NCBI RefSeq assembly: GCF_944321625.1
Contig: NZ_CALUMA010000107.1
Coordinates: 1 to 64,000 of the forward strand
DNA from: an uncultured Slackia sp.
Lineage (GTDB): Bacteria; Actinomycetota; Coriobacteriia; Coriobacteriales; Eggerthellaceae
Length of the DNA stretch: 64,000 nt
Direction: 5' to 3'
Shown here: one piece after another, positions 1-64,000 of the stretch
Layout: each line of letters begins with the position of its first letter
Numbering within the stretch: position 1 is the first letter of the stretch
Position numbers and translations under genes: made by a program
Notes under the pieces: generated by a model
The model's database searches: none
What the model was told of the DNA's origin: nothing
The model's input: only the letters and a program-made list of their open reading frames with translations

Positions 1-1137
1 GCTGACGGCGGCGAACGGGCAGCGATGGTCGACATACGGCATGCGGGACAACAGGCTAAAGAGCGCCTCTCGGATGCGTTTTCATCCGGCGCGCTCTATA
101 CGCTGTTGTTTGCCTCGATCATCGCCCTGTTCGGCAGCACCTACACGATGATCATCTCTCCCCTCATCGTGATCCCCAAGCTCTCCGAGACCCGCACGGG
201 CGACACGCTGTCCCATACCGGCGACATCGAAGTGGCGCCGCTGCCGTTCCCGGTGCCGCAGTACCCGGTGGCTATCGAGGCCGTCAACAAGAACGAAGAG
301 GACAAGCTGGGCGCATTCCTGGCGCGCGTTGCCGAGAACGACCCCACCGTGCGCATCAATCGCAGCGATGAGACGCATCAGACCGTGCTCACCACGATGG
401 GCGACGCTGCGGTGGAAACCATCCTCAACCGCCTGAAGGATCAGACGGGCGTCGAGGCTCGCCTGGTGCCCGTGCGCATCCCGTATCGCGAGACCATCCG
501 CAAGCCCGCAGAGGCGCAGGGCCGCCACAAGAAGCAGACCGGCGGCGCGGGCCAGTTCGGCGATTGCTGGCTGCGCCTTGAGCCGAATCCGGGTGAGGGC
601 TACGAGTTCGTGGACGCCATCAAGGGCGGTGTGATTCCCGGCGGCCTGATTCCTGCGGTCGACAAGGGCGTGCAGGAGGCCATGACCGAGGGCTTCCTGG
701 CGGGCTATCCCATGGTTGACATCAAGTGCACCGTGTTTGATGGTTCGTATCATTCGGTCGACTCCAACGAAATGGCGTTCAAGACCGCCGCACGCATCGG
801 CTTCCGCGCTGCATGCGAGAAGGCAGACGCAGTGCTGCTTGAGCCCATGGTGAACATGAATATCACGGTGGGCGAGGAATACGCTGGCGCCGTGATGGGC
901 GACATCTCCACGCGTCGAGGCCGCATTGTGGGTACCGATTCCGACGACGAGGGCAATACCGTCATTATGGTGCGCGCTCCTTATGCCGAGGTCATCACCT
1001 ACACCAAGGACCTGCGCTCCATCTCGCGCGGTTCCGGCAGCTATACGCTTGAAGACAGCGGCTACGAGCAGGCGCCCTACGATGTGCAGCAGAAGCTGGT
1101 GAAGGAATATCAGGACAAGAGGGCTGCGGGTAACTAA
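1..1137 (+). CDS. Elongation factor G-like GTPase, C-terminal part (5' end outside window)
   Basis: The reading frame is open from the first base, so the gene begins upstream and about 378 C-terminal residues are visible. They match the EF-G domains after the GTPase domain: an end-of-domain-II segment (KLSETRTGDTL), then domains III to V with the typical QTGGAGQFGD and SRRGRI-like blocks (here DISTRRGRIVG) and the closing YAEVITYTKDLRSISRGSGS. EF-G drives ribosome translocation. Wording such as EVAPLPFPVPQYPVAI differs from housekeeping FusA, so it may be the EF-G-like paralogue common in actinobacteria. The GTP-binding motifs lie outside the window and cannot be checked. An internal ATG at base 25 is not a likely start, because homology runs through it. 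A strong terminator follows 34 bases after the stop. Confidence 0.85.
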   Translation, partial: ADGGERAAMVDIRHAGQQAKERLSDAFSSGALYTLLFASIIALFGSTYTMIISPLIVIPKLSETRTGDTLSHTGDIEVAPLPFPVPQYPVAIEAVNKNEEDKLGAFLARVAENDPTVRINRSDETHQTVLTTMGDAAVETILNRLKDQTGVEARLVPVRIPYRETIRKPAEAQGRHKKQTGGAGQFGDCWLRLEPNPGEGYEFVDAIKGGVIPGGLIPAVDKGVQEAMTEGFLAGYPMVDIKCTVFDGSYHSVDSNEMAFKTAARIGFRAACEKADAVLLEPMVNMNITVGEEYAGAVMGDISTRRGRIVGTDSDDEGNTVIMVRAPYAEVITYTKDLRSISRGSGSYTLEDSGYEQAPYDVQQKLVKEYQDKRAAGN

Positions 1138-1170
1138 GGCTTGCTGCCTCTCGAACGCGCAAGGTTCCAA

Positions 1171-1207
1171 AGCCCGTCGGCAGGTTCGCCCTCCGACGGG
1201 CTTTTTT
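1171..1207 (+). terminator. Rho-independent terminator after EF-G-like gene
   Basis: A perfect 10-bp stem (AGCCCGTCGG with CCGACGGGCT) encloses a 12-base loop and runs straight into six T residues. It ends the EF-G-like transcript. Confidence 0.9.
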
Positions 1208-1221
1208 GTAAGGAGGCCGGT

Positions 1222-1275
1222 ATGACAGGATTCTTTGAGTCGTTCAACAGGGGGCTAAAGGGCGTCCCTGAATAA
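1222..1275 (+). CDS. Possible 17-residue peptide
   Basis: A strong Shine-Dalgarno (AAGGAGG) lies 5 bases before an ATG that opens a 17-codon frame, MTGFFESFNRGLKGVPE. It sits immediately after a terminator and has no recognisable homologue. It could be a real small protein, or the surviving start of a gene whose body has been lost, since the next 130 bases hold a decayed gene fragment on the other strand. The ribosome-binding site is the only support. Confidence 0.25.
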   Translation: MTGFFESFNRGLKGVPE

Positions 1276-1649
1276 TCAGCGGATGCCCTTCGTGTCTCCC
1301 TTATGCAAACGAGCGTATCGCAGTGCTCAAAAGATTAGCGGCCGCGCTTCATGCCGCCTTTGCCGCCCCGGTTGTTCGTGGGTCAGTTGCCACCTGCGTT
1401 GCGATTGCTGCGGCCGGGGCGGAACTCGCTCTTCCCGCGCCCATGAAGGTCGCCGTGAGATGCGCCTTAGCTGTGTTGTCCAGCTTATGGGTGTGCGTTT
1501 TTTGGAATGACGACGCTCGTCCAGTCGCTGCCTGCGTATCATTTGTTCGCATTTCGACTCATTTTTGCCCTGCGGCAGGCAAGTCAATTGTAAAATTTCA
1601 CAGTGAGCGATAGTCTTGGTCCTGATGATGCACGGAGGGGAGGGCATCA
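1276..1649. other. Intergenic region before the LuxR regulator
   Basis: Apart from the helicase relic, no gene is supported here. Base composition falls from GC-rich to AT-richer at about 1480 and stays low into the LuxR gene. The promoter of that gene should lie in the last 100 bases, but no convincing -35/-10 pair was found. Confidence 0.5.
1336..1480 (-). pseudogene. Decayed C-terminal end of a second DEAD-box helicase
   Basis: This stretch aligns base for base with the 3' end of the intact helicase gene at 5549. Both share the same TAA stop, the same order of GCGGTTCATGCCGCC-like and GATTGCTGCGGCCGGGGCGG blocks, and the following GGTCGCCG. Read on the minus strand the last residues are RGGKGGMKRGR followed by stop, against RGKGGMNRGR in the intact gene. 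An in-frame TGA and indels break the frame upstream, and similarity stops near 1480. It is a relic of a duplicated or displaced helicase gene. Confidence 0.7.
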
Positions 1650-3092
1650 ATGCTCCTGGCAGCAATCTGCGTACTGATGTTTTATTGGTCCTTCCTTGCC
1701 TCCCCAGTTCTTCCTGAGGAGCTATTTCCTTCTTCATCTTCTGCGTTATCTACCTGCGTGCAGTCATGCATTTGCTGCGTTGTCATCTTTATCTGTCTGA
1801 TTTGCCTTTTGAAGCGTGCCCAAAAGGTTGAGCGGATAAGCCGTGTGGCGACGGTTGTATCGCTTGTCGTGCTATGCATGTTGGCCGTGGCGCTCATTAT
1901 CCTGTCTTTAGTGGGCGTCGAGCCCCCGAACGTTCTGTTTATTGCGTTTCCAGTCGCTGTGGGATTTTGCGGATTCTTCGTCACCCTTCGCATTGCCAAG
2001 GTGATGCGAAGCATGGACGGCGGCAAGATTGTCATCGCGGTGCTCGGTTCGATGCCGCTTGGCTTATTCGTTGGAGTAGCTGTTCCATCTGTCTTTCCGC
2101 TTGCTGGGCTTACGGCAACAAGCTCCTGCTATCCGATGCTAATCGTTGCCGGTGTCATCTCTCTTTCGCCTTTTGGGCTCAGTAATCGTCAGGAGGCGGA
2201 TTTTGCTTCGCGGCGAGAGGGGGCTACGGCGAAGTATATGCCGCTCGTCGTCATGCTGCTCCTCTATCTGTTTGCAAGCGCAGCGTTCATGGGAACTCAT
2301 GTTGCTGCAACAAGCGGGGTTTGGTTTACGGATAATCCTCTGCATTTTATCGTGGGATTGCTCCTGTACGTGTTATGCGCGCTATATGCAGTTGCTGAGT
2401 ATAGGGGGAGCGAGCGTTTCCGGCTGAATTTTAAGAATTGGACCGGGCTTTGGTTTTGGGTCGCTTTCGCCCTTCTGCTTACCGTGTTTTTGTACTGCGT
2501 CGCTCTTTTGAACCCTGATCACTCAGACTTGTGCGCAGAACTAATCCTCCCTAGTCGCCCTCTTGCGATGACCTTGCTCATGCTCCTTGCTTTTTTGTGG
2601 GGCTCGGGGCTTGACGGACGCTCGAATGCAATCATCGTATCTTCCGTTCTTTCAGCAATCATGCTTATCAACGCCTTTGCGGATGTGCTGGCGGTGGATC
2701 CTTTGATAAAAGGTGAATTGGCGCTCATCGTCAATTTGGTGGCGCTGGCAACGGCCTTTGCTATGACTGCGTGCGTTATCGTTTGGATTGCGGGGAACAT
2801 GAAGAAGGGCGAGGGCTTGCCTGCGACCCAAAATGAATCTCCAGAGTCCCAGGGCGTCGAGCGCATACATGAATTAGCCGAGTCCTTTGGCCTAACAAGG
2901 AGAGAGCGAGAAGTCATGACCCTTCTTGCTCAGGGCAATACCCAGAAGCGAGTTGCGGAAGATTTGGGGCTGTCTCTCAACAGCGTGCAGACTTATGCGA
3001 AGAGCCTGTACAGGAAACTCGATATCCATTCTCGCCAAGAGCTCATCGATTTGTTGGGGAAAAGCGGCGATTCTTCTCGTCCAAGAGTGTGA
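1650..3092 (+). CDS. Membrane-anchored LuxR-family transcriptional regulator
   Basis: A 480-residue protein whose first ~390 residues are a series of about 11-12 hydrophobic segments, followed by a C-terminal LuxR-type helix-turn-helix (about 408-470: LTRREREVMTLLAQGNTQKRVAEDLGLS then VQTYAKSLYRKLDI). This membrane-sensor plus LuxR design is abundant in Eggerthellaceae, where such genes often sit next to the respiratory flavoprotein they are thought to control. That fits here, with a Tat flavoprotein converging on it from the other strand. The ATG is preceded by GGAGGGGAGG. GC content is lower than in neighbouring genes. The signal sensed is unknown. Confidence 0.85.
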   Translation: MLLAAICVLMFYWSFLASPVLPEELFPSSSSALSTCVQSCICCVVIFICLICLLKRAQKVERISRVATVVSLVVLCMLAVALIILSLVGVEPPNVLFIAFPVAVGFCGFFVTLRIAKVMRSMDGGKIVIAVLGSMPLGLFVGVAVPSVFPLAGLTATSSCYPMLIVAGVISLSPFGLSNRQEADFASRREGATAKYMPLVVMLLLYLFASAAFMGTHVAATSGVWFTDNPLHFIVGLLLYVLCALYAVAEYRGSERFRLNFKNWTGLWFWVAFALLLTVFLYCVALLNPDHSDLCAELILPSRPLAMTLLMLLAFLWGSGLDGRSNAIIVSSVLSAIMLINAFADVLAVDPLIKGELALIVNLVALATAFAMTACVIVWIAGNMKKGEGLPATQNESPESQGVERIHELAESFGLTRREREVMTLLAQGNTQKRVAEDLGLSLNSVQTYAKSLYRKLDIHSRQELIDLLGKSGDSSRPRV

Positions 3093-3112
3093 GGGCGGTG
3101 CCTTCTGAATAA

Positions 3113-3140
3113 AGAGGCCGGGAATATTTTCCCGGCCTCT
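3113..3140. terminator. Terminator between convergent LuxR and flavoprotein genes
   Basis: A perfect 12-bp stem (AGAGGCCGGGAA with TTCCCGGCCTCT) with a 4-base loop lies between the two stop codons. On the minus strand it is followed by CTTTATT, so it best serves the flavoprotein gene, but it may act in both directions. Confidence 0.75.
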
Positions 3141-3157
3141 GGAGGGGAGGTGTTGTT

Positions 3158-4849
3158 TTACCAGCTGAGGATGGCGGAGGCGCAGGATGGGTCATCCCAC
3201 ATGTACGATCCGTCGGGACCTGCGAAGTATTTCTTCACTTTGTCAAATCCGCTCGGATTCGAAGGGGCGGTATCGCCCGTGAGCGCATGTATGACCGTGT
3301 AGCGGCCAGCCGTAAAGATATGAGAATTCGAAAAACCGCCGGGCATGTTCCAGTTGATGCCTCCGCACGGGTTGCCCGCCTGAATGCCTGCAGCATAAAG
3401 ACCAGGAATCGGGTTGTCATTCTCGTCGATGACGCGATATCGGTCATCCACCATGACGCCCGCATTGATTCCCGACATGCCAAGGTCGCCCCTGATGCAA
3501 TAATACGGAGGCGTGTCCATGGCTACAAGGTAGTCTCCCGGTACGCCAAAATCGTCGTCGCGTCCCTGGGCGCACATTTCGTTGTAGCGCTTGATGCTCT
3601 CCACGCCGTCAGAAACAGGGATGCCGGCGTTTTCGCAAAGCTCTTCAAGGGTGTTCCCCGAAACAAGAATGCTGGGATCCATCCAAGCGGACCCTTCCCC
3701 GACAAGCATGGCGGGCGAAACGCCCAGGCTGTTCGGGTAGTAGTTCTCTTTCTTCGAGTCGAAAAGGCGGAAATGCTTTCCGGCGTCTTCCGGCCTTGTC
3801 GTATACGACATGGGGATGTTGAGGCTCGACATCCCCACCGTTTCGTTGCAGAATCGTTTGCCTTCGGCGCTTAGCGCTAGGAACGGGAAGAACATGAAGG
3901 GCCCGATGTAGTTAGTGTGTATCTGGCGAGCATGTCCCAATGGGGCCATGCGCCCACCGGCGAGAATGCCGAGGATGTGCCCATCTCCCGTATGGTTAAC
4001 GAGGACTTTAGGATACATTTTCGCGTCGTGCATGTTGCGATCTACCATGGAATCGTTGTTCATGTAATCGCCTGCTGCAAGGATGACGCCCTTGTTGGCA
4101 TTGAGCTTGATATACTTGCCGTCAGAGGTCTTTCCTATCGCGCCCGTCACTGTTCCGTCGTCAGATTGGACGAGTTGGACGCAAGGCGTTTCGTAATAAA
4201 ACGTAGCTCCCTGCGCTTCTGCCCGCTTCGCGAGTGCCACCATTAGGTCTTGGTTCGATTCCTGCGTAGCGTCGCAGACCGCAACAATGCCGCCATCGTC
4301 ATAGCGAACCGAACTGTCTGTGAGGAATTCGATGGGGGTAATGCCTTCTTCAATTCCTCGCTCAATCACCCAAGGGACTGCTTCTTCGGCAAAATCAATG
4401 TAGTATTGGAATAAGGCGGGGTTAATGCGCCAGTCGTTGAGCTTAGCCCAATCGCTTCGCCATCTCATGATGCCTGCGGCGTTTGAGGCGGCCTTTACGA
4501 CAAACGAGCATCCGTTTCCGTTTGCGGATACCGTGGCCTCTTTTTGCAGACACGCAACGGAAGCTCCTTCTTCCACAGCGGTAAGCACAGCGGGAACTCC
4601 CGCGCATCCCGCTCCTACGACTACGATGTCGTAGGTTTCCTCTGTATCGAATTCGCTAATGGGGTCGAGTTCGACGACGCTATACTCGAAATCCGCATTC
4701 CTAAGATCCGGTGGAAGTTCGGAAGAATTGGTCTTCGATGCGCTCTCTTTCGTTGTTGGCGCGCATCCCGCAATGCCCGCAATGGCTGCGCCCGCTGCGG
4801 CTATTGCGCCGCCTTTTATAAGGCTCCTGCGAGAAATGTTTCCCCTCAT
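3158..4849 (-). CDS. Tat-exported FAD-dependent reductase (fumarate/urocanate reductase type flavoprotein)
   Basis: The chosen start (ATG, 3 bases after AAGGAGGA) gives 563 residues beginning MRGNISRRSLIKGG, a twin-arginine signal followed by a hydrophobic stretch and a lipobox (AGIAGC), so the protein should be exported folded and lipid-anchored outside the membrane. The FAD-binding Rossmann motif YDIVVVGAGCAGVPA follows near residue 75, and the rest matches the FAD_binding_2 family of fumarate, urocanate and related enoate reductases, including the C-terminal GLYAAGIQAGNPCGGINWNMPGGFSNSHIFTAGR-type block. No heme-binding CxxCH is present, so electrons must come from a separate partner. The substrate cannot be read from sequence. 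A further upstream start is possible but would bury the Tat signal. Confidence 0.88.
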   Translation of the reverse strand: MRGNISRRSLIKGGAIAAAGAAIAGIAGCAPTTKESASKTNSSELPPDLRNADFEYSVVELDPISEFDTEETYDIVVVGAGCAGVPAVLTAVEEGASVACLQKEATVSANGNGCSFVVKAASNAAGIMRWRSDWAKLNDWRINPALFQYYIDFAEEAVPWVIERGIEEGITPIEFLTDSSVRYDDGGIVAVCDATQESNQDLMVALAKRAEAQGATFYYETPCVQLVQSDDGTVTGAIGKTSDGKYIKLNANKGVILAAGDYMNNDSMVDRNMHDAKMYPKVLVNHTGDGHILGILAGGRMAPLGHARQIHTNYIGPFMFFPFLALSAEGKRFCNETVGMSSLNIPMSYTTRPEDAGKHFRLFDSKKENYYPNSLGVSPAMLVGEGSAWMDPSILVSGNTLEELCENAGIPVSDGVESIKRYNEMCAQGRDDDFGVPGDYLVAMDTPPYYCIRGDLGMSGINAGVMVDDRYRVIDENDNPIPGLYAAGIQAGNPCGGINWNMPGGFSNSHIFTAGRYTVIHALTGDTAPSNPSGFDKVKKYFAGPDGSYMWDDPSCASAILSW

Positions 4850-4954
4850 AGTTCCTCCTTGTGTTTGATATTGACGAAACTTTCGATCCGCGCCGTGTAT
4901 TGTCGGAATATGCGGCTCTTTTGTCTTCACAGGAAACGGTGACAGTCGTCTAGA

Positions 4955-5179
4955 TTGGTTCACATAAAACATGGGGATATGCCCTTATCGATCGTAATGC
5001 CCGCAGATGTTGCAGCCTATGCGGCTTATTTTTCCGGTGGCGATGCCTTGTGTGGGGCTTCGGAGCTGTACCGGGTGAGCGTGTCGGCGGAAGACGAGAG
5101 AACGCTCCGACGCGAGCTCCGTGCGTTGTGGGAAGTGATGAGCGAAAACGGTATAGGCGGCGGCGAAAGGCTCTGTTGA
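4955..5179 (+). other. Unassigned open frame upstream of the DUF4143 remnant
   Basis: A 74-codon frame (or 66 codons from ATG 4979) runs divergently from the flavoprotein gene and ends where the DUF4143 remnant begins in another frame. No ribosome-binding site or recognisable domain is present. It may be further debris of the same gene or non-coding. The promoter of the flavoprotein gene must also lie in the first part of this interval. Confidence 0.2.
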
Positions 5180-5478
5180 CCGATCCGTCGCTTCGAGGGC
5201 ATTTGGTCGAAAGCGCCGTCGGGGCGTATCTGATTAACCGGGCTTCAATAGAGGGGTTTTCGGTGTTCTGGTGGCGTGACGGCAACGACGAGGTTGATTA
5301 TGTTATCGCCGGTAAGGATGCGGTTACTGCCATTGAAGTGAAGAGCGGCAGAGTGAAATCCACAAACGGAATGACGCGGTTTCTTGTCGAGAATCCGCAC
5401 GCGCATCCAATCATCATTGGCTCAACAGGATGCGGCATTGAAGAATTCCTGCGTGGAGAGATAGAGCTCTTTGGCTGA
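5170..5478 (+). pseudogene. C-terminal remnant of a DUF4143 AAA-type ATPase
   Basis: The last ~100 codons read SLRGHLVESAVGAYLINR, then VFWWRDGNDEVDYVIAG and ITAIEVKSG-like (TAIEVKSGRVKS), which is the conserved end of the ATP-binding/DUF4143 family, whose nuclease-like half carries the E-V-D and E-V-K residues. The AAA domain and most of DUF4143 are missing: upstream, this frame turns into arginine-rich text without family resemblance. No start codon with a ribosome-binding site is visible. It is a truncated relic. Confidence 0.6.
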
Positions 5479-5548
5479 AGGGCTTATTGCGAAGGGCGTC
5501 GGGGTATTCCGACGCCCTTCGTCATGCTATGGACCGATATGATTCGGC

Positions 5549-7588
5549 TTATCGTCCGCGGTTCATGCCGCCCTTGCCGCGGCTTGCGGGACGCCCGCCG
5601 CCGGTGCGATTGCTGCGGCCGGGGCGGAACTCGCCCTTGCCGCGTCCATTGAGGTCGCCGCGCTGGGTGCGGCCGCCCTTGCCGCGGCCACCGTCGAAGC
5701 CGCCCTTACCGGAGCGCTGGAAGCCGCCCTTTCCCGCGCGCTTGCCGTCGCCGGCTGCGGTACGGAAGCCTTCGCCGCCGCGGCCGGTCGAACGGGTGCC
5801 TTTACCCGCATGGTTGGCAGCGCCTTTGCCGTAATTCTTCTTGCCCGGTTTAGCGCCGCGGCCATCCGAGTACTGCTTGCTGCTGTACTTCTTGCCGCGC
5901 GGCTTGCGGTCGTTTTCGCTTTCAAAGTCGCCCTCGAAGTCGCGTTCCTTACGCCCGCCGCGACGGTCGAAGTCGTAATCGCGGCCGCGCTCGTGGCGCG
6001 CCTCGGCGCCCGATTTGCCGCCTCGCTTGCCCTTGGCAAACTGCTCGTAGGAATACGTGTGTTCGCCGGCGCTGCGTTGCTTGCGTTTGGCTTTCTTGGC
6101 CTCCTTGGCGTCGCGCCCGGCCTCCTTGCGCTTGCCACCTTCGATATTTGGAATGTCAAACATGGCGTTGAACTGGGCTTCGGCACGCGCCTGGCGCTCT
6201 TCGAGCGTCAGCGGACGGTCGCTCTTCTCGCGTTTCGGGCGCTCGGGCGCCACATACTCGCGCCCTTCCGCCTCGGCCGCCTTGCGCTTCTTGTGCTCCT
6301 CAGCGCGCTCGATGTCGCGGTTGCGCATCTTGCGCTTGCGGCCGCGCTTGCCCTCGGTCTTGCTGGAGCCGCGCTTCTCAGCGGCGGCACGGCGCTCTTC
6401 CTCGGCGATGCGCTCCTGGTTGACGACGCGCGGGTCATCGGCCGGCAGCGGGTCGAACGCGTCGGCCGGAACCTTGTAATCCATCTCGTCGATCTTCTTG
6501 CCGATGAACTTCTGAATGCCCTTGAGCAGGCTCTTCGTCTCAGGCGTGACCAGCGAAATCGCCAGGCCGTCGGCGCCTGCGCGACCGGTGCGGCCGATGC
6601 GATGCACGTAGTCTTCCGGCATCATGGGCAGGTCGTAGTTCACCACGTAGTCAACGCCGCTCACGTCGATGCCGCGCGCCAGCACGTCGGTGGCAACCAG
6701 CACGTTGGTCTTGCCGGTGCGGAAGTTCTCCAGGGCGCGGGTGCGCTGCGCCTGCGAGCGGTCGGCGTGGATGGCCTCGGTGGGAATGCCCGCGCGCCTC
6801 AGGCGCTTGGTGGCGTTGTCAGCGCCGCCCTTGGTGCGCGTGAACACGATGACGCGGAAGCCGCCCTTCTCCTTGATGAGCGCGTTCAGCAGCTCGGGCT
6901 TCTGACGGCGCGTGGTGTGGATGACGTACTGGTCAACCTTGTCGGCGGTGTCGCCACGGTGGGCGATTTCCACGATGGCGGGGTCGTTGAGCAGCGAGAA
7001 CATGGTTTTGTCCTGGCTGCGGTCGATGGTGGCCGAGAAAAGAAGCGTCTGGCGGTCGTCGGGCGTTTCCTTCACGATGCGCTCAACCTGGGGCCAAAAG
7101 CCCATGTCAAGCATGCGGTCGGCCTCGTCGAGCACCAGCACGCGCACAGCGGACAGGTCCACCGCGCCGCGCTCCATCAGGTCGATCAGGCGGCCGGGCG
7201 TGGCGATGGCTACGTCGATGCCGCGTTCGAGCTTCTTGATTTGCGGGTCGTATTTCACGCCGCCCACGAACATGGCGACGAAGTGCTCGGTGTGCTTGCC
7301 GATGGGCATGCAGGTTTCGCCGATCTGGCTGGCCAGCTCGCGCGTGGGGGTGAGCACCAGCATGAACGGGCCGCTCTCGCCGATGGCGCGATGGGGAAGC
7401 GTGTCCATGCCGGGCAGCGAGAACGCTGCGGTTTTGCCGGTGCCGGTCTTGGCGGCGGCGATGATGTCGCGGCCCTCAAGCACCAGCGGAATGGCCTGCT
7501 CCTGTACGGGGGTGGGCTCGGTGTAGCCCAGCTCCTCGACGGCGGCCAGGGTTTTCTCGGACAGGCCGAGTTCTGCGAACGTAGACAT
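5549..7588 (-). CDS. DEAD-box ATP-dependent RNA helicase with RGG-rich tail
   Basis: A 679-residue helicase of the RhlE/CsdA/DeaD group. All core motifs are visible: Q motif (residues ~5-30), Walker A AKTGTGKT (46-53), PTRELA (81-86), TPGR (~130), DEAD (~154), SAT (~186), and HRIGRTGRAG (motif VI). After residue ~400 there is a long lysine/arginine then RGG/GRGG-rich tail of about 250 residues, unusually long for the family and likely an RNA-binding disordered region. It should unwind structured RNA during ribosome assembly or mRNA decay. The upstream interval is long and gene-free, which would suit a regulated 5' leader. A decayed copy of the tail lies at 1336-1480. Confidence 0.93.
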   Translation of the reverse strand: MSTFAELGLSEKTLAAVEELGYTEPTPVQEQAIPLVLEGRDIIAAAKTGTGKTAAFSLPGMDTLPHRAIGESGPFMLVLTPTRELASQIGETCMPIGKHTEHFVAMFVGGVKYDPQIKKLERGIDVAIATPGRLIDLMERGAVDLSAVRVLVLDEADRMLDMGFWPQVERIVKETPDDRQTLLFSATIDRSQDKTMFSLLNDPAIVEIAHRGDTADKVDQYVIHTTRRQKPELLNALIKEKGGFRVIVFTRTKGGADNATKRLRRAGIPTEAIHADRSQAQRTRALENFRTGKTNVLVATDVLARGIDVSGVDYVVNYDLPMMPEDYVHRIGRTGRAGADGLAISLVTPETKSLLKGIQKFIGKKIDEMDYKVPADAFDPLPADDPRVVNQERIAEEERRAAAEKRGSSKTEGKRGRKRKMRNRDIERAEEHKKRKAAEAEGREYVAPERPKREKSDRPLTLEERQARAEAQFNAMFDIPNIEGGKRKEAGRDAKEAKKAKRKQRSAGEHTYSYEQFAKGKRGGKSGAEARHERGRDYDFDRRGGRKERDFEGDFESENDRKPRGKKYSSKQYSDGRGAKPGKKNYGKGAANHAGKGTRSTGRGGEGFRTAAGDGKRAGKGGFQRSGKGGFDGGRGKGGRTQRGDLNGRGKGEFRPGRSNRTGGGRPASRGKGGMNRGR

Positions 7589-8031
7589 ACGTCTCCTATC
7601 CGGGCGCGGGCGCAGTGCGCTTCAGGCCCGATGGGTCTGCTTTTGCGATAGCGATATGTGCGCAAAGACTGCATCATGCGCCGCGGCGGTGCGGGCATTT
7701 GCGATGGTGATTCATCGCCATGAGGCTTCGTCTCGGGTGAGCCTCAGGCGAAATACGGGATGTGCGATGCGCTCGGGCTGGTGCAGCAACGTGGGTTGCG
7801 GCAAAGTCGGCGCATTCTCGCGGTTCCGATGGTCGGCGCGAGAAACGGGTGCACAAGGGGAGCCGCCAAGGCTCGTGGCGCTCATCGATTGCGATCGAGA
7901 AAGCTGCGAATAAGTACGAGTGGCAATTATGGACGTTTTTCTGCAGCGGGACACGCTTAACGGCGCAATTGGCGCCAAGACCACGGGAACTACACGCCCG
8001 TGAGGATTCGCCATCCGGTTGGCTCGAGCGG
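7589..8031. other. Gene-free 440-base interval upstream of the helicase
   Basis: No frame here has a ribosome-binding site or family resemblance. It contains short inverted repeats, for example GAGGC...GCCTC near 7730 and CACGGG...CCCGTG near 7983-8003, the latter a possible end signal for the holin-like gene. Cold-shock helicase mRNAs often have long leaders, so part of it may be transcribed 5' leader. Confidence 0.4.
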
Positions 8032-8403
8032 TTAGTCGTCTGCTCCCACAATGGAGTTAAGGATGGCGCTCACCACGCTTATCACGATGCTCGCCACGAA
8101 GGCGCTGCCAAAGCTGCTGATGACCAGGCCGGTATCGAAAAGCCCTGTGGCCAGCCATGATGCGAGATAGAGCATGAACGTGTTGACCACCAGGTAGAAG
8201 ATGCCCAGCGTGAGGCACGTGATGGGCAGACTCAGGAACTGCAGGATAGGTTTGATCGACATATTGAGCAGCGCTAGGAACAGCGCGAATGCGGCCACTC
8301 CCACCCAGGATTCCGTTGCCGACGATACCTCGACGCCGGGCACAAGCCACACAGCGGCAGCAACGGCGACGGCGGTGACGATCCAACGAAGCACGAATCC
8401 CAT
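8032..8403 (-). CDS. Phage holin family / DUF360-like membrane protein
   Basis: A 123-residue, four-helix membrane protein: MGFVLRWIVTAVAVAAAVWLVPGV, a second helix ending in the family signature ALLNMSIKPILQFLSLPIT, then two further helices. This matches the widespread small membrane proteins annotated as mycobacterial-type phage holin superfamily IV, usually chromosomal and not in prophages. No phage genes are nearby, so a lytic role is not supported. The start at MGFVL was chosen because an AAAGG sequence lies 12 bases upstream; the in-frame ATG further upstream overlaps that site. Confidence 0.8.
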   Translation of the reverse strand: MGFVLRWIVTAVAVAAAVWLVPGVEVSSATESWVGVAAFALFLALLNMSIKPILQFLSLPITCLTLGIFYLVVNTFMLYLASWLATGLFDTGLVISSFGSAFVASIVISVVSAILNSIVGADD

Positions 8404-8650
8404 GAGTGAGCACATCCTTTTCGTAGGGGTTTTGAGGTTGCTTGCGAGCAAGCCTTCATGAGGGCAAGTATTACAAAAGGGCGCGCTCTTTGTGGGCAAG
8501 GACGCACCCTGTTGGATATCCATTGCCGATTCGTTACCGAGGCGCAATCTGCGGCAAGAACCGAAGCGCCACTTCCAGATGGGTTTGCGGGCGCGGCGGG
8601 CACGTACCTAACCGTGTCTGCGCATGGTAACTTCGACGCGTGTCGAAACG

Positions 8651-9994
8651 TTACGCCTGGGCAGCAGACGGCTCGGCTCCTTTGCGCGAGCACGCGACCG
8701 AAAGGCATTGGCGCATGCCGCGCTTGGCCGAGGTCTTGTCGTACACGGGTTTGCCCATCTCGTCGCGCAGCAGCTCCTCCATGCAGGAGCGTACCACATT
8801 GTCTTCCGCCGTAAGCAGCTTAACCGAATACTTGAGGGAGTGGAGTAGCGCGCCGAGCAGCGATTGCAGCTGCGCGGGGCCGGTGGTGCCCCATTCCGCT
8901 TCGGCGTGGGCGATGGCACGGACGCCGGCAAGCGTCGTGTCGAATTGCGTTACCGCATCGGGGCAGGTGAGGAAGGGCTTGTATGCTTTGTAGACAGGTT
9001 TCGCCCACTGCGTGAGCTGCTTCGCCGAAGGGGTTTTCTTAGAGGGGTCGGGCGCACATTTTCCCAGATAGTCGCGAAGCCCGCTTTCGAATTTGGCGCG
9101 CGCTTCCGTCCAATCGATTGGTTGATCGGTGGTTTGATTCTTAGGCTTGGGATTCTTGGCCTTTTTCTTGGAGGAAGTGACTGTGGTGGCGTCGGGGTTC
9201 TTGTGGCTTTTCGGGGAGCCACCGCTTACCTGGCTGCCATCCTCGGTATTCGTGCTTTCGTTGAGACAAGCATCGGGTTCGCACGCTTGCACCTCCCTAA
9301 GATTTTTCTGCGTTGTCTCGACTTTGCCGCTCTCGGCGTTCTCGGCGGGCGTCCGTTGTTTCCTGTTTGCCTTCTTGCGCTTGCTCTTCTTTTCGGTGTC
9401 TTCGGCGGCGATGGGTTCTGCTGTGGCAAGCAGGGACAAGGCCTCGTCGCGCGTGGTCGAAAGCGCACAAGGCCCCATGTTGTGAAGGCGGATGTGGTCC
9501 TCGTGCGTGAGCACCAGGAGGTTTGCCAAACGGTCGTCGGTGCGGTAGCCGTTCACGTGGTGGATTTCGTGCGTGGTGTCGCCCTTCTTGAAATCCAAGA
9601 ACGCCATGGCCACCAGCATGGACCGATAGACGCGCTTCTTATGGGTGTGCCCGTTTTTGCCGCGGCCGCGCGCGTCCTCAGGTTTGTATTGGATTTGGTA
9701 GCGCCCGTTCGCCAAAAACAGCTTCGCCGGGCTGCCATCGATTTGTTTCACATTGCCTTTGTCCGACACTAGAAACGGCGTCATGCCGCAATAAATCTGC
9801 TTCCACTGTTCTGCGTCTGCCGCATCAAGATACGCTACGGCATCTTTCGCGCGTTTCATGCGGCCGGTGCCGTTGGCGCGCCAGCCGCACGCATGCAGCG
9901 ACACGCGGTCTTCGTCGCGTACGAATTCGACGGGTTTGAACCCTTTGAAATAGAGCCAGAGGAATTCGAAGAACTCCTTGAGTCGAGCAATCAT
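8651..9994 (-). CDS. HNH endonuclease domain protein
   Basis: 447 residues from the ATG preceded by GAAAGGTC. Residues ~118-172 hold an HNH module: VYRSMLVAMAFLD, then HEIHHVNGYRTDDRLANLLVLT and HEDHIRLHN, giving the paired histidines (145-146), the central asparagine, and the final histidines that bind metal and cleave the phosphodiester. This is the layout of NUMOD/HNH homing-type enzymes. A lysine-rich, low-complexity linker (~200-310) follows, then a ~140-residue C-terminal domain of unknown function (ARAKFESGLRDYLGKCAPDPSKK onward). The gene stands alone, with no phage or intron context. Target and role are unknown. Its stop codon overlaps a hairpin (8627-8654) that may terminate transcription. 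Confidence 0.75.
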   Translation of the reverse strand: MIARLKEFFEFLWLYFKGFKPVEFVRDEDRVSLHACGWRANGTGRMKRAKDAVAYLDAADAEQWKQIYCGMTPFLVSDKGNVKQIDGSPAKLFLANGRYQIQYKPEDARGRGKNGHTHKKRVYRSMLVAMAFLDFKKGDTTHEIHHVNGYRTDDRLANLLVLTHEDHIRLHNMGPCALSTTRDEALSLLATAEPIAAEDTEKKSKRKKANRKQRTPAENAESGKVETTQKNLREVQACEPDACLNESTNTEDGSQVSGGSPKSHKNPDATTVTSSKKKAKNPKPKNQTTDQPIDWTEARAKFESGLRDYLGKCAPDPSKKTPSAKQLTQWAKPVYKAYKPFLTCPDAVTQFDTTLAGVRAIAHAEAEWGTTGPAQLQSLLGALLHSLKYSVKLLTAEDNVVRSCMEELLRDEMGKPVYDKTSAKRGMRQCLSVACSRKGAEPSAAQA

Positions 9995-10232
9995 GTAAGA
10001 CCTTTCGGTCGGTGAGGTATGGAGGTGTGCAAGCGCCGGATTGGCGCGCATGCGCGAGGCGTGCGGCACGATATGCAGCACGATATTGTAGCTTATGGCC
10101 ATGTTTGGCGCGATTATTCTTTTGGTGCTGCAGTTTTCAGCGGAAGCGTGAGATAGCCGCGTTTTCCAACTCCTGTTTCCCCAGGTCACGATTGTGTCCG
10201 CAAGCGCGTTGCTTTACCGGGGAGGGCAAAAC

Positions 10233-10272
10233 TGCAGCATGAATGCGCGTGAACGAATTGCAGCATGAACGC
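10233..10272. repeat. Two direct copies of TGCAGCATGAAYGC
   Basis: The 14-base element occurs at 10233 and 10259 (26-base period) in the otherwise empty interval between the lactate permease and HNH genes. Function unknown. Confidence 0.5.
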
Positions 10273-10288
10273 ATAGGCGGGCCGATTG

Positions 10289-11836
10289 CTAGAGAACCGA
10301 AAGGGCCCAGACGATTATCCCCAGCAAAGCTGCTTGGCTGAAGCTCACGATGAGAAGGGGCTTGAGCATTTCTCCCTCTTTGCCCGTTGCGCCTACAGTG
10401 GCGGCTCCCAGCAGGATGGTGGAAGGGCCGATTGCCGCTCCTGCCGCGCCGCCTGCGGTCTGAGCAGCAAGAAGCAGGGCGGGGCTGACGTTCAAGCTTG
10501 CTGCCATGGCGTTTTGGAATCCGGCGAGCAAGATGTTCGAGGACATGTTGGACGACGTGACGAATGCGCCGAACGTCCCCATGGCAGGCGCAAGGGGGAC
10601 GTATGCCGCGCCCGCCGCCGATGCCACCCCTTCTGCCAGGATCTGCATCTGCCCGGTCGTCTGCATGATACGCGCCATGATGACAAGCAGGATGATGCCG
10701 GCGGATGCTCCCCAAAGTCTGTCAAGCGCACCGCGGTAGGCGTGTGCACGACGGCGCGAGTCAAGGCGCCCCGCGCGCGTCATGATGACGATGGCAAAAA
10801 GACATGACGCAAGGAGCGCGAATCCGGCGTGTCCCACGATGTGCGCTCCTCCGATCTGCGCGAACGCCAGCAACTCCTGCATGCCGGGAATGACGAACAG
10901 GACGATGGATACGCCGGCAAGGAAAACGAAGGGGCTTGCGCAAAGGGTGACGTCGCGCAACGAGGGCGCGTCAGAAGCGTGCTGCTTCGTTCGTCCGCTC
11001 GCGTCTCCTACAACGCGCGAAGAGCAATTCCATGATTTCTTATAGAAATCAAGTTTAATAAGGAAAGCAAAGAGGAGAAGCGCGGCGGTCGAGGGCAAAA
11101 AACACGCGACAGTGGTGTTGACGAGGGAGGCTGCCACCTGCCCGCCGCCCATGACGGCAGAGAGCGCGACGATGAGCGGCAAGCCGTGCGCCATGGCGCG
11201 CCCGCCTCCGTATATCCCGGCAACAATCAGGCCACCTGTGAGGTTCACCACCCAAAGGAGCGCGCCGGCCAGGCACGCAGTCGCGGTCATGTCGGCGGGG
11301 GCGACCGGCCCCATTTGTACGAGGGCGTCCCATGCCATGCCAAGCGTGCCGTAGGTGTTACCCCACGAGTGGCCGATGAGCGTCATGATTACGGCGGGCA
11401 CGGGGCGTACGCCCAGCGCCACCAAAAACGGCGCGCATACGGCAACCGGTACGCCGAAGCCGGTGATGGATTGCAAAAAGCTCGAGAACACCCATCCGAA
11501 TAGCAAGACGAGCGCAAGCATGTCTTGCGTGGCGCTTTCGGCGAATCGACGTAGCACGGCAAACGCACCGGCTTCGCGCATGATGTCGTAGAGAAACATG
11601 GCGGGCCATACGGCATAGAGGATGGAAATCGCGGCGGAGGCGCCCGTCGATGCTCCGCTAAGAATCTGGCCTCCTCCGACGTTGCCTAGCATGACGGCAG
11701 TTGCAAGGGCCGCGGCAAGTCCCGCTCCGGCAGCGGCGGGCACCTTCACGCGTGCAACGGTGATTCCTATGAAAAGAACGGCGATGGGCGCAAGGCACAG
11801 CAGCCATTCAAGCGCCTGTCCCATCGTGTCTTGCAT
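10289..11836 (-). CDS. lldP: L-lactate permease (LctP family)
   Basis: A 515-residue membrane carrier with about 12 helices and the LctP family signature around residues 110-160 (GWVFSSFLQSITGFGVPVAVCAPFLVALGV, then IGHSWGNTYGTLGMAWDALVQMG). The family imports L- or D-lactate or glycolate with protons. The end carries a further conserved block (APAMGTFGAFVTSSNMSSNILLAGFQ). It is transcribed divergently from the rRNA methyltransferase gene with 173 bases between them, and has no lactate dehydrogenase next to it, so whether lactate is fuel or exchange product is open. An AAGGCGAG sequence precedes the ATG. Confidence 0.9.
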   Translation of the reverse strand: MQDTMGQALEWLLCLAPIAVLFIGITVARVKVPAAAGAGLAAALATAVMLGNVGGGQILSGASTGASAAISILYAVWPAMFLYDIMREAGAFAVLRRFAESATQDMLALVLLFGWVFSSFLQSITGFGVPVAVCAPFLVALGVRPVPAVIMTLIGHSWGNTYGTLGMAWDALVQMGPVAPADMTATACLAGALLWVVNLTGGLIVAGIYGGGRAMAHGLPLIVALSAVMGGGQVAASLVNTTVACFLPSTAALLLFAFLIKLDFYKKSWNCSSRVVGDASGRTKQHASDAPSLRDVTLCASPFVFLAGVSIVLFVIPGMQELLAFAQIGGAHIVGHAGFALLASCLFAIVIMTRAGRLDSRRRAHAYRGALDRLWGASAGIILLVIMARIMQTTGQMQILAEGVASAAGAAYVPLAPAMGTFGAFVTSSNMSSNILLAGFQNAMAASLNVSPALLLAAQTAGGAAGAAIGPSTILLGAATVGATGKEGEMLKPLLIVSFSQAALLGIIVWALSVL

Positions 11837-11997
11837 CGTGCTCGCCTTGCCTTTCCTTCATCTGTGGTCGCGTGCGGAGCGCATGCGCTGCAGCCGGCAT
11901 GCCTTGCGGCACGTGACGGGCAGCCTTTGAACACAGATAGTTCCTTGATGTTGTGTAGTCGCTCTCGCAAGCGTGCGGCATCCGCGATTCACCATAG

Positions 11998-12003
11998 TAC
12001 AAT
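11998..12003 (+). promoter_or_regulatory. -10 element of a probable leaderless transcript
   Basis: TACAAT lies 6 bases before the start codon of the methyltransferase gene, which places the expected transcription start on or next to the A of the ATG. No ribosome-binding site is present. No clear -35 element is seen. Confidence 0.5.
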
Positions 12004-12009
12004 GCCTGT

Positions 12010-13545
12010 ATGAAAAACGGAAACAGACAGAACTCCAAACGAATCCAAACAGGCCGCCCTAGCAGCACGGCGCGCTGTAAGCCGCCTGCGCGTCCGGGAA
12101 AGCTCGACACGCGACCGGCGGCGCATGGCGAGCCGAAAGCGGCTTCGGTTTCGCGCGGCAGCGCAAAGCGGAACGCGTCCGGCAAAGGCGGTGCGAACGC
12201 CAACCGCAAAACGAATGCGGGCAGGACGCTGGTCGCAAAGGGGTTCAATCCCAAAAGCCCCCGCGCGAAAAAAGCTCTGGCAAAACGTACGGGCACGGCA
12301 GGGAAGAGCGGATTGGCGTCTGGTCGTAAAACGTCTACGTCACTTGCCCCCGGAGCGCTCTATTGTCCCATCGACGGCCAGTGCGGTGGATGCCAGCTTC
12401 TGAGCATTCCCTATGCAAAACAGCTTCGCGACAAGCAGCTTCGCATGGAAAACCTGTTCGCCGATCTCATCGATGAGACATGCGCCGTGCGTAAGATTAT
12501 CGGCATGGCGGACCCTACCCATTACCGCAATAAGGTGATTTCACCGTTTGTTGGCGTGTATGACAAACGCGCTCGCAGACACCGCATCCTGTGCGGCATG
12601 TACGCGCGCGGCACGCATCGCGTGATTGATTCCAGCGAATGTCTGATTGAGAACCGCATCGCCAAGCGCATCATCCTCACGGTGCGCGACCTCATGCCGC
12701 GGTTTGGCGTGACGCCCTATGACGAGGATGCGGATACGGGGTTCCTGCGTCATGCCCAGGTGCGCGTGGGCCATGCGACCGGCGAAGTCATGGTTACGCT
12801 TGTCACGCGCGACGAGCAGTTTCCGGCATCGCGCGCGTTCGTGAAGGCGCTGGTCAAGGCCCATCCCTGCATCACGACGGTGGTGCAAAACGTCAACACG
12901 CGCCAGACCAATGTGATCATGGGCGACAAAGAGCGCACGCTGTACGGTCCCGGTTTCATCCTCGATGAGCTGTGCGGTTTGAAGTTCCGCATCTCATCCA
13001 AGTCGTTCTACCAGGTGAACGTCGTGCAAACCGAGGAGCTGTACCGCCGTGCGGTGCAGATGGCGGCGCTTGCCGGCACTGAGACGCTTATGGATGCGTA
13101 CTGTGGAACAGGCACGATTGGCCTGGTGGCGGCACGTGGCGTGGACGGTACGCCAGGTGCGGCGCGGGTCATCGGCGTCGAGGAGCGTCCCGATGCCGTG
13201 GCTGACGCTCGCAACAACGCGCGTCACAACGGCGTGGAGGCGGCTGAGTTCGTCGCTGCCGACGCGGGGGAGTACATGCGCGATCTGGCCGCTCAGGGCG
13301 CATCGCTTGATGTACTCATGATGGACCCGCCGCGCGCGGGCTCTACGCCCGATTTTCTCAAGGCGGCCTGCACGCTTGCGCCCAAGCGCATCGTTTACAT
13401 TTCCTGCAATCCTGACACGCAGGCGCGCGACGTGCGATACCTGATCGAGCACGGCTATCGCGTCGTCGAGATGCAGCCTGTGGACATGTTCCCGCATACG
13501 CCTCATGTAGAAAATATCGTGGCGCTTGTTCGCGACGCGAGGTGA
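12010..13545 (+). CDS. rlmD: 23S rRNA (uracil-5-)-methyltransferase, RlmD/RumA family
   Basis: 511 residues. A [4Fe-4S] motif C119-x5-C125-G-G-C128 (CPIDGQCGGCQL) with a fourth cysteine near 211 is followed by the SAM-binding MDAYCGTGTIGLVAA (~361), the DPPRAG motif, the catalytic cysteine in YISCNPDTQARD (C466), and the end motif PVDMFPHTPHVENIVAL. It methylates C5 of a uridine in 23S rRNA (or tRNA, TrmA-type). Instead of the usual N-terminal TRAM domain there are ~110 residues of lysine/arginine-rich, low-complexity sequence, probably a substitute RNA-binding arm. The start has no ribosome-binding site and an adjacent -10 box, so the mRNA is probably leaderless. Confidence 0.92.
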   Translation: MKNGNRQNSKRIQTGRPSSTARCKPPARPGKLDTRPAAHGEPKAASVSRGSAKRNASGKGGANANRKTNAGRTLVAKGFNPKSPRAKKALAKRTGTAGKSGLASGRKTSTSLAPGALYCPIDGQCGGCQLLSIPYAKQLRDKQLRMENLFADLIDETCAVRKIIGMADPTHYRNKVISPFVGVYDKRARRHRILCGMYARGTHRVIDSSECLIENRIAKRIILTVRDLMPRFGVTPYDEDADTGFLRHAQVRVGHATGEVMVTLVTRDEQFPASRAFVKALVKAHPCITTVVQNVNTRQTNVIMGDKERTLYGPGFILDELCGLKFRISSKSFYQVNVVQTEELYRRAVQMAALAGTETLMDAYCGTGTIGLVAARGVDGTPGAARVIGVEERPDAVADARNNARHNGVEAAEFVAADAGEYMRDLAAQGASLDVLMMDPPRAGSTPDFLKAACTLAPKRIVYISCNPDTQARDVRYLIEHGYRVVEMQPVDMFPHTPHVENIVALVRDAR

Positions 13546-13578
13546 TGACGTACGCTCCGCTCGTCACAGTGTAAGCAA

Positions 13579-13603
13579 ATATGCTACTAATTTAGTAGCA
13601 TAT
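13579..13603. promoter_or_regulatory. Perfect palindrome upstream of the surface-protein gene
   Basis: ATATGCTACTA - ATT - TAGTAGCATAT: two perfect 11-base arms around 3 bases, 47 bases before the start of the surface protein. The symmetry and AT-rich character in a GC-rich genome fit an operator for a dimeric repressor. As RNA it would form a hairpin, but no T tract follows, so termination is less likely. Confidence 0.55.
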
Positions 13604-13649
13604 AGGGAGCCTTGATAACGCTTCCTGACGAGCGGAAATGGAGCGTCAC

Positions 13650-15698
13650 ATGAAGAAACCATTGCACGGGAACAAGGCTGCTCCCGACAGGTTGAGGAAA
13701 GGGTTCCGCTTCGCCACGGCGATAGCGATGGCGTGCTTTCTTGCATTCGTCCCCGCCGCACCGGCATTTGCCCTTGCCGGGGCAGATGCGGATGACGGGG
13801 AAACAGCATCCGCGGTGGATGACGCATCGCCCGTGGAGGGAGATGACGTGGCGAACAACGTCGCTGTAACGCCGGCCTCGGATAGCGCTTCGTCTGCGGC
13901 AGCGGAAGAGAATGCTGCATCGTCGGAGGAAACGGCATCGGACTCGTCGGACGCAGGCGATTCTGCCCACAGCGAAGATGCAACGCAATCCGAAGAGGGC
14001 GTGGCATCCAAAGCCGCCGCACCGATGGCCTTCTCTGCGCAAGCGGCATCGCCCACCACGTCGAGCGCACAAAGCGGCGAGGAGAACGCTGACGATGACG
14101 CCGATGGAAAAGCGTCTGCCGACAGCGCGGATGAAAACCCGAATACGCCCGGCACGATAGAAACCGTAGACACGCGCCCCGAAAACATCACGATCAACCT
14201 GTTCGACTATCCGGACGATCCGGAGCGGCAGAGCGTCAACGCCTACGGCGATTTCATATTCAAGTTCCCCATCGAAGACCTCCATTGGATGAATGGATAC
14301 GTGGGAGGCGGGGCGGTTCAGGGAATCGTGCAGAATCGCCTTGGTGCCGACGGGTATCCGGTGTTGAATTTGGGCCTTGAGCCGGGCAAGACGAATGCGA
14401 AGCCGCGCAGCCTCGCATACCTCTTCGATCCCGAATTCGCGCTTGAGGGCAAGCGCTCATTCACCGATGTCACGCATCTGTTCACGCGCGATAGCGACGG
14501 ATATTACGCCTACGACTCCGATACCAATTACGCGTACTACAATTCCGACGAAAGCGGCGGCGATTTCGTCGTGTACGACGACACCTATCCGGGCTATCGT
14601 CCGTCAAAGAATATAACGCTGCCCGCGGTGGGGTTCTTCCCGTTCGACGAATACAACCCCGCCAAAACCAACATCGACCCAACGGGTCCGTACAACCATC
14701 ATCTGGGGCTTACGATGACGTCCACGTTCGAGATGCCCGAGAACGGCAAGATTAATGGCGACGACATGCAATTCGAGTTCGCGGGCGATGACGATACGTG
14801 GGTGTTCGTGGACGGCGTGCTGGTTCTGGATATCGGCGGAATCCACGGCGTCAGGAAGGGCAGCATCAACTTCGCTACGGGGGATGTGAACGTGGACGAC
14901 GTCGTTCCCGCTCCGGCATGGAGACCGATTATCGGTCCCAACTCGACCCTGAAAGACATCTTTGCGAACCAGGGACTTGAATGGGACGGCTCGGCGGGCA
15001 AGCGCCATACGGTTTCGTTCTTCTACCTGGAGCGCGGCAATATGCAGTCGAACCTGAAGCTGAAGTTCAACACGGTCAATATCTGGAACGTTGCCGGGCG
15101 TAAGACGTGGGTGGACGATGAGAACGCTCGCGGCACGAGGCCTGATTCCATAGGCGTCCACCTTCTGAAGGACGGCACGGAGGTCGCGCATAAGACTGTG
15201 ACCGCGCAGAACGGTTGGGCCTGGTCGTTCGATGGGCTGCCGAAATACGAGAACGGCAAGCTGGTCAACTACTCCGTGGTCGAGGATCCCGTGCAAGGGT
15301 ATACGTCGGAGGTGTCGGGCTACGACGTGGTCAACACGCTGATTCCGTCCGATCCTGACAATCCGCCGGCGCCCACCGACCCCACTGATCCGGTTGACCC
15401 CATTGACCCGGTTGACCCTACCGATCCGGTTGACCCTACCGATCCGGTTGACCCTGGCGAGCCTACAAATCCCGACAACCCGACCGACCCTGAGAAGCCT
15501 GTAGATCCTACGACCCCGGACAATCCTGAGAATCCGGCCTCGCCTAAGACGACTTCCGTTCGGAACGAGGCCCATGGCGAGAAGGCTCTGCCGACTACGG
15601 GCGACAGCGTCAATGCGGGTGCATTTGCGGCAATCGCCGTGCTGTCGCTGGCGGCAATCGCCGGTGCGACCTGGAGTTTGAGGAGACTGAATCGTTAG
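13650..15698 (+). CDS. LPxTG-anchored surface protein with fibro-slime and Cna-B domains
   Basis: 682 residues. A signal peptide (charged start, then FATAIAMACFLAFVPAAPAFALA) leads into ~130 residues of low-complexity acidic Ala/Ser/Asp sequence. Next comes a fibro-slime/PA14-like domain (about residues 175-460) with its signature DDTWVFVDGVLVLDIGGIHG. A Cna-B type domain follows (VAGRKTWVDDEN...SVVEDPVQGYTSEV), then a proline-aspartate repeat stalk and the sorting signal LPTTGD with a hydrophobic helix and RRLNR tail. A housekeeping sortase should attach it to the wall, where it may bind host glycans or proteins. The start was placed at the second ATG, which has TGGAG 6 bases upstream. A perfect palindrome precedes the gene. 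Confidence 0.88.
   Translation: MKKPLHGNKAAPDRLRKGFRFATAIAMACFLAFVPAAPAFALAGADADDGETASAVDDASPVEGDDVANNVAVTPASDSASSAAAEENAASSEETASDSSDAGDSAHSEDATQSEEGVASKAAAPMAFSAQAASPTTSSAQSGEENADDDADGKASADSADENPNTPGTIETVDTRPENITINLFDYPDDPERQSVNAYGDFIFKFPIEDLHWMNGYVGGGAVQGIVQNRLGADGYPVLNLGLEPGKTNAKPRSLAYLFDPEFALEGKRSFTDVTHLFTRDSDGYYAYDSDTNYAYYNSDESGGDFVVYDDTYPGYRPSKNITLPAVGFFPFDEYNPAKTNIDPTGPYNHHLGLTMTSTFEMPENGKINGDDMQFEFAGDDDTWVFVDGVLVLDIGGIHGVRKGSINFATGDVNVDDVVPAPAWRPIIGPNSTLKDIFANQGLEWDGSAGKRHTVSFFYLERGNMQSNLKLKFNTVNIWNVAGRKTWVDDENARGTRPDSIGVHLLKDGTEVAHKTVTAQNGWAWSFDGLPKYENGKLVNYSVVEDPVQGYTSEVSGYDVVNTLIPSDPDNPPAPTDPTDPVDPIDPVDPTDPVDPTDPVDPGEPTNPDNPTDPEKPVDPTTPDNPENPASPKTTSVRNEAHGEKALPTTGDSVNAGAFAAIAVLSLAAIAGATWSLRRLNR
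15381..15455 (+). repeat. 18-bp tandem repeats coding Asp-Pro stalk
   Basis: About four imperfect 18-base units built on GATCCGGTTGACCCTACC encode the TDPVDP repeats of the surface protein stalk. Copy number may vary between strains through slippage. Confidence 0.8.
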
Positions 15699-15804
15699 GA
15701 ACGACGGCGCGCTAGATAGCGGTTCGTGGCGACCGAAAGGAAGCCGATTGCGCCGGAAGCGAATAGCGTGACGCAAACGAGGCAGGATTCAGTCGAGCGT
15801 TCAG

Positions 15805-15846
15805 AAGTGGAGGGATGCGGTCCAGGTCGCGTCCCTCCACTTATTT
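15805..15846 (+). terminator. Terminator after the surface-protein gene
   Basis: Perfect 11-bp arms (AAGTGGAGGGA with TCCCTCCACTT), extended by a few inner pairs, are followed by ATTT. It lies 106 bases after the stop codon. Confidence 0.75.
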
Positions 15847-16115
15847 GGGGCTTCGCACAAACGCCGCACATCGGTGCGATGTTCGTCGCCGACATTGGCG
15901 AGGCCGGAGGGCGTGCTTCGTGCAGCGTGCCGCGCTCTGCGTGGACAAGGGATTTTGTATGCCGGATGAATGCTTCCCGCGTGAACATCGCCTCAGAGGG
16001 TCTGCTTGTTGCTATGATTGCGATGAAAACGATACTGCTTCGCAGGGGCGTGCCGCTTGTCGCATCGCCTTCGAAAAAGGTGCGGCAGAATGGTGCCGCA
16101 AAAGGAGTGATTACC
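15847..16115. other. Leader region of cysK
   Basis: No gene is supported. A 7-bp hairpin (TGCGGCA-gaatgg-TGCCGCA, 16081-16100) abuts the cysK ribosome-binding site and could affect its translation. No known riboswitch pattern was recognised. Confidence 0.4.
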
Positions 16116-17084
16116 ATGTCTGAAAAGATTAGCGCCGCTATCGGCGCAACTCCCCTCATCAAGATGGAGAAGCTTTCGGCCGAGGTGGGGGCGAACGTCT
16201 ACGTGAAATACGAAGCCGCAAACCCGGGCGGATCCATCAAAGACCGCGCGGCACGCACCATGATTGACGCGGCGGAGGCTCGCGGCGACATAGCGCCCGG
16301 CAAGAGCGTGCTCGTGGAGCCCACCAGCGGGAATACCGGTATCGGCATCGCGATGATCGGCGCGGCGCGCGGCTATCGCGTGATTCTTACCATGCCCGAG
16401 TCCATGAGCGTCGAACGCCGCAAACTGCTGGCGGCATACGGCGCTGAATTGGTTCTGACGCCGGCCGCGCAGGGCATGGCCGGCGCCGTGGCCGAGGCCG
16501 AGCGTATCGAGCGCGAGACGGAAGGCGCCTGGATTGTGGGGCAGTTCACCAATCCCGACAATCCGGCAGCGCACGAGTTGACCACCGGCCCTGAAATTCT
16601 TGAGGCGCTGGGCAAGGCGCCGGACTACGTTGTGGCGGCTGCTGGCACGGGCGGCACGGTTTCGGGCGTGGGGCACTTCTTCAATGGAGGCGGTACCGTA
16701 GCACAGGAACCTGCTGCACAAGAGCACGTGACCGTATTCGCCGTGGAACCCGAGGAAAGCCCCATTATTGGCCAGGCATTGGCGGGCGAGGAGCTGACCC
16801 CCGGGCCGCACGGCATTCAGGGCATCGGCGCCAACTTCATCCCCGATACGCTTGACCTGGGGGCACTCGATGGCGTGATTCGCGTGACCACGCCTGAGGC
16901 GCTTGAGGCTGCGCGCTGGGTGGCTGCGCAGGAGGCGCTGCTCGTGGGCATTTCCAGCGGCGCCAACGTGGCCGCTGTGCGCAAGCTCGTGGCCGAGCAT
17001 CCTGAGGCCAAGGGCAAGGACATCGTGACCTTCGCCGTGGATACGGGCGAGCGCTACCTGTCCACCGCGCTCTTCGAGGGCTAA
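16116..17084 (+). CDS. cysK: Cysteine synthase A (O-acetylserine sulfhydrylase)
   Basis: 322 residues with the full CysK signature: the PLP-binding lysine K42 in NPGGSIKDRAA, the phosphate/substrate loop TSGNTG (~72), the glycine-rich loop AAGTGGTVSG (~175), and the C-terminal GISSGANVAA block. It makes cysteine from O-acetylserine and sulfide. The ATG is preceded by AAAGGAG at 9 bases. No cysE lies next to it in the window. A large hairpin follows the stop. Confidence 0.95.
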   Translation: MSEKISAAIGATPLIKMEKLSAEVGANVYVKYEAANPGGSIKDRAARTMIDAAEARGDIAPGKSVLVEPTSGNTGIGIAMIGAARGYRVILTMPESMSVERRKLLAAYGAELVLTPAAQGMAGAVAEAERIERETEGAWIVGQFTNPDNPAAHELTTGPEILEALGKAPDYVVAAAGTGGTVSGVGHFFNGGGTVAQEPAAQEHVTVFAVEPEESPIIGQALAGEELTPGPHGIQGIGANFIPDTLDLGALDGVIRVTTPEALEAARWVAAQEALLVGISSGANVAAVRKLVAEHPEAKGKDIVTFAVDTGERYLSTALFEG

Positions 17085-17102
17085 AACGCAGACTTTGCGG
17101 CG

Positions 17103-17138
17103 AATCGCCCCGTCCGGCATTGCTCGGGCGGGGCGATT
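17103..17138 (+). terminator. Hairpin after cysK
   Basis: 14-bp arms (AATCGCCCCGTCCG with CGGGCGGGGCGATT, one G-U pair) and an 8-base loop. It is followed by GTGTATTCT and not a clean T tract. Confidence 0.65.
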
Positions 17139-17213
17139 GTGTATTCTATGGCCGAAGAACGCATGTTTTGCTGCGTCGGTTGTCCTGGCGCGGCAGGGAG
17201 CAAGGAAGAATAC

Positions 17214-17843
17214 ATGTCTCAGAAGATCGATATCATTCTTGCAAGCGGTAGCCCGCGCCGCCGTGAGCTCTTAGAGCGCGAAGGCGTGCCGTTCACGGTG
17301 CGCGTGTCTGAGGTGGACGAAACCCTCGAGCCCGACATTCTGCGCGACCCGCATGAAGCTGCCAAGAAGCTGGCGGAGCGCAAGGCGGGCGCCGTGGTGC
17401 AGGAGGTTCTGGGCGCCGACTATGTGGGTGCGGCGGCCGTCATCGGCGCCGACACCATGGTGGTGCTGAACGGTCGCATTTACGGCAAGCCCGCCAACGA
17501 GGAGGAGGCCAGGCGTATCCTCCGCGAGCTTTCGGGCCGCGTGCACCAGGTCATCACGGGCGTTTCGGTGTGGCTGATTTCCGCCCCTGATAAGGAGAAC
17601 GTTTCGCTGGGCTTCCGTACGCTCACCGAGACGAGCCACGTGACGTTCAAGGAACTTTCCGACGAGGAGATTGAGGCATACGTGGCAACCGGCGAGCCCA
17701 TGGATAAGGCGGGCGCCTACGGCATTCAGGGCGAAGGCGGGGCGCTGGTCAAGGGCGTGGCGGGCGATTACGACAACGTGGTCGGCCTGCCCGTGAAGCG
17801 TCTGCTCAAAGAATTCTCCGAAATCTTCGAGGCGGCGATGTAG
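17214..17843 (+). CDS. maf: Maf-family nucleoside triphosphate pyrophosphatase
   Basis: 209 residues starting MSQKIDIILASGSPRRRELL, the Maf N-terminal signature (SxSPRR), with conserved VIGADTMVVLNGRIYGKP and AYGIQGEGG segments. Maf proteins hydrolyse dTTP/UTP or modified nucleotides and were first linked to septum formation. The start was set at the ATG that follows AAGGAAG. The gene ends 3 bases before tilS, so the two are probably co-translated. Confidence 0.92.
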   Translation: MSQKIDIILASGSPRRRELLEREGVPFTVRVSEVDETLEPDILRDPHEAAKKLAERKAGAVVQEVLGADYVGAAAVIGADTMVVLNGRIYGKPANEEEARRILRELSGRVHQVITGVSVWLISAPDKENVSLGFRTLTETSHVTFKELSDEEIEAYVATGEPMDKAGAYGIQGEGGALVKGVAGDYDNVVGLPVKRLLKEFSEIFEAAM

Positions 17844-17846
17844 GCC

Positions 17847-18932
17847 GTGGCCAGGCGATTGTCTTTGACGGAGCGCGTTGCCGGCGTCATCGAGCAACGC
17901 GACATGGCGACGGTCGATACGCCGGTGCTCCTCATGGTGAGCGGTGGATCGGACAGTACAGCGCTTGCGTATGTGGTCGCCGACCTGGTGGCGGCGGGAC
18001 GATTGGGCGCCGTCGCCATGCTGCATGTGAACCACAAGCTGCGCGGCGGGGCGTCTGACGGCGATGCCCGCTTTGTGTCTGAGCTTGCCAACAGTCTGGG
18101 ATTTCCGCTGTTCATGTGCGATATCGACGTGGCGGGGCTCGTGGCGCGCAGCGGTGGCAACATGGAGGCAATCGCCCGCGCCGAACGCTACAAAGCGGCG
18201 CGTGAGGCGCTGGAAAGCACGTGTCTGCACATGGGCTTTCCGTTCGAGGCAGGGCGCGTGTTCACGGCGCATACCGCTGACGACCGCATGGAAAACTTCT
18301 ACATGCGATCCATCGTGGGAACGGGGCCGGGGGGATTTCGTTCGATGCGGCACGACGTGATGCTCGAAGGCTGCCGCGTGTGCCGTCCTCTCCTTGAAGA
18401 GGGGCGCGACGATTTGCGTGCGTATATCGAGGGGCACGACGGCGCGATTGTCGATGAGATGGGGCAGCTGTGGCGAGAAGATGCCACGAACGCTGACACC
18501 GATCGGTTTCGCGCATTCGTGCGCCATGAGATTATTCCGCTCGCGAAGCAGCGCAACCCCAAGCTTTTGGAGACGCTCACGCGCACGATGAATCTGATTG
18601 CCGATGAGGACGACATGCTCGACGCGAAAGCACGCGAAGCGCTGGTAACGCTCGCCACGCCGCTGGGCTCAACCATCCGCGATGGCGTGCTGTTCAAACC
18701 TGAGCTGCGTGAGCAGGATGCCCCGCTCGTTCGACGCGTGTTCGATAAGCTGCTCTCGATGATGCTGCCATATGACGAGCGCGTGGAAAACAGTTCTATC
18801 GAGGCGTGCATCAAGGGCCTCGATGAGTCAGGGTATGTGGCGAATATCCAGGGCGACCTGGCTGTAAGCTACAACAAACACGGCCTGCGCATAGAACCCA
18901 TGGCAGCCTTCCGCGCCCGCAGAAAGAAGTGA
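17847..18932 (+). CDS. tilS: tRNA(Ile)-lysidine synthase
   Basis: 361 residues with the PP-loop ATPase motif SGGSDST (~33-39), the HVNHKLRG segment, the HTADDRMENFYMR active-site block, and a C-terminal helical part. TilS modifies C34 of the AUA-reading isoleucine tRNA to lysidine, an essential step. It starts with GTG 3 bases after the maf stop, typical of translational coupling. The C-terminal tRNA-binding part is short relative to E. coli TilS. Confidence 0.9.
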   Translation: MARRLSLTERVAGVIEQRDMATVDTPVLLMVSGGSDSTALAYVVADLVAAGRLGAVAMLHVNHKLRGGASDGDARFVSELANSLGFPLFMCDIDVAGLVARSGGNMEAIARAERYKAAREALESTCLHMGFPFEAGRVFTAHTADDRMENFYMRSIVGTGPGGFRSMRHDVMLEGCRVCRPLLEEGRDDLRAYIEGHDGAIVDEMGQLWREDATNADTDRFRAFVRHEIIPLAKQRNPKLLETLTRTMNLIADEDDMLDAKAREALVTLATPLGSTIRDGVLFKPELREQDAPLVRRVFDKLLSMMLPYDERVENSSIEACIKGLDESGYVANIQGDLAVSYNKHGLRIEPMAAFRARRKK

Positions 18933-18973
18933 TATCTCATGCGGACTGGGGCGGGGAGTGGAGATGGGGTTCC

Positions 18974-19015
18974 AAAGGGGAAGAGGCGAGGAAACATCCT
19001 CGCCTCTTCCCCTTT
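18974..19015. terminator. Long hairpin between convergent tilS and ABC-transporter genes
   Basis: Perfect 19-bp arms around the loop AACA, flush with the stop codon of the minus-strand ATPase gene. There is no T tract beyond the stem's own CCCCTTT end. It probably blocks read-through from both sides. Confidence 0.75.
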
Positions 19016-19017
19016 GA

Positions 19018-19794
19018 CTAAGAAATGTCACCAATAAACGCACGCGTGCGTTCGGATTTCGGATTGCCGAACACCTGGTCAGGTGCTCCTTCCTCGACAA
19101 TCACGCCACCTTCCATGAACACCACGCGGTCGGCCACGTCGCGGGCGAATCCCATCTCGTGCGTCACCACGATCATGGTCATGCCGCCTCGCGCAAGCTC
19201 CTTCATGACATCCAAAACGCCACGCACCAACTCGGGGTCAAGGGCGCTCGTAGCCTCATCGAACAGCATCACGTGAGGGTCCATCGCCAGTGCACGCGCG
19301 ATGGCGACGCGCTGCTGCTGGCCGCCGGAAAGCTCGGAGGGGTAGTGATCCATGCGGTCGGCCAGGCCCACGCGCTCAAGCTGCACCTCCGCCACGCGAG
19401 CCGCCTCTTCCTTGGATCGCTTGAGCACCTTGCGCTGTGCGAGCATCACGTTCTCTTTGGCGGTGAGGTGCGGGAACAGGTTGAAGCTTTGGAACACCAT
19501 GCCCACATGTTCGCGCACCTTATTCAGGTTGGTCTTGGGGTTGGTGATCTCTACGTCTTCGAACCAGATGTGGCCGCTCGTGGGCTCTTCCAGGCGGTTG
19601 ATGCAGCGCAGCATCGTGGATTTGCCCGAACCGGACGGGCCCAGAACAACCACGACCTCGCCGCGATGGACGTCCAGGTCGATGCCTTTGAGCACCTCGG
19701 TTCCGCCGAAGCTTTTGTGCAGGTCCTGAATGCGAACGATGGGCTGTTCGCTGCCCGCCTGCGCAGGCGCATTGGAAATCGTTTCGGTGGTCAT
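19018..19794 (-). CDS. Polar amino-acid ABC transporter, ATP-binding protein
   Basis: 258 residues of the GlnQ/ArtP/HisP group: Walker [11 protein letters not shown] loop [16 protein letters not shown] signature [15 protein letters not shown], Walker [14 protein letters not shown] and switch His in VVTHEMGF. It powers the permease encoded just upstream. An AGGAGAGA box precedes the ATG. The leader-peptide attenuators upstream of the binding proteins suggest arginine or a related basic amino acid as substrate. Confidence 0.95.
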
Positions 19795-19815
19795 ATCGTC
19801 ATCTCTCCTGGGGTC

Positions 19816-21189
19816 TTAGAAGTAATCGGGCTGCTTGACTTCGAGCTTGGTGGACGTACCGTCGGTGGCCGGCGTCCAGCTTCCCTTGTCGCTGGAGGAC
19901 GACTTGCCGAAAAGGCCCTTGCCCTTCTTGCTTGACTTCTTGGTCGAGCCCGTCTCCATGCGGCGCGTGATGGCGGTCATGGGCAGCGTCACCACCAGGT
20001 AGAACAGCGCCGCCACGATGTAGGGCGTGATGTTGCCGGTGGCCGCGGTGATGGTCTTGGCGTACATGACCGTTTCCATGATGCCCACGGCGGCAAGCAG
20101 CGAGGTGTCCTTATACAGCGTGATGAGCTCGTTAGTCATGGTGGGAATGACGTTGCGGAACGCCTGCGGGATGATGACGCTCAGCATGGTCTGGGGCGCC
20201 GACATGCCCAGCGAGCGCGCGGCCTCGAACTGGCCCTTGTTGATGGACTGGATGCCGGCGCGGAAGATTTCGCACAGATATGCGCACGAGTTAAGCGCCA
20301 TGACGATGCAGCCCAGCGCGAAGTTGTCGACGTTCACGCCCAGAAGCGGCAGGCCGAAGAACGCGATGTAAATCTGCAGGAACATAGGCGTGCCGCGCAC
20401 GATGTTAACATAGAGCGAGGCGATGGCGCGCAGCGGCAGAAGTTTGGACATGCGCAGCAGCGCCAGCAGGAAGCCCACGACGATGGCCAGCGGGAACGCG
20501 ATGATCACGATGCCCAGTGCCGTGACCCAGCCCTGCGCCACGCTGGGGATGCTCGTCACGATGAGCGTGGGGTCGAAGAACATATGCAGGAAACGGTTGG
20601 AGTTCCATGCCTGCACCCATTCCTGGTCCTCAAGCCACGAGGAAAGCTGCTCGGACTTGCTGAGGCCCGCCACCTGGATTTCGCTCGACGGACCAAGATC
20701 GGACACGGTGCCGTCCGCGTCGGTGATTTGCGTGGATACCGTGAACGTGCCGCCTTCGGTGGGGAAGGTGGCGCCGTACGTTTCAACGAGGAAGGAAAGG
20801 CCGGCGGGCGCGGGCTCGGGGAAGTCGATGTGCATCGTGCCGTCGCCGGGGATGGTGATCTGCGCGTTCAGCTCAACGCGGTCGAGCTCGTCCAGCCCCG
20901 TCACCTTGACGCCGTCGGCGTCGAACTGCAGCCCTTCGGGCATGGTGAGCACGATGGAAGACACGCTTTCGTCCTCGGCGGCCTGGCCACGCCAAGTGAT
21001 GCGCGTTTCTGCGCCGCCCAGAATCTGGTTGCCGCCATCTTCGTTGGGGGCCGCGGTGCACTGCGTAACCTCGAGGGCCTGCGCCTGGCCGGGCACGACG
21101 AGCGAGCCGACGGCGAAAAGCCCAAGAACGAGCGCAAACGCAAGGGCGATGCGCGCGAGCGGAGATGCTTTCGGGGTGGACGTGTTCAT
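19816..21189 (-). CDS. Amino-acid ABC permease with extra N-terminal extracytoplasmic domain
   Basis: 457 residues. After a signal-peptide-like start (ARIALAFALVLGLFAVGSLVV...AQALE) come ~150 residues rich in Thr/Asp/Gly and beta-type patterns, resembling an exported Ig-like or sialidase-like domain and not part of a normal permease. From ~195 the protein is a standard His/Glu/Gln/Arg permease with TM helices, RGTPMFLQIYIAFFG, and the EAA loop EAARSLGMSAPQTMLSVIIPQAF that contacts the ATPase. A charged Lys/Ser tail follows. The domain would sit outside the membrane, beside the binding protein. The family is often fused to a binding protein at this place, but this domain does not look like one. 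Confidence 0.85.
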   Translation of the reverse strand: MNTSTPKASPLARIALAFALVLGLFAVGSLVVPGQAQALEVTQCTAAPNEDGGNQILGGAETRITWRGQAAEDESVSSIVLTMPEGLQFDADGVKVTGLDELDRVELNAQITIPGDGTMHIDFPEPAPAGLSFLVETYGATFPTEGGTFTVSTQITDADGTVSDLGPSSEIQVAGLSKSEQLSSWLEDQEWVQAWNSNRFLHMFFDPTLIVTSIPSVAQGWVTALGIVIIAFPLAIVVGFLLALLRMSKLLPLRAIASLYVNIVRGTPMFLQIYIAFFGLPLLGVNVDNFALGCIVMALNSCAYLCEIFRAGIQSINKGQFEAARSLGMSAPQTMLSVIIPQAFRNVIPTMTNELITLYKDTSLLAAVGIMETVMYAKTITAATGNITPYIVAALFYLVVTLPMTAITRRMETGSTKKSSKKGKGLFGKSSSSDKGSWTPATDGTSTKLEVKQPDYF

Positions 21190-21363
21190 GGTAAGCCTTT
21201 CAATGATGGAAGGGTCGGATGCGGCGATTGGTGCCGCATCGCCGGCGTCGAAGCGCCTCTTGTGCGCGCCGATGTCGAAGATGCGGAAGGGCGGAAGCGC
21301 ATGAAGGCTTCCGCCCGGATTGGAAGGAGCCGTGCGGCATGCCACGCAGCCCCTTGGAAGACG

Positions 21364-22236
21364 TTAATCAGTGGTGCCGAACCACTTCATCTGGATCTCT
21401 TCGTAGGTGCCGTTGTCCTTGAGCTCCTGGAGCGCTTCATTGATGGCGGCGGTCAGGTTGGGGTTGTCCTTGCTCACGGCGATGCCATATTGCTCGCCAG
21501 TGGGGATGGCCTCGACGACCTCGCAGTCCTGATAGGCGTTCAGGATGTAGTAGTCAGCCACGGGCTTGTCCATGACCACGGCCTCAACCTGGCCGGACTG
21601 CAGGGCAGCCAGCACGGCGGTGTACTCGTCGAAGGTCTTGATCTCGGCGTCGGGCGCATTTTCCTTGGCCCAGTCGATGCCGGTGGTGCCGCTCTGGCCG
21701 CCGATAATCTTGCCGGACAGGTCGGCGGAACCGGCGATGTCAGAGCCCTTCTTCACCACGATGCACTGGTTGGAATCCATGATGGGGTCGGTGAAATCAA
21801 CCTCGGCTTCGCGGTCGGGGGTGATGGTGATGCCGGCAGCGGACACGTCGGCGGTGCCGCCAGCAGCGATGGCGGGCACCAGCGCATCAAACTTCATGGT
21901 GGGCAGGTAATTGACCTCAAGGCCCATCTGCTCGGCGATGGCGGTCATCAGGTCGACCTCGAATCCCTCAGGCTGGCCGTCGACCAGGTTCTCAAACGGC
22001 GGGAAGTCGATGGACGCCACAACGGTCAGCTTGCCCTCTTCCACCAGGGTGTAGCTGCCGTCGTCGGTCGCGGCGGCGTCGGTGGACTCGGCGGCCTCGG
22101 TGGTAGCCGAGGTGTCGGCGGAAGAGTCGCCGCCCGAAGAGCAGCCGGCCAGCGCGAACACGGCGCACAGCGAAAGCGCCGCGATCAGGCATAGCAGGAA
22201 CTTAGATAGGTGGTTGGCGTAGGTCTTGGTTTTCAT
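21364..22236 (-). CDS. Amino-acid-binding lipoprotein 1 of ABC transporter
   Basis: 290 residues. Lipoprotein signal with lipobox LAGC (C32), a short Ser/Thr/Ala linker, then a type II periplasmic-binding fold of SBP family 3: GKLTVVASIDFPPFENLVDGQPEGFEVDL, TADVSAAGITITPDREAEVDFTDPI and GGQSGTTGIDWAKEN. It binds a polar amino acid outside the membrane and hands it to the adjacent permease. It is a close paralogue of the gene at 22662 and shares its start MKTKT and lipobox region. It has its own sigma-70 promoter, arginine-rich leader peptide and attenuator. Confidence 0.93.
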   Translation of the reverse strand: MKTKTYANHLSKFLLCLIAALSLCAVFALAGCSSGGDSSADTSATTEAAESTDAAATDDGSYTLVEEGKLTVVASIDFPPFENLVDGQPEGFEVDLMTAIAEQMGLEVNYLPTMKFDALVPAIAAGGTADVSAAGITITPDREAEVDFTDPIMDSNQCIVVKKGSDIAGSADLSGKIIGGQSGTTGIDWAKENAPDAEIKTFDEYTAVLAALQSGQVEAVVMDKPVADYYILNAYQDCEVVEAIPTGEQYGIAVSKDNPNLTAAINEALQELKDNGTYEEIQMKWFGTTD

Positions 22237-22275
22237 GATTGATTATCCTTTCTTCCAAATCCCCTGTCTCATCCC

Positions 22276-22320
22276 CTAGAAAAGAACAGCGCCCGTGCGT
22301 TGGTAAACGAACGAGCGCTG
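22276..22320 (-). terminator. Attenuator (intrinsic terminator) before binding protein 1
   Basis: On the minus strand CAGCGCTCGTTCGTT pairs with AACGCACGGGCGCTG (15 bp, one wobble, one mismatch) around TACC, followed by TTCTTTTCT. It lies between the leader peptide and the binding-protein gene. Its 3' arm (GCACGGG) can instead pair with the CCCCGTGC that follows the leader stop codon (22340-22347), forming an antiterminator. Confidence 0.85.
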
Positions 22321-22347
22321 CTTAAGAGACAGTGTTCAAGCACGGGG

Positions 22348-22398
22348 CTAAAGCAGGCTCCTCTTTCGTCGGCGTCGGATGTTGAGGCGTCGCATCAT
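22348..22398 (-). CDS. Arginine-rich leader peptide 1
   Basis: A 16-codon frame, MMRRLNIRRRRKRSLL, with GGGAGG 9 bases before the ATG. Seven of 16 residues are arginine and one is lysine; the codons are CGA CGC ... CGA CGC CGA CGA AAG AGG. Its stop codon directly precedes the sequence able to form an antiterminator. A ribosome stalled on the arginine codons would leave that sequence free, and one reaching the stop codon would cover it. This is the classical logic of amino-acid attenuation, here pointing to arginine. Confidence 0.85.
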   Translation of the reverse strand: MMRRLNIRRRRKRSLL

Positions 22399-22451
22399 GG
22401 TTTGAATCCTCCCTTGGATGCTTCCTTGCTTTAGCGTACTGAAGTATCTGC

Positions 22452-22480
22452 ATTATCGGACACGCCCGGATGAAAATCAA
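22452..22480 (-). promoter_or_regulatory. Sigma-70 promoter of leader peptide 1 / binding protein 1
   Basis: TTGATT and GATAAT separated by exactly 17 bases, 54 bases before the leader ATG. The second binding-protein unit has the same two hexamers and spacing. Confidence 0.75.
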
Positions 22481-22489
22481 TGCAGAACT

Positions 22490-22508
22490 CAAAATATTCT
22501 ATATTTTG
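22490..22508. promoter_or_regulatory. AT-rich inverted repeat upstream of the leader 1 promoter
   Basis: CAAAATA - TTCTA - TATTTTG lies 9 bases upstream of the -35 box. It is a candidate operator (ArgR boxes are similarly AT-rich palindromes), but it does not match the ARG-box consensus well. Confidence 0.35.
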
Positions 22509-22583
22509 TGATTTTATGCATCGTGTTTCAATAAATAAGGGGATATGTCCAGGTAATTTGAAGAAACAAACTCAAAATATGCA

Positions 22584-22619
22584 ATATGCGGTGCCAAGCG
22601 CATTGCCGGCACCGCATAT
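22584..22619 (-). terminator. Terminator after binding protein 2
   Basis: Perfect 12-bp arms (ATATGCGGTGCC with GGCACCGCATAT) and a 12-base loop, followed on the minus strand by TGCATATTTTG. It separates the upstream binding-protein unit from the next promoter. Confidence 0.75.
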
Positions 22620-22661
22620 ATTCGGGTTTATTTCGGATGGAGTGAGGCTACGCCTTGAGGG

Positions 22662-23516
22662 CTACTCCTGGGCGCCGAACCACTTCTCCTCGATCTCGGT
22701 GAAGGTGCCGTCTTCCTGGAGCTCGGCGATGGCGTCGTTGATGGCGGCGGTCAGGTTCGGGTTGTCCTTGCTCACGGCGATGCCGTACTGCTCGCCGGTG
22801 GGGATCTCCTCAACCACTTCGCACTCGTCGTAGGCGGTGTTCACGTAGTAGTCAGCCACGGGCTTGTCCAGCACGACGGCCTCCACCTGGCCGGACTGCA
22901 GGGCGGCGAACACGGCGGTGTACTCGTCAAACGTCACGACCTCGGCGGCGTCGGGCACGTTCTCGTTGGCCCAGTCGATACCGGTGGTGCCGCTCTGGCC
23001 GCCGATGGTCTTGCCGGACAGGTCGGCGGAGCCGGTGATGTCAGAGCCCTTCAGGACCACGATGCACTGGTTGGTGTCGCAGATAGGCGTGGAGAAGTCG
23101 ACCTCTTCCTCCCTTTCGGGGGTGATGGTGAAGCCAGAAACGCCCACGTCAGCGGTGCCGCCTGCGGTGATGGCGGGGATGATGGTGTCGAACTTCATGG
23201 TGGGCAGATAGTTGATTTCAAGGCCAAGCTTTTCTGCGATGGCGGTCATCAGGTCGACCTCGAAGCCTTCGGCCTGGCCGTCGACCAGGTTCTCGAACGG
23301 CGGGAAGTCAAGCGACGCGGCAACGGTCAGCTTGCCCTCTTCCACCAGCGTGTAGCTGCCGTCGTCGGTCGCAGCGGTGTCGGCGCTGTCGGATGCGGTC
23401 TCGGAGGTACCGCCCGAAGAGCAGCCGGCCAGCGCGAACACGGCGCACAGCGATACAGCGGCAAGCAGGCCTAAGAGGAAGGTGGGAAGGCTTTTAGCGG
23501 TGGTTTTGGTCTTCAT
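22662..23516 (-). CDS. Amino-acid-binding lipoprotein 2 of ABC transporter
   Basis: 284 residues, highly similar along its whole length to the downstream binding protein: same MKTKT start, lipobox LAGC (C32), GKLTVAASLDFPPFENLVDGQAEGFEVDL, and GGQSGTTGIDWANENVPD. It belongs to SBP family 3 (polar amino acids). Differences cluster in the linker and in ligand-region text such as VSGFTITPEREEEVDFSTPICDTNQ against AAGITITPDREAEVDFTDPIMDSNQ, so affinities may differ. It has no permease of its own and ends in a terminator, so it probably feeds the shared permease and ATPase downstream. Confidence 0.93.
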   Translation of the reverse strand: MKTKTTAKSLPTFLLGLLAAVSLCAVFALAGCSSGGTSETASDSADTAATDDGSYTLVEEGKLTVAASLDFPPFENLVDGQAEGFEVDLMTAIAEKLGLEINYLPTMKFDTIIPAITAGGTADVGVSGFTITPEREEEVDFSTPICDTNQCIVVLKGSDITGSADLSGKTIGGQSGTTGIDWANENVPDAAEVVTFDEYTAVFAALQSGQVEAVVLDKPVADYYVNTAYDECEVVEEIPTGEQYGIAVSKDNPNLTAAINDAIAELQEDGTFTEIEEKWFGAQE

Positions 23517-23546
23517 AGGAGTAATCCTTTCGGCGAAGTGGCTGGA

Positions 23547-23588
23547 GAAAAGAAAAACGCTCGGCGTTTCCTGCGGAACAATCGAGCG
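23547..23588 (-). terminator. Attenuator (intrinsic terminator) before binding protein 2
   Basis: On the minus strand CGCTCG pairs with CGAGCG, with an inner GTTCC/GGAAAC stem around GCA, followed by TTTTTCTTTTC. It sits between the second leader peptide and the binding-protein gene. A GGTTTC segment 10-15 bases after the leader stop (23614-23619) could pair with GAAAC of the 3' half as antiterminator, less strongly than in the first unit. Confidence 0.8.
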
Positions 23589-23628
23589 CTGCTGGTAATC
23601 AAGTGTAAAACACGAAACCTCAACAGGC

Positions 23629-23670
23629 TCATCGTCGTCGGCGTCGGAAGCTGTGGCGTCGCATCGTCAT
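23629..23670 (-). CDS. Arginine-rich leader peptide 2
   Basis: A 13-codon frame, MTMRRHSFRRRRR, with AAGGG 7 bases before the ATG. Seven arginines, five of them CGA, including a run of five just before the TGA stop. Layout (promoter, leader, terminator, binding protein) repeats that of leader 1, so the whole regulatory unit was duplicated with the gene. Confidence 0.85.
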   Translation of the reverse strand: MTMRRHSFRRRRR

Positions 23671-23744
23671 GTTGCATCCCTTCGGTCGTTCGCGCTTTCT
23701 CGAAGCGGGGCCTGCCGCGCGATGCGGCGGACCCCAAAGGCGGG

Positions 23745-23768
23745 CTCCAACACTTTATCGCGTTGGAG
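23745..23768 (-). other. Hairpin at the expected 5' end of the leader 2 transcript
   Basis: CTCCAAC and GTTGGAG form a 7-bp stem that starts within one or two bases of the transcription start predicted from the promoter. It may protect the 5' end of the RNA. A second strong hairpin (about 23707-23735) lies before the leader ribosome-binding site. Confidence 0.45.
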
Positions 23769-23775
23769 TAGTGGC

Positions 23776-23804
23776 ATTATCGAATACTTATTCGCAAAAA
23801 TCAA
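23776..23804 (-). promoter_or_regulatory. Sigma-70 promoter of leader peptide 2 / binding protein 2
   Basis: TTGATT and GATAAT with a 17-base spacer, identical hexamers and spacing to the promoter at 22452-22480. The distance to the leader ATG is 106 bases. Confidence 0.75.
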
Positions 23805-24135
23805 TAAGAAATTATTAATATTCAGTAAATTGAGTATTTATACAAAATGAAACGATTAGCGGATGAATATCGGGCGTTTAACGGCGCATCGTATGCAGCA
23901 ATATGCAAATCGATTGCCGTTCCTCTGCTCGATAATGCCGCGAAACCGACTCCTTCGATGCGGATGCTATGACGCTCGGCACGTTTCGCAGTACCATAGA
24001 CAGAATGAATGAGCGTAGGCGTTGGGCCGGCAAAACGCCATCCCGGCTCGACGGGTTGCCTTTGCGATTCGGGCGCGTGTTCTGCGGACTGCGGCACATG
24101 CGGTGGCTCCGAATCGCTATGGCAGGCAAGAGCGA
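23805..24135. other. Intergenic region between ABC unit and MBL-fold gene
   Basis: Strongly AT-rich for the first ~60 bases, then ordinary. No gene, hairpin or promoter was identified with confidence. The promoter of the MBL-fold gene should lie here. Confidence 0.4.
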
Positions 24136-25188
24136 ATGAAAGAGTGTGCAGGCATGGAGAATTTGCACGAGGGCATACATATAGGTAATGGGGGATTGTG
24201 CCAAAAGATTTGCGACGCCCCCGACGTCTACCATATTCGCGTGCCGTATCCCAACATTACCACCGATTCCACGAATTCCTACGCCATCTGCGACGGGGGA
24301 GAATGCCTGGTCGTGGATACGGGGGCATTCAGCGAAGAGGGCCTTGCGGTGTTTCTGGAAGCGCTCGAGCTTATCGGGGCGAATCTCGAAAGCACCTCGT
24401 TCTTCCTTACCCATCTACATAAGGATCATGCCGGGTTGGTGGATCGCGTCGTTCCGCCAAACAGGCCGCTTTATGCGGGCAAGCGGGATTTCGAATTGAA
24501 CGAGGAGCGTGCGGTTCCTGGGTTCAAGAATCTGATACTGGACCGCTTTGTATCCGAAGGCATACCCGAAGAAGAGGCCCGTGTGTATGCCGCATACGAA
24601 GACCACGAGGGCAAAGAGCACTTCGAAGGGAAAGACCTCCATCTGATTGAGCCGGGCGATGAGTTGCATGTGGGCGCTTATACGCTGCAGGTGGTTGATA
24701 CGGCGGGGCACACGCCGGGCCACCTTTCGCTGCTCGAGCCAAAGAGCGGGCTCTTTTTCGGAGGCGACCACATTCTGTTCGTGGTGTCGCCCGTGCTGGA
24801 GTTGCATCCGTCCGCAAGCGGCATCATGGATTCGTACCTGCGTACCCTGGGAACGGTTGCCAATATGGACATTTCGCTTCTGTGTCATTCCCATGGGCCG
24901 CTGGTGCCTGAATGGCGCGACCGTACGCTGCATCTGATTCGTCACCACGAAAAGCGCCTCGCCGAGGTCAAGGGCTATGTGGACGGGCGCCCCGGAATCA
25001 CGGGCGAGCAGATTGTGAAGAGCATCAAGTTCAGCGTGGATACGAGCAACTGGATGGCAATCAAGCCCGCGTTGCGCTGGTGCATCGTCAGCGAGAGCTT
25101 CGTAATCCTCGACTGCCTGGTGGAGCGTGGCGATATCGTGCGTCGCGTGGATGAGCAAGGGCTGCGTAGGTACACGCCAAATAAATGA
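24136..25188 (+). CDS. MBL-fold metallo-hydrolase
   Basis: About 350 residues with the metallo-beta-lactamase fold motifs in order: TDSTNSYAI...LVVDTG, the metal-binding THLHKDHAG (HxHxDH), AGHTPGHLS, FGGDHILF and LCHSHGPL. The last ~80 residues form a helical winged-helix-like tail (ITGEQIVKSIKFSVDTSNW...), as in the MBL group with a DNA-binding-like C-terminal domain. Such proteins hydrolyse thioesters, lactones or phosphodiesters; the substrate is not inferable. ATG 24136 follows AAGAG; an in-frame ATG at 24154 is the alternative. It lies between the amino-acid transporter and the CoA-transferase locus. No sigma-54 site was found before it. Confidence 0.85.
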   Translation: MKECAGMENLHEGIHIGNGGLCQKICDAPDVYHIRVPYPNITTDSTNSYAICDGGECLVVDTGAFSEEGLAVFLEALELIGANLESTSFFLTHLHKDHAGLVDRVVPPNRPLYAGKRDFELNEERAVPGFKNLILDRFVSEGIPEEEARVYAAYEDHEGKEHFEGKDLHLIEPGDELHVGAYTLQVVDTAGHTPGHLSLLEPKSGLFFGGDHILFVVSPVLELHPSASGIMDSYLRTLGTVANMDISLLCHSHGPLVPEWRDRTLHLIRHHEKRLAEVKGYVDGRPGITGEQIVKSIKFSVDTSNWMAIKPALRWCIVSESFVILDCLVERGDIVRRVDEQGLRRYTPNK

Positions 25189-25301
25189 CAATTAAGGCAA
25201 CGCACCGGTGAAGCGATTGCCCCCATTGCCGAGATATGTCGTCATACGGACGGCGAAAGGTAAAAATGTCATTTGACTTCTGCTAGCCACGCAAAAGAAG
25301 T

Positions 25302-25333
25302 AGTCCCTCGACCGAGTTTTCGATCGAGGGACT
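25302..25333 (-). terminator. Terminator after CoA-transferase 1
   Basis: AGTCCCTCGA pairs with TCGAGGGACT; on the minus strand the stem is followed by ACTTCTTTTG. Confidence 0.75.
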
Positions 25334-25360
25334 GGACAAAGGAGGACAAAAAGAGAGGGG

Positions 25361-26596
25361 CTATCCGATCAGAGTTTTCTCCTGGCGGATGGTGCCCGCC
25401 TCATAGAGGGCGGCGATTTCATCATCGCTCACGCCCAGGCCATGCAAGATTTCTTCGTTGTGCTGACCCACCAGCGGCATGCCGCGGCCGATCTTGCCGG
25501 GGTTGTTCTTGAGCTTGGGAATTACGTTGACGCCTCGGATCTCGTCATCGTCGTAAGCGTTCTTCCACGAGGTGAACGTCTCGCGTGCTTTGTAGTGCGG
25601 GTCGGCGTCGCAGTCGGCGAAGGTGTAGATGCGGCTGCAGGGCACGCCCGCGCCCAGCAAGATCTCTTCAGCCTCGGCGCCGGTGTGCTCGGCGAAGAAC
25701 CCCGCCAGCTTCTCCTCTAGAATGTCGCCGGCGGGCGTACCCATAGCGCACAGGCCCATGCCGTCGTAGAAGGGCTCCTGGTTGATGTCGATGCCAAGCG
25801 TCTTGAGGGCGTTGCGCACCACGCCCGCGCCCAGGATCAGGATGTACAGGGGCACGCCGTCCTTGCAGGTGTAAGCGCCGTAGCCGGCGGAGCTAGTGGA
25901 GTGCGAGCCCTCACGCACCGGCAGACCGCCGGTGTTCAGGTAGTTCATCACGTAGAAACCGGACACGCGAATCATCGCTTCGTATTGGGCGATGTCGATG
26001 CTCTCTCCCTTGCCGGTTTCCTTGGCGCGATGCAGCGCGGCCAGGCCGCCCACGATGCCGAACAGGCCGGTGAAGTAGTCAGAGGGCTGCGGGAACGCGG
26101 GGATGGGCAGGCGATCGGGGAAGCCGTTCATCTCCATGTAGCCGGAGAACGCCTGGCCGATGCCGTCGAAGCTGGCGCGGGTTACGTATTCGGGCACGCC
26201 GGTCTGGCCGAAGCCGGAGATGTGCACGATGACCAGGGCGGGGTTAACCTCCCACAGCGTCTCGTCGGACATGTCCCACTTTTCCATCTGACCGCCGCGG
26301 AAGCCCTCGACCAGCATGTCAGCCTCTTTGACCAGCTCGAAGAACAGCTCGCGGCCGCGGCCCTTGCGCACATCCATGCACAGGGAGCGCGAGTTGCGGC
26401 GGTCCATCTGGGTGCCCCAGCCGCCGAGCGCCGGGTTCGGGCGCGAGGTGTCGCGGCCCTTGGGATTCTCAATGCCGATGACGTCGGCGCCCAAGTCGCC
26501 GAGCATCGCGCAGGCGAACGGTCCGGCGATTGCCTGGGAAAGGTTCAAAACCTTGACTCCCTGAAGTGGGCCGAACGGGGTGAATTCTTCTGCCAT
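25361..26596 (-). CDS. Class III CoA-transferase 1 (CaiB/BaiF family)
   Basis: 411 residues from MAEEFTPFGPLQGVKVLNLSQAIAGPFACAMLGDLGADVIGIE, the family's opening, with the catalytic aspartate in ASFDGIGQAFSGY (D144) and the late motif YDDDEIRGVNVIPKLKNNPGK. Class III enzymes move CoA between carboxylic acids through an aspartyl-CoA intermediate. Two further paralogues lie at 29462 and 31046. An AAAGG box precedes the ATG, and a sigma-54 promoter lies 80 bases upstream on the same strand. A restriction-modification gene sits directly behind that promoter. Confidence 0.92.
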   Translation of the reverse strand: MAEEFTPFGPLQGVKVLNLSQAIAGPFACAMLGDLGADVIGIENPKGRDTSRPNPALGGWGTQMDRRNSRSLCMDVRKGRGRELFFELVKEADMLVEGFRGGQMEKWDMSDETLWEVNPALVIVHISGFGQTGVPEYVTRASFDGIGQAFSGYMEMNGFPDRLPIPAFPQPSDYFTGLFGIVGGLAALHRAKETGKGESIDIAQYEAMIRVSGFYVMNYLNTGGLPVREGSHSTSSAGYGAYTCKDGVPLYILILGAGVVRNALKTLGIDINQEPFYDGMGLCAMGTPAGDILEEKLAGFFAEHTGAEAEEILLGAGVPCSRIYTFADCDADPHYKARETFTSWKNAYDDDEIRGVNVIPKLKNNPGKIGRGMPLVGQHNEEILHGLGVSDDEIAALYEAGTIRQEKTLIG

Positions 26597-26675
26597 ACGT
26601 ATCACGCCTTTCGTTTCGTGGTTTCGGCTGAGGGTCGATGGAGGGGCTTCCTCAGTCCACTTCCATATGCCTAAA

Positions 26676-26691
26676 AGCAAAAAGCGTGCCC
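26676..26691 (-). promoter_or_regulatory. Sigma-54 promoter of CoA-transferase 1
   Basis: Reads GGGCACGCTTTTTGCT, matching TGGCACG-N4-TTGCW except the first T, with the required 10 bases between GG and GC. Expected transcript leader about 70 bases. Confidence 0.8.
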
Positions 26692-26705
26692 AGCAGAACG
26701 GACCA

Positions 26706-29201
26706 TTAAAGCGAGATGATCGTCTCGTTAAGCTCCTTCTGAATTGCGGCGAGGGTTGTAAAGTATTTTTTGTACGGACTGGAGACGCTTTGAGCGAGCT
26801 TTTCATCGTCCGTGTAAGGTATTTCAATAAGTCGATATCTGTTTCCAAGGTCTTCACGATTCGTTTGCATGAAAACGACGCGTCCCCATTGCTTTTTCAC
26901 GTCATCAAGACCAAGTGCCCAAAAAAGGAAGAACGGATCGATTGGCGCATCGGGGCTTACAGAAATCATGAGGACTTCTTTTGTGAAAACCGATTGCTCC
27001 TGGCCGGGCATGATCATGCAAGGCTCCCCGATATTTTTTGATGCACGTGCGGGAGTGACAATTGTCCAGGGTGTCACGCCGCTATCGTTTCCTTTCCAGA
27101 AACGGCGTGCCACCTCAATAGAAACCATGTTCGTGCGGTTGGGGTTGACTTTGCCCGCTCGCAAATCTACTACTTTGATATAGGGAATGTTTCCTTTTCT
27201 TACATCCGCCGAAGGACTACCGTGTCCTCCGCGAATCGATATGATGCCTTCGTCCATAAGGTCGCCAAGTGACTTTGTGGTGAATCCCTCGAGCTTCAGG
27301 GCTACTTTTGACTTCAGAACGGATTCCGCCTGATTTCCTGAAAACGTTGGAACGGCAATGAAAGAAGTCGCCATCGGTTCGAGAGGTACGTAGCCCGAAG
27401 TCGGGGTGTTTTTGCCGGCAAGCAATGCTCGAACGTCCTCCATGGCCACATCGTCAATTTCAGATGTGCGTTGGCCTTCATCGTTTACGACGAACAGATC
27501 GAGTCCGTCTTTGTTGAGCCCGATAGTGGGCGCGCAGGACACCCAAACATAGCCGTCGCGGAACCATGACGGGGTAGGAACTTTCGGGCCGTTCCCTCGC
27601 TTTTCGAAGACATAGAAGTTCGTTTTCGCACGGCAAAATCCCTGGAATGCTTCCATTGCTATATTGAGAGCGCCGCGGAGAATGAAATGCTTGTCCATCC
27701 ACTCTCTGAACCAGGAGTATGACTTAGAGAAGAAGTATGTTTCAGGCAAAACTATGCCGAGCCTTCCTCCGTTTTGAAGCATATGCCACGCGCGCTCAAC
27801 GAATGCTATTCCCAGCTCTGTTGTGGGGGCGTAATCTTGTGCCGGCAATCCGCTGGGGGAATGTTTGCAGATCTCTAGTTTCGATGCCTTGGCATCCGCT
27901 GCGCTTATAACGAGGTTCTGCCCAAAGGGGGGATTGGTGAGTATCGCCGTATATCTTTCGGCTCCTAAAATTGACTTCAACTCGCTCGCTTCGCCGGTCC
28001 ATTTCGACTCGCGCAGGGAATCGCCATGGCGGGCATTTGTCGATCCATCGCCGATGCCTACCATGAGCGCGCGAGTCAGCTTGATATTGGTTTTGTCTCT
28101 GTCGACGCCGAACAGTTTGTAATGTGCCCATTGGGAAACCGCCTTGCTATCGGCTCCGGCTTCCGAGACCTTCATCAATGCTGCCGAGAGAAAGCCGCCG
28201 GTTCCGCACGCTGGGTCGATGATCGAATCCCGGTGGGTAATATCCATCATGGCAACGCCTGCCTCGATGACGCGAATCGGCGTATAGTACTGTCCGTCGC
28301 CCAGTTTAAGCGTAGCATCGCGGAACACCTGAAATGCTATCGAGAGAGCGTCAGGCGCCATTGCTCCGATGTTCATGAATTGTAGGCGAAGCACTATTTC
28401 TTGAATCGTGTCCTCATCAAAAACGATTTCGTCGGGTTCCTCTTCCGCGAAGAGCGACGGGTGTTCGATTTTAAATGCTTTGAAGAACCTGTTTATCACT
28501 TCACGTGTGCGTTCGGGGGTGTCGTTGAGCTGGAAAGCGAGGGGGTAAGACTGATCCCATTGGCCCGCACGATCCGAATCAAGTTTGACGAGCAGGACGT
28601 TCGATATCTGACTAAGTTGGTCTTCTCGCCTGGTTGACTTGGTGTCTCGAGAAGTGATTGATCCGAGCAATGACAAAAACGCATTCTTCAGCTCTTTTAC
28701 AGAAGGGATATGGAGGTCGGCGTATGTAATACGTTGCTCATCGGCGAGAATAATATTCTCATCGGGTTTGGGAAGCGCTGTTCCTGCGACCACTTTAAAA
28801 CTTCCTGCGGTGGGAAGTTTGTAAACGCGCACGAATTCCGTCCCATTAGTCCATATTCCCAATCGGGCATGAGGCTCTAGCCCGAGATATATCTTCAACT
28901 GACTAATTCCGTGCTCCATTGAGGGCTCTTTACACTCGATGAGCGCGATGACGTGTTCGTAGTCGCCGACATAATCGGCGTCGTCGAAAAGAGCTATATC
29001 TGCCGGGTATCCTTTGAAGCGGTGCTTCGCTTCGCGCTTTGCTGCTTCAGAAGGTGTTTTAGGGATGCGCCATTCCGTTTCGTCTGAATCGGGGGACGGA
29101 CAGATGATCTGTGCGCGATTCCAGCCCATCTCGATGAGCGATTGGAGCACGGGTAGTCGGGTCAGATGGTGCTCTTTGAAAGAATCCGATTCGTATGCCA
29201 T
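26706..29201 (-). CDS. Single-chain restriction-modification enzyme (nuclease-HsdM-specificity fusion)
   Basis: 831 residues in three parts. Residues ~1-150 are a HSDR_N-like nuclease module with PD-(D/E)xK features (PADIALF, D68; LIECKE, E89 and K91). Residues ~200-600 are a type I-like N6-adenine methylase: DGQYYTPIRVIEAGVAMM, SAM motif DPACGTGGF (329-337) and catalytic NPPF (423-426). From ~640 a single HsdS-like target-recognition domain follows. Nuclease, methylase and recognition in one chain is the type IIG layout. No separate subunits or controller gene are present. Base composition is clearly lower in GC than in its neighbours, suggesting transfer. It lies between two CoA-transferase genes, ending 15 bases from a sigma-54 promoter. 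Confidence 0.87.
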   Translation of the reverse strand: MAYESDSFKEHHLTRLPVLQSLIEMGWNRAQIICPSPDSDETEWRIPKTPSEAAKREAKHRFKGYPADIALFDDADYVGDYEHVIALIECKEPSMEHGISQLKIYLGLEPHARLGIWTNGTEFVRVYKLPTAGSFKVVAGTALPKPDENIILADEQRITYADLHIPSVKELKNAFLSLLGSITSRDTKSTRREDQLSQISNVLLVKLDSDRAGQWDQSYPLAFQLNDTPERTREVINRFFKAFKIEHPSLFAEEEPDEIVFDEDTIQEIVLRLQFMNIGAMAPDALSIAFQVFRDATLKLGDGQYYTPIRVIEAGVAMMDITHRDSIIDPACGTGGFLSAALMKVSEAGADSKAVSQWAHYKLFGVDRDKTNIKLTRALMVGIGDGSTNARHGDSLRESKWTGEASELKSILGAERYTAILTNPPFGQNLVISAADAKASKLEICKHSPSGLPAQDYAPTTELGIAFVERAWHMLQNGGRLGIVLPETYFFSKSYSWFREWMDKHFILRGALNIAMEAFQGFCRAKTNFYVFEKRGNGPKVPTPSWFRDGYVWVSCAPTIGLNKDGLDLFVVNDEGQRTSEIDDVAMEDVRALLAGKNTPTSGYVPLEPMATSFIAVPTFSGNQAESVLKSKVALKLEGFTTKSLGDLMDEGIISIRGGHGSPSADVRKGNIPYIKVVDLRAGKVNPNRTNMVSIEVARRFWKGNDSGVTPWTIVTPARASKNIGEPCMIMPGQEQSVFTKEVLMISVSPDAPIDPFFLFWALGLDDVKKQWGRVVFMQTNREDLGNRYRLIEIPYTDDEKLAQSVSSPYKKYFTTLAAIQKELNETIISL

Positions 29202-29241
29202 TGGGAACCTGCTCTGCTCCTTTAAGTAATACTACGAACTT

Positions 29242-29253
29242 ATGTTCTATATT
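29242..29253. promoter_or_regulatory. Inverted repeat upstream of the restriction-modification gene
   Basis: GAAC-TTAT-GTTC (near 29240-29254) lies about 40 bases before the start of the minus-strand enzyme gene, overlapping an AT-rich TACAATATAGA stretch that could be its -10 region. It could be an operator, or an activator site for the plus-strand sigma-54 promoter further on. Confidence 0.3.
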
Positions 29254-29404
29254 GTATGAATCCATAGTACCGATTCAACCGGGATCATGTCAATGATGCT
29301 GCATGTTCTGGCCGCCGAAACAATGCCAGGCGACTCTTATTCCTGCGAATGGGTTGGTACGACGAACCATGTTTTCTCTTAGCATAAAGGATACCCGTCT
29401 TTTG

Positions 29405-29420
29405 TGGCATGTTTTTTGCG
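29405..29420 (+). promoter_or_regulatory. Sigma-54 promoter of CoA-transferase 2
   Basis: TGGCATGTTTTTTGCG: -24 TGGCATG and -12 TTGC with correct spacing. The start codon lies ~43 bases downstream of the -12 element. Confidence 0.82.
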
Positions 29421-29461
29421 CACCTCTTCTTGAAAAACTGGTTTATCAAGAGAGGAGCATT

Positions 29462-30703
29462 GTGAAAACCGAAGATATTCCCCAGTTCGGCCTGTTGAGC
29501 GGCTATCGCGTGGTGATGATCGGCCTTTCGGTGGCGGGCCCGTTCGCCGGAGAGCTGTATGCCGAGCACGGCGCCGACGTCATCTGGATCGAGAATCCCA
29601 CGGTGCCCGATATGGGCCGGTTCTCGTGCCACGGCGCCAGCACCCAGCAGGACAGGCGCAACATGCGCAGCCTGGCCATGAACTATCTCAAGGGCGAAGG
29701 CCGCGAGGCGTTCCTCGAGCTCATGAAGACCACCGACGTGCTCATCGAGGCATCGGTGGGCGGGCGTTTCGACAAATGCGGTCTGTCCGATGAGGCGCTC
29801 TGGGAGGTCAACCCCGGTTTGGTGATCGCCCACATATCCGGCTTCGGCCAGACCGGCGTGCCCGAGTACGTCCGTCGCGCCAGCTATGACCCCATTGCCC
29901 AGGCATTCGGCTGCGTCATGCGCATGAACGGCCTTCCCGGGCAGCCCTCCGCGCCCGCCATGGTGTTCCCGGGCGACTATTCCTCCGCGTTCTACGCGTT
30001 CAGTATGTCGCTCGCCGCGCTGCTCAAGCGCCAGGAGACGGGCAAGGGCGAGAGCATCGACGTGGCTCAGTTCGAGACGCTCATGCGCATGCAGTCGCAG
30101 TACGCCATAGGCGGCTGGACCTACGGCGAGGAATACGTGAAAGAAGGCAGCCACAGCCTGATTTGCGCCCTATATGGCACCTATACCTGCAAGGACGGAG
30201 AAGAGGTGTACGTGCTGTTCTTGGGCCCCGGCGTGCTTAAGGTCGGGCTCCCGCTTATCGGATTGGAATACGGCAGCGAGCTGTTCCCGGAAGGGGAAGG
30301 CATCATCCCCTACGGATCGCACGCCGCCGACGTGGCCGAGGAAGCGTTCGCGAAATTCCTTTCTGAGCACACCGCTGAAGAGGTGGAAGACATTCTGGCG
30401 AACAACGGCGTGCCGTGCTCGCGTCTGATGGGCTACGCCGACGCGGCACGCAATCCGCAGTACCAGGCGCGCGGCGTCATGGAGACCTGGTCGACAGTCA
30501 ACGGCAAGAAGAAATTGACAGGTGTGAAGGTGGTGCCCGAACTCAAGAATAACCCCGGTCGCGTGTGGCGCGGTGCCCCCTGCATCGGCCAAGATAACGA
30601 GGATATTCTGCGCGAGCTCGGCTTCGATGACGAGCGCATTGCGCGCATGTACGAAGACCGCATGCTGGGCCAGCGCCCCTATGAAGGCTCGTTCGCCGAA
30701 TAG
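29462..30703 (+). CDS. Class III CoA-transferase 2 (CaiB/BaiF family)
   Basis: 413 residues beginning with a GTG codon 4 bases after AGAGGAG. The start reads MKTEDIPQFGLLSGYRVVMIGLSVAGPFAGELYAEHGADVIWIE, matching the family opening; the catalytic aspartate is D143 in ASYDPIAQAFG. It shares the FGQTGVPEYV block and KLTGVKVVPELKNNPGRVWRG end with CoA-transferase 1 and is closer to it than to CoA-transferase 3. It is transcribed alone from a sigma-54 promoter. It probably activates an acid by CoA transfer from a product of the same pathway. Confidence 0.92.
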   Translation: MKTEDIPQFGLLSGYRVVMIGLSVAGPFAGELYAEHGADVIWIENPTVPDMGRFSCHGASTQQDRRNMRSLAMNYLKGEGREAFLELMKTTDVLIEASVGGRFDKCGLSDEALWEVNPGLVIAHISGFGQTGVPEYVRRASYDPIAQAFGCVMRMNGLPGQPSAPAMVFPGDYSSAFYAFSMSLAALLKRQETGKGESIDVAQFETLMRMQSQYAIGGWTYGEEYVKEGSHSLICALYGTYTCKDGEEVYVLFLGPGVLKVGLPLIGLEYGSELFPEGEGIIPYGSHAADVAEEAFAKFLSEHTAEEVEDILANNGVPCSRLMGYADAARNPQYQARGVMETWSTVNGKKKLTGVKVVPELKNNPGRVWRGAPCIGQDNEDILRELGFDDERIARMYEDRMLGQRPYEGSFAE

Positions 30704-31045
30704 CGTCCTGCCGCAGCGTTGCGGGTTACGCGACGGAGGCCGCTATCATCGCGGCCAAAGCTCCCTCGAACTGAGTTTCATGCGGTTTCGTAGGTCTTTG
30801 CACGGCGCTGGGTCCATCTAGTTTGCGTCGCGGCGAATCCCAGCTCCATCGCTGCACTGCAATAAAGTGAACATTTTGTGAACACATTGCCTCAAACGGT
30901 GCAGATTGTTCAACGAGCGGACGAATGCCCTGGTGGTCATAGCCTGAAGCGATGCGAGAACGGGATTGGCACGGTTCTTGCTTATAGATTTTCGGACTCC
31001 TATGCGAAGGCAATCGAGGAGCCGGTAGAGTCAAGGAGGTTGTAT
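30704..31045. other. Intergenic region upstream of CoA-transferase 3
   Basis: Contains a sigma-54 promoter at 30967 and, 75-100 bases upstream of it, a direct repeat GTGAACA-ttttG-TGAACA and a TTGTTCAAC motif (about 30868-30915), at a distance suitable for an enhancer-binding protein site. No gene is supported. Confidence 0.45.
30967..30982 (+). promoter_or_regulatory. Sigma-54 promoter of CoA-transferase 3
   Basis: TGGCACGGTTCTTGCT, a full match to TGGCACG-N4-TTGCW. The start codon is 64 bases downstream. Confidence 0.88.
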
Positions 31046-32290
31046 ATGAAAGCAGCTGATATGCCCAAGTTCGGCAATCTGCAGAGCCTCAAGGTCATCA
31101 ATGCGGCATCGGTCATCGCCGGTCCGTTTGTGTGCGGCCTTTTCGCCGAGCAGGGCGCTGACGTCATCGAGCTGGAGAGCGTGATCGCCCCCGACATGTA
31201 CCGCATGTACGGCGACGCATGGTCGGCAGAGCGCCGCAACCAGCGCATGATGACGCTGAACATCCCCACCGACGAGGGCAAAGAGGTGCTGTTCCGCCTC
31301 GTCAAGGACGCCGACGTGCTGGTCGAGTCCTCCAAGGGCGGCACCTGGAAGAAGTGGGGCATCACCGATGAGGTGCTGTGGGAGCACAACCCCGCGCTCG
31401 TCATCCTTCATATCTCCGGCTTCGGCCAGACGGGCGATCCCACCTATGTGAAGAAGGCATCCTTCGATCCCATCGGACAGGCGTTCTCCGGCTATGCCAG
31501 CCTGAACGGCTTCCCGGGCACCCCTCCGTCGGTCACCAAGCCCTTCACCGGCGACTACATGACCGGCCTCATGGGCGCATGGGCCACGCTGGCCGCCGTC
31601 ATCCGCGCTCGCGAGACGGGCGAGGGCGACTCCATCGACTGCACGCAGTTCGAGTCCCTGGTGCGCGTCCAAGGCGCTACGCTCTCCGACGGCATCAACC
31701 ACGGCATCCAGCCCACCCCCATCGGCAATGAGGACTTCGTGGGCGCCTGCGCCGGCTCCCAGAAGTGCAAGGACGGCTACGTCCAGGTCGCCGTGGGCGG
31801 CAACGGTCCCGTGCGCAAGCTGGTCGAGTTCTTCGGCTTCGCCGACGACCCCGACTTCCAGCCCCTGGGCACCTATCCTTCCATCACCCGCGCCCCCGGC
31901 TGCAAGGACATCAACGATCCTTTGCCTGCCCGCGCCGCGAAGTTCCGCGCCGCGCTGGACGAGTACTGCCTGACCCACACCGTGGACGAAGTCAACGAGC
32001 AGTTCACCTCCATGGGCGTGCCCGTGTCTCCGCATATGACCTACGAGCGCATGCTGAAGGATCCTCATTACCAGGCGCGCGAGGTGTTCATCGAGTGCCA
32101 CGACGAGATCACCGACGCCGATGTGAAGCAGGTGAACCTCTTCCCGAAGTTCGCCAAGCATCCCGGCCAGATCGTCCGCGGCGGCGCGAAGTACGATGCC
32201 GATACCGCCGACATCATGGAAGAGCTCGGCTACACCCCCGAGGAAGTCGCCGCTCTGTACGAGAAGGGCGTCCTGAAGAAGGGCGAATAA
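31046..32290 (+). CDS. Class III CoA-transferase 3 (CaiB-like)
   Basis: 414 residues, MKAADMPKFGNLQSLKVINAASVIAGPFVCGLFAEQGADVIELE, with catalytic aspartate D141 in ASFDPIGQAFSGY. Among the three paralogues this one most resembles carnitine/crotonobetaine CoA-transferase CaiB in its C-terminal half (ITDADVKQVNLFPKFAKHPGQIVRGGAKY), though substrate cannot be fixed. AAGGAGG precedes the ATG at 7 bases. It is followed by a hairpin and then the sigma-54 promoter of an MFS carrier. Confidence 0.92.
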   Translation: MKAADMPKFGNLQSLKVINAASVIAGPFVCGLFAEQGADVIELESVIAPDMYRMYGDAWSAERRNQRMMTLNIPTDEGKEVLFRLVKDADVLVESSKGGTWKKWGITDEVLWEHNPALVILHISGFGQTGDPTYVKKASFDPIGQAFSGYASLNGFPGTPPSVTKPFTGDYMTGLMGAWATLAAVIRARETGEGDSIDCTQFESLVRVQGATLSDGINHGIQPTPIGNEDFVGACAGSQKCKDGYVQVAVGGNGPVRKLVEFFGFADDPDFQPLGTYPSITRAPGCKDINDPLPARAAKFRAALDEYCLTHTVDEVNEQFTSMGVPVSPHMTYERMLKDPHYQAREVFIECHDEITDADVKQVNLFPKFAKHPGQIVRGGAKYDADTADIMEELGYTPEEVAALYEKGVLKKGE

Positions 32291-32323
32291 CCCGAATCTT
32301 GAGGCGGGCATAGCGCCTGCCGA

Positions 32324-32349
32324 ACGGGGAGGCGGAGCCATCCGTCTCC
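32324..32349 (+). terminator. Hairpin after CoA-transferase 3
   Basis: GGGGAGGCGGA pairs with TCCGTCTCCCC (one G-U pair) around GCCA. No T tract follows. Confidence 0.55.
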
Positions 32350-32408
32350 CCGCCTACCTGCCATCGAGCAAAAGGAGTGCCTTCGGAGCCTGTTGCAGCA
32401 AGCTGCTT

Positions 32409-32424
32409 TGGCATGGTTTTTGCT
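32409..32424 (+). promoter_or_regulatory. Sigma-54 promoter of MFS carrier A
   Basis: TGGCATGGTTTTTGCT, consensus apart from T for C in the -24 element. The leader is long (~140 bases) and contains GC-rich inverted repeats (32468-32540). Confidence 0.87.
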
Positions 32425-32577
32425 TGTGAAATAGCGCGCCCTTTGCAGGGGGCGCGTGCGAGACTGGGGACGGGGTCACACCCGTAAAGGTCTCAAAGCT
32501 TCCTCGTCCGACGGCGGCCTTCGGGGGCGGCCGACGGAGGTGGAAGCATCTCCGGCAAGAGAGACAAGGAGTGAAAA

Positions 32578-33861
32578 ATGGGAACCACCAATGCTAAGGG
32601 CAGCAATTACGCCTGGGCAGTAGCCATTGCCTGCGTGTGCTTCTACGCTGTCCCGCTGGGCCTCATGGCAAACCACGCCGGTTTGTTCCTGACGCCTGTC
32701 ATCAATGAGTTCGGCTGGTCTCAGACCGAGGCTTCGCTGTACATGTCCATCCAGCCCTGGGTTGCTGCAGTGTGCACGCCGTTCGCCGGCAAGCTGCTGT
32801 CCAAGTACAACCCCCGCATCGTCATGACGATCGCCGCCCTCGTGTTCGGCCTCTCGTCTCTGGCCTGCGCCTGGTTCACCTCGCCCATCCAGTGGCACAT
32901 CTACGGCGTGCTCTACGGCGCGTCCGCCGCGTTCTGGATGTACATCGCCACCCCGACGATGGTCAACCGCTGGTTCGCTAAGAACAACGGCACCATCATC
33001 GGCGTCATCGGCGTGTTCGTGTCGCTGCTCGGCGCCATCATGTCCCCCATCATCGGCGGCTGGATCGCCGAGTGGGGTTGGCAGCAGACCCGTATCGTCC
33101 TGGGCATCGCTGTGACCATCATCTCCGCCGGCGGCACGCTGCTGCTGCTCCGCGAGTCCCCCGAGAAGATGGGCGTTCTGCCTTGGGGTTATGGCGAGGC
33201 TACCGAGGCCAAGCAGACCGCTGCTTCCAAGTGGGAAGTCGGTCCGGACGAGGGCTGCATGCAGAAGGACGCCATCAAGTCCCCCGCTCTGTGGATGCTC
33301 GTTCTGATGGCCGGCCTGTTCGTGCTGTCTGCTTCCTTCAACCAGCAGGCTGCCCGCTACGCCGCCGTCAACCCGCTGTTCGGTGAGAGCGGTGCCGCTG
33401 TCGGCGCTATGGCCGTGTCCGTCATCATGTACGCCTCCATCGTCGGCAAGTTCGGCCTCGGCTGGATCGCTGACCACTTCGGCGCTCGCGTCTCCGGCAT
33501 CACCGCTGGTGTGTGCGGTCTGGCTGGCGCTGCCGTCATCATGTTCTCCGGCGGCTCCGTCATGATGTTCTACGTCGGCGCTGCTCTGTTCGGTCTGGGC
33601 TACTCCGCTCTGAACATCGTTCCGCCTATGGCTTGCCGTCAGGCGTTCGGCCAGAAGGACTACGCGAACATCTACTCGATCGTCGCTACCGGTCTGAACG
33701 TTCTCTCCGGCTTCGCCGCTCTGATGTACGCGACCCTGTTCGACCTCACCGGTGGCTACCAGGCTGCCATGGTCGTCATGATGGTCTTCTACGCCCTGGT
33801 TATCCTCATGTCCATGGTCATCGTCCCGATGGGTCGCAAGCTCTGGGCCAAGGAAGCCTAG
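32578..33861 (+). CDS. MFS transporter A (OFA-type carrier)
   Basis: 427 residues, 12 transmembrane helices in two halves separated by a charged loop (~residues 200-230, EATEAKQTAASKWEVGPDEG). The opening (YAWAVAIACVCFYAVPLGLMANHAGLFLTPVINEFGWSQTEASLYMSIQ) and second-half FGLGWIADHFGARV loop match the monocarboxylate/oxalate-formate type MFS carriers. Three relatives lie in the window at 37273, 39609 and 51865. It likely imports the acid acted on by the CoA-transferases or exchanges substrate and product. A strong AAGGAG precedes the start. Confidence 0.9.
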   Translation: MGTTNAKGSNYAWAVAIACVCFYAVPLGLMANHAGLFLTPVINEFGWSQTEASLYMSIQPWVAAVCTPFAGKLLSKYNPRIVMTIAALVFGLSSLACAWFTSPIQWHIYGVLYGASAAFWMYIATPTMVNRWFAKNNGTIIGVIGVFVSLLGAIMSPIIGGWIAEWGWQQTRIVLGIAVTIISAGGTLLLLRESPEKMGVLPWGYGEATEAKQTAASKWEVGPDEGCMQKDAIKSPALWMLVLMAGLFVLSASFNQQAARYAAVNPLFGESGAAVGAMAVSVIMYASIVGKFGLGWIADHFGARVSGITAGVCGLAGAAVIMFSGGSVMMFYVGAALFGLGYSALNIVPPMACRQAFGQKDYANIYSIVATGLNVLSGFAALMYATLFDLTGGYQAAMVVMMVFYALVILMSMVIVPMGRKLWAKEA

Positions 33862-33910
33862 CATCACGCTTTCATGCACGTTCGGTCGAGGCTGCAAACT
33901 CGGCCATCCG

Positions 33911-33942
33911 CAAGCCGCTCCTTCGGGGGCGGCTTGTTTTTT
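33911..33942 (+). terminator. Terminator after MFS carrier A
   Basis: CAAGCCGCTCC pairs with GGGGCGGCTTG around a TTCG tetraloop and runs into TTTTTT. Confidence 0.9.
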
Positions 33943-34000
33943 GCCTTGGGGCTTTGGGGATGGCGGGGTGCGCTGCCATCGCGAGCAGGGCGCTCTGCGA

Positions 34001-34046
34001 AAAGACCGCGCCGCGGTGTCGTTGTCGGCATCGCGGCGCGGCCTTT
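34001..34046. terminator. Terminator after the BTAD regulator (bidirectional)
   Basis: AAAGACCGCGCCGCG and CGCGGCGCGGCCTTT form a ~14-bp stem with a 16-base loop; T-rich sequence flanks it on both strands. It lies 30 bases past the stop of the minus-strand regulator. Confidence 0.75.
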
Positions 34047-34075
34047 TTCGCCGTCGTTCAGGTGGGGAGCGTGAT

Positions 34076-37000
34076 TTAATTCAGATACGGCTTGTCTTTG
34101 ATGGAGGACGCCACGTGAGCGATGCGCGTGTACAGGGCGCCGTCGCCGATGATGCTCGCGAGCTCGCGCAGCTCTTCGAGGAACGTGGCGGCTTCGCGCT
34201 TGTCGGGGCTGGTGACAACCAACCCGATCAGCGCCTTCACCTGGATGTAGCGCGCCTGGTGCCGCTGGGCGATCTGGTAGGCTTCGCGATTGGCGGCATA
34301 CGCCTTGCCGGGCGCGTGCCGATGGACCAGCATGGCCTGGGTGACCAGCGTGCTTGCAAGCGAGATGGGGTTGTCCGACTTGCGCAGCTCGTCGATGGCG
34401 ATGTCCATGAGGCGCTCTCCTTCGACGAAGTCGCCGCGGATGTTGGTGAGCAGCGCCCTGACGCCCGACGCCGTGGCCGAGAAGCTGTTGATAGGCGTCT
34501 CTCGGAACATCTCCTCCTCGAGCTTGATGACGTCGTAGATGCGCTCGTCGGGGAACCAGTTCATGATGGCGATCAGCGTGACGATGGCGGAGTACTGCAG
34601 CAGCATGTTGGCGCTGGACTCCTCGTTGCCTCGCTGCCACAGATTGCGGCCTATCAGGCGATTGAGGCAGTCTTTCGCCCGGTCGAAATCGCCCACGATC
34701 ATGTAATACGACGATTCGAATCCCAGGATGTAGTTGATGAGCAGCATGCTGGCCCCGTTGAGGAGCGCTTCGTTTTCGGCCGTCCGCAGCTTCTTCACGA
34801 TAGAGGCGTCGAGGTCGCGCCGGTAATAGGGGATGACGCCGGCCTGCACCTCTTTGAATTCGGGGATTGCCACCAAGGCCTGTGCCGCCTCGAACGTGAG
34901 AGCGTAGTCGTTCCTGTTTTGAGCGCGTGCAACCGCGACCGCTTCTTGGACGTAGAGGTCGGCCTCATACATTTGCCCTCGGTGCGTCATGTTGGCGTAG
35001 AGCACCATCGTGCAGTCGAGCTTCTTGGGTCCGGTGAGGTAGCGAACGGCCAGCTTGTAATGATGGATGGCGCCTTCCACGTCATCCACCTGAAGAAGGT
35101 AGTCGCCCGCCTTCGCCGCGAAACGGGCGCTTGATTCGGGGTGGGTGCTTTTGAGGTAATGTTTCGCGATGGTGATGTCCTGCGCGTTGGCGGGGCCGTC
35201 GCCGTACAGCGCCTCCATGCCTTGGGCAACGCGCAGGTGCGCGGTGGCAAGGCGCTGGGACTCGCGCGCAAGGCGGCTTAGAACGTGGTCGCGCACCTGC
35301 GTGTGCAGGAAACCCACATGGCTTGTGCGGTCGAGCGCGGTGATGCCCGCCGTCGAAAGCTCTAAGAGCACATTCTCGGGGTTGTCGGACCGGCATATGC
35401 GTCCGAACAGGCGGAATTCGCACGGCTCTTCCATGACGGCAAGCTTTTCCGCCATGGTCTGCGCCTCGGGGCTTAACGAGCGTAGGACGAAATCAAAGAG
35501 ATTGTCCAGCGAGTTCTTGCCCGAGAACTCCGTGTATCCCGAATCGAGGCCGCGCACGATGGCTTTCATCCAATACGGGTTGCCGTCGGCGAGCGTCACA
35601 AGGCGGTCGGCCGTCTCTTTGTCGATGTCGGGGAAGTAGTACAGCAACAATTCCATCATCTGGGAATTGCTAAGCCGCTCAAGCCTCAGCACGCGCATGC
35701 GCCCCGTTTTCTGCAGGTCATTGAGGAAACCCGCCGTGGCAAGATCCATGAGCGTGGGGGAGAGCGTGGCGATGAACTGCGCTTTGCCTGCATCCAGGTA
35801 CGAGGGAATGGCCTGGAACACCGCGAGCGACGAGGCGTCGGCGTTGTGCAAATCGTCCATCAGAATGCGAACGGCCTGCTGCTCGGAGGCGCATTCCAGA
35901 AAGCGAGAGAACGCCTCCGACACCTGCAGCGATGTGAACGCGAAGGCGGCCGATGAATCCCTGTCGTGGGAATCGAGGTCGGGAACGAGGCAGTACAGCG
36001 TGGCCCACAGCTCGGTGGGCAAGCGTTGCTCAAGGCGGGCGGAAAGCCGGGGCCAGTCGACCGCTGCCGCCACGGCGCGGATGATGGCCGCGACGGTGGA
36101 GAAGGGCGCGTCCTTTCCCTGTTGAGAAAGAGGCACCATAAGCGAGACGGCGTTGTTGAAGCGGGCGAGCTCCTTGAGAAACCGGGTTTTGCCGATGCCC
36201 GCCTGGCCTTGCACGAGCACGAACCGTGTTTCGGCTTCCTCTACTGCCGTTCGAAGGAGCTCGTCTCGCCCGATGAAGGGCATGTCGTCTTCGCTGCCCA
36301 CGAACTGCTGGCCCGTTGCGCGCACCGAGGCGGTGAACGCGTCGTTCGATCCGATTATCTCCTGATAGCATGCCACGGTTTCCTGCGAGGGAGGAATGCC
36401 CAGCGCTTCGTTCAGCTGTTCTACGAGGGACTGGTACAAGGCTCCGACCTGGGCGCGTCTGCCGCTGTGCGCCATGATGCGCATGCGGTAGCGATAGACG
36501 TCTTCGTTCAGGGGATCGGCCTGAGCGGCGGTTTCCAGAAGCTCGAGAGCGGATTCCGCCTCTCCGCGTATCGCCAGAATGCGCGCGGCTTTGCAGGTGG
36601 TGGTGACGAAGCGCTGGGTCCACCGCGTTTGCTGGGCTTCGACCCACTGGTCGAACGGATGGGCGCCCTTGAGGGAGAACCCCTCGAGGAACGGTCCGCG
36701 GAAAAGGCGGAGCGCGGCAAGCGCGTCGTCTTCGTTCGAGGACAGCGAGAGCCGCTCGAAATCGGCGACGTCCGTTTCGCACGAACGGGAGATGCCTACG
36801 GTTGAGCGCGTTGACACGAGCGCGCCTTCGGGCAGGGCTGCGCGCAGGTATGACAGGTGAATGCTTAGGCTGCGAGAGGCGACATCGGCGGTGCTATCGG
36901 GCCAGAAAAGCCACGAGAGCGTGGCGCGGGACACGGGTTTGCCCGCCGCCGCGAGATAGAATGCGAGCGCCCTCACGCGGGTGCGGGCCACGGCGGTCTC

Positions 37001-37093
37001 GGCATTATCCACAAGGATGCGCGGCTCGCCAAGGAGCTCGATGCGCAGGCTCTTCGATGCCACCTTCGGCTTTCCCCTTTCAGACATTAACAT
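34076..37093 (-). CDS. Large BTAD/AAA transcriptional regulator (SARP-like, STAND ATPase)
   Basis: 1005 residues. An OmpR-like winged helix (~15-100) is followed by a bacterial transcriptional activator domain (~105-245, DFERLSLSSNEDDALAALRLFRGPFLEGF... DPLNEDVYRYRMRIMAHSGRRAQVGALYQ). A STAND-type ATPase comes next, with Walker A GQAGIGKT (296-303) and a Walker B-like ILMDDLHNAD, and the C-terminal half is TPR-like helical repeats. Such proteins bind ATP and an effector, then activate promoters through direct repeats. The gene is divergent from MFS carrier B, its likely target, and the shared interval holds TTAACA/CTAACA repeats 11 bases apart. No sigma-54 promoter lies here. Confidence 0.85.
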   Translation of the reverse strand: MLMSERGKPKVASKSLRIELLGEPRILVDNAETAVARTRVRALAFYLAAAGKPVSRATLSWLFWPDSTADVASRSLSIHLSYLRAALPEGALVSTRSTVGISRSCETDVADFERLSLSSNEDDALAALRLFRGPFLEGFSLKGAHPFDQWVEAQQTRWTQRFVTTTCKAARILAIRGEAESALELLETAAQADPLNEDVYRYRMRIMAHSGRRAQVGALYQSLVEQLNEALGIPPSQETVACYQEIIGSNDAFTASVRATGQQFVGSEDDMPFIGRDELLRTAVEEAETRFVLVQGQAGIGKTRFLKELARFNNAVSLMVPLSQQGKDAPFSTVAAIIRAVAAAVDWPRLSARLEQRLPTELWATLYCLVPDLDSHDRDSSAAFAFTSLQVSEAFSRFLECASEQQAVRILMDDLHNADASSLAVFQAIPSYLDAGKAQFIATLSPTLMDLATAGFLNDLQKTGRMRVLRLERLSNSQMMELLLYYFPDIDKETADRLVTLADGNPYWMKAIVRGLDSGYTEFSGKNSLDNLFDFVLRSLSPEAQTMAEKLAVMEEPCEFRLFGRICRSDNPENVLLELSTAGITALDRTSHVGFLHTQVRDHVLSRLARESQRLATAHLRVAQGMEALYGDGPANAQDITIAKHYLKSTHPESSARFAAKAGDYLLQVDDVEGAIHHYKLAVRYLTGPKKLDCTMVLYANMTHRGQMYEADLYVQEAVAVARAQNRNDYALTFEAAQALVAIPEFKEVQAGVIPYYRRDLDASIVKKLRTAENEALLNGASMLLINYILGFESSYYMIVGDFDRAKDCLNRLIGRNLWQRGNEESSANMLLQYSAIVTLIAIMNWFPDERIYDVIKLEEEMFRETPINSFSATASGVRALLTNIRGDFVEGERLMDIAIDELRKSDNPISLASTLVTQAMLVHRHAPGKAYAANREAYQIAQRHQARYIQVKALIGLVVTSPDKREAATFLEELRELASIIGDGALYTRIAHVASSIKDKPYLN

Positions 37094-37123
37094 GATGACC
37101 TATATATTAACAAAACGCTAACA
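37087..37123. promoter_or_regulatory. Direct repeats that may bind the BTAD regulator
   Basis: TTAACA at 37087 and 37107 and CTAACA at 37118; the last two are 11 bases apart, the helical-turn spacing typical of SARP binding sites. The first overlaps the start of the regulator gene. A further TTAACA lies at 37213. Confidence 0.4.
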
Positions 37124-37272
37124 CTATGCCTTGAACAAGCTAAAATTGCAGGAAATCAGGGCGGTTTAGGCACCCAGACGCCCGTTATCCCCCTCCTATC
37201 CGTGAAGCCTTTGTTAACAGGGGAGCCCTAAAGTGGAACAGCTTTATTGAACTGCCGCAGAAAGGGATCAAC

Positions 37273-38532
37273 ATGACGGCATCTAAACTGAGCGGCTCCG
37301 TTTGGGCATGGCTCGTGCTCATCGGTTGCATCGGCTTCTACTCCATCCCGACGGGCATCATCGCCAACACGTCGGGCATCTTCGTGGCGCCGGTCATGGA
37401 CCAGTTCGGTTGGACCCAGACCGATACCACCATGTACCGCACCATCCAGCCCATCGTTTCGGCCATCACGGCTCCTATCGCGGGCAAGCTGCTTGAGAAG
37501 TACAACCCGCGCTGGATCCTGACCGCGGTTTCCGCTGCGTTCGGCCTGGCATCGCTCGCCAGCGCCTATGCCACCGAGCTGTGGCAGTGGAACCTCTACG
37601 GCGTGGTGTTCGGCATCACCGCCGGCTTCTTCATGTATCTGGCTGCTCCGGTTCTGATCAACATCTGGTTCAAGAAGGGTTCCGGCATCGCCGTGTCCAT
37701 CGCTGCCGCCACCCTGTCGCTGCTCGCCGCCATCGCGAGTCCCGTGGGCCAGGCGCTTATCAACGAGTTCGGCTGGCAGACCGCCCGTGCGGTGCTCTCC
37801 GTGTTCACCACCGTTCTGTCCGCTATCCTGACCGCCGCCTTCGTGCGCAAGAGCCCCTCGGTCATGGGCGTGCTGCCCTTCTGCGCCGACTCGGTGTATG
37901 AGGAGGGCGAAGACAACTCCGCCATGGAGCAGGACGGCGCCACCATGGAGCAGGCCAAGAAGTCGCCCGCTCTGTACACCCTCATCCTGGTCGCCGGCAT
38001 CTTCTGCATGTGCGCGGCATTCTTCCAGCAGATTCCCGCGTTCTGCTCGCACGGTGCGCTGGGCGCTACCGTAGGCGCCACCGCCGTGTCCATCATCATG
38101 GTGGGCGGCATCGTGGGCAAGCTGCTGCTGGGCGCTCTGAACGACAAGATCGGCATCACCTGGACGGGCCTCATCGCCACGCTGGGCGGCGCCATCGGCA
38201 TGGTGCTCGCATGGCAGGCAGGCTCCAACGTGGTCATGTTCTATGCGGGCATGGTCATCTTCGGCTTCGGCTACGCCGGCCTGACCGTCATCGCCCCCAT
38301 GCTGGCCCGTGCCTCCTTCGGCCCGCGCAACTACTCGCAGATTTATTCCTGGGTGTCCACCGGCATCTTCATCGCCACGGCCATCTCGTTCACGGTGTAC
38401 GGCCTGATCTACGACAACACCGGCAACTACGACCTGTGCTTCGTGGTGGTCATCGCGCTGTACGTGTGCGCCGCCATCATGATTCCGTTCACCGTCAAGC
38501 GCGGCAACGCTCTGTGGAAGAACAAGAAGTAG
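37273..38532 (+). CDS. MFS transporter B (OFA-type carrier)
   Basis: 419 residues with 12 helices, related to MFS carrier A (VWAWLVLIGCIGFYSIPTGIIANTSGIFVAPVMDQFGWTQTDTTMYRTIQ; GKLLLGALNDKIGITWTG). A short acidic loop separates the halves. Unlike the other three carriers of this type in the window it has no recognisable sigma-54 promoter and is divergent from the BTAD regulator, which suggests separate control. AAAGGG precedes the ATG. Substrate unknown; a monocarboxylate is likely from the family. Confidence 0.88.
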   Translation: MTASKLSGSVWAWLVLIGCIGFYSIPTGIIANTSGIFVAPVMDQFGWTQTDTTMYRTIQPIVSAITAPIAGKLLEKYNPRWILTAVSAAFGLASLASAYATELWQWNLYGVVFGITAGFFMYLAAPVLINIWFKKGSGIAVSIAAATLSLLAAIASPVGQALINEFGWQTARAVLSVFTTVLSAILTAAFVRKSPSVMGVLPFCADSVYEEGEDNSAMEQDGATMEQAKKSPALYTLILVAGIFCMCAAFFQQIPAFCSHGALGATVGATAVSIIMVGGIVGKLLLGALNDKIGITWTGLIATLGGAIGMVLAWQAGSNVVMFYAGMVIFGFGYAGLTVIAPMLARASFGPRNYSQIYSWVSTGIFIATAISFTVYGLIYDNTGNYDLCFVVVIALYVCAAIMIPFTVKRGNALWKNKK

Positions 38533-38559
38533 CACGATTCGCTCACGAGAAGCATTGCA

Positions 38560-38590
38560 AGGGCGCTCTCCCTCGGGAGGGCGTCCTTTT
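38560..38590 (+). terminator. Terminator after MFS carrier B
   Basis: AGGGCGCTCTCCC with GGGAGGGCGTCCT (two wobble pairs), followed by TTTT. Confidence 0.75.
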
Positions 38591-38602
38591 GTTGCATGAA
38601 AA

Positions 38603-38631
38603 AGCCGGCCTCGACATGAACGAGGCCGGCT
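38603..38631 (-). terminator. Terminator after the unknown sigma-54-controlled gene
   Basis: AGCCGGCCTCG and CGAGGCCGGCT form a perfect 11-bp stem; on the minus strand TTTTTCATG follows. Confidence 0.85.
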
Positions 38632-38666
38632 GTAATGCGCTCAAGAGCAGTAGGAGCGTACGAAGG

Positions 38667-39446
38667 CTATCGATACCACTGCATGACGGCGGCGCGCAGC
38701 TGGTGCAGCTGGGGAAGGCTCGCTTTCAGGGTGGCGATGTCCTCGCGGAACTGGGCGATGGATTGCGGGGTGAGTTTCTTCACCGGGGAGTTGAGGACCT
38801 TGCACACGCGATTGACCACTTTGTTGTGGGCGTGCTTCTGGGCGAACCCCATCTTCTTCTTCGCCACGATATAGATGTCGGCCAGTTCGTTGATGAATTG
38901 ACGCGCCTCGTCGGACTCCTTGAGATAGGTGCGCCACTCTTCGTCTTCCGCCTGGTGGGATTCCGCGTCCTCGGCAAGGCGGCGCAGGTCGTCGGCCGAA
39001 ATGGGGCCGCTTTGCGAAATGACGGCGCCCTTGTCTTCGGTGCGGTCGAGGTTGTTCGATCCCAGCGACAGCGTGCCTTGGCCATCCATGCCCACCAGCA
39101 TGTCGATCATGGGCAGGCCCTGATTCGACCAGCGGATATTGCGAAGGCGAATGCGCCCGAGCGATAGGTTGTCTTTAGCGAGCGGACGGCTTCCCAGAAG
39201 GAAGTGCGCCTCGACGGCGGTCTGATAGGCGATAGCGGTGGAGTACATCTCGCTATGCCAGAAGGGGATGGGCTCATTGCGCTTCACGAGCACCTGCATG
39301 CGTCCGTCTGGCAGCTCGATGCCGATGTCTACGGGGAGCTTGCCGTTCTCAAGCTCCACGGGAATTCTGACGGAGTTGACCTCGCTCAGGCGCTCGAATT
39401 GGCCTTCGGGCGCCTTGAACTGGGGCTTCTTTTTCTTCTTGGCCAT
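38667..39446 (-). CDS. Unknown protein under a sigma-54 promoter
   Basis: 259 residues starting MAKKKKKPQFKAPEGQFERL, soluble, with no signal peptide or membrane helix and no family I recognise. The first half looks beta-rich (VRIPVELENGKLPVDIGIELPDGRMQVLVKRNEPIPFWHSEMYSTAIAYQTAVEAHFLL), the second half helical and charged. AGGAG precedes the ATG at 4 bases. A sigma-54 promoter lies 46 bases upstream, back to back with that of MFS carrier C, so it belongs to the same regulon. Its two tryptophan-containing motifs (PFWHSEMY and RNIRWSNQG) might serve for a search. Confidence 0.75.
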   Translation of the reverse strand: MAKKKKKPQFKAPEGQFERLSEVNSVRIPVELENGKLPVDIGIELPDGRMQVLVKRNEPIPFWHSEMYSTAIAYQTAVEAHFLLGSRPLAKDNLSLGRIRLRNIRWSNQGLPMIDMLVGMDGQGTLSLGSNNLDRTEDKGAVISQSGPISADDLRRLAEDAESHQAEDEEWRTYLKESDEARQFINELADIYIVAKKKMGFAQKHAHNKVVNRVCKVLNSPVKKLTPQSIAQFREDIATLKASLPQLHQLRAAVMQWYR

Positions 39447-39491
39447 GAGGCTCCTCGTTTTCGAATCGGTTCGTATTTGAACATAAAATAT

Positions 39492-39507
39492 AGCAAAAAA
39501 TGTGCCC
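39492..39507 (-). promoter_or_regulatory. Sigma-54 promoter of the unknown gene
   Basis: GGGCACATTTTTTGCT on the minus strand: GG and GC correctly spaced, two departures from TGGCACG in the -24 element, intact -12. Confidence 0.7.
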
Positions 39508-39562
39508 GATTGCTGCATTCGTTATACGTGAGCAAAGTGCTCTCGGTCTGTTCGGTAAAAGG

Positions 39563-39578
39563 TGGCATGCCGTTTGCT
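39563..39578 (+). promoter_or_regulatory. Sigma-54 promoter of MFS carrier C
   Basis: TGGCATGCCGTTTGCT, near-perfect. It points away from the sigma-54 promoter of the unknown gene with about 55 bases between the two. Confidence 0.87.
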
Positions 39579-39608
39579 TCTTGACAAGACGAGAGGAAGT
39601 GACGGGGC

Positions 39609-40976
39609 ATGAGGCGCGCGGATACAGGGAAGTCGCAGGTACGTTCGAAGAAGGTGCGGGGGCGCATCCATCCGGCATGGCTCGTGTTTATCGGCTGTCT
39701 GGGCTTCTATTCCCTGGTTATCGGGTTTCTTTCGAACACGGCGGGCAACTATTACGAGCCCGTGATGCAGGAGACGGGATGGTCGCGCTTCGAGGCCACC
39801 ATCTTCACGGTCATCATGCCCATCGTGGCGTGCGCGTGTTCGCCTTTCTCGGGAAAGATTCTCAATAGATTCGGTCCGCGCACGGTGCTTCCCGCGTGCG
39901 TGATCGCCTTCGGCATCGCCTACCTTCTGACCGCCGTGACCCGTGGGCTTTGGTCCTGGATCCTGTTCGGGGTTGTCTACGGCGCGACGTCATCGTTCAT
40001 CATGTATCTCGCGATACCCGTGCTCATCAACGCCTGGTTCACGAAACGAATGGGATTGCTCATAGGCATCGTGGGCGCGTCTTTGAGCGTGTGCGCGGCT
40101 ATCGCGAGCCCGCTGACCACGTTTCTCATCGGGTTTCTGGGCTGGCGGTGCGCCCGCGTGGTCATGGGCGTCACGGTTACGGTGCTGGCGTGCGCGATCA
40201 CTGTGGCATGCGTTCGCGGGATGCCCGATACGCTGGGCGTGGCGCCGTACGGTGCGGAAGAGGATGCGTCATGCAACGTGAGGAAGAAGGCCGCGCGCAC
40301 AGACGGGGCGCAACCGTCTCGGACGGCGGAAGGGAGCTCGGAGGATGCTTCCGTTGCGCGCAAGGAGTCCGCAGGTGCGGAAGTGCGCGGCGTGGAAGCG
40401 TCTCGGGCGATGAAATCTCCCGCGTTCGTGCTGCTGCTGATTTCAGCGGGCTGCTTCGTGATGAGCGCCACCCTATGTCAGCAGCTTGCCTCTTTCGGAG
40501 CGGAATCGCCCCATATAGGCGCCGTGGCGGGCGCGTTCGCTGTGTCCATCGTGAGCTCGATGGCCATATTCGCGAAGATATTCCTCGGATGGGTGAGCGA
40601 CCGGTACGGCGCGCGCGTCGCGGCGCGCGTGGGCGCTGGCTGCGGCTGCATAGGGGCGCTCGTCATGCTGCTTGCGAACGGGGTGCCGGCGTTCTTTCTC
40701 GGCGCGGCTCTGTTCGGTTGCGGCTATTCGGCGCTTTCGGTGGTGAATCCCCTTGCGACCAAGGATTGCTTCGGCCCGCGGGATTACACCCGCATCTATG
40801 CGCGCGTCACCACGGCCGTGTTCTTCTTCAACGCCATCGGCGCGTCGGCCTATGCGGTCATCTACGACGTCACGGGCTCCTATGCCGGCATGTTCGTTAT
40901 GGTCATCGCGCTGTACGCCACGACGTTCCTCATTGTTCCTTTGGCCATCTCTTTGGGCTCCAAACTGTGGAAATAG
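39609..40976 (+). CDS. MFS transporter C (OFA-type carrier)
   Basis: 455 residues, 12 helices (HPAWLVFIGCLGFYSLVIGFLSNTAGNYYEPVMQETGWSRFEATIF at the start, IFLGWVSDRYGARVAARV in the second half), with an extended ~60-residue charged central loop rich in Ala/Ser/Glu. It is close in type to carriers A and B. Transcription from the sigma-54 promoter gives a short leader of ~20 bases with GAGGAAG. The next unit, the flavoenzyme operon, begins with its own sigma-54 promoter only 5 bases after this stop codon. Confidence 0.88.
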   Translation: MRRADTGKSQVRSKKVRGRIHPAWLVFIGCLGFYSLVIGFLSNTAGNYYEPVMQETGWSRFEATIFTVIMPIVACACSPFSGKILNRFGPRTVLPACVIAFGIAYLLTAVTRGLWSWILFGVVYGATSSFIMYLAIPVLINAWFTKRMGLLIGIVGASLSVCAAIASPLTTFLIGFLGWRCARVVMGVTVTVLACAITVACVRGMPDTLGVAPYGAEEDASCNVRKKAARTDGAQPSRTAEGSSEDASVARKESAGAEVRGVEASRAMKSPAFVLLLISAGCFVMSATLCQQLASFGAESPHIGAVAGAFAVSIVSSMAIFAKIFLGWVSDRYGARVAARVGAGCGCIGALVMLLANGVPAFFLGAALFGCGYSALSVVNPLATKDCFGPRDYTRIYARVTTAVFFFNAIGASAYAVIYDVTGSYAGMFVMVIALYATTFLIVPLAISLGSKLWK

Positions 40977-40980
40977 CGGT

Positions 40981-40996
40981 TGGCACGCAATTTGCT
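40981..40996 (+). promoter_or_regulatory. Sigma-54 promoter of the flavoenzyme-CoA operon
   Basis: TGGCACGCAATTTGCT, an exact match to TGGCACG-N4-TTGCW, 5 bases after the stop of MFS carrier C and ~155 bases before the flavoenzyme start. Confidence 0.9.
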
Positions 40997-41152
40997 TAAA
41001 AGGGAATTGGACCGAGGTTTCTCCCGCATGGCGCCCTGCTTGCCGTACGGCGCGCAGGTCGGACTGCGGAAGCGACCTCGTATGAAACCGCCTTGTACGT
41101 AAAAGGGGCTTTCGATAGAGGATTCGTCGTCAAGAGAAGGAGAATGCATACG

Positions 41153-43255
41153 ATGAGCACGCAGTATCCCATCCTCGGCTCGCCGCTGAAGGTCAACGGC
41201 GTCACGCTGCAGAACCGCATGATCACCACGTCCATGTCGCCGGGCGAGGGCTATGCGGAGAACGGCAAGGCCACCCAGCGTCTGGCCAACTACCTTGAGG
41301 AGCGCGCTGCCGGCAAGACGGGCCTGATCATCCAGACCATCTGCCCGTGGAAGCGCAACTCCGACATCGGCGAGAACGGCATCCATCTGCATCCCCTGCC
41401 GTCCTGCTATGGCGACGAGTGCATTCCCAACCTCAAAGAGATGATGGTCGATCCGGTGCATAAGCACGACGGCAAGATCTGCGCTCAGATCTACGCCGTG
41501 CACGACTGGAAGTTCGAGTCCGACGAGTGCGAAGGCCCCTACGGCCCCACCGACATCGCCGTGCTGAAGTTCATGGGCGGCTTCCGCGCCATGACCATCG
41601 AGCAGATCGAGGAGTTCAAGAAGGAATACTTCAACGCCGCGCGCGTGTGCAAGGAGGCGGGCTTCGACGCCATCGAGGTCATGGCGGGCGTCGGCGGCAT
41701 CATGAGCCGCTTCATGTCCAAGGCCACCAACAACCGTACCGACCAGTACGGCGGAAGCCTGGAGAACCGCTGCCGTCTGACGGTCGAGATTCTGCAGGGC
41801 GTGCGCGAGGTCGTGGGCCCCGATTACCCCATCGTGGTTCGCTGGTCGCCGGTCGACTTCATCAAGACCGACGCGGGCGAGGGCCTGGACATCGAGGAAG
41901 CCCTCCAGATCGTTCCCATCCTCGAAGAGGCTGGCCTCGACCTGCATGACCTGGCCGTCGGTTGGCACGAGACCAGCGTGCCGCTGACCACCAAGCGCAT
42001 CGAGGACGGCCACTGGATGTGGATCGCCGAGAAGATCAAGACCGTGGCGAAGAAGCCTGTCGCCCAGGGCTACCGCAACACCGACCCCACCGTCATGGAG
42101 AAGAACCTCCAGGAGGGCAAGTGCGACGCCATCGCCGGCCTGCGCTACAGCATCGCCGACCCCGACCTGCCGCGCAAGGTCATGGAGGACCGCACCGACG
42201 ACATGCGCAAGTGCATCGTGTGCTGCCGCTGCATCGACGATGTGGTTTCCGGCGGCAAGCCGCTGGTGTACTGCGGCGTGAACCCCCACTTCGGCCCCGA
42301 GCTCGATCACGAGCTGTATCCCAAGGCCGACAAAAAGAAGAAGGTCATGGTCATCGGCTCCGGTCCGGCCGGCATCAACGCCGCCGTCGCCGCCAGCGAG
42401 CGCGGCCACGAGGTCGATCTGTACGAGGCCGGCCCGCGTCTGGGCGGCTGCGTGAAGATGAGCTCCATTTTCAGCCCCTATCATGAGCGCTACCTTGACT
42501 ATATGAATCATCTGATCGAATCGCACCCCGCTATCAACGTGCACCTGAAGACCCCGGTGGACGCCTCTGTGGTCAAGGCTGCCAAGCCCGATGCCGTGGT
42601 GGTCGCCGTGGGCGGCGATGTGCTGGGTCTGGATGTTCCCGGCGCCGACGGCAAGAACGTCATCCAGTCGCACAACTTCCTGGAGATGCTGAACGGCCAC
42701 AAGCCCAAGGCCAAGGGCGCGTTCAACAACTTCATGTGGTGGGGCGCCACCACGGTGCTCAAGATGCACTACACCCCCGAATTCGCTCGCAAGGCGACGG
42801 GCTCTTTGAGCTGGCCCATCAGCAAGAACGTCGCCATCATTGGCGGCGGCCTGCCCGGTTGCGAGTTTGGGCATCTGTGCATGGAAACGGGCCGCACCAC
42901 CGCGATTATCGAAGAGGGCAAGAAGATTGGCTATGATGTGAGTGCGTCTGAACGCTTCGGTATGAACAACGACTTCAAGAAGGCTCCCAACGTGACCACC
43001 TACCCGCTTACCAAGGTGACCGAAATCACCGAGAGCGGCGTTAAGGCCATTCAGTCCGACAGGGAGGGCAACAAGAAGGAAATCTTCATTCCCGCTAAGA
43101 CCGTCGCCGTCACCTTGGGCTTCAAGCCCAACCATGCGTTGGCCGAATCGCTCAAGGGCATCTGCGACGAGGTGTACCTGGTTGGCGATGCCGATGAGCC
43201 GCATCGCATTGCCGATGCCACCAAGGCGGGCTACGTGGCGGGTTGCGCTATCTAG
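41153..43255 (+). CDS. 2,4-dienoyl-CoA reductase-like FMN/Fe-S/FAD flavoenzyme (Old Yellow Enzyme family)
   Basis: 700 residues in the FadH/BaiCD/BaiH layout. Residues 1-~345 form the FMN-binding TIM barrel, with NNRTDQYGGSLENRCR. An iron-sulfur cysteine cluster follows (C354, C357/C358, C360, C374), then an FAD/NAD(P)H domain with KVMVIGSGPAGINAA and a second Rossmann motif VAIIGGGLPGCEFG. The GWHE histidine (H272) of E. coli FadH is kept, but the segment equivalent to its EVMGSEGY has Gly in place of the catalytic Tyr. The enzyme probably reduces a carbon-carbon double bond in a CoA ester. The start was set at the second ATG, 9 bases after AAGGAGA. Confidence 0.92.
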   Translation: MSTQYPILGSPLKVNGVTLQNRMITTSMSPGEGYAENGKATQRLANYLEERAAGKTGLIIQTICPWKRNSDIGENGIHLHPLPSCYGDECIPNLKEMMVDPVHKHDGKICAQIYAVHDWKFESDECEGPYGPTDIAVLKFMGGFRAMTIEQIEEFKKEYFNAARVCKEAGFDAIEVMAGVGGIMSRFMSKATNNRTDQYGGSLENRCRLTVEILQGVREVVGPDYPIVVRWSPVDFIKTDAGEGLDIEEALQIVPILEEAGLDLHDLAVGWHETSVPLTTKRIEDGHWMWIAEKIKTVAKKPVAQGYRNTDPTVMEKNLQEGKCDAIAGLRYSIADPDLPRKVMEDRTDDMRKCIVCCRCIDDVVSGGKPLVYCGVNPHFGPELDHELYPKADKKKKVMVIGSGPAGINAAVAASERGHEVDLYEAGPRLGGCVKMSSIFSPYHERYLDYMNHLIESHPAINVHLKTPVDASVVKAAKPDAVVVAVGGDVLGLDVPGADGKNVIQSHNFLEMLNGHKPKAKGAFNNFMWWGATTVLKMHYTPEFARKATGSLSWPISKNVAIIGGGLPGCEFGHLCMETGRTTAIIEEGKKIGYDVSASERFGMNNDFKKAPNVTTYPLTKVTEITESGVKAIQSDREGNKKEIFIPAKTVAVTLGFKPNHALAESLKGICDEVYLVGDADEPHRIADATKAGYVAGCAI

Positions 43256-43265
43256 GAGATCGATC

Positions 43266-44036
43266 ATGACTGAGATTGAACGCGACGTCGTGTACATAGA
43301 GAAGGCGGAAGACGGCATCGCCGTCATCTACCTGAACCAGCCCAAGAAGAAGAACGCCATCAATGCGCGCATGATGGAGCTTCTGACGCAATGCCTCTAT
43401 GAGGCGGACGCCGATGACGAGGTGCGCGTGATCGTTCTGCGCGGGTCGGGCAACTGCTTCACGAGCGGCGGCGACTTGAGCCAGTCCTCCCCCGAGGAGA
43501 ACACCCCCGAGCATGCCCGCAAGACCTATCGCAAGTACTGCCAGGCCGTCTGGGCCCTGCGCTCTATCGCCAAGCCGGTCATCGCCATGGTGGACGGCTA
43601 TGCCGTGGGCGGCGGATTCGCCCTGGTGCTTGCCAGCGATCTGGTGTGCATCTCGGAAACCGCCCAGATCATCCCGGCGTTCTGCCAGATCGGCATTGCT
43701 CCCGAGATGGGTGTGGTGAAGTTCTTGCCCGAGTTGGTGGGCGCGCAGCGCGCCAAGGAGATCGTGTTCCTGGGCGACCGCATCAGCGGCCAGCAGCTGT
43801 TCGATATGGGCATCGCCAACCGCGTGTGCGCCTCCGAGGATCTCGAGGCCACCACGATGGGTCTCGCCAAGCGTCTGTCCGACATGCCCGACGCCTCTAT
43901 CCAGGTTGCCAAGTGCATGTTCAACGGCCTTGCAGACTGGAACCTGCAGACGTCCATGAACAACGAGCAGACCGCTTCGCCGTTCTGCACCACTACCAAG
44001 GCCTACGCAAAGACCATGGAGAAATTCGCGCGCTAA
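43266..44036 (+). CDS. Enoyl-CoA hydratase/isomerase family protein
   Basis: 256 residues of the crotonase fold: VIYLNQPKKKNAINARMMELL, the oxyanion-hole segment GNCFTSGGDLSQ, VDGYAVGGGFALVLASDLV and the active-site region AFCQIGIAPEMGVVKFLPELVG. It hydrates or isomerises an enoyl-CoA. Start codon lies 10 bases after the flavoenzyme stop, with AGGAGAT; they are one operon. In cai-type clusters this position is filled by CaiD (crotonobetainyl-CoA hydratase), which is a reasonable model here. Confidence 0.92.
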   Translation: MTEIERDVVYIEKAEDGIAVIYLNQPKKKNAINARMMELLTQCLYEADADDEVRVIVLRGSGNCFTSGGDLSQSSPEENTPEHARKTYRKYCQAVWALRSIAKPVIAMVDGYAVGGGFALVLASDLVCISETAQIIPAFCQIGIAPEMGVVKFLPELVGAQRAKEIVFLGDRISGQQLFDMGIANRVCASEDLEATTMGLAKRLSDMPDASIQVAKCMFNGLADWNLQTSMNNEQTASPFCTTTKAYAKTMEKFAR

Positions 44037-44045
44037 CGTGCGCAA

Positions 44046-44123
44046 AGGCCCGTCCCGCTTCCGCAAGGAGGGGGAGGAGCGGGACGGGCCTCGCCGACGG
44101 GCGCCGGTCACTCGCCGGCGCGA
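44046..44123 (+). other. Two GC-rich hairpins inside the operon
   Basis: AGGCCCGTCCCGC (44046-44058) pairs with GCGGGACGGGCCT (44079-44091), and GCGCCGG with CCGGCGC (about 44100-44121). Neither has a T tract. They fill the 139-base gap between hydratase and CoA ligase and may tune mRNA processing or partial termination. Confidence 0.55.
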
Positions 44124-44175
44124 CGTGGGGCCGGACGAAAAAAGGGAGCGTCCGATAAAGGAAGGGATTGACGCG

Positions 44176-45759
44176 ATGGGCTACGAGCAATACGACAACA
44201 TCATAGAGCCGTTTCTCGAGAACGTGCGCGCGCATCCGGACCGGCTCGCCTGCGTATGCGGCGACGTCACCCACACCTACGCCGAGATGAACGTGCTGAC
44301 CGACCGCATCGCCCGTGCGTTCGTCGACCGCGGCATAGGCGCCGGCGACAAGGTGGCCTACCTCATTCCCAACAGCATCGAGCTGGTGGGCGTGTATCTG
44401 GCCATCCAGCGCATCGGCGCGGTGGCGGTTCCGCTGAACTACCGCCTCATCTCGCGCGAGATAGCGTTTCTGACCAACGCTGTTGACGCGAAGCTGCTCG
44501 TGTTCGACAAGCAGTTCGTCGACAAGGTGACCGCCGTCCTGAGCGTTTTCGATTCCGACCTCGACCTCATGGGCGTGGGCACCTCGACGCCGTACGCGCC
44601 CCGGCTGTGGGACCTCGCCAGCGAGGCGCCCATCGACCCCGAGGTGCCGCTGTTCAAAGACGCGTCGGCGCTTTCGCGCATCCAGTTCACCGGCGGCAGC
44701 ACGGGCCTTCCCAAGGGCGCGTGCCGCACGCACCGCCAGGACCTCACCGAGATCCACGCGTGCATCGCGTCCAACGACATGCTGGAGATGGACCATCCCG
44801 TGGCGCTGATCCAGTGTCCGCTCGAGCATCACGGCGGGCACAGCTGGTTCATGTCGGCGCTCTCCGCCGGCGCGACCACGGTGATCTGCGGCAAGTTCAA
44901 CCCGCAGAGCATCCTCGCCCAGATCGAGCAGTACGGCGTGACCCACATGATCCTCCTGCCGCCCACCACGTACCTGCGCCTCATGCGCGACGAGCACGTG
45001 GGCGACTACGACCTGTCCAGCATCCGCATCGTGCAGAGCGCCGCCGGCGCCATGACCCCCGAGGTCATATCCGAGGCGTTCGAGGTGTTCCCCAACACCG
45101 AGGTCAACTACGGGTGGGGCCAGAGCGAAAGCGGCACCGGCACCAGCATCCGCATCACGCGCGACATGGTGGAGCGCCGCGTGCCCGAGCTCGCCTCCGT
45201 GGGAACCCCCATGGAAACGCTCGAGGTACGCATCGTGGACGACGACGGGCGCGACGTGGAGGAAGGGCAGTCGGGCGAGGCGATCGTCAAATCGCCCGCG
45301 GTCATGTCGGGCTACTACGGCCAGGACGACCTCACGCGCAACGCGTTCACCGACGACGGGTGGCTGCATACGGGCGACATCATGCGCCGCGACGAGAACG
45401 GCTACCTCTATCTGATGGCCCGCAAGAAGGACATGATCAAGTCCGGCGGCGAGAACGTGTTCATCAACGAGGTGCAGACCGCCATCCTGCGCAACCCCAA
45501 GGTTGCGGACTGCGTGGTGTTCGGCACGTCCGACTCGGTGATGGGCGAGGCGGTTGCCACTGTGGTGCAGCCGCAGCCCGGTGTGGAGCTGACTGTCGAA
45601 GAGGTCCAGGAAACATGCAAGCAATACATAGCGAGCTATAAGAAGCCCCGCTATGTCGAATTCATCGACGACCTTCACAGAGACGATGCCGGCAAGGTTC
45701 GTCTGAAGGATGTCATAGATTACTTCGACCGCAAGAGAGCAGAGAAGGAAAGGAAGTAG
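44176..45759 (+). CDS. AMP-forming acyl-CoA ligase (CaiC/BaiB-like)
   Basis: 527 residues of the ANL superfamily. The AMP-binding P-loop reads FTGGSTGLPKGA; later motifs are YGWGQSESGTG, VGTP, GWLHTGDIMRRDENGYLYLMARKKDMIKSGGENVFINEVQ and the catalytic lysine region DDAGKVRLKDV. It couples an acid to CoA using ATP. Its likeness to crotonobetaine/carnitine-CoA and bile acid-CoA ligases fits the surrounding genes. It gives the locus an ATP-driven entry, while the CoA-transferases supply an ATP-sparing route. A GGAAGGG box lies about 9 bases before the ATG. Confidence 0.92.
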   Translation: MGYEQYDNIIEPFLENVRAHPDRLACVCGDVTHTYAEMNVLTDRIARAFVDRGIGAGDKVAYLIPNSIELVGVYLAIQRIGAVAVPLNYRLISREIAFLTNAVDAKLLVFDKQFVDKVTAVLSVFDSDLDLMGVGTSTPYAPRLWDLASEAPIDPEVPLFKDASALSRIQFTGGSTGLPKGACRTHRQDLTEIHACIASNDMLEMDHPVALIQCPLEHHGGHSWFMSALSAGATTVICGKFNPQSILAQIEQYGVTHMILLPPTTYLRLMRDEHVGDYDLSSIRIVQSAAGAMTPEVISEAFEVFPNTEVNYGWGQSESGTGTSIRITRDMVERRVPELASVGTPMETLEVRIVDDDGRDVEEGQSGEAIVKSPAVMSGYYGQDDLTRNAFTDDGWLHTGDIMRRDENGYLYLMARKKDMIKSGGENVFINEVQTAILRNPKVADCVVFGTSDSVMGEAVATVVQPQPGVELTVEEVQETCKQYIASYKKPRYVEFIDDLHRDDAGKVRLKDVIDYFDRKRAEKERK

Positions 45760-45763
45760 GCCA

Positions 45764-46939
45764 ATGGATTTCAAACTGACCGAAGAGCAGGAGCTGCTGC
45801 TTGAGAGCGTCGACGAGGTGTGCGAGCGTTACGGCACCGAGCAGTATTTCAAGGAGTGCGACGAGAAGCATGTGTGGCCCAAGGAGTTCACCGACGCGCT
45901 TCTGGAGAACGGCTTCCAGTCGCTGGGTCTCGATGAGGAGTACGGCGGAACCCCGGTTGACGTTCAGACCCTGATGCTGGTGGCCGAGCGCATGTGCAAG
46001 AACGGCGTGCCCATCTACATCTACGGCAACCTGTGCGCCCTCAAGGACATGACCGAGTACGGTTCCGAGGAGCAGAAGGAGCAGTGCTTCGCCGAGGTGG
46101 CCAAGGGCAATCCGGGCTTCGTTCTGGGCTTCACCGAGCCTGGCGCCGGCTCCGACTCCAGCGCTCTTGCCTCCACCTACACCCGTCGCGACGGCAAGGT
46201 GTACCTCAACGGCAGCAAGTCGTTCATGACCAACGCCGTGAACTCCAAGTACATGCTGTGCGTGGCCCGCAACTCCGAGGATGACGCCAGCCTGCGCGAG
46301 AACCGCTCCAAGTTCTCCATGTGGTGGGTCCAGCTGCATGACGACGAGGGTAACCTGATGCCGGGCATCTCCATCGAGCCGCTCGAGAAGATCGGCTGGA
46401 ACATGGGCAACACCTGCGAGCTGCACATGGAAGACGTCGAGCTTGAGGAAAGCGCCCTGGTGGGCACCGAGGGCAACGGCTTCATGCAGGCCATGGTGAA
46501 CTTCGAGGTGGAGCGCCTCATCGCCTGCGCCCAGAGCCTGGGTGCTGCCGAGTGCGCCTTCGAGGATGCCACCCGCTACGCCACCCAGCGCATCCAGTTC
46601 GGCAAGCCGATCGGCAAGAACCAGCTCATCCAGGAGCACATCACCGAGATGTACATGAAGATCGAGAACATGCGCAACTGGGTGTACAAGACCGCGTGGA
46701 AGATCGACAACGGCGAGCCCGTGCAGATCGATTCCGCCGTGGCCAAGCTGTACTGCGGCCGCGCCGCGTTCGAGGTCGTCGACACCGCGCTGCAGGTCAT
46801 GGGCGGCATCGGCTACACCAAGGACTGCCGCATCTCGCGCCTGTGGCGTGACCAGCGCGTCTACCGCATTGGCGCCGGCACCGACGAGATCATGATTCAC
46901 ATCGCCGGCCGCGCCATCCAGAAGCTGTATCAGGATTAG
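45764..46939 (+). CDS. Acyl-CoA dehydrogenase (CaiA-like)
   Basis: 391 residues of the acyl-CoA dehydrogenase family: helical N-terminal domain, FAD-contact motif VLGFTEPGAGSDSSALAS, beta domain with GKVYLNGSKSFMTNAV, and the C-terminal FGKPIGKNQLIQEHITEMYM and MGGIGYTKDCRISRLWRDQRVYRIGAGTDEI blocks. It oxidises an acyl-CoA or, as CaiA does with electron-transfer flavoprotein, reduces an enoyl-CoA. It starts 4 bases after the ligase stop (GGAAG box), so it is co-translated. No etfAB genes are in the window; electron partners must be elsewhere. Confidence 0.93.
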   Translation: MDFKLTEEQELLLESVDEVCERYGTEQYFKECDEKHVWPKEFTDALLENGFQSLGLDEEYGGTPVDVQTLMLVAERMCKNGVPIYIYGNLCALKDMTEYGSEEQKEQCFAEVAKGNPGFVLGFTEPGAGSDSSALASTYTRRDGKVYLNGSKSFMTNAVNSKYMLCVARNSEDDASLRENRSKFSMWWVQLHDDEGNLMPGISIEPLEKIGWNMGNTCELHMEDVELEESALVGTEGNGFMQAMVNFEVERLIACAQSLGAAECAFEDATRYATQRIQFGKPIGKNQLIQEHITEMYMKIENMRNWVYKTAWKIDNGEPVQIDSAVAKLYCGRAAFEVVDTALQVMGGIGYTKDCRISRLWRDQRVYRIGAGTDEIMIHIAGRAIQKLYQD

Positions 46940-46944
46940 TGCCG

Positions 46945-46970
46945 TTCCGCCGGCTTGCCAGCCGGCGGAA
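46945..46970 (+). terminator. Hairpin after the acyl-CoA dehydrogenase gene
   Basis: Perfect 11-bp arms TTCCGCCGGCT and AGCCGGCGGAA around TGCC; only TTGCTC follows, so termination may be partial and the next gene could still be in the operon. Confidence 0.6.
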
Positions 46971-47174
46971 TTGCTCGATGAGGCGCTGCGACGCTGCGAG
47001 CGAGCCTAGCGGCCGGCTTGGCCCTTATGCTCCCCTCGGCGCGTGCGAAGCACGCTTGGGGTCGCGGCGGGCCAATCCGACTCGCCAGGCTCGCCCTCGC
47101 TGGCTTTTCAGCAACCTGCAGGATCATGGATGACCTGCAGGCATCTAGGCAAGTTACGTTGAAAGGGGAAAACA

Positions 47175-47972
47175 ATGGCAGAACTCTTCGATCCCATGGG
47201 CGACCTGTTGGCCGAGCAGGCTCAGGTTGACGTTCTGGTTCAGGACTTCACCGAGGAGGACTGGAACAAGATGGCCTCCTACTGCACCACCTGGAAGCTC
47301 AAGGACGTCATCGCCCACATCGCCATGTTCGACTACTGTGCCGCCGAGCTTCTGAACGGCCGCGGCGAGAGCGTGAACGCCGTCGCCGATGCATTCTCCG
47401 ATCAGGACGAGCACTATCATGTCATGAAGTGCCAGGACATGACTGGCGCCGAGATCCTCGCTTTCTGGCGTGAGCAGCGCACCCTGATGAACGCCACGTT
47501 CATGGAGCAGGGGCCCAAGGCCCGCGTGCCGTGGGCTGCCGGCATCCCGCCGATGTCCAACCGCTCGCTGGCCTCCGCCCGCCTGATGGAGCTGTGGGCG
47601 CACTCCGTCGACATCTACGACGCCCTGGGCCTCGACCCCGTGGTGAAGGACCGCATCACCTCCACGCTGTTCCTGTCGTGGCAGGGCCGCCCGAACATGT
47701 ACAACGTGAACGGCCTCACCTTCGACCCCGAGATCCCGATGTACCTTGAGCTCACGCTGCCCTCCGGAGAGGTCTGGGCCAAGGGCGACCCCGAGAGCCC
47801 GAACTACATCAAGGGCACCGCGAAGGACTGGGCGCTCGTCGCCATCCGCCGCCGCAACTGGATGGACACCGACCTCGAGGTCGTGGGCGACGAGGCGCGC
47901 ACCTACGCCACCATCGTGCAGACCTACGCCGGCCCCGCCGAGGCGGCCCCCGAGGCCAAGCGCCAGCGCTAA
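47175..47972 (+). CDS. DinB-like / maleylpyruvate isomerase-family metal-binding protein
   Basis: 265 residues. The N-terminal four-helix bundle has WKLKDVIAHIAMFDY and SNRSLASARLMELWAHSVDIYDALG, where the His, Glu and His form the metal site of the DinB_2/MDMPI_N fold (the TIGR03083/03084 type family). The C-terminal ~90 residues (YLELTLPSGEVWAKGDPESPNYIKGTAKDWALVAIRRRN) match the SCP2-like second half. Relatives are thiol-dependent isomerases or transferases, but many have no known substrate. It follows the CoA operon after a 235-base gap containing a hairpin. AAAGGGG precedes its ATG, and a clean terminator ends the unit. Confidence 0.8.
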   Translation: MAELFDPMGDLLAEQAQVDVLVQDFTEEDWNKMASYCTTWKLKDVIAHIAMFDYCAAELLNGRGESVNAVADAFSDQDEHYHVMKCQDMTGAEILAFWREQRTLMNATFMEQGPKARVPWAAGIPPMSNRSLASARLMELWAHSVDIYDALGLDPVVKDRITSTLFLSWQGRPNMYNVNGLTFDPEIPMYLELTLPSGEVWAKGDPESPNYIKGTAKDWALVAIRRRNWMDTDLEVVGDEARTYATIVQTYAGPAEAAPEAKRQR

Positions 47973-48020
47973 GCGGACTTCGTTCGCGCCAGCGCAGAGG
48001 CGAGTCGCATCGCCGTTCTG

Positions 48021-48048
48021 GGGAGGAGCGTATGCTCCTCCCTTTTTT
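48021..48048 (+). terminator. Terminator at the end of the CoA operon
   Basis: GGGAGGAGC and GCTCCTCCC around GTAT, followed by TTTTTT. Confidence 0.92.
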
Positions 48049-48074
48049 CACGCCTGAAAAAGGTTAGGTTGCTA

Positions 48075-48090
48075 AGCATAAAGCATGCCA
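48075..48090 (-). promoter_or_regulatory. Degenerate sigma-54 site upstream of rpoN
   Basis: On the minus strand TGGCATGCTTTATGCT, differing from the consensus only in the first T of TTGC. It points away from rpoN and into a terminator, with no gene to serve. It might be a binding site through which sigma-54 holoenzyme affects its own gene, or chance. Confidence 0.4.
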
Positions 48091-48186
48091 AATTTCTTTA
48101 AAGCGCCTCCGGTCTACCGAAATCCCATAGAAAAAAAGGCCAAAACGACTAAAATGGAGCATGCACGTCGTTTTGAAAGGGGGAGC

Positions 48187-49650
48187 ATGGCAACCACGCG
48201 TCTGGAAATGCAGCAGTCTTCCCGCACGGCGACGAAAACCAAGACCAAAGTCACGCTTGCCCCCGTGGCACTCCAGGGGCTGGAGATTCTGTCGCTTCCG
48301 GTAAGCGCGCTTCCCGATTACATCTCGAAAGCCGCGGAATCCAATCCGCTGCTGGAAGTGAACTACGACGACGATCTGCTCGCGTTCTCGGAAATGCCGA
48401 ACGAGAACGCGTACGAGGATATGCTTGCCAGTGCCGAGCAGAACGACGATCAGCCCGAACCGCTCATCCGCCCGCGCGGCGATGCGCCGCTTCCAGGGCT
48501 TGCCGGCGACTGGGATTTCTCGCGCATTCAAGATGATTGCATGGAAACCGAGACCCTTCGCGAATACCTGCAGTTCCAGGCGTCGTGCCTGGACCTTTCC
48601 GCTGCCATGTTGAAGCTGGTCGATGCCGTTATCGAAGGCATCTCAGACGATGGGTATTACACGGGCGATGTGGGCGTGGTTGCGTTCGAGCACGGCGCCG
48701 AGCTGGCGTCGGCCGACGAGGCCCTTCGAATCGTTCAGGGCCTGCAGCCGGCAGGCGTGGGTGCTAGGTCGCTTTCAGAATGCCTGGAGCTTCAGGTGGA
48801 CGAACGTGATCCTCATCGCGACGCTCTGCTTTGTCTTGTGCGTGAACATCTGGGTGACCTGGCCGAAAACAAGCTGACCGTTTTGGCCAAGGCTCTCGGC
48901 GTGGACATGGAAGACATGCTGGATATGAAGCGCACCGTGCTGGAGATGAATCCTCGACCGGGCGCGGCGTTCTATCAGAAGACGGACGCGCGCTACATCA
49001 TTCCCGACCTCATCGTGAGAAAACTTGATACGCGTCTCACGGTAGAAGTGACCGGGATGATGGAAAAGTGCCTCTCCCTCAATTCCGATTACGTTTCGAT
49101 GCTCGAGGGCGCAGGGCTCGATGCCGAGGCGCGCGGGTATCTCGCCGAGAAACGCGAGGAGGCCGACCGGCTGCTGCGCAACCTCGACCATCGAAGCCGC
49201 ACGCTCGAGCGGTTCGGGGCGTTTCTGGTGGAGAAGCAGTTCCGCTTCTTCCTCATGGGCGGGGGAGCGCTTTCGCCCATGAATATGCAGCAGGCGGCAG
49301 ATGCGCTGGGCGTGCACGTGTCCACCATCAGCCGCACGGTGCAGGGGAAATACGTGCAGACGCCCTGGGGAACGTTTCCGCTCAAGATGTTCTTCACGCG
49401 TTCGTTGCCGCGCACCGATTCGGAAGGCGTCGGCGGGGGCGTATCATCGTTCGAAATCAAGAAAATGATCAAGGCTATCGTTGACGAGGAAGACAAAGAG
49501 CATCCGCTAAGCGACGCGAAGATCACCGAGGTGCTCAACGGGCGCGGCGTGGAAATCAAGCGCCGCACGGTCGCCAAATACCGAGAGTCGCTGGGCATCG
49601 AGCCGCAGGCCCGCAGGCGCTGGGCGGTGAAGCCAGGGATTGACGACTGA
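48187..49650 (+). CDS. rpoN: RNA polymerase sigma-54 factor
   Basis: 487 residues from the ATG after GAAAGGGGGAGC. Region I (LEMQQSSRTATKTKTKVTLAPVALQGLEILSLPVSALPDYISKAAESNPLLEV) and the acidic region II are recognisable. The core-binding domain follows, with DARYIIPDLIVRK, and then the -12 recognition helix-turn-helix (NMQQAADALGVHVSTISRTVQGKYVQTPWGTFPLKMFF). The RpoN box is KRRTVAKYRE (~458-467), which reads the -24 element. All functional regions are present. It directs transcription only with an activated enhancer-binding protein, whose gene follows after 30 bases. Nine matching promoters surround it. RpoN is generally considered missing from most Actinobacteria. Confidence 0.95.
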   Translation: MATTRLEMQQSSRTATKTKTKVTLAPVALQGLEILSLPVSALPDYISKAAESNPLLEVNYDDDLLAFSEMPNENAYEDMLASAEQNDDQPEPLIRPRGDAPLPGLAGDWDFSRIQDDCMETETLREYLQFQASCLDLSAAMLKLVDAVIEGISDDGYYTGDVGVVAFEHGAELASADEALRIVQGLQPAGVGARSLSECLELQVDERDPHRDALLCLVREHLGDLAENKLTVLAKALGVDMEDMLDMKRTVLEMNPRPGAAFYQKTDARYIIPDLIVRKLDTRLTVEVTGMMEKCLSLNSDYVSMLEGAGLDAEARGYLAEKREEADRLLRNLDHRSRTLERFGAFLVEKQFRFFLMGGGALSPMNMQQAADALGVHVSTISRTVQGKYVQTPWGTFPLKMFFTRSLPRTDSEGVGGGVSSFEIKKMIKAIVDEEDKEHPLSDAKITEVLNGRGVEIKRRTVAKYRESLGIEPQARRRWAVKPGIDD

Positions 49651-49680
49651 CGAACGACGAGAGACTGGCAGGAGGCATAG

Positions 49681-51786
49681 ATGTACGATCGCAAACGTCT
49701 CGCAGAGGCATGGAGGACGTTCGTTACCACGGGCGTGGTCGATGAGGATGTGGTACGTCCCGAGATCGCCCGTTCATGGCGCCGCTGCCGTGCCGCCGGC
49801 GTGAACCCGTGGTCGTCGTACTATCCTTCGATCGATGAGGCGTTGCTGAGGGAGAAGCGTAAGAAGTACGCCCATTCGTTGGCGGCGAACACGCCGATCA
49901 TGCGCGTGATCATGGCGCTCCTCGAATGCAACGTGTCGCTCATGGACCAGGAGAACTTCGTATTCGAATTCATATCGCCTCTGAGCTACTACCCCCGCAC
50001 GTTCGGCACGTACGTGTTGGAAGAAGAGGTGGGCACCGGCAATGCGACGGTGGTTCCTTACGAGAAGAAGCCGGTACGCGTGGAGGGGTTCGAGCAGTAT
50101 CGCTCCATCGCCCAGACGTATTCGGGCGTAAGCGCCCCGTTCATCGATGCGAACAAGAAGTATTTCGGCGCCCTGAATTTCAACGACCCGTTCAACCCGC
50201 TGCCCGAGTACGCGCTCGACATGTGCGCCATGGGCGTCGATTTGGCGAACGAGCTGTTCTCGGCGGGCAGGTCGCTGAATGCGCGCCTGTCCACGGCGGA
50301 ATTCTTCGCGCCGCTTGCCAACCTCATGGACGAGCCGGTGCTGATACTCGATCTTCAGGGGCATGTGCTGCTCGCCAACAGCGCCATGCGTTCATATGTG
50401 GCCGGATACGAGGATTTCTCCTATGCGAGCCAGTCGATCGACGCCTACCTGTCCAAGAAGACGAACGCGTCGTATCTGATGCGCGAGCCCATCAAGGACG
50501 GCCAGCCGCTCGCCATTTCGTTCAAGGCTCCTCGCAAGAAGGGCGAACGAACCCTCTACCTGGTCAGGAGGCGCTCCATCGACCTTGGCAACGGCCTCAC
50601 CTACGTGGTGTGCGTGTTCAAGGAATCTGCGAAAACCGCCAAGGTGGTTGTGTCGCGCACATCGGAGCCCAAGGTCATGGGCCGCGCCACCACGCGCGAG
50701 ACCGTGAACTACATCGGCGAATCCGACGCCTGGATGAAGGTGGACAAGCTGGTGCGCAAGATTGCGCCCATCAAGGCTAACGTGCTCATCCTCGGCGAAA
50801 CCGGCACCGGCAAAGAGGGGGTGGCGCGTGCCATTCACGCCATGTCGGGGCGCAAGGGTAATTTCATCGCCATCAACTGCGGCGCCATTCCGCGCGATCT
50901 GTTCGCCGCCGAACTGTTCGGCTACGAACGCGGTGCGTTCACCGGCGCCAACGAGAGCGGCGCCCCGGGCAAGATAGAGGCGGCCGACGGCGGCACGCTG
51001 TTCTTGGACGAGATCGGCGAGATGCCGCTCGATCTGCAGGTGGGCCTTTTGCGCGTGATTCAGGATCAATCGGTCACGCGCCTGGGTTCGACGGAAGCGC
51101 GCAAGTTCGATGTGCGTTTTCTGGCGGCCACCAACCAGGATGTACGTTCGCTCATCGACTCGCAGAAGTTCCGCGCCGATCTGTATTACCGATTGAGCAT
51201 GGTGGAGATAGAGCTGCCTCCGCTGCGCCGCCGCGATGGCGACGTGAGGCTTCTGGCGGACTACTTCAACAAGGATCTATCCGAATCGCTGCAGCTTCCC
51301 TATACGCCTTTGCCCGAGGATGTGATGGAGGCGTTGCAGAACTATACGTGGCGCGGCAACGTGCGCGAGCTGCGCAACATCGTGGAGCGCACGCTGATCA
51401 TGGCGGGCGAGGGTGCCAACGTGACGCTCGACGATTTGCCGGCGCACATTGCAAATTCCGTTTCGACGGGTTCTAAATTCGTAGGTCCAGCGTTGAACAT
51501 GTCCGGTCTTGCCCAGGCGAGCGCGAAAAAAACATCTACACAAGGTGGCGCTAAAAATCCTTCTTCTGACGCTCATGGTGAAAAGGGTGAAAAGGGTGAT
51601 GTGGACGCATTTGCCCCTAAAGGCGAGGCCAACGCTGAGCGAAACCGAATTATTGCACTTGTGGAAGAGCACGGTGGGAACATGTCTAAGGCCGCCAAAG
51701 CATTGGGCATTTCGCGTAACACGCTGTACAAACGCATGGAGCAGCTTCATCTTAGGGTGAAGGTTGAAGTGGTTATCGACGAATAG
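49681..51786 (+). CDS. Sigma-54-dependent enhancer-binding activator (AcoR-like)
   Basis: 701 residues. The N-terminal sensory part begins [17 protein letters not shown] and contains a GAF-like domain (~60-200), as in AcoR, then a PAS-like domain (~215-320). The AAA+ domain has Walker A GETGTGKE (~373), the sigma-54 contact loop GAFTGA (~418-423), Walker [18 protein letters not shown] and sensor II-region [16 protein letters not shown] Fis-type helix-turn-helix ([21 protein letters not shown]) ends the protein. There is no receiver domain, so it probably senses a small molecule directly. GGAGG precedes the ATG. It is the only activator of this class in the window and the natural partner for all the sigma-54 promoters. 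Confidence 0.94.
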
Positions 51787-51805
51787 GGCGCTTGTGGGGT
51801 TGCAA

Positions 51806-51821
51806 TGGCATGATTCTTGCT
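51806..51821 (+). promoter_or_regulatory. Sigma-54 promoter of MFS carrier D
   Basis: TGGCATGATTCTTGCT, immediately after the activator gene and 45 bases before the carrier start. Confidence 0.87.
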
Positions 51822-51864
51822 AATTGGCAGCTAAACGATAGTTATCAAAAAAGATTGGATATCG

Positions 51865-53235
51865 ATGCCTGCCGTATTGCAAGAAACCCAGGAAAAATAT
51901 GTCCGCTCCCGAGGACCGCACTTTGCATTTTTTGTCGAGTTCGCTTTAATTCTCTGCATGTTTTGTCCGGTTTCCTTCGGACATAGTTGCGCTGGCATTT
52001 TCTATCCATATGCGGCTTTGGACTTAGGATGTGGAACGGGTGTGTTGAGCTACTTTACGCCGCTTGCCTGTCTTTCTGGTCTGGTGTTTATGCCTTTTGC
52101 CGGTCGATTGCTCAACAGTTGTGATGCGCGAATCTGCCTAGCGGCATCCTGCGGCGTTGCTGGGCTGGCTTTTCTGCTTTTGTCGATGTCTACGCAGTTA
52201 TGGCAGTATCTTGCTTGCGGCGTTCTGATGGGATTTGGCACCTCCGTTCTCATCTATCTTGCTCCTGCGACGCTCGTTAATCGATGGTTCGCTAAAAATG
52301 CCGGTTTTTATATCGGGCTTATTGCAGCGTTTACTGGAATCGGGGGTGTTGTCTGGGCAGCTGCGGGAGGCGCACTCATCCAGGAAGTCGGGTGGCAGTG
52401 GACGCATCGTATTTTTGCATGCATTACATTCGCATGCATCCCAGTTATGTTTTTATGTGTGGCGAGCAGGCCAAAAGATAAGGGTATATTGCCTTATGGC
52501 GCAAACGAAACAGGCGATATTTCCGCAGCGGGTGCAGGCATTCCATCGAAAAGCGGCGATGCAATTGCTCCTCTCGCGCCGGGGGATCATCCGAAAGCAA
52601 GAAAGGGAATCTCTGCCAAAGAAGCTTTCAGGATGCCTCAGTTGTATCTAATCATGGGATTTGCTTTCTTTTTGAATTGCGGCATGTATCTCAACGGCAT
52701 GATTCCATCGTATGTATCAACTTTGCCATTGGGCGCGGCTGTTCCCATGCTGGGGTCAATCGCGACTTCGCTTTCTATGGCTGCGCAGACTGGCACGAAA
52801 TTAATGTTGGGATACATCGGAGAAAAACATCCTTATGCAGGGCCTATTTTCTGCGCATCTGCAGGAATCGTCGGTGTAGTGCTGCTGTTGCTCGGCGGTA
52901 GTTTGGGAATTGCGGGGCTTATAGGCGCTGCAGCAATACTGTATGGAATATATTACGGAGTCACCAACGTCATGTCTCCCTTACTTGCCCGAAAGACATT
53001 CGGCGGACTGGAGTATCCCATTATATATGCTCGCATCTCGATGGCAGCGAATGTGGCAGGTGTTCTCTCTGGTTTTGTATGGGGCGCAGTCATAGATTTG
53101 GCAGGCTTCGGAGCGGCATATGCTGGAGGCATGGTGGTGATTTTTCTAGCGATTGCGTGCACTGTGGGGTTGGCGTTCTTCCAGAGACGGGACATGAAAC
53201 GTTATCTTGTGGAATCCGGATTGGAAGAAGCGTAG
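51865..53235 (+). CDS. MFS transporter D
   Basis: 456 residues, 12 helices, with a 50-residue charged central loop. More distant from carriers A to C but with a similar NRWFAKNAGFYIGLI motif in the first half and MLGYIGEKHPYAGP in the second. GC content is lower than in the CoA operon. The ribosome-binding site is weak (AAAGATTGG). It is driven by a sigma-54 promoter and is followed by a minus-strand gene with which it converges. Substrate unknown. Confidence 0.87.
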   Translation: MPAVLQETQEKYVRSRGPHFAFFVEFALILCMFCPVSFGHSCAGIFYPYAALDLGCGTGVLSYFTPLACLSGLVFMPFAGRLLNSCDARICLAASCGVAGLAFLLLSMSTQLWQYLACGVLMGFGTSVLIYLAPATLVNRWFAKNAGFYIGLIAAFTGIGGVVWAAAGGALIQEVGWQWTHRIFACITFACIPVMFLCVASRPKDKGILPYGANETGDISAAGAGIPSKSGDAIAPLAPGDHPKARKGISAKEAFRMPQLYLIMGFAFFLNCGMYLNGMIPSYVSTLPLGAAVPMLGSIATSLSMAAQTGTKLMLGYIGEKHPYAGPIFCASAGIVGVVLLLLGGSLGIAGLIGAAAILYGIYYGVTNVMSPLLARKTFGGLEYPIIYARISMAANVAGVLSGFVWGAVIDLAGFGAAYAGGMVVIFLAIACTVGLAFFQRRDMKRYLVESGLEEA

Positions 53236-53294
53236 CGACGGGAAGAGGCCTGAGATGGGGGTGCATTATCTAAGGGTCTTCTTGGGGAATTTGC

Positions 53295-54722
53295 CTACGG
53301 TCTGCCGCAATCAACCCAAAACGTTGCAGCAGTGAGCCCGCCTGCCAGCCCGGTGACGATTTCGCTCGGTCCCAAGCGGGAGAAAACTCCCTTAAACGTG
53401 CCGTCGTACACATACAGCCCCAGCAGATTCGCATACGAGCGTGGCTCGACAATCTGCATCTGTGCCCCTGATTCATTGTCAGCGATGCTTGCAAGAGGAA
53501 TGGTGAGCGTGCGGTATGGTCGAATAAATCGTTGAGCGAGGAACAAATCTCCACTGGCACTGTTGGCGAATTTGTTCACCAATCTGTTCCATTCGCTTTG
53601 GGGCGTCTCTATCCCCAGATGCACTTCGTCTGCCCCATAGTGATCTGCCGGCTTGATGACCCAGGCGCTTTTGTTCGTTTTTACTTCATTGATGTCAACG
53701 CGAGAGCTATCGAGGATGGCCGTGAAGGGGATATGCTCTTTTATGAAATCGTTTTCAGCTCCGGTCAAAAATGCGACGGTCTCAGGGTCTTGGAGTACAT
53801 TAAATAGCCTCTTGTCATGAACAAGATGGCCTGAAAACCCACCTATGAGCAGAATATCTCTGCGTCGGGCCGCCTCAAGAAAATCCTGGGATTCATCCCA
53901 ATGAAGCAAGACGTCGTTGGTGACGCATCGACGCCAAATTACGTCGATGAGCCGACCATCTGAAGTGTGCAGGCCGTCGTTTCTGAGCGCGAGGGAGCGA
54001 ACGTCGCATATGGAGCACTCGATGCCCCTTGCTTCGAAGCGCGAACGATACTCTTCGAACTCTTCCAGCGTTGCGCATTCAAGGTAATCGCAGATTGCAA
54101 TATGGGAAGTTTTGGGGTTGCGGCCGTTCGCCTTCAGAATCGAGATACATGTGTCAATCCAGCTTTCGAATAGTTCGTTTCCCTCCAGCTTATGATTGCC
54201 TAAAAACGAGGAGTAGGCACTCGTCAGGCTCATCGCCCGAGCGACTTCGCGATCTTCGTTCATGCCCGATGAACCGTCGGCGTTCAATTCGCAGAACACA
54301 TACGACCCCGTTGCTTCGTCGAGAAAAATATCGTAGCGGGCGAAGGGGGCATAAAGATCCTTGCCATCCGCTGAAAGAATGAGTTCTTCGAGACGTGAGT
54401 CAAACCCGAAGAGCGCACGGTATGCCGGGTCGCAAAGATAGCGGTTGCGAACCTTATTCAGAATCGAATGCATGATGGCAACGGCTTGAGTCATAACCGC
54501 TTTGGTGTTGTTGTCGAATAGGCGTGGAACAACAGCGCAGGGGGTCACTTCCCCGTGCACGATGGCGGTCGATGTGCTCATGTACGTTGCGGCCTTTTGC
54601 CCATCGGCCGAGCCTTCAGTGGATGCCGTTATGAACTGCAGCCATTCGTTCGTAAAGGCGGCATTCGCGAAACGGGGTTTCGTTTGTGCGCCGATGCTAT
54701 TCCTGGGTGTCATGCTATTCAT
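53295..54722 (-). CDS. ATP-grasp protein related to glutathionylspermidine synthase
   Basis: About 475 residues from the ATG that overlaps the upstream stop (AATGAATAG). It has the look of the GSP-synthase-type ATP-grasp family: FARYDIFLDEATGSYVFCELNADGSSGMNEDRE, a middle pre-ATP-grasp part, then WVIKPADHYGADEVHLG (nucleotide-binding lysine and glycine loop) and FLAQRFIRPYRTLTIPLA with IVEPRSYANLLGLYVYDG. Such enzymes form amide bonds between a carboxylate and an amine with ATP. Its upstream partner carries a hydrolase of gamma-glutamyl-type amides, so the pair may make and break the same conjugate. Upstream in-frame ATGs exist but would overlap the neighbour by 110 bases. Confidence 0.75.
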   Translation of the reverse strand: MNSMTPRNSIGAQTKPRFANAAFTNEWLQFITASTEGSADGQKAATYMSTSTAIVHGEVTPCAVVPRLFDNNTKAVMTQAVAIMHSILNKVRNRYLCDPAYRALFGFDSRLEELILSADGKDLYAPFARYDIFLDEATGSYVFCELNADGSSGMNEDREVARAMSLTSAYSSFLGNHKLEGNELFESWIDTCISILKANGRNPKTSHIAICDYLECATLEEFEEYRSRFEARGIECSICDVRSLALRNDGLHTSDGRLIDVIWRRCVTNDVLLHWDESQDFLEAARRRDILLIGGFSGHLVHDKRLFNVLQDPETVAFLTGAENDFIKEHIPFTAILDSSRVDINEVKTNKSAWVIKPADHYGADEVHLGIETPQSEWNRLVNKFANSASGDLFLAQRFIRPYRTLTIPLASIADNESGAQMQIVEPRSYANLLGLYVYDGTFKGVFSRLGPSEIVTGLAGGLTAATFWVDCGRP

Positions 54723-56007
54723 TGTCACTTTTGTTATCGCATTGCTGAGCTGGGGTGGGGCAGTTTTTATATGCGCGATACTTGCGCGCTTCTTTGCAGA
54801 GAGCTTCAAAAAGGGCGTGTTCATTTTCGAGATATTCCGGATGCCATTGAACGCCCAGAAAGAAGGGAAGCTGGGGGTCTTCTAGCGCCTCAATGATGCT
54901 GCCGCAGCGCGCTGTCGTCGTGAGCATGGGAGAAAGATAGTCTATTGCCTGATGATGCATCGAGTTCACGGGCAGAACCAAAGGTGAATCATCTGCATGC
55001 ATATTGCTGTGAAGAATGGCGTGTAGGTGCGTGCCGAAGTCAACGGAAACAAAATGCGCTGCAGAAGTGTATGGCTTGGGTTGGTTGTGATCGACGTGAA
55101 CGACGAGTTGTTCTGAAAGGGCATCGCTTTCGGAGAGGGCGGGCGAGCCAGGGACGACTACCGTATGGGGCGTGTCATGCCCAATGTGTTGGATGAGGGT
55201 TCCCCCAAGCGCAACGTTCATTATTTGCATTCCGCGGCATATTCCCAAAACGGGAAGCTTGCTTTTGTGCGCCTGCGCCGTAAGAGCGATCTCGAATTCG
55301 TCGCGTTGTCTCTGGACATTCGATAGCAGAGGGTGATGGGTCTGCTGTCCGTATTCAAATGGGTCGATGTCGCCTCCGCCCGCGAGGATAAGGCCGTCAA
55401 GCGCTTCTAAGGCGCATGCAGCGTATTCGGGCGTTCTCTCGATTGGTGCCACCATGATGGGAATACCTCCCGCAGCCCAAACAGCCTCGGCGTACTCCCT
55501 GTTTATTGAGCAAAGGTTTGATTCGTAGTCGAGTTCGGTGGTGATACCTATGACGGGTCGTTCGGTTCCGTTCTTGGGCATGTGCGGGGCGCGCATTACC
55601 ATCGGTAGGGGCTTGCATGTTTCAAAATCGGGGCATTCGTTGCAGTCGGCAGCAACCTCTGCGCAAATTGAACCCCAGGGTGCCTCCGTACAGTCAAGCG
55701 ACTGATAGAAAGGTATCGCGTATCCGCGCGCTACAAAGCGTAGCTCGCCGTAGGTTTCGTGTGCGGCATTCATCAGCGCTGCGCCTAAGCCCATTCCGCG
55801 TGCGTGTTCGGACGTGACGATGGGATTTACGTACGCGATGCCGTCAAAGATTCGAATTCGGCAAAAACCGCCAATGCGCCCGTCGGCAAGTCGCGCAACA
55901 AGAGTTGTTTCAAAACCCTTAAGTACGCCCATGCCTGCCGCTTCGCCTAATGCAACAAGTTCTGGCTCATCTCCGGATTGTGCCGGTTCTATCGTGTAGT
56001 TCAGCAT
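54715..56007 (-). CDS. GNAT acetyltransferase fused to class I glutamine amidotransferase-like hydrolase (PuuD/C26)
   Basis: 430 residues in two domains. Residues 1-~140 are a GNAT fold (VNPIVTSEHARGMGLGAALMNAA carries the acetyl-CoA loop). A short cysteine-rich linker (DCNECPDFETC) leads to ~170-420, a peptidase C26 domain of the PuuD type. It has RPVIGITTELDYE at its start, DGLILAGGGDIDPFEYG, the nucleophile in GICRGMQIMNVALGG, and the His-Glu pair in GVQWHPEYL. C26 enzymes hydrolyse gamma-glutamyl amides. The fusion is unusual. GAGAGG precedes the ATG, a sigma-54 promoter lies 40 bases upstream, and its stop overlaps the start of the ATP-grasp gene. Confidence 0.85.
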   Translation of the reverse strand: MLNYTIEPAQSGDEPELVALGEAAGMGVLKGFETTLVARLADGRIGGFCRIRIFDGIAYVNPIVTSEHARGMGLGAALMNAAHETYGELRFVARGYAIPFYQSLDCTEAPWGSICAEVAADCNECPDFETCKPLPMVMRAPHMPKNGTERPVIGITTELDYESNLCSINREYAEAVWAAGGIPIMVAPIERTPEYAACALEALDGLILAGGGDIDPFEYGQQTHHPLLSNVQRQRDEFEIALTAQAHKSKLPVLGICRGMQIMNVALGGTLIQHIGHDTPHTVVVPGSPALSESDALSEQLVVHVDHNQPKPYTSAAHFVSVDFGTHLHAILHSNMHADDSPLVLPVNSMHHQAIDYLSPMLTTTARCGSIIEALEDPQLPFFLGVQWHPEYLENEHALFEALCKEARKYRAYKNCPTPAQQCDNKSDNE

Positions 56008-56045
56008 TGTATATGCCTCTCGTGCTCGGTTTTGTTCTGATTGGT

Positions 56046-56061
56046 AGCAAAATTCATGCCA
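56046..56061 (-). promoter_or_regulatory. Sigma-54 promoter of the GNAT-amidotransferase/ATP-grasp operon
   Basis: TGGCATGAATTTTGCT on the minus strand, intact -24 and -12 elements. An inverted repeat ACCAA-atac-TTGGT (about 56091-56104) lies 30 bases further upstream. Confidence 0.87.
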
Positions 56062-56177
56062 TTTTCTTGGCAGCTCTAACGTTATCGCAACCAAATACTT
56101 GGTGGTTGCCGTGGCCCAACGGTCTGGTTTACCAGATTTGTACCATTGCCTCGTCATTATTCAAATAGCTTACAAAA

Positions 56178-56211
56178 GGTATATGAGATATACCTAGCAA
56201 GGTAGTATAAT
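56178..56211 (+). promoter_or_regulatory. Promoter and operators of brnTA
   Basis: A consensus -10 TATAAT (56206-56211) is preceded by two overlapping inverted repeats, GGTATAT-gag-ATATACC (56178-56194) and TACCT-agca-AGGTA (56191-56204). BrnA antitoxins repress their own operon, and these repeats are in the right place for it. Confidence 0.65.
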
Positions 56212-56226
56212 GAAGCGAGGCAAAGT

Positions 56227-56505
56227 ATGGAATTCGAATACGACCCAAAAAAGAGTATTTCGAACCTATTGAAACACGGCATCGACTTCATGCGTGCGCA
56301 GAGGCTGTGGGATTCTCCAACGGTCGAGGTGTCCGTGAATGGAGATTATGGCGAAGAGCGCTTTGCTGTGTTTGGTGTGATAGAGGGGAAGAACTGGACC
56401 GCAATCATTACCTATCGCGGAGGCAATATCCGCATCATTTCTGTAAGGCGATCGAGGAAGAACGAGGTCAAATACTATGACGAAAAAACAAGCATCGAGC
56501 ATTGA
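56227..56505 (+). CDS. brnT: BrnT-family toxin
   Basis: 92 residues with the DUF497/BrnT pattern: MEFEYDPKKSISNLLKHGIDF, ERFAVFGVIEGK and IRIISVRRSRKNEVKYYDE. BrnT is a RelE-fold ribonuclease that stops growth until bound by BrnA. The toxin-first order and the 29-base overlap with brnA are typical. Lower GC than the surroundings, as usual for mobile toxin-antitoxin pairs. Confidence 0.92.
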   Translation: MEFEYDPKKSISNLLKHGIDFMRAQRLWDSPTVEVSVNGDYGEERFAVFGVIEGKNWTAIITYRGGNIRIISVRRSRKNEVKYYDEKTSIEH

Positions 56506-56734
56506 GGAGTTTGACCGTATCTTTGACGAGGGCAAAGAAGACATTCTTGATTATCTTGATTTGGATACGGCGGTGGTGCGTCCTCCCCTTAACAAAACAC
56601 GGCGCGTAAATGTCGATTTTCCTGAGTGGATGATTCAGGGTCTTGATGAAGCCGCCGATCGTCTCGCCATTAATCGACAGGCAGTCATCAAGACCTGGAT
56701 AGCCGATAGGCTGAAACAGGAAAAGATGGCGTAG
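56477..56734 (+). CDS. brnA: BrnA-family antitoxin
   Basis: 85 residues: an acidic N-terminal half that wraps the toxin, then RRVNVDFPEWMIQGLDEAADRLAINRQAVIKTWIADRL, a ribbon-helix-helix DNA-binding end. It neutralises BrnT and represses the shared promoter. Overlaps the toxin gene. Confidence 0.92.
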   Translation: MTKKQASSIEEFDRIFDEGKEDILDYLDLDTAVVRPPLNKTRRVNVDFPEWMIQGLDEAADRLAINRQAVIKTWIADRLKQEKMA

Positions 56735-56877
56735 GGGTTTACCTTTTCTGGCTGCCCCGGTGAATCTGGCCCACCACTTTACATTCCCTTGACAAACAAT
56801 TTACACTTCCGCACGTCATTCGCCAAAAATGTCGTTGTTGCGTAGCGTTTTCTATGAAACAATTTCGCTATCAGCAT

Positions 56878-56901
56878 TCTCCTCTGGACGGACAGAGGAG
56901 A
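56878..56901 (+). other. Hairpin upstream of the disordered lipoprotein gene
   Basis: TCTCCTCTG and CAGAGGAGA, perfect 9-bp arms around GACGGA, in the 290-base interval between brnA and the lipoprotein. A TTGACA hexamer lies at about 56788, without a clear -10 partner. Confidence 0.45.
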
Positions 56902-57024
56902 CGACCTTTGTGTTCGCAAGGTGGGGCTTTTGGCATCCATCCTCGCGCGCCGCCGAGTTCCACCCGACGACGCGAAGGTTCCCAGCACAAGACTGCATCG
57001 AACCTTTGAGGGGATGTGAGAACA

Positions 57025-58146
57025 ATGACCAAAAAGCGTATGATTATCGCGCTCGCAGCCGTGCTCTCGCTCATGGTATGCGGCAGCCTGATCGCTGGAT
57101 GCGCGCAGCAAAGCGCGGCAGGGTCCACGGCTATTTCGTCGGGGGACGCCGCTGTCCAGCAAGAAGACGAGATTTATGGCACCATCGTGTTGCGCGTGAA
57201 CCCGGAGATTGCCGTTTCCTACGATAAGCAAGGCAATGTCGTCAAGGTCGAGGGCCTCAACGACGATGGCCGCGCTCTTGTTCCTTCCGATGACGAATTC
57301 GTCGGCCAGCCGTGTCGCAGTGTGGTGGAAACGCTGCTGGGCAAGTTCAACGAGGCGGGCTTCCTCGTTGAAGAGGTCGAAGGAGAAGGCCGCCAGGTGC
57401 AGATCGAGCTTGAGGATGGCTCGCATATGCCCACCCATAACTTCCTGAATGACATCGTCGAAGGCGCCGATGCCTATGCGCACACCAATAAGGTGAACGC
57501 AGTGTTCGCTGTTTCGGGAACCACGGATTACGGCTGGTCGTACTACGATGACACCGATTACGGTCCTAGCAACGATGGTGTGACGGATTACGATGATACC
57601 GATTACGGCCCCAACAACGATGGCGATTCCAGGTACGACGATAAGAACGACGACAAAGACGACGGCAAGACTGATTATGCCGGCAAGACCGATTACGACA
57701 AGGACAACACCGATTACGGTAACTCTAGCTACACGAAGCCTTCGAGCGGCTCCAGCTCCGGCGGGTCTGCCTCGACCGGCGGTTCGACCGGTGGGTCCTC
57801 GGGCGGCAACTATAGCGGCGGCGATTCCGGCTATAGCAATTATGGCGGCAATTCGAACTACAACGATAGCGCCTACAACAATCCGTCCCCGTCTAAGCCT
57901 TCCGGCGGAAACAGCGGATCCTCGGGCGGTACCTCCAAGCCCTCCGGTGGCAGCTCTGGCGGCAGCTCGGGTGGCGGAAGCTCCACTCCTGCACCGCAGC
58001 CTGACCCCGTGCCCGTGACCCCGCCCAGCGGTGGCGGTGGAGGCAACTCCGACTACGGCGATTCCAACTACGGCGGAGGCAACTCCAATTACGGTGGCGG
58101 CGATTCCGGCTATAGCAATTATGGCGACTCCGGTTACGACGACTAG
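57025..58146 (+). CDS. Lipoprotein with RsgI-like domain and long disordered Gly/Ser/Asp/Tyr tail
   Basis: 373 residues. Lipoprotein signal with lipobox SLIAGC; then ~110 residues with the pattern IVLRVNPEIAVSYDKQGNVVKVEGLNDDGRALV, which resembles the middle domain of anti-sigma factor RsgI. From ~170 to the end the sequence is low complexity: TDYG and NDDG repeats, Gly/Ser runs, a proline-rich piece and repeated NYGG/GYSNYG units. No membrane anchor other than the lipid. It is the first gene of an envelope operon (VTC protein, DUF4956 protein, CotH-like protein). An earlier GTG at 57016 is possible; ATG 57025 follows GAGGGG at a longish distance. Confidence 0.8.
   Translation: MTKKRMIIALAAVLSLMVCGSLIAGCAQQSAAGSTAISSGDAAVQQEDEIYGTIVLRVNPEIAVSYDKQGNVVKVEGLNDDGRALVPSDDEFVGQPCRSVVETLLGKFNEAGFLVEEVEGEGRQVQIELEDGSHMPTHNFLNDIVEGADAYAHTNKVNAVFAVSGTTDYGWSYYDDTDYGPSNDGVTDYDDTDYGPNNDGDSRYDDKNDDKDDGKTDYAGKTDYDKDNTDYGNSSYTKPSSGSSSGGSASTGGSTGGSSGGNYSGGDSGYSNYGGNSNYNDSAYNNPSPSKPSGGNSGSSGGTSKPSGGSSGGSSGGGSSTPAPQPDPVPVTPPSGGGGGNSDYGDSNYGGGNSNYGGGDSGYSNYGDSGYDD
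57817..58126 (+). repeat. Exact 31-base direct repeat within the lipoprotein tail
   Basis: The 31 bases at 57817-57847 recur at 58096-58126 (begins GGCGGCGATTCCGGC, ends ATTATGGCG). The second copy contains the start codon of the next gene. A separate imperfect duplication of about 40 bases lies at 57542-57620 (TDYGPSNDG/TDYGPNNDG). Confidence 0.9.
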
Positions 58147-58828
58147 CGCGTATCCGCCCTGCAAGTTTCGCCATGAGCTCAAACACCAGGTGAACAACGC
58201 CGAGGCGCGCGTGCTCTCCGCGCGCCTCGCGCTTCTTTTCGGGCGCGATGCGCACGCAGGTCCTGATGGAACCTATCGCATCACCAGCCTGTACTTCGAT
58301 ACCCCCTATGACGAGGCTCTGCGGCAAAAGATCGAAGGCATCGACCGGCGCGAGAAATTCCGCATGCGCTACTACGACAGCAATCCCTCGTTCGTGAAGC
58401 TCGAAAAGAAGATCAAGCTCGGCGGACTGTGCAGCAAGCGCTCGGCGCGCCTGACCCCTGAAGAAGCGCGTCGCATCGTCAGGGGCGATTTCGCGTTTCT
58501 GCTGGAAAGCGACGACCCTCTCAAGCTTGAGCTCTATAGCAGGATGCGCGGCAAGCTGCTCGCGCCTCGCATCGTGACCGCCTACGACCGCGAGGCGTAT
58601 ACCTACGCGCCCGGCAACTGCCGGGTGACCATCGACCGCAATTTGCGCAGTGTCGCGCCCGATCATTTTCTCGATGCCTCGTTTGGTCTTCCTGTGAGCG
58701 ACGGCATCGTGGTGGTGGAGGTCAAATACGACGCATTTCTGCCCGACATCGTGCGCATGGCGGTGCAGATTCCCAACAGGCGACATGCGGCATATTCGAA
58801 ATACGCCATGTGCCGAAAATACGGATAG
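58121..58828 (+). CDS. VTC-domain (polyphosphate polymerase-type) protein
   Basis: 235 residues, CKFRHELKHQVNNAEARVLSARL at the start, then YRITSLYFDTPYDEALRQKIEGIDRREKFRMRYYD and FVKLEKKIKLGGLCSKRSARL, the tunnel residues of the VTC/CYTH-like fold, and a closing VVVEVKYDAFLPDIV. VTC4 domains make polyphosphate from ATP in yeast; bacterial versions near CotH and DUF4956 proteins have no proven activity. The ATG lies inside the end of the lipoprotein gene (26-base overlap) without a clear ribosome-binding site, implying coupled translation. Confidence 0.87.
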   Translation: MATPVTTTSAYPPCKFRHELKHQVNNAEARVLSARLALLFGRDAHAGPDGTYRITSLYFDTPYDEALRQKIEGIDRREKFRMRYYDSNPSFVKLEKKIKLGGLCSKRSARLTPEEARRIVRGDFAFLLESDDPLKLELYSRMRGKLLAPRIVTAYDREAYTYAPGNCRVTIDRNLRSVAPDHFLDASFGLPVSDGIVVVEVKYDAFLPDIVRMAVQIPNRRHAAYSKYAMCRKYG

Positions 58829-58836
58829 GAAGTTCA

Positions 58837-59511
58837 ATGACCACGTTTCAGGACATATTCAACTCGAGCTTTCTCGAGCGTGTGGGGTCGGTTTCGGTGG
58901 TGGATACCGCCATCGCGATGGCTCTCGCGCTGCTCGTGGGCATGTTCATTTTTCTCGTATACAAGCGAAGCTATTCCGGGGTTATGTATTCGGCGAGCTT
59001 CGGGGCAAGCCTTATCGTTTTGACCCTTGTGACCACGCTGGTGATTCTTGCCATCTCCACCAATGTGGTTCTGTCGTTGGGCATGGTGGGCGCGCTGTCC
59101 ATCGTGCGCTTCCGAACGCCGGTGAAAGAGCCCATGGACATTGTGTTTCTGTTCTGGAGCATCGCGGCGGGCATCGTGCTGGCGGCGGGCCTTATCCCTC
59201 TCGCGGTGTTCGGGAGCCTGTTCATCGGGCTTGTGCTGCTGGTGATTTCCATGCGTAAGCAGGTCGAGCGCCCCTATATCCTGGTTCTCCACTGCGCCGG
59301 CGAGGCGGCTGAGAAAGAGGCGTCCGACTATGTTTCGAAGAACGCCCGCGCCATGTCGCTCAAGAGCAAGAGCGTTCTTCCCGATGCCGTCGAACTCAAT
59401 TACGAGGTTCGCCTGAAAGACGGGTCCTCCTCTTTTGTGAACGGCCTTGCCGCCATGGAGGGCGTGACGCATACCGCGCTCGTGTCGTACAACGGCGACT
59501 ACATGGGCTGA
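58837..59511 (+). CDS. DUF4956 membrane protein
   Basis: 224 residues. Four or so membrane helices in the first 130 residues, including the family signature LSLGMVGALSIVRFRTPVKEP, then a cytosolic ferredoxin-like C-terminal domain. Such proteins nearly always accompany VTC-domain and CotH genes, as here. AGGAAG precedes the ATG, 8 bases after the VTC stop. The function is unknown; a role in moving or using polyphosphate at the membrane is only a suggestion. Confidence 0.88.
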   Translation: MTTFQDIFNSSFLERVGSVSVVDTAIAMALALLVGMFIFLVYKRSYSGVMYSASFGASLIVLTLVTTLVILAISTNVVLSLGMVGALSIVRFRTPVKEPMDIVFLFWSIAAGIVLAAGLIPLAVFGSLFIGLVLLVISMRKQVERPYILVLHCAGEAAEKEASDYVSKNARAMSLKSKSVLPDAVELNYEVRLKDGSSSFVNGLAAMEGVTHTALVSYNGDYMG

Positions 59512-59520
59512 TGATGCTCC

Positions 59521-60918
59521 ATGCTAAGGTCGCGTGGATTTGAAATCGCATGCGGCGTCGCCATGGTTCTTGCCGTTGCGGCCGCCGCCGCTTTTGCCGC
59601 GGGCTTCACCTTCGGCCTGACTCCGGCGTCGTCTTCCCCTGCTTACATGACCCGGCTCTTCGACGACAGCCGCGTGCATGAAGTGAATATCGTCATCGAC
59701 GACTGGGATGCGTTCATAGCGGCGGCGCCGGAAGAGGAGTACGCCGAATGTGATTTGGTCATCGATGGGGAGACGCTTGAGTCGGTGGGCATCCGCGCCA
59801 AGGGGAATAACTCCCGTCGTCTGGTCGAGGAGTATGGTTTGTCTCGTTACAGCCTCAAAGTGGAATTCGACCATTTCGCCGAAGGCGGGAGTTACCACGG
59901 CTTGGACAAGATGTCGCTCGATGCGGCGTTCCAGGACAACTCATATATGAAGAGCTATCTCGCGTTCGACATGATGGAGCATATGGGCGTACCTACTCCC
60001 GCCTCGAGCTATACCTGGGTGACGGTGAACGGCGAATCGTGGGGCCTTTTTCTTGCCATCGAAGAGCCCGAAGAGGCATTTGCGCAGCGCAATTTCGGTA
60101 TTGACCATGGGCAGCTGTATAAGCCCGACTATAAATCGCTCGAGGACGAGAATCACGACGTTCATCTGCGCTACGTGGGCGATGATCCCGCCTCGTATGA
60201 CAACATATTTCGTACAGCAAAGTTCGATCTGACGGATTCTGACAGGGAGAGAATGGTTGAGTCCCTTCGAATCCTTTCGACGGGGGAGGAGCTGGAGCAG
60301 GTCGTCGACGTCGATGAAGTGCTGCGCTATTTCGTGGTGCAGACGTTCGTGGTGAACCTTGACAGCTATCTGGGTCGCACAGGGCATAATTACTTCCTCT
60401 ATGAGGAGGAGGGCGTGCTTTCCATGATTCCGTGGGATTACAATCTGGCGTTCGCCACGTATTCGCTGGGCATGCCCGACCCCATCAACGATGCGGAGCT
60501 CTACGTGAACTATCCCATCGATACGCCCGCCGAAGGCGAAGTCATGTTCGATCGCCCGCTGTACCACAATCTCATGAAATACGGTGATTGCTTCGAGCGC
60601 TATCACGCGTACTACGCGGATTTCCTTGAGGGCTATTTCAAGAGCGGCACTTTTGAGGCGAAGGTGGCCGAGACGTATCGCATGATTGCTCCGTACGTAG
60701 AACGCGACCCGACGGCGTTCTGCTCATACGTGGACTTCGAGCTCGCCGTAGAAACCATCAGGGAGTTCTGCCTCCTTCGTGCGGAGAGCGTGCGCGGTCA
60801 GTTGGAGGGCACCATCCCTTCGACGATTGCCGAGCAGGCAGAGTTTCCCGATGCGCGCGTGGATGCTTCGAGCATCTGGATTCCCGACATGGGCGAAATA
60901 GCGGATTTAGAGGACTAG
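59521..60918 (+). CDS. CotH-like kinase family protein, membrane-anchored or secreted
   Basis: 465 residues. An N-terminal hydrophobic segment (IACGVAMVLAVAAAAAFAAGFTF) serves as signal or anchor. The CotH domain follows: VNIVIDDWDAF, VGIRAKGNNSRR, YSLKVEFDHF, LDKMSLDAAFQDNSYMKSYLAFDMM, GLFLAIEEPEEAF, and the catalytic-like NYFLYEEEGVLSMIPWDYNLAF. CotH proteins are atypical secreted protein kinases; here it would act on an envelope protein, possibly the tyrosine/serine-rich lipoprotein of the same operon. No good ribosome-binding site; it begins 10 bases after the DUF4956 stop. A very long hairpin follows. Confidence 0.88.
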   Translation: MLRSRGFEIACGVAMVLAVAAAAAFAAGFTFGLTPASSSPAYMTRLFDDSRVHEVNIVIDDWDAFIAAAPEEEYAECDLVIDGETLESVGIRAKGNNSRRLVEEYGLSRYSLKVEFDHFAEGGSYHGLDKMSLDAAFQDNSYMKSYLAFDMMEHMGVPTPASSYTWVTVNGESWGLFLAIEEPEEAFAQRNFGIDHGQLYKPDYKSLEDENHDVHLRYVGDDPASYDNIFRTAKFDLTDSDRERMVESLRILSTGEELEQVVDVDEVLRYFVVQTFVVNLDSYLGRTGHNYFLYEEEGVLSMIPWDYNLAFATYSLGMPDPINDAELYVNYPIDTPAEGEVMFDRPLYHNLMKYGDCFERYHAYYADFLEGYFKSGTFEAKVAETYRMIAPYVERDPTAFCSYVDFELAVETIREFCLLRAESVRGQLEGTIPSTIAEQAEFPDARVDASSIWIPDMGEIADLED

Positions 60919-60920
60919 GG

Positions 60921-60968
60921 CACGGGGGAGGGAGGAAGGGAAAGAGTTCCCTTCCTCCCTCCCCCGTG
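60921..60968. terminator. 22-bp perfect hairpin after the CotH-like gene
   Basis: Arms 60921-60942 and 60947-60968 are perfect complements (CACGGGGGAGGGAGG... with ...CCTCCCTCCCCCGTG) around AGAG, starting 3 bases after the stop. No T tract follows. Confidence 0.8.
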
Positions 60969-61314
60969 GACCCCCTCCCTCCTTCTCTTCGCTCCAGGGC
61001 GCATGGGAAACCGGATGATTGGGGATTCACTGCCCACTCTGGCGCACATCGCTTCGCTTGTGCGCGGTTCGCAGCTTTTGCTGGGGTTGGGGTGTTGCCA
61101 AGTGCCTCGAGCTTTGGGTTCGCGCTTCGCGCGGCGGAATTCGCTTCGATCTTCCGCGACTTGTAGGTGTCGGCTCGTCAACTAATCTAACCCCGGGTCG
61201 CGCGAAATGGCTTGGTGAGGTATCATTGCAGAAGCTTGAAGTTACTTATATGAAAGCGTGCGGCGCATCGGGGCTCGTTCGGGCGCTGCAGGCGTTTGCA
61301 CAAGGAGGAGAACA
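60969..61314. other. Intergenic region before the small membrane protein
   Basis: No gene or clear structure. Contains a TCGCTTGTGCGC/GCGCTTCGCGCGGCG-rich stretch with short inverted repeats. Confidence 0.35.
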
Positions 61315-61422
61315 ATGAGCTTTCTGCCCATGGAGGCAATCTGGATTATTGCCGCTGTCATCGTTATCATCATCGTCGCGTTCATCGCAAAGGGCTTCAT
61401 CGACGAGATGAAGAAGAAATAG
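61315..61422 (+). CDS. 35-residue single-helix membrane protein
   Basis: MSFLPMEAIWIIAAVIVIIIVAFIAKGFIDEMKKK: a strong ribosome-binding site (AAGGAGGAG, 5 bases before ATG), one transmembrane helix of ~20 residues, and a lysine-rich cytosolic end. The composition and the start signal support a real gene. The family is not recognised. It lies upstream of the sortase gene with ~125 bases between them. Confidence 0.7.
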   Translation: MSFLPMEAIWIIAAVIVIIIVAFIAKGFIDEMKKK

Positions 61423-61547
61423 CGTGCGCTCGCCTCGGTCATTTGACAAGAAAATGACGCAGAGGTTTGGCAAAGCGATGTATTCGGGCGGGATATGTCC
61501 TTTCAGGGGCGTGTCCCGCCTTTGCGTTATCTATCATGGGAGCCACT

Positions 61548-62837
61548 ATGAACTCACGTGACGAACAACCCTATCGCGGCAGGCACGCACGGCCCGCTTC
61601 AGGCGCGTCCCAGGACGCCCGTCGCGGCGCGCCCACGAGCGCTCCACAAGGGGGGCGCCGTGTGCCGCCTGCGTCAAACGCTTCTCATTCGGCGGATTTT
61701 GGCGCGCGTCAGACGAGCGGCGCGCGACCGCCGTATGGCCAGCCGGCGCAGTCTCGCTCCGGCAATCGAGCTCGCCCCGGCCAAGCTCGTCCCGCCTCGA
61801 GTGGCGTGCTGCCTCCAGTCAATCCCCCTGCCGACCAGTGGGACGTGAGTGGCGTCTCAACCAACGCCGCGCAAAACTTCAATACCTACTCGCGGGCCAA
61901 TTACGGCCGTCAGATGATGGATTCGCGCAACCGCGGCAAGCGTCGCATATGGACGGTCGTATTGGTGATCGCTTCGCTCGTGCTGGTGGCGTGCCTGGCA
62001 ATTTTGGGCGTTATCGCTTGGGGCTACTACAGCGGTACCAGGACCTACGACGAAATCGCCCAAAGCGCTAACGTGGCCACCGAGGCAAATGCGCTTGCCG
62101 ACATGACGGTGGATTGGGATGCGCTTCTGGCGCAGAATCCCGATACCGTCGCATGGATCTACATGCCGGGTACCTCTATCGACTATCCCGTGGTGCGGGG
62201 CGATTCCGACGAGGAGTATCTACGCAAAGATTTCGCCGGAAACGAAGGCGGCATCGTGAGCAAGGGCGCCATCTTCCTTTCCGTGGTGAACAGCCCCGAT
62301 TTCTCCGACGACAACAACTTCATCTATGGCCACAACATGAACGACGACACGATGTTCGCGCATCTCGTGGCCATGGAGGACCAGGCGGCCTTCGACGCGG
62401 CGCGCACATTCTACGTGTTTACGCCTACCTGCAACTACCGCTGCACCACGCTCGCGCTCGACGTGGTTGCCAATACCGAAACGTCCATCATCCAGCCGAC
62501 GTTTGCCGATTCGGCGACGCTGGCCCAATACGCCCAGGAACGCATAGATGCGGCTACCGCCAAGGCGACCGATGTCGACCTGGGCAGCATCTCCAAGATG
62601 TTCACGCTCATCACGTGCGGCGACGATTATGCGACCACGCGTGCGGTGCTGTTCGGCGGTGTGGTGGAAACCGCGGTTCCTACGAATGCCCAAACGGCAG
62701 AAACGCAGGAATCGAGCGATCAGGGTGACGAGGCCGGCCAGCAAGAGGGCGACCAGTCCGGTGGCGCTTCGGGCGAGGGCCAGGATGCCGCGTCCGACGA
62801 GGCGGCAGACGGCGGAGAGAATCAGCAAGCGGCCTAG
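61548..62837 (+). CDS. srtB: Class B sortase
   Basis: 429 residues. A ~125-residue proline/arginine/serine-rich cytosolic N-terminal arm precedes one membrane helix (WTVVLVIASLVLVACLAILGVIAWGYY). The catalytic domain has the sortase B pattern: NPDTVAWIYMPGTSIDYPVVRGDSDEEYLRKDF, the histidine in NFIYGHNM, the cysteine in TLITCG and the arginine in ATTRAVLFG. An acidic Gln/Glu/Gly-rich tail of ~60 residues follows. Sortases cleave sorting signals and join proteins to the wall or into pili. Whether it acts on the LPTTG protein at 13650 is uncertain, since class B enzymes prefer NPxTN-type signals. The start was set at the ATG preceded by GGGAG. Confidence 0.9.
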   Translation: MNSRDEQPYRGRHARPASGASQDARRGAPTSAPQGGRRVPPASNASHSADFGARQTSGARPPYGQPAQSRSGNRARPGQARPASSGVLPPVNPPADQWDVSGVSTNAAQNFNTYSRANYGRQMMDSRNRGKRRIWTVVLVIASLVLVACLAILGVIAWGYYSGTRTYDEIAQSANVATEANALADMTVDWDALLAQNPDTVAWIYMPGTSIDYPVVRGDSDEEYLRKDFAGNEGGIVSKGAIFLSVVNSPDFSDDNNFIYGHNMNDDTMFAHLVAMEDQAAFDAARTFYVFTPTCNYRCTTLALDVVANTETSIIQPTFADSATLAQYAQERIDAATAKATDVDLGSISKMFTLITCGDDYATTRAVLFGGVVETAVPTNAQTAETQESSDQGDEAGQQEGDQSGGASGEGQDAASDEAADGGENQQAA

Positions 62838-62916
62838 CGCACAAGACAAGGCAGTCGAGTGAAGCGCATCGTGCAGGACGGGGCGCTTCGACATAGAAGA
62901 AAGAGGGTAGACACCT

Positions 62917-64000
62917 GTGGCGACGTCCATCTTTCCCGGCGAGGCGCCGGACCGTCCCGAGGAGGAATGCGCGGTATTCGGCGTGTATTCCCAGACCGAC
63001 GATGTTGCAAGGCTTACGTGTTTCGGCTTGCAGGCGCTGCAGCACCGTGGCCAGGAGAGCGCGGGTATCGCGGTGGGCGATGGCGAAACCGTGACCGTCA
63101 CCAAGGATTTGGGGCTGGTCACGCAGGTGTTCGACGAGAGCGCGCTTGCGGCGCTCAAGGGGCGCGTCGCGGTGGGCCATTGCCGCTATGCCACCAGCGG
63201 AGGCGCCTCGTGGATGAGCGCGCAGCCTCATATGTCCGCCATCGACGAAGTGCTTATCGCGCTCGCGCATAACGGCACGCTCGTGAACACCAACAGCATC
63301 CGCGCCGACCTCATCGCCAAAGGCGTTCAGTTCCGCTCCAACACCGATAGCGAGGTCGCGTGCCAGGTCATCGGCTACGTGACGCGCGAGACCCATCACC
63401 TGACCGACGGCATCCAGCGCGCCATGGAAACCATTGAGGGCGCCTACGCCATGGTGCTCGCCAGCCCCACGGCGCTCTACGCTTTCCGCGACCCGCACGG
63501 CATCCGCCCGCTATGCCTGGGCAAGCTGCCTGGCGATCGCGGCTGGGTAGTGTCGTCGGAGACCTGCGGCCTTGATATCGTGGGTGCCGAGTTTGTGCGC
63601 GACGTGAACCCCGGCGAGATCATCCGCATCAATGAGACGGGCATCTCAACGCTGCAGGCGGTTCAGCCCGCCGAACCGCGCGGCTGCATTTTCGAGTACG
63701 TGTATTTCGCCCGCCCCGATTCGGTGATCGACGGGCAGAGCGTCTATCAGGCGCGTCGCGCCATGGGCCGCGTGCTGGCGCGCGAGGCTCCGGTGGATGC
63801 CGATCTGGTACTGGGCGTGCCCGACTCCGGCGTGCCCGGGGCGCTGGGCTACGCCGAGGCAAGCGGACTCGAGTTTACCGACGGCATCGTGAAAAACCGC
63901 TACGTGGGCCGCACGTTCATCCAGCCCACGCAGGAAATGCGCCAGATGGGCATCCGCATCAAGCTCAATCCGCTGCCCAGCGTGCTGCGCGGCAAGCGCA
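62917..64000 (+). CDS. purF: Amidophosphoribosyltransferase, N-terminal part (3' end outside window)
   Basis: The frame is open to the last base (361 codons visible). A 17-residue propeptide (MATSIFPGEAPDRPEEE) precedes the nucleophile Cys18 in ECAVFGVYS, followed by glutaminase-domain motifs LQHRGQESAGIAV, GHCRYATSG and AHNGTLVN, and FRDPHGIRPLCLG. The phosphoribosyltransferase domain begins with EYVYFARPDS and VLGVPDSGVPGALGYA. PurF makes phosphoribosylamine from PRPP and glutamine, the first step of purine synthesis. It begins with GTG, 9 bases after GAGGG. The propeptide and pattern are of the Bacillus-type, iron-sulfur-containing class, but the C-terminal cysteines lie beyond the window. 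Confidence 0.95.
   Translation, partial: MATSIFPGEAPDRPEEECAVFGVYSQTDDVARLTCFGLQALQHRGQESAGIAVGDGETVTVTKDLGLVTQVFDESALAALKGRVAVGHCRYATSGGASWMSAQPHMSAIDEVLIALAHNGTLVNTNSIRADLIAKGVQFRSNTDSEVACQVIGYVTRETHHLTDGIQRAMETIEGAYAMVLASPTALYAFRDPHGIRPLCLGKLPGDRGWVVSSETCGLDIVGAEFVRDVNPGEIIRINETGISTLQAVQPAEPRGCIFEYVYFARPDSVIDGQSVYQARRAMGRVLAREAPVDADLVLGVPDSGVPGALGYAEASGLEFTDGIVKNRYVGRTFIQPTQEMRQMGIRIKLNPLPSVLRGKR

Follow-up and report, generated by a model that had tools for sequence, protein, structure and literature searches.

What controls an amino acid ABC transporter whose first gene is preceded by a short, arginine-rich open reading frame (ORF) and an intrinsic terminator? The genes in question lie on the minus strand of a 64-kb stretch of DNA (the window), part of the 2.4-Mb genome of a Slackia sp. 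(G000). A sequence-only reading of the region had proposed an arginine attenuator, and every element that it named was found on the minus strand in the place given for it (a promoter, a ribosome-binding site, the leader peptide MMRRLNIRRRRKRSLL, a TAG stop codon followed directly by CCCCGTGC, and a terminator containing GCACGGG). This leader, which we call leader 1, has an ATG at 22398, 16 codons and a TAG stop codon at 22350-22348, and the promoter spacer, from TTGATT to GATAAT, is 17 nt. Its parts are as follows.

22475..22480, minus strand: promoter -35 hexamer, TTGATT; same hexamer and 17-nt spacing in Slackia equolifaciens and in leader 2 (below)
22452..22457, minus strand: promoter -10 hexamer, GATAAT, kept in S. 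equolifaciens
22424..22435, minus strand: segment 1, GCTAAAGCAAGG, which pairs with CCTGCTTTAGC at the leader's end in the whole-leader MFE structure
22407..22413, minus strand: ribosome-binding site, GGGAGGA, from the sequence
22348..22398, minus strand: leader ORF, MMRRLNIRRRRKRSLL, with TAG stop; peptide identical in S. equolifaciens
22366..22377, minus strand: predicted sensor, the consecutive Arg codons CGA CGC CGA CGA (codons 8-11), from ribosome-constrained folding
22348..22360, minus strand: predicted antiterminator 5' strand, GAGCCTGCTTTAG (last codons and stop), from folding and RNAalifold
22340..22347, minus strand: CCCCGTGC, right after the stop codon, complementary to GCACGGG in the terminator 3' arm
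22313..22326, minus strand: predicted antiterminator 3' strand, CTTAAGCAGCGCTC, overlapping the terminator 5' arm, from folding and RNAalifold
22285..22322, minus strand: intrinsic terminator stem-loop, -23.7 kcal/mol, followed by TTCTTTTC, from folding

The terminator stretch folded with z = -5.8; the terminator scan did not list this terminator, owing to its loop and mismatch rules, but folding did show it. CTGTCTC and GAGACAG are able to pair around it, and most of GGGGATGAGACAGGGGAT, on its 3' side (22276-22258, minus strand), is unchanged between G000 and S. equolifaciens.

The same arrangement occurs a second time in the window. The neighbouring twin of the binding-protein gene is preceded by a paralogue of leader 1, MTMRRHSFRRRRR (leader 2), which has a promoter and a terminator of its own and matches leader 1 in the order of its parts, its promoter hexamers and the spacing between them.

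23799..23804, minus strand: leader 2 promoter -35 hexamer, TTGATT; sequence, compared with S. equolifaciens
23776..23781, minus strand: leader 2 promoter -10 hexamer, GATAAT; sequence, compared with S. equolifaciens
23781..23794, minus strand: ARG-box-like palindrome CGAATAAGTATTCG between the -35 and -10 hexamers of leader 2, identical in S. equolifaciens
23629..23670, minus strand: leader 2 ORF, MTMRRHSFRRRRR, with TGA stop; sequence, compared with S. equolifaciens
23621..23630, minus strand: predicted leader 2 antiterminator 5' strand, GAGCCTGTTG, from folding and RNAalifold
23584..23594, minus strand: predicted leader 2 antiterminator 3' strand, CAGCAGCGCTC, from folding and RNAalifold
23556..23590, minus strand: leader 2 intrinsic terminator, -14.9 kcal/mol, followed by TTTTTCTTTTC, from folding
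22662..23516, minus strand: binding protein 2, a paralogue of binding protein 1, 3' of leader 2; family models and sequence comparison
22584..22619, minus strand: terminator-like hairpin 3' of the binding protein 2 gene, from the terminator scan
21364..22236, minus strand: binding protein 1 (SBP_bac_3, amino acid ABC transporter), the first gene past leader 1, from family models
19816..21345, minus strand: permease with an extra N-terminal region, from family models
19018..19794, minus strand: ATP-binding protein, GlnQ/TcyN-like, from family models

The permease and ATPase genes follow leader 1 in the same unit as binding protein 1. Because the hairpin at 22584-22619 parts two transcription units, each binding-protein gene would have its own attenuator. 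The permease has a signal-peptide-like start and ~180 residues ahead of its membrane domain, a region with a weak match to DUF2808, below cut-off.

Arg-rich short ORFs are common in this DNA, as would be expected if the locus joined by chance a constitutive terminator and an Arg-rich ORF that arose by coincidence in GC-rich sequence. In order-3 Markov sequence ~2.7 Arg-dense short ORFs are expected per 64-kb strand, so that such an ORF is not rare in GC-rich DNA, and the plus strand of the window carries two unrelated ones. When a ribosome-binding site and a terminator were added to the definition, the expectation fell to ~0.28 per strand against two observed in the window, both directly preceding the two tandem binding-protein genes. 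Arginine accounts for 7 of the 16 residues of leader 1 and 7 of the 13 of leader 2, and CGA makes up 9 of these 14 Arg codons (counted in paralogues, which are not independent), compared with 8.7% of the Arg codons in the long ORFs of the window. The duplication with conserved architecture, together with the synonymous-only change and the third case at argGH described below, with its covariation, makes a chance origin hardly credible.

The sequence-only reading had called for a comparison with related genomes. The binding proteins of G000 and S. equolifaciens DSM 24851 share 94-95% identity, and S. equolifaciens carries both leaders, with both peptides identical at every residue. The leader 1 ORF differs between the two species by one change (CGA/AGA, Arg to Arg) and the leader 2 ORF by two; all three are synonymous, whereas the flanks (100 nt before the leaders and the stretch after them) are 69-79% identical. 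The 26 nt from the leader 1 stop codon onward (22350-22325, minus strand) are unchanged. This conservation in a second species settles that leader 1 is a real element.

Beyond these two species the transporter leaders were not recovered. A DNA search of 138 family genomes yielded no further convincing copy, with only weak matches of 20-33 nt elsewhere, and a covariance model (R1) run against 398 class genomes found no convincing leader outside G000 and S. equolifaciens; its matches in two other genomes (G394 and G111) lay inside protein genes and were rejected. No comparable leader was seen upstream of 28 transporter homologues from other species, nor was an Arg leader found upstream of the third binding-protein paralogue or of the ADI-like gene. 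In five other Slackia species the binding protein-permease operon is retained (65-72% identity), with a single binding protein and without a leader, implying that the transporter leaders are young or have been lost elsewhere. The sequence-only reading had held that loss of the Arg run in relatives keeping the transporter would count against it; these five do keep the operon, but it is the whole device that is absent, and the observation is ambiguous.

If leader 1 is an attenuator, its RNA should be able to adopt two exclusive structures according to the position of the ribosome. The RNA downstream of the ribosome was folded for every codon position of both leaders in both species. Antiterminator energies were calculated with the A site where the Arg run begins and the terminator 3' arm not yet made. 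In leader 1, the codons and stop past the Arg run pair with the terminator 5' arm (GAGC-CUGCUUUAG : CUUAAGCAG-C-GCUC; the matching strand of GAGCCTG in this helix is CAGCGCTC), and leader 2 forms the equivalent helix with its own 5' arm (GAGC-CUGUUG : CAGCAG-C-GCUC). The antiterminator was worth -17 to -20 kcal/mol in leader 1 and about -14 to -19 kcal/mol in leader 2, with -4 to -7 kcal/mol left in the four leaders when the ribosome stood at the stop codon. In folding of all four leaders the antiterminator and the terminator excluded each other, and a stall in the Arg run released the antiterminator; in leader 1, a stall with the A site at codons 8-10 freed it, and a ribosome at the stop codon covered it. 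RNAalifold, unprompted, returned the same 5'-arm helix as the consensus of the four leaders, among which covariation is slight. When spacers were shuffled, a switch as large was seen in 1-7% of trials (the real one was larger in 93-99%), and the antiterminator duplex of the S. equolifaciens leaders stood only at the 10% tail of random segments. According to this folding model, the shared antiterminator is the last leader codons paired with the terminator 5' arm, a classical trp-like layout.

The two leaders differ in how the switch would be won. In leader 2 the antiterminator outcompetes the terminator at equilibrium, the terminator probability rising from 0.01-0.11 for a ribosome entering the Arg run to 0.92 at the stop codon in both species. 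In leader 1 the terminator beats the nested antiterminator at every ribosome position (Pterm >= 0.92 in G000), so that the antiterminator could prevail only through kinetic trapping or a pseudoknot. Leader 1 also has a 5' untranslated strand, segment 1, that pairs with the antiterminator 5' strand, and no clear counterpart was seen in leader 2. The GCTAAAGCA portion of segment 1 is identical in both species; by its predicted pairing, segment 1 can act as a protector, such that the antiterminator would be blocked if the leader were not translated.

The sequence-only reading had taken CCCCGTGC to be the antiterminator, left free by a stalled ribosome to sequester GCACGGG in the terminator 3' arm. 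This pairing is strong in leader 1 (-18 to -20 kcal/mol, matched or beaten by 0.2-0.3% of random segments), and it lies within the 26 nt that are unchanged between the species; however, no pairing of this type was found in leader 2 of either species, and the 5'-arm helix, which is common to the four leaders, can form earlier in transcription. We consider it unlikely that the CCCCGTGC pairing is the main antiterminator. It may instead be added to the 5'-arm helix in leader 1, where a pseudoknot combining the two came to about -26 versus -24 by a rough estimate; such a pseudoknot, as a hypothesis, might lie behind the unchanged 26 nt.

In our view leader 1 is very probably a transcription attenuator of the trp/his type, specific for arginine and mediated by the ribosome. 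G000 would then have at least three of them (before the two binding-protein genes and argGH). With enough Arg-tRNA, a translating ribosome would pass the Arg codons to the stop codon and cover GAGCCTGCTTTAG, the terminator would form and transcription would end before the binding-protein gene. When Arg-tRNA is short, we infer that the ribosome would stall on uncharged arginine tRNA in the CGA-rich run (codons 8-11), leaving GAGCCTGCTTTAG free to pair with the terminator 5' arm as soon as the arm is made, and RNA polymerase would then read on into the binding-protein, permease and ATPase genes. In leader 1 the extra pairing of CCCCGTGC with GCACGGG may also hold the 3' arm.

The best support that the sensor reads arginine comes from argG leaders, which share their function with arginine-making genes. 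G000 has a third Arg-rich leader, unlike the other two, upstream of argG; it reads MAIRNAQQLSFRRQGRRFNLRRARMVSAVRMG, and a terminator follows ~61 nt past its stop codon.

G000:C120:33900-34600: locus L064, the G000 argG leader region, with Arg-rich leader and terminator (L065-L074 are the loci of the other Slackia genomes)

An Arg-rich leader and terminator precede argG in 10 of the 11 Slackia genomes that have the gene. The peptides follow the consensus SFRRQ-RR--LR and vary at the other positions, and they too use CGA pairs. When the argG leaders were aligned, the codons past the Arg run formed a helix with the terminator's 5' side, in which 95.7% of cells pair and three of the seven pairs change on both sides (GC/AU, GC/UA and CG/UA). 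The covariation of this structure was 0.35, compared with 0.04-0.17 for slid partners (controls somewhat flattered by our having named the structure after inspecting the same alignment), and it was reached in 0 of 500 shuffles. Three findings now back the claim that the Arg codons set a ribosome-mediated attenuator: the paralogous leader, the recurrence of the leaders in S. equolifaciens and the covariation among the argG leaders of ten species. We read leaders 1 and 2 and the argGH leader as an arginine-specific, ribosome-mediated attenuation regulon.

The argG leaders also bear on whether the nascent chain, rather than the Arg codons, is what matters. Translation can slow at basic tracts, and one known leader, SpeFL, is a sensor of ornithine; by analogy, a basic chain (RRRRKR or RRRRR) might stall the ribosome alone or together with arginine, ornithine or a polyamine and so work the same RNA switch. 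The conservation of both transporter peptides at every residue between two species would fit such an arrest peptide. The argG leaders, however, share their Arg codons while most non-Arg residues vary, and the choice of CGA, an uncommon codon, is in keeping with tRNA sensing, making peptide arrest decidedly improbable.

A different possibility is that ArgR, acting at the promoter, exerts the main control, with the leader contributing no more than basal termination. Every Slackia searched has an ArgR homologue, which scores below the curated cut-off, and the ARG-box-like palindrome in the leader 2 promoter contains the sole occurrence of the YGAATANNTATTCR site in the G000 genome by pattern search. 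There is, however, no such site in the promoter spacer of leader 1, and control by ArgR would leave the Arg runs and alternative helices unexplained; as the main control we think it very improbable. The palindrome suggests a possible ArgR operator at leader 2, where ArgR may add a second layer to the proposed attenuation.

Which substrate the transporter carries is a separate matter. The sequence-only reading had predicted arginine, and we likewise infer it from the leader codons. The binding protein matches Lys/Arg/Orn, Gln and cystine family models, all below cut-off. Among the arginine models (TIGR01096, ArtJ, ArtI and ArgT) the best score was that of TIGR01096, 162 bits against a cut-off of 256. 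Alignment to binding proteins of solved structure did not point to one substrate. The accompanying argument, that arginine serves these bacteria as an energy source, is weak, in that the switch would induce on arginine shortage and no canonical arcA scored over the cut-off in G000. A switch that opens when Arg-tRNA is scarce suits a role in scavenging for protein synthesis. The argG and argH genes are present in 11 of 12 Slackia, and argC gave no match over the cut-off in G000. One G000 cluster (L060, C17:9000-15800) encodes a DDAH/arginine-deiminase-like hydrolase, a 2-hydroxyacid dehydrogenase, a carbamate kinase and ArgR.

Leader-peptide attenuation of the classic type has been described for Trp, His, Leu, Ile/Val, Phe and Thr. 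Like the trp, his, leu and phe attenuators, the Slackia leaders have an ORF in which the codons of the regulating amino acid form a run, an antiterminator that takes the terminator 5' arm and an intrinsic terminator before the operon; they differ in that the amino acid is arginine, the controlled genes encode an importer (and argGH), leader 1 adds the 3'-arm pairing and the protector strand lies in the 5' untranslated region rather than in the leader ORF. The fungal arginine attenuator peptide (CPA1/arg-2) is also an upstream peptide reporting arginine, but it is eukaryotic and translational and is arrested by arginine itself. The arginine T-boxes of Firmicutes read arginine supply via tRNA charging, but by binding tRNA directly and with no leader ORF, and Rfam families including the T-box covariance model gave no match in the leaders. 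A survey of Actinobacteria that names these T-boxes described trp, trpS and leuS leaders with alternative hairpins, as in Slackia, which belongs to the same phylum, and reported that arginine operons had no conserved RNA element among the genomes that it covered (PMC1262725). The nearest arginine case that we found is the Salmonella orf34/speF leader, in which two consecutive Arg codons act through Rho and RNase G on the ornithine decarboxylase gene (PMC6386406); compared by description, in both systems the Arg codons of a short upstream ORF report arginine supply and choose an RNA structure, but in Slackia the Arg codons form a run, the terminator is intrinsic and the genes past the leader serve uptake or synthesis. 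The open-access papers searched yielded no arginine attenuator with an intrinsic terminator and nothing relevant on argG leader attenuation, and an earlier description elsewhere is possible. We rate the Slackia leaders as a known kind of device with a new amino acid specificity. They would add arginine to the amino acids with classic attenuation, place an ABC importer and the argGH genes of gut Actinobacteria under the control of a single simple sensor and give a substrate prediction for the transporter, and the tandem copies and ten argG leaders would form a natural series on how such a switch is built.

Related sequences precede argG in other Eggerthellaceae, where the region holds either a leader or an argR gene ending in CGA-rich RLRRR. 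Stand-alone leaders with this ending occur in further genera of the family, and in at least 10 other genera the gene directly 5' of argG is argR, whose product ends in RLRRR, encoded with CGA codons (L109, L119, L132, L134, L135 and other loci). Matches of the form MAGDNTIMIAAES...RLRRR before argG were at first read as leaders and were rejected as such on being recognised as ArgR C termini. The Slackia ArgR gene is not next to argG, and its C terminus differs from RLRRR in the two species examined. A family-wide arginine attenuation of argGH is possible but doubtful, with stand-alone leaders in Slackia, RLRRR leaders in several genera and the last codons of argR serving as the leader in at least 10; if it were true, one gene would encode both repressor and attenuator. 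At most of these argR or RLRRR ends there is a GACGAC-stop-GTCGTC hairpin with a T-rich tail.
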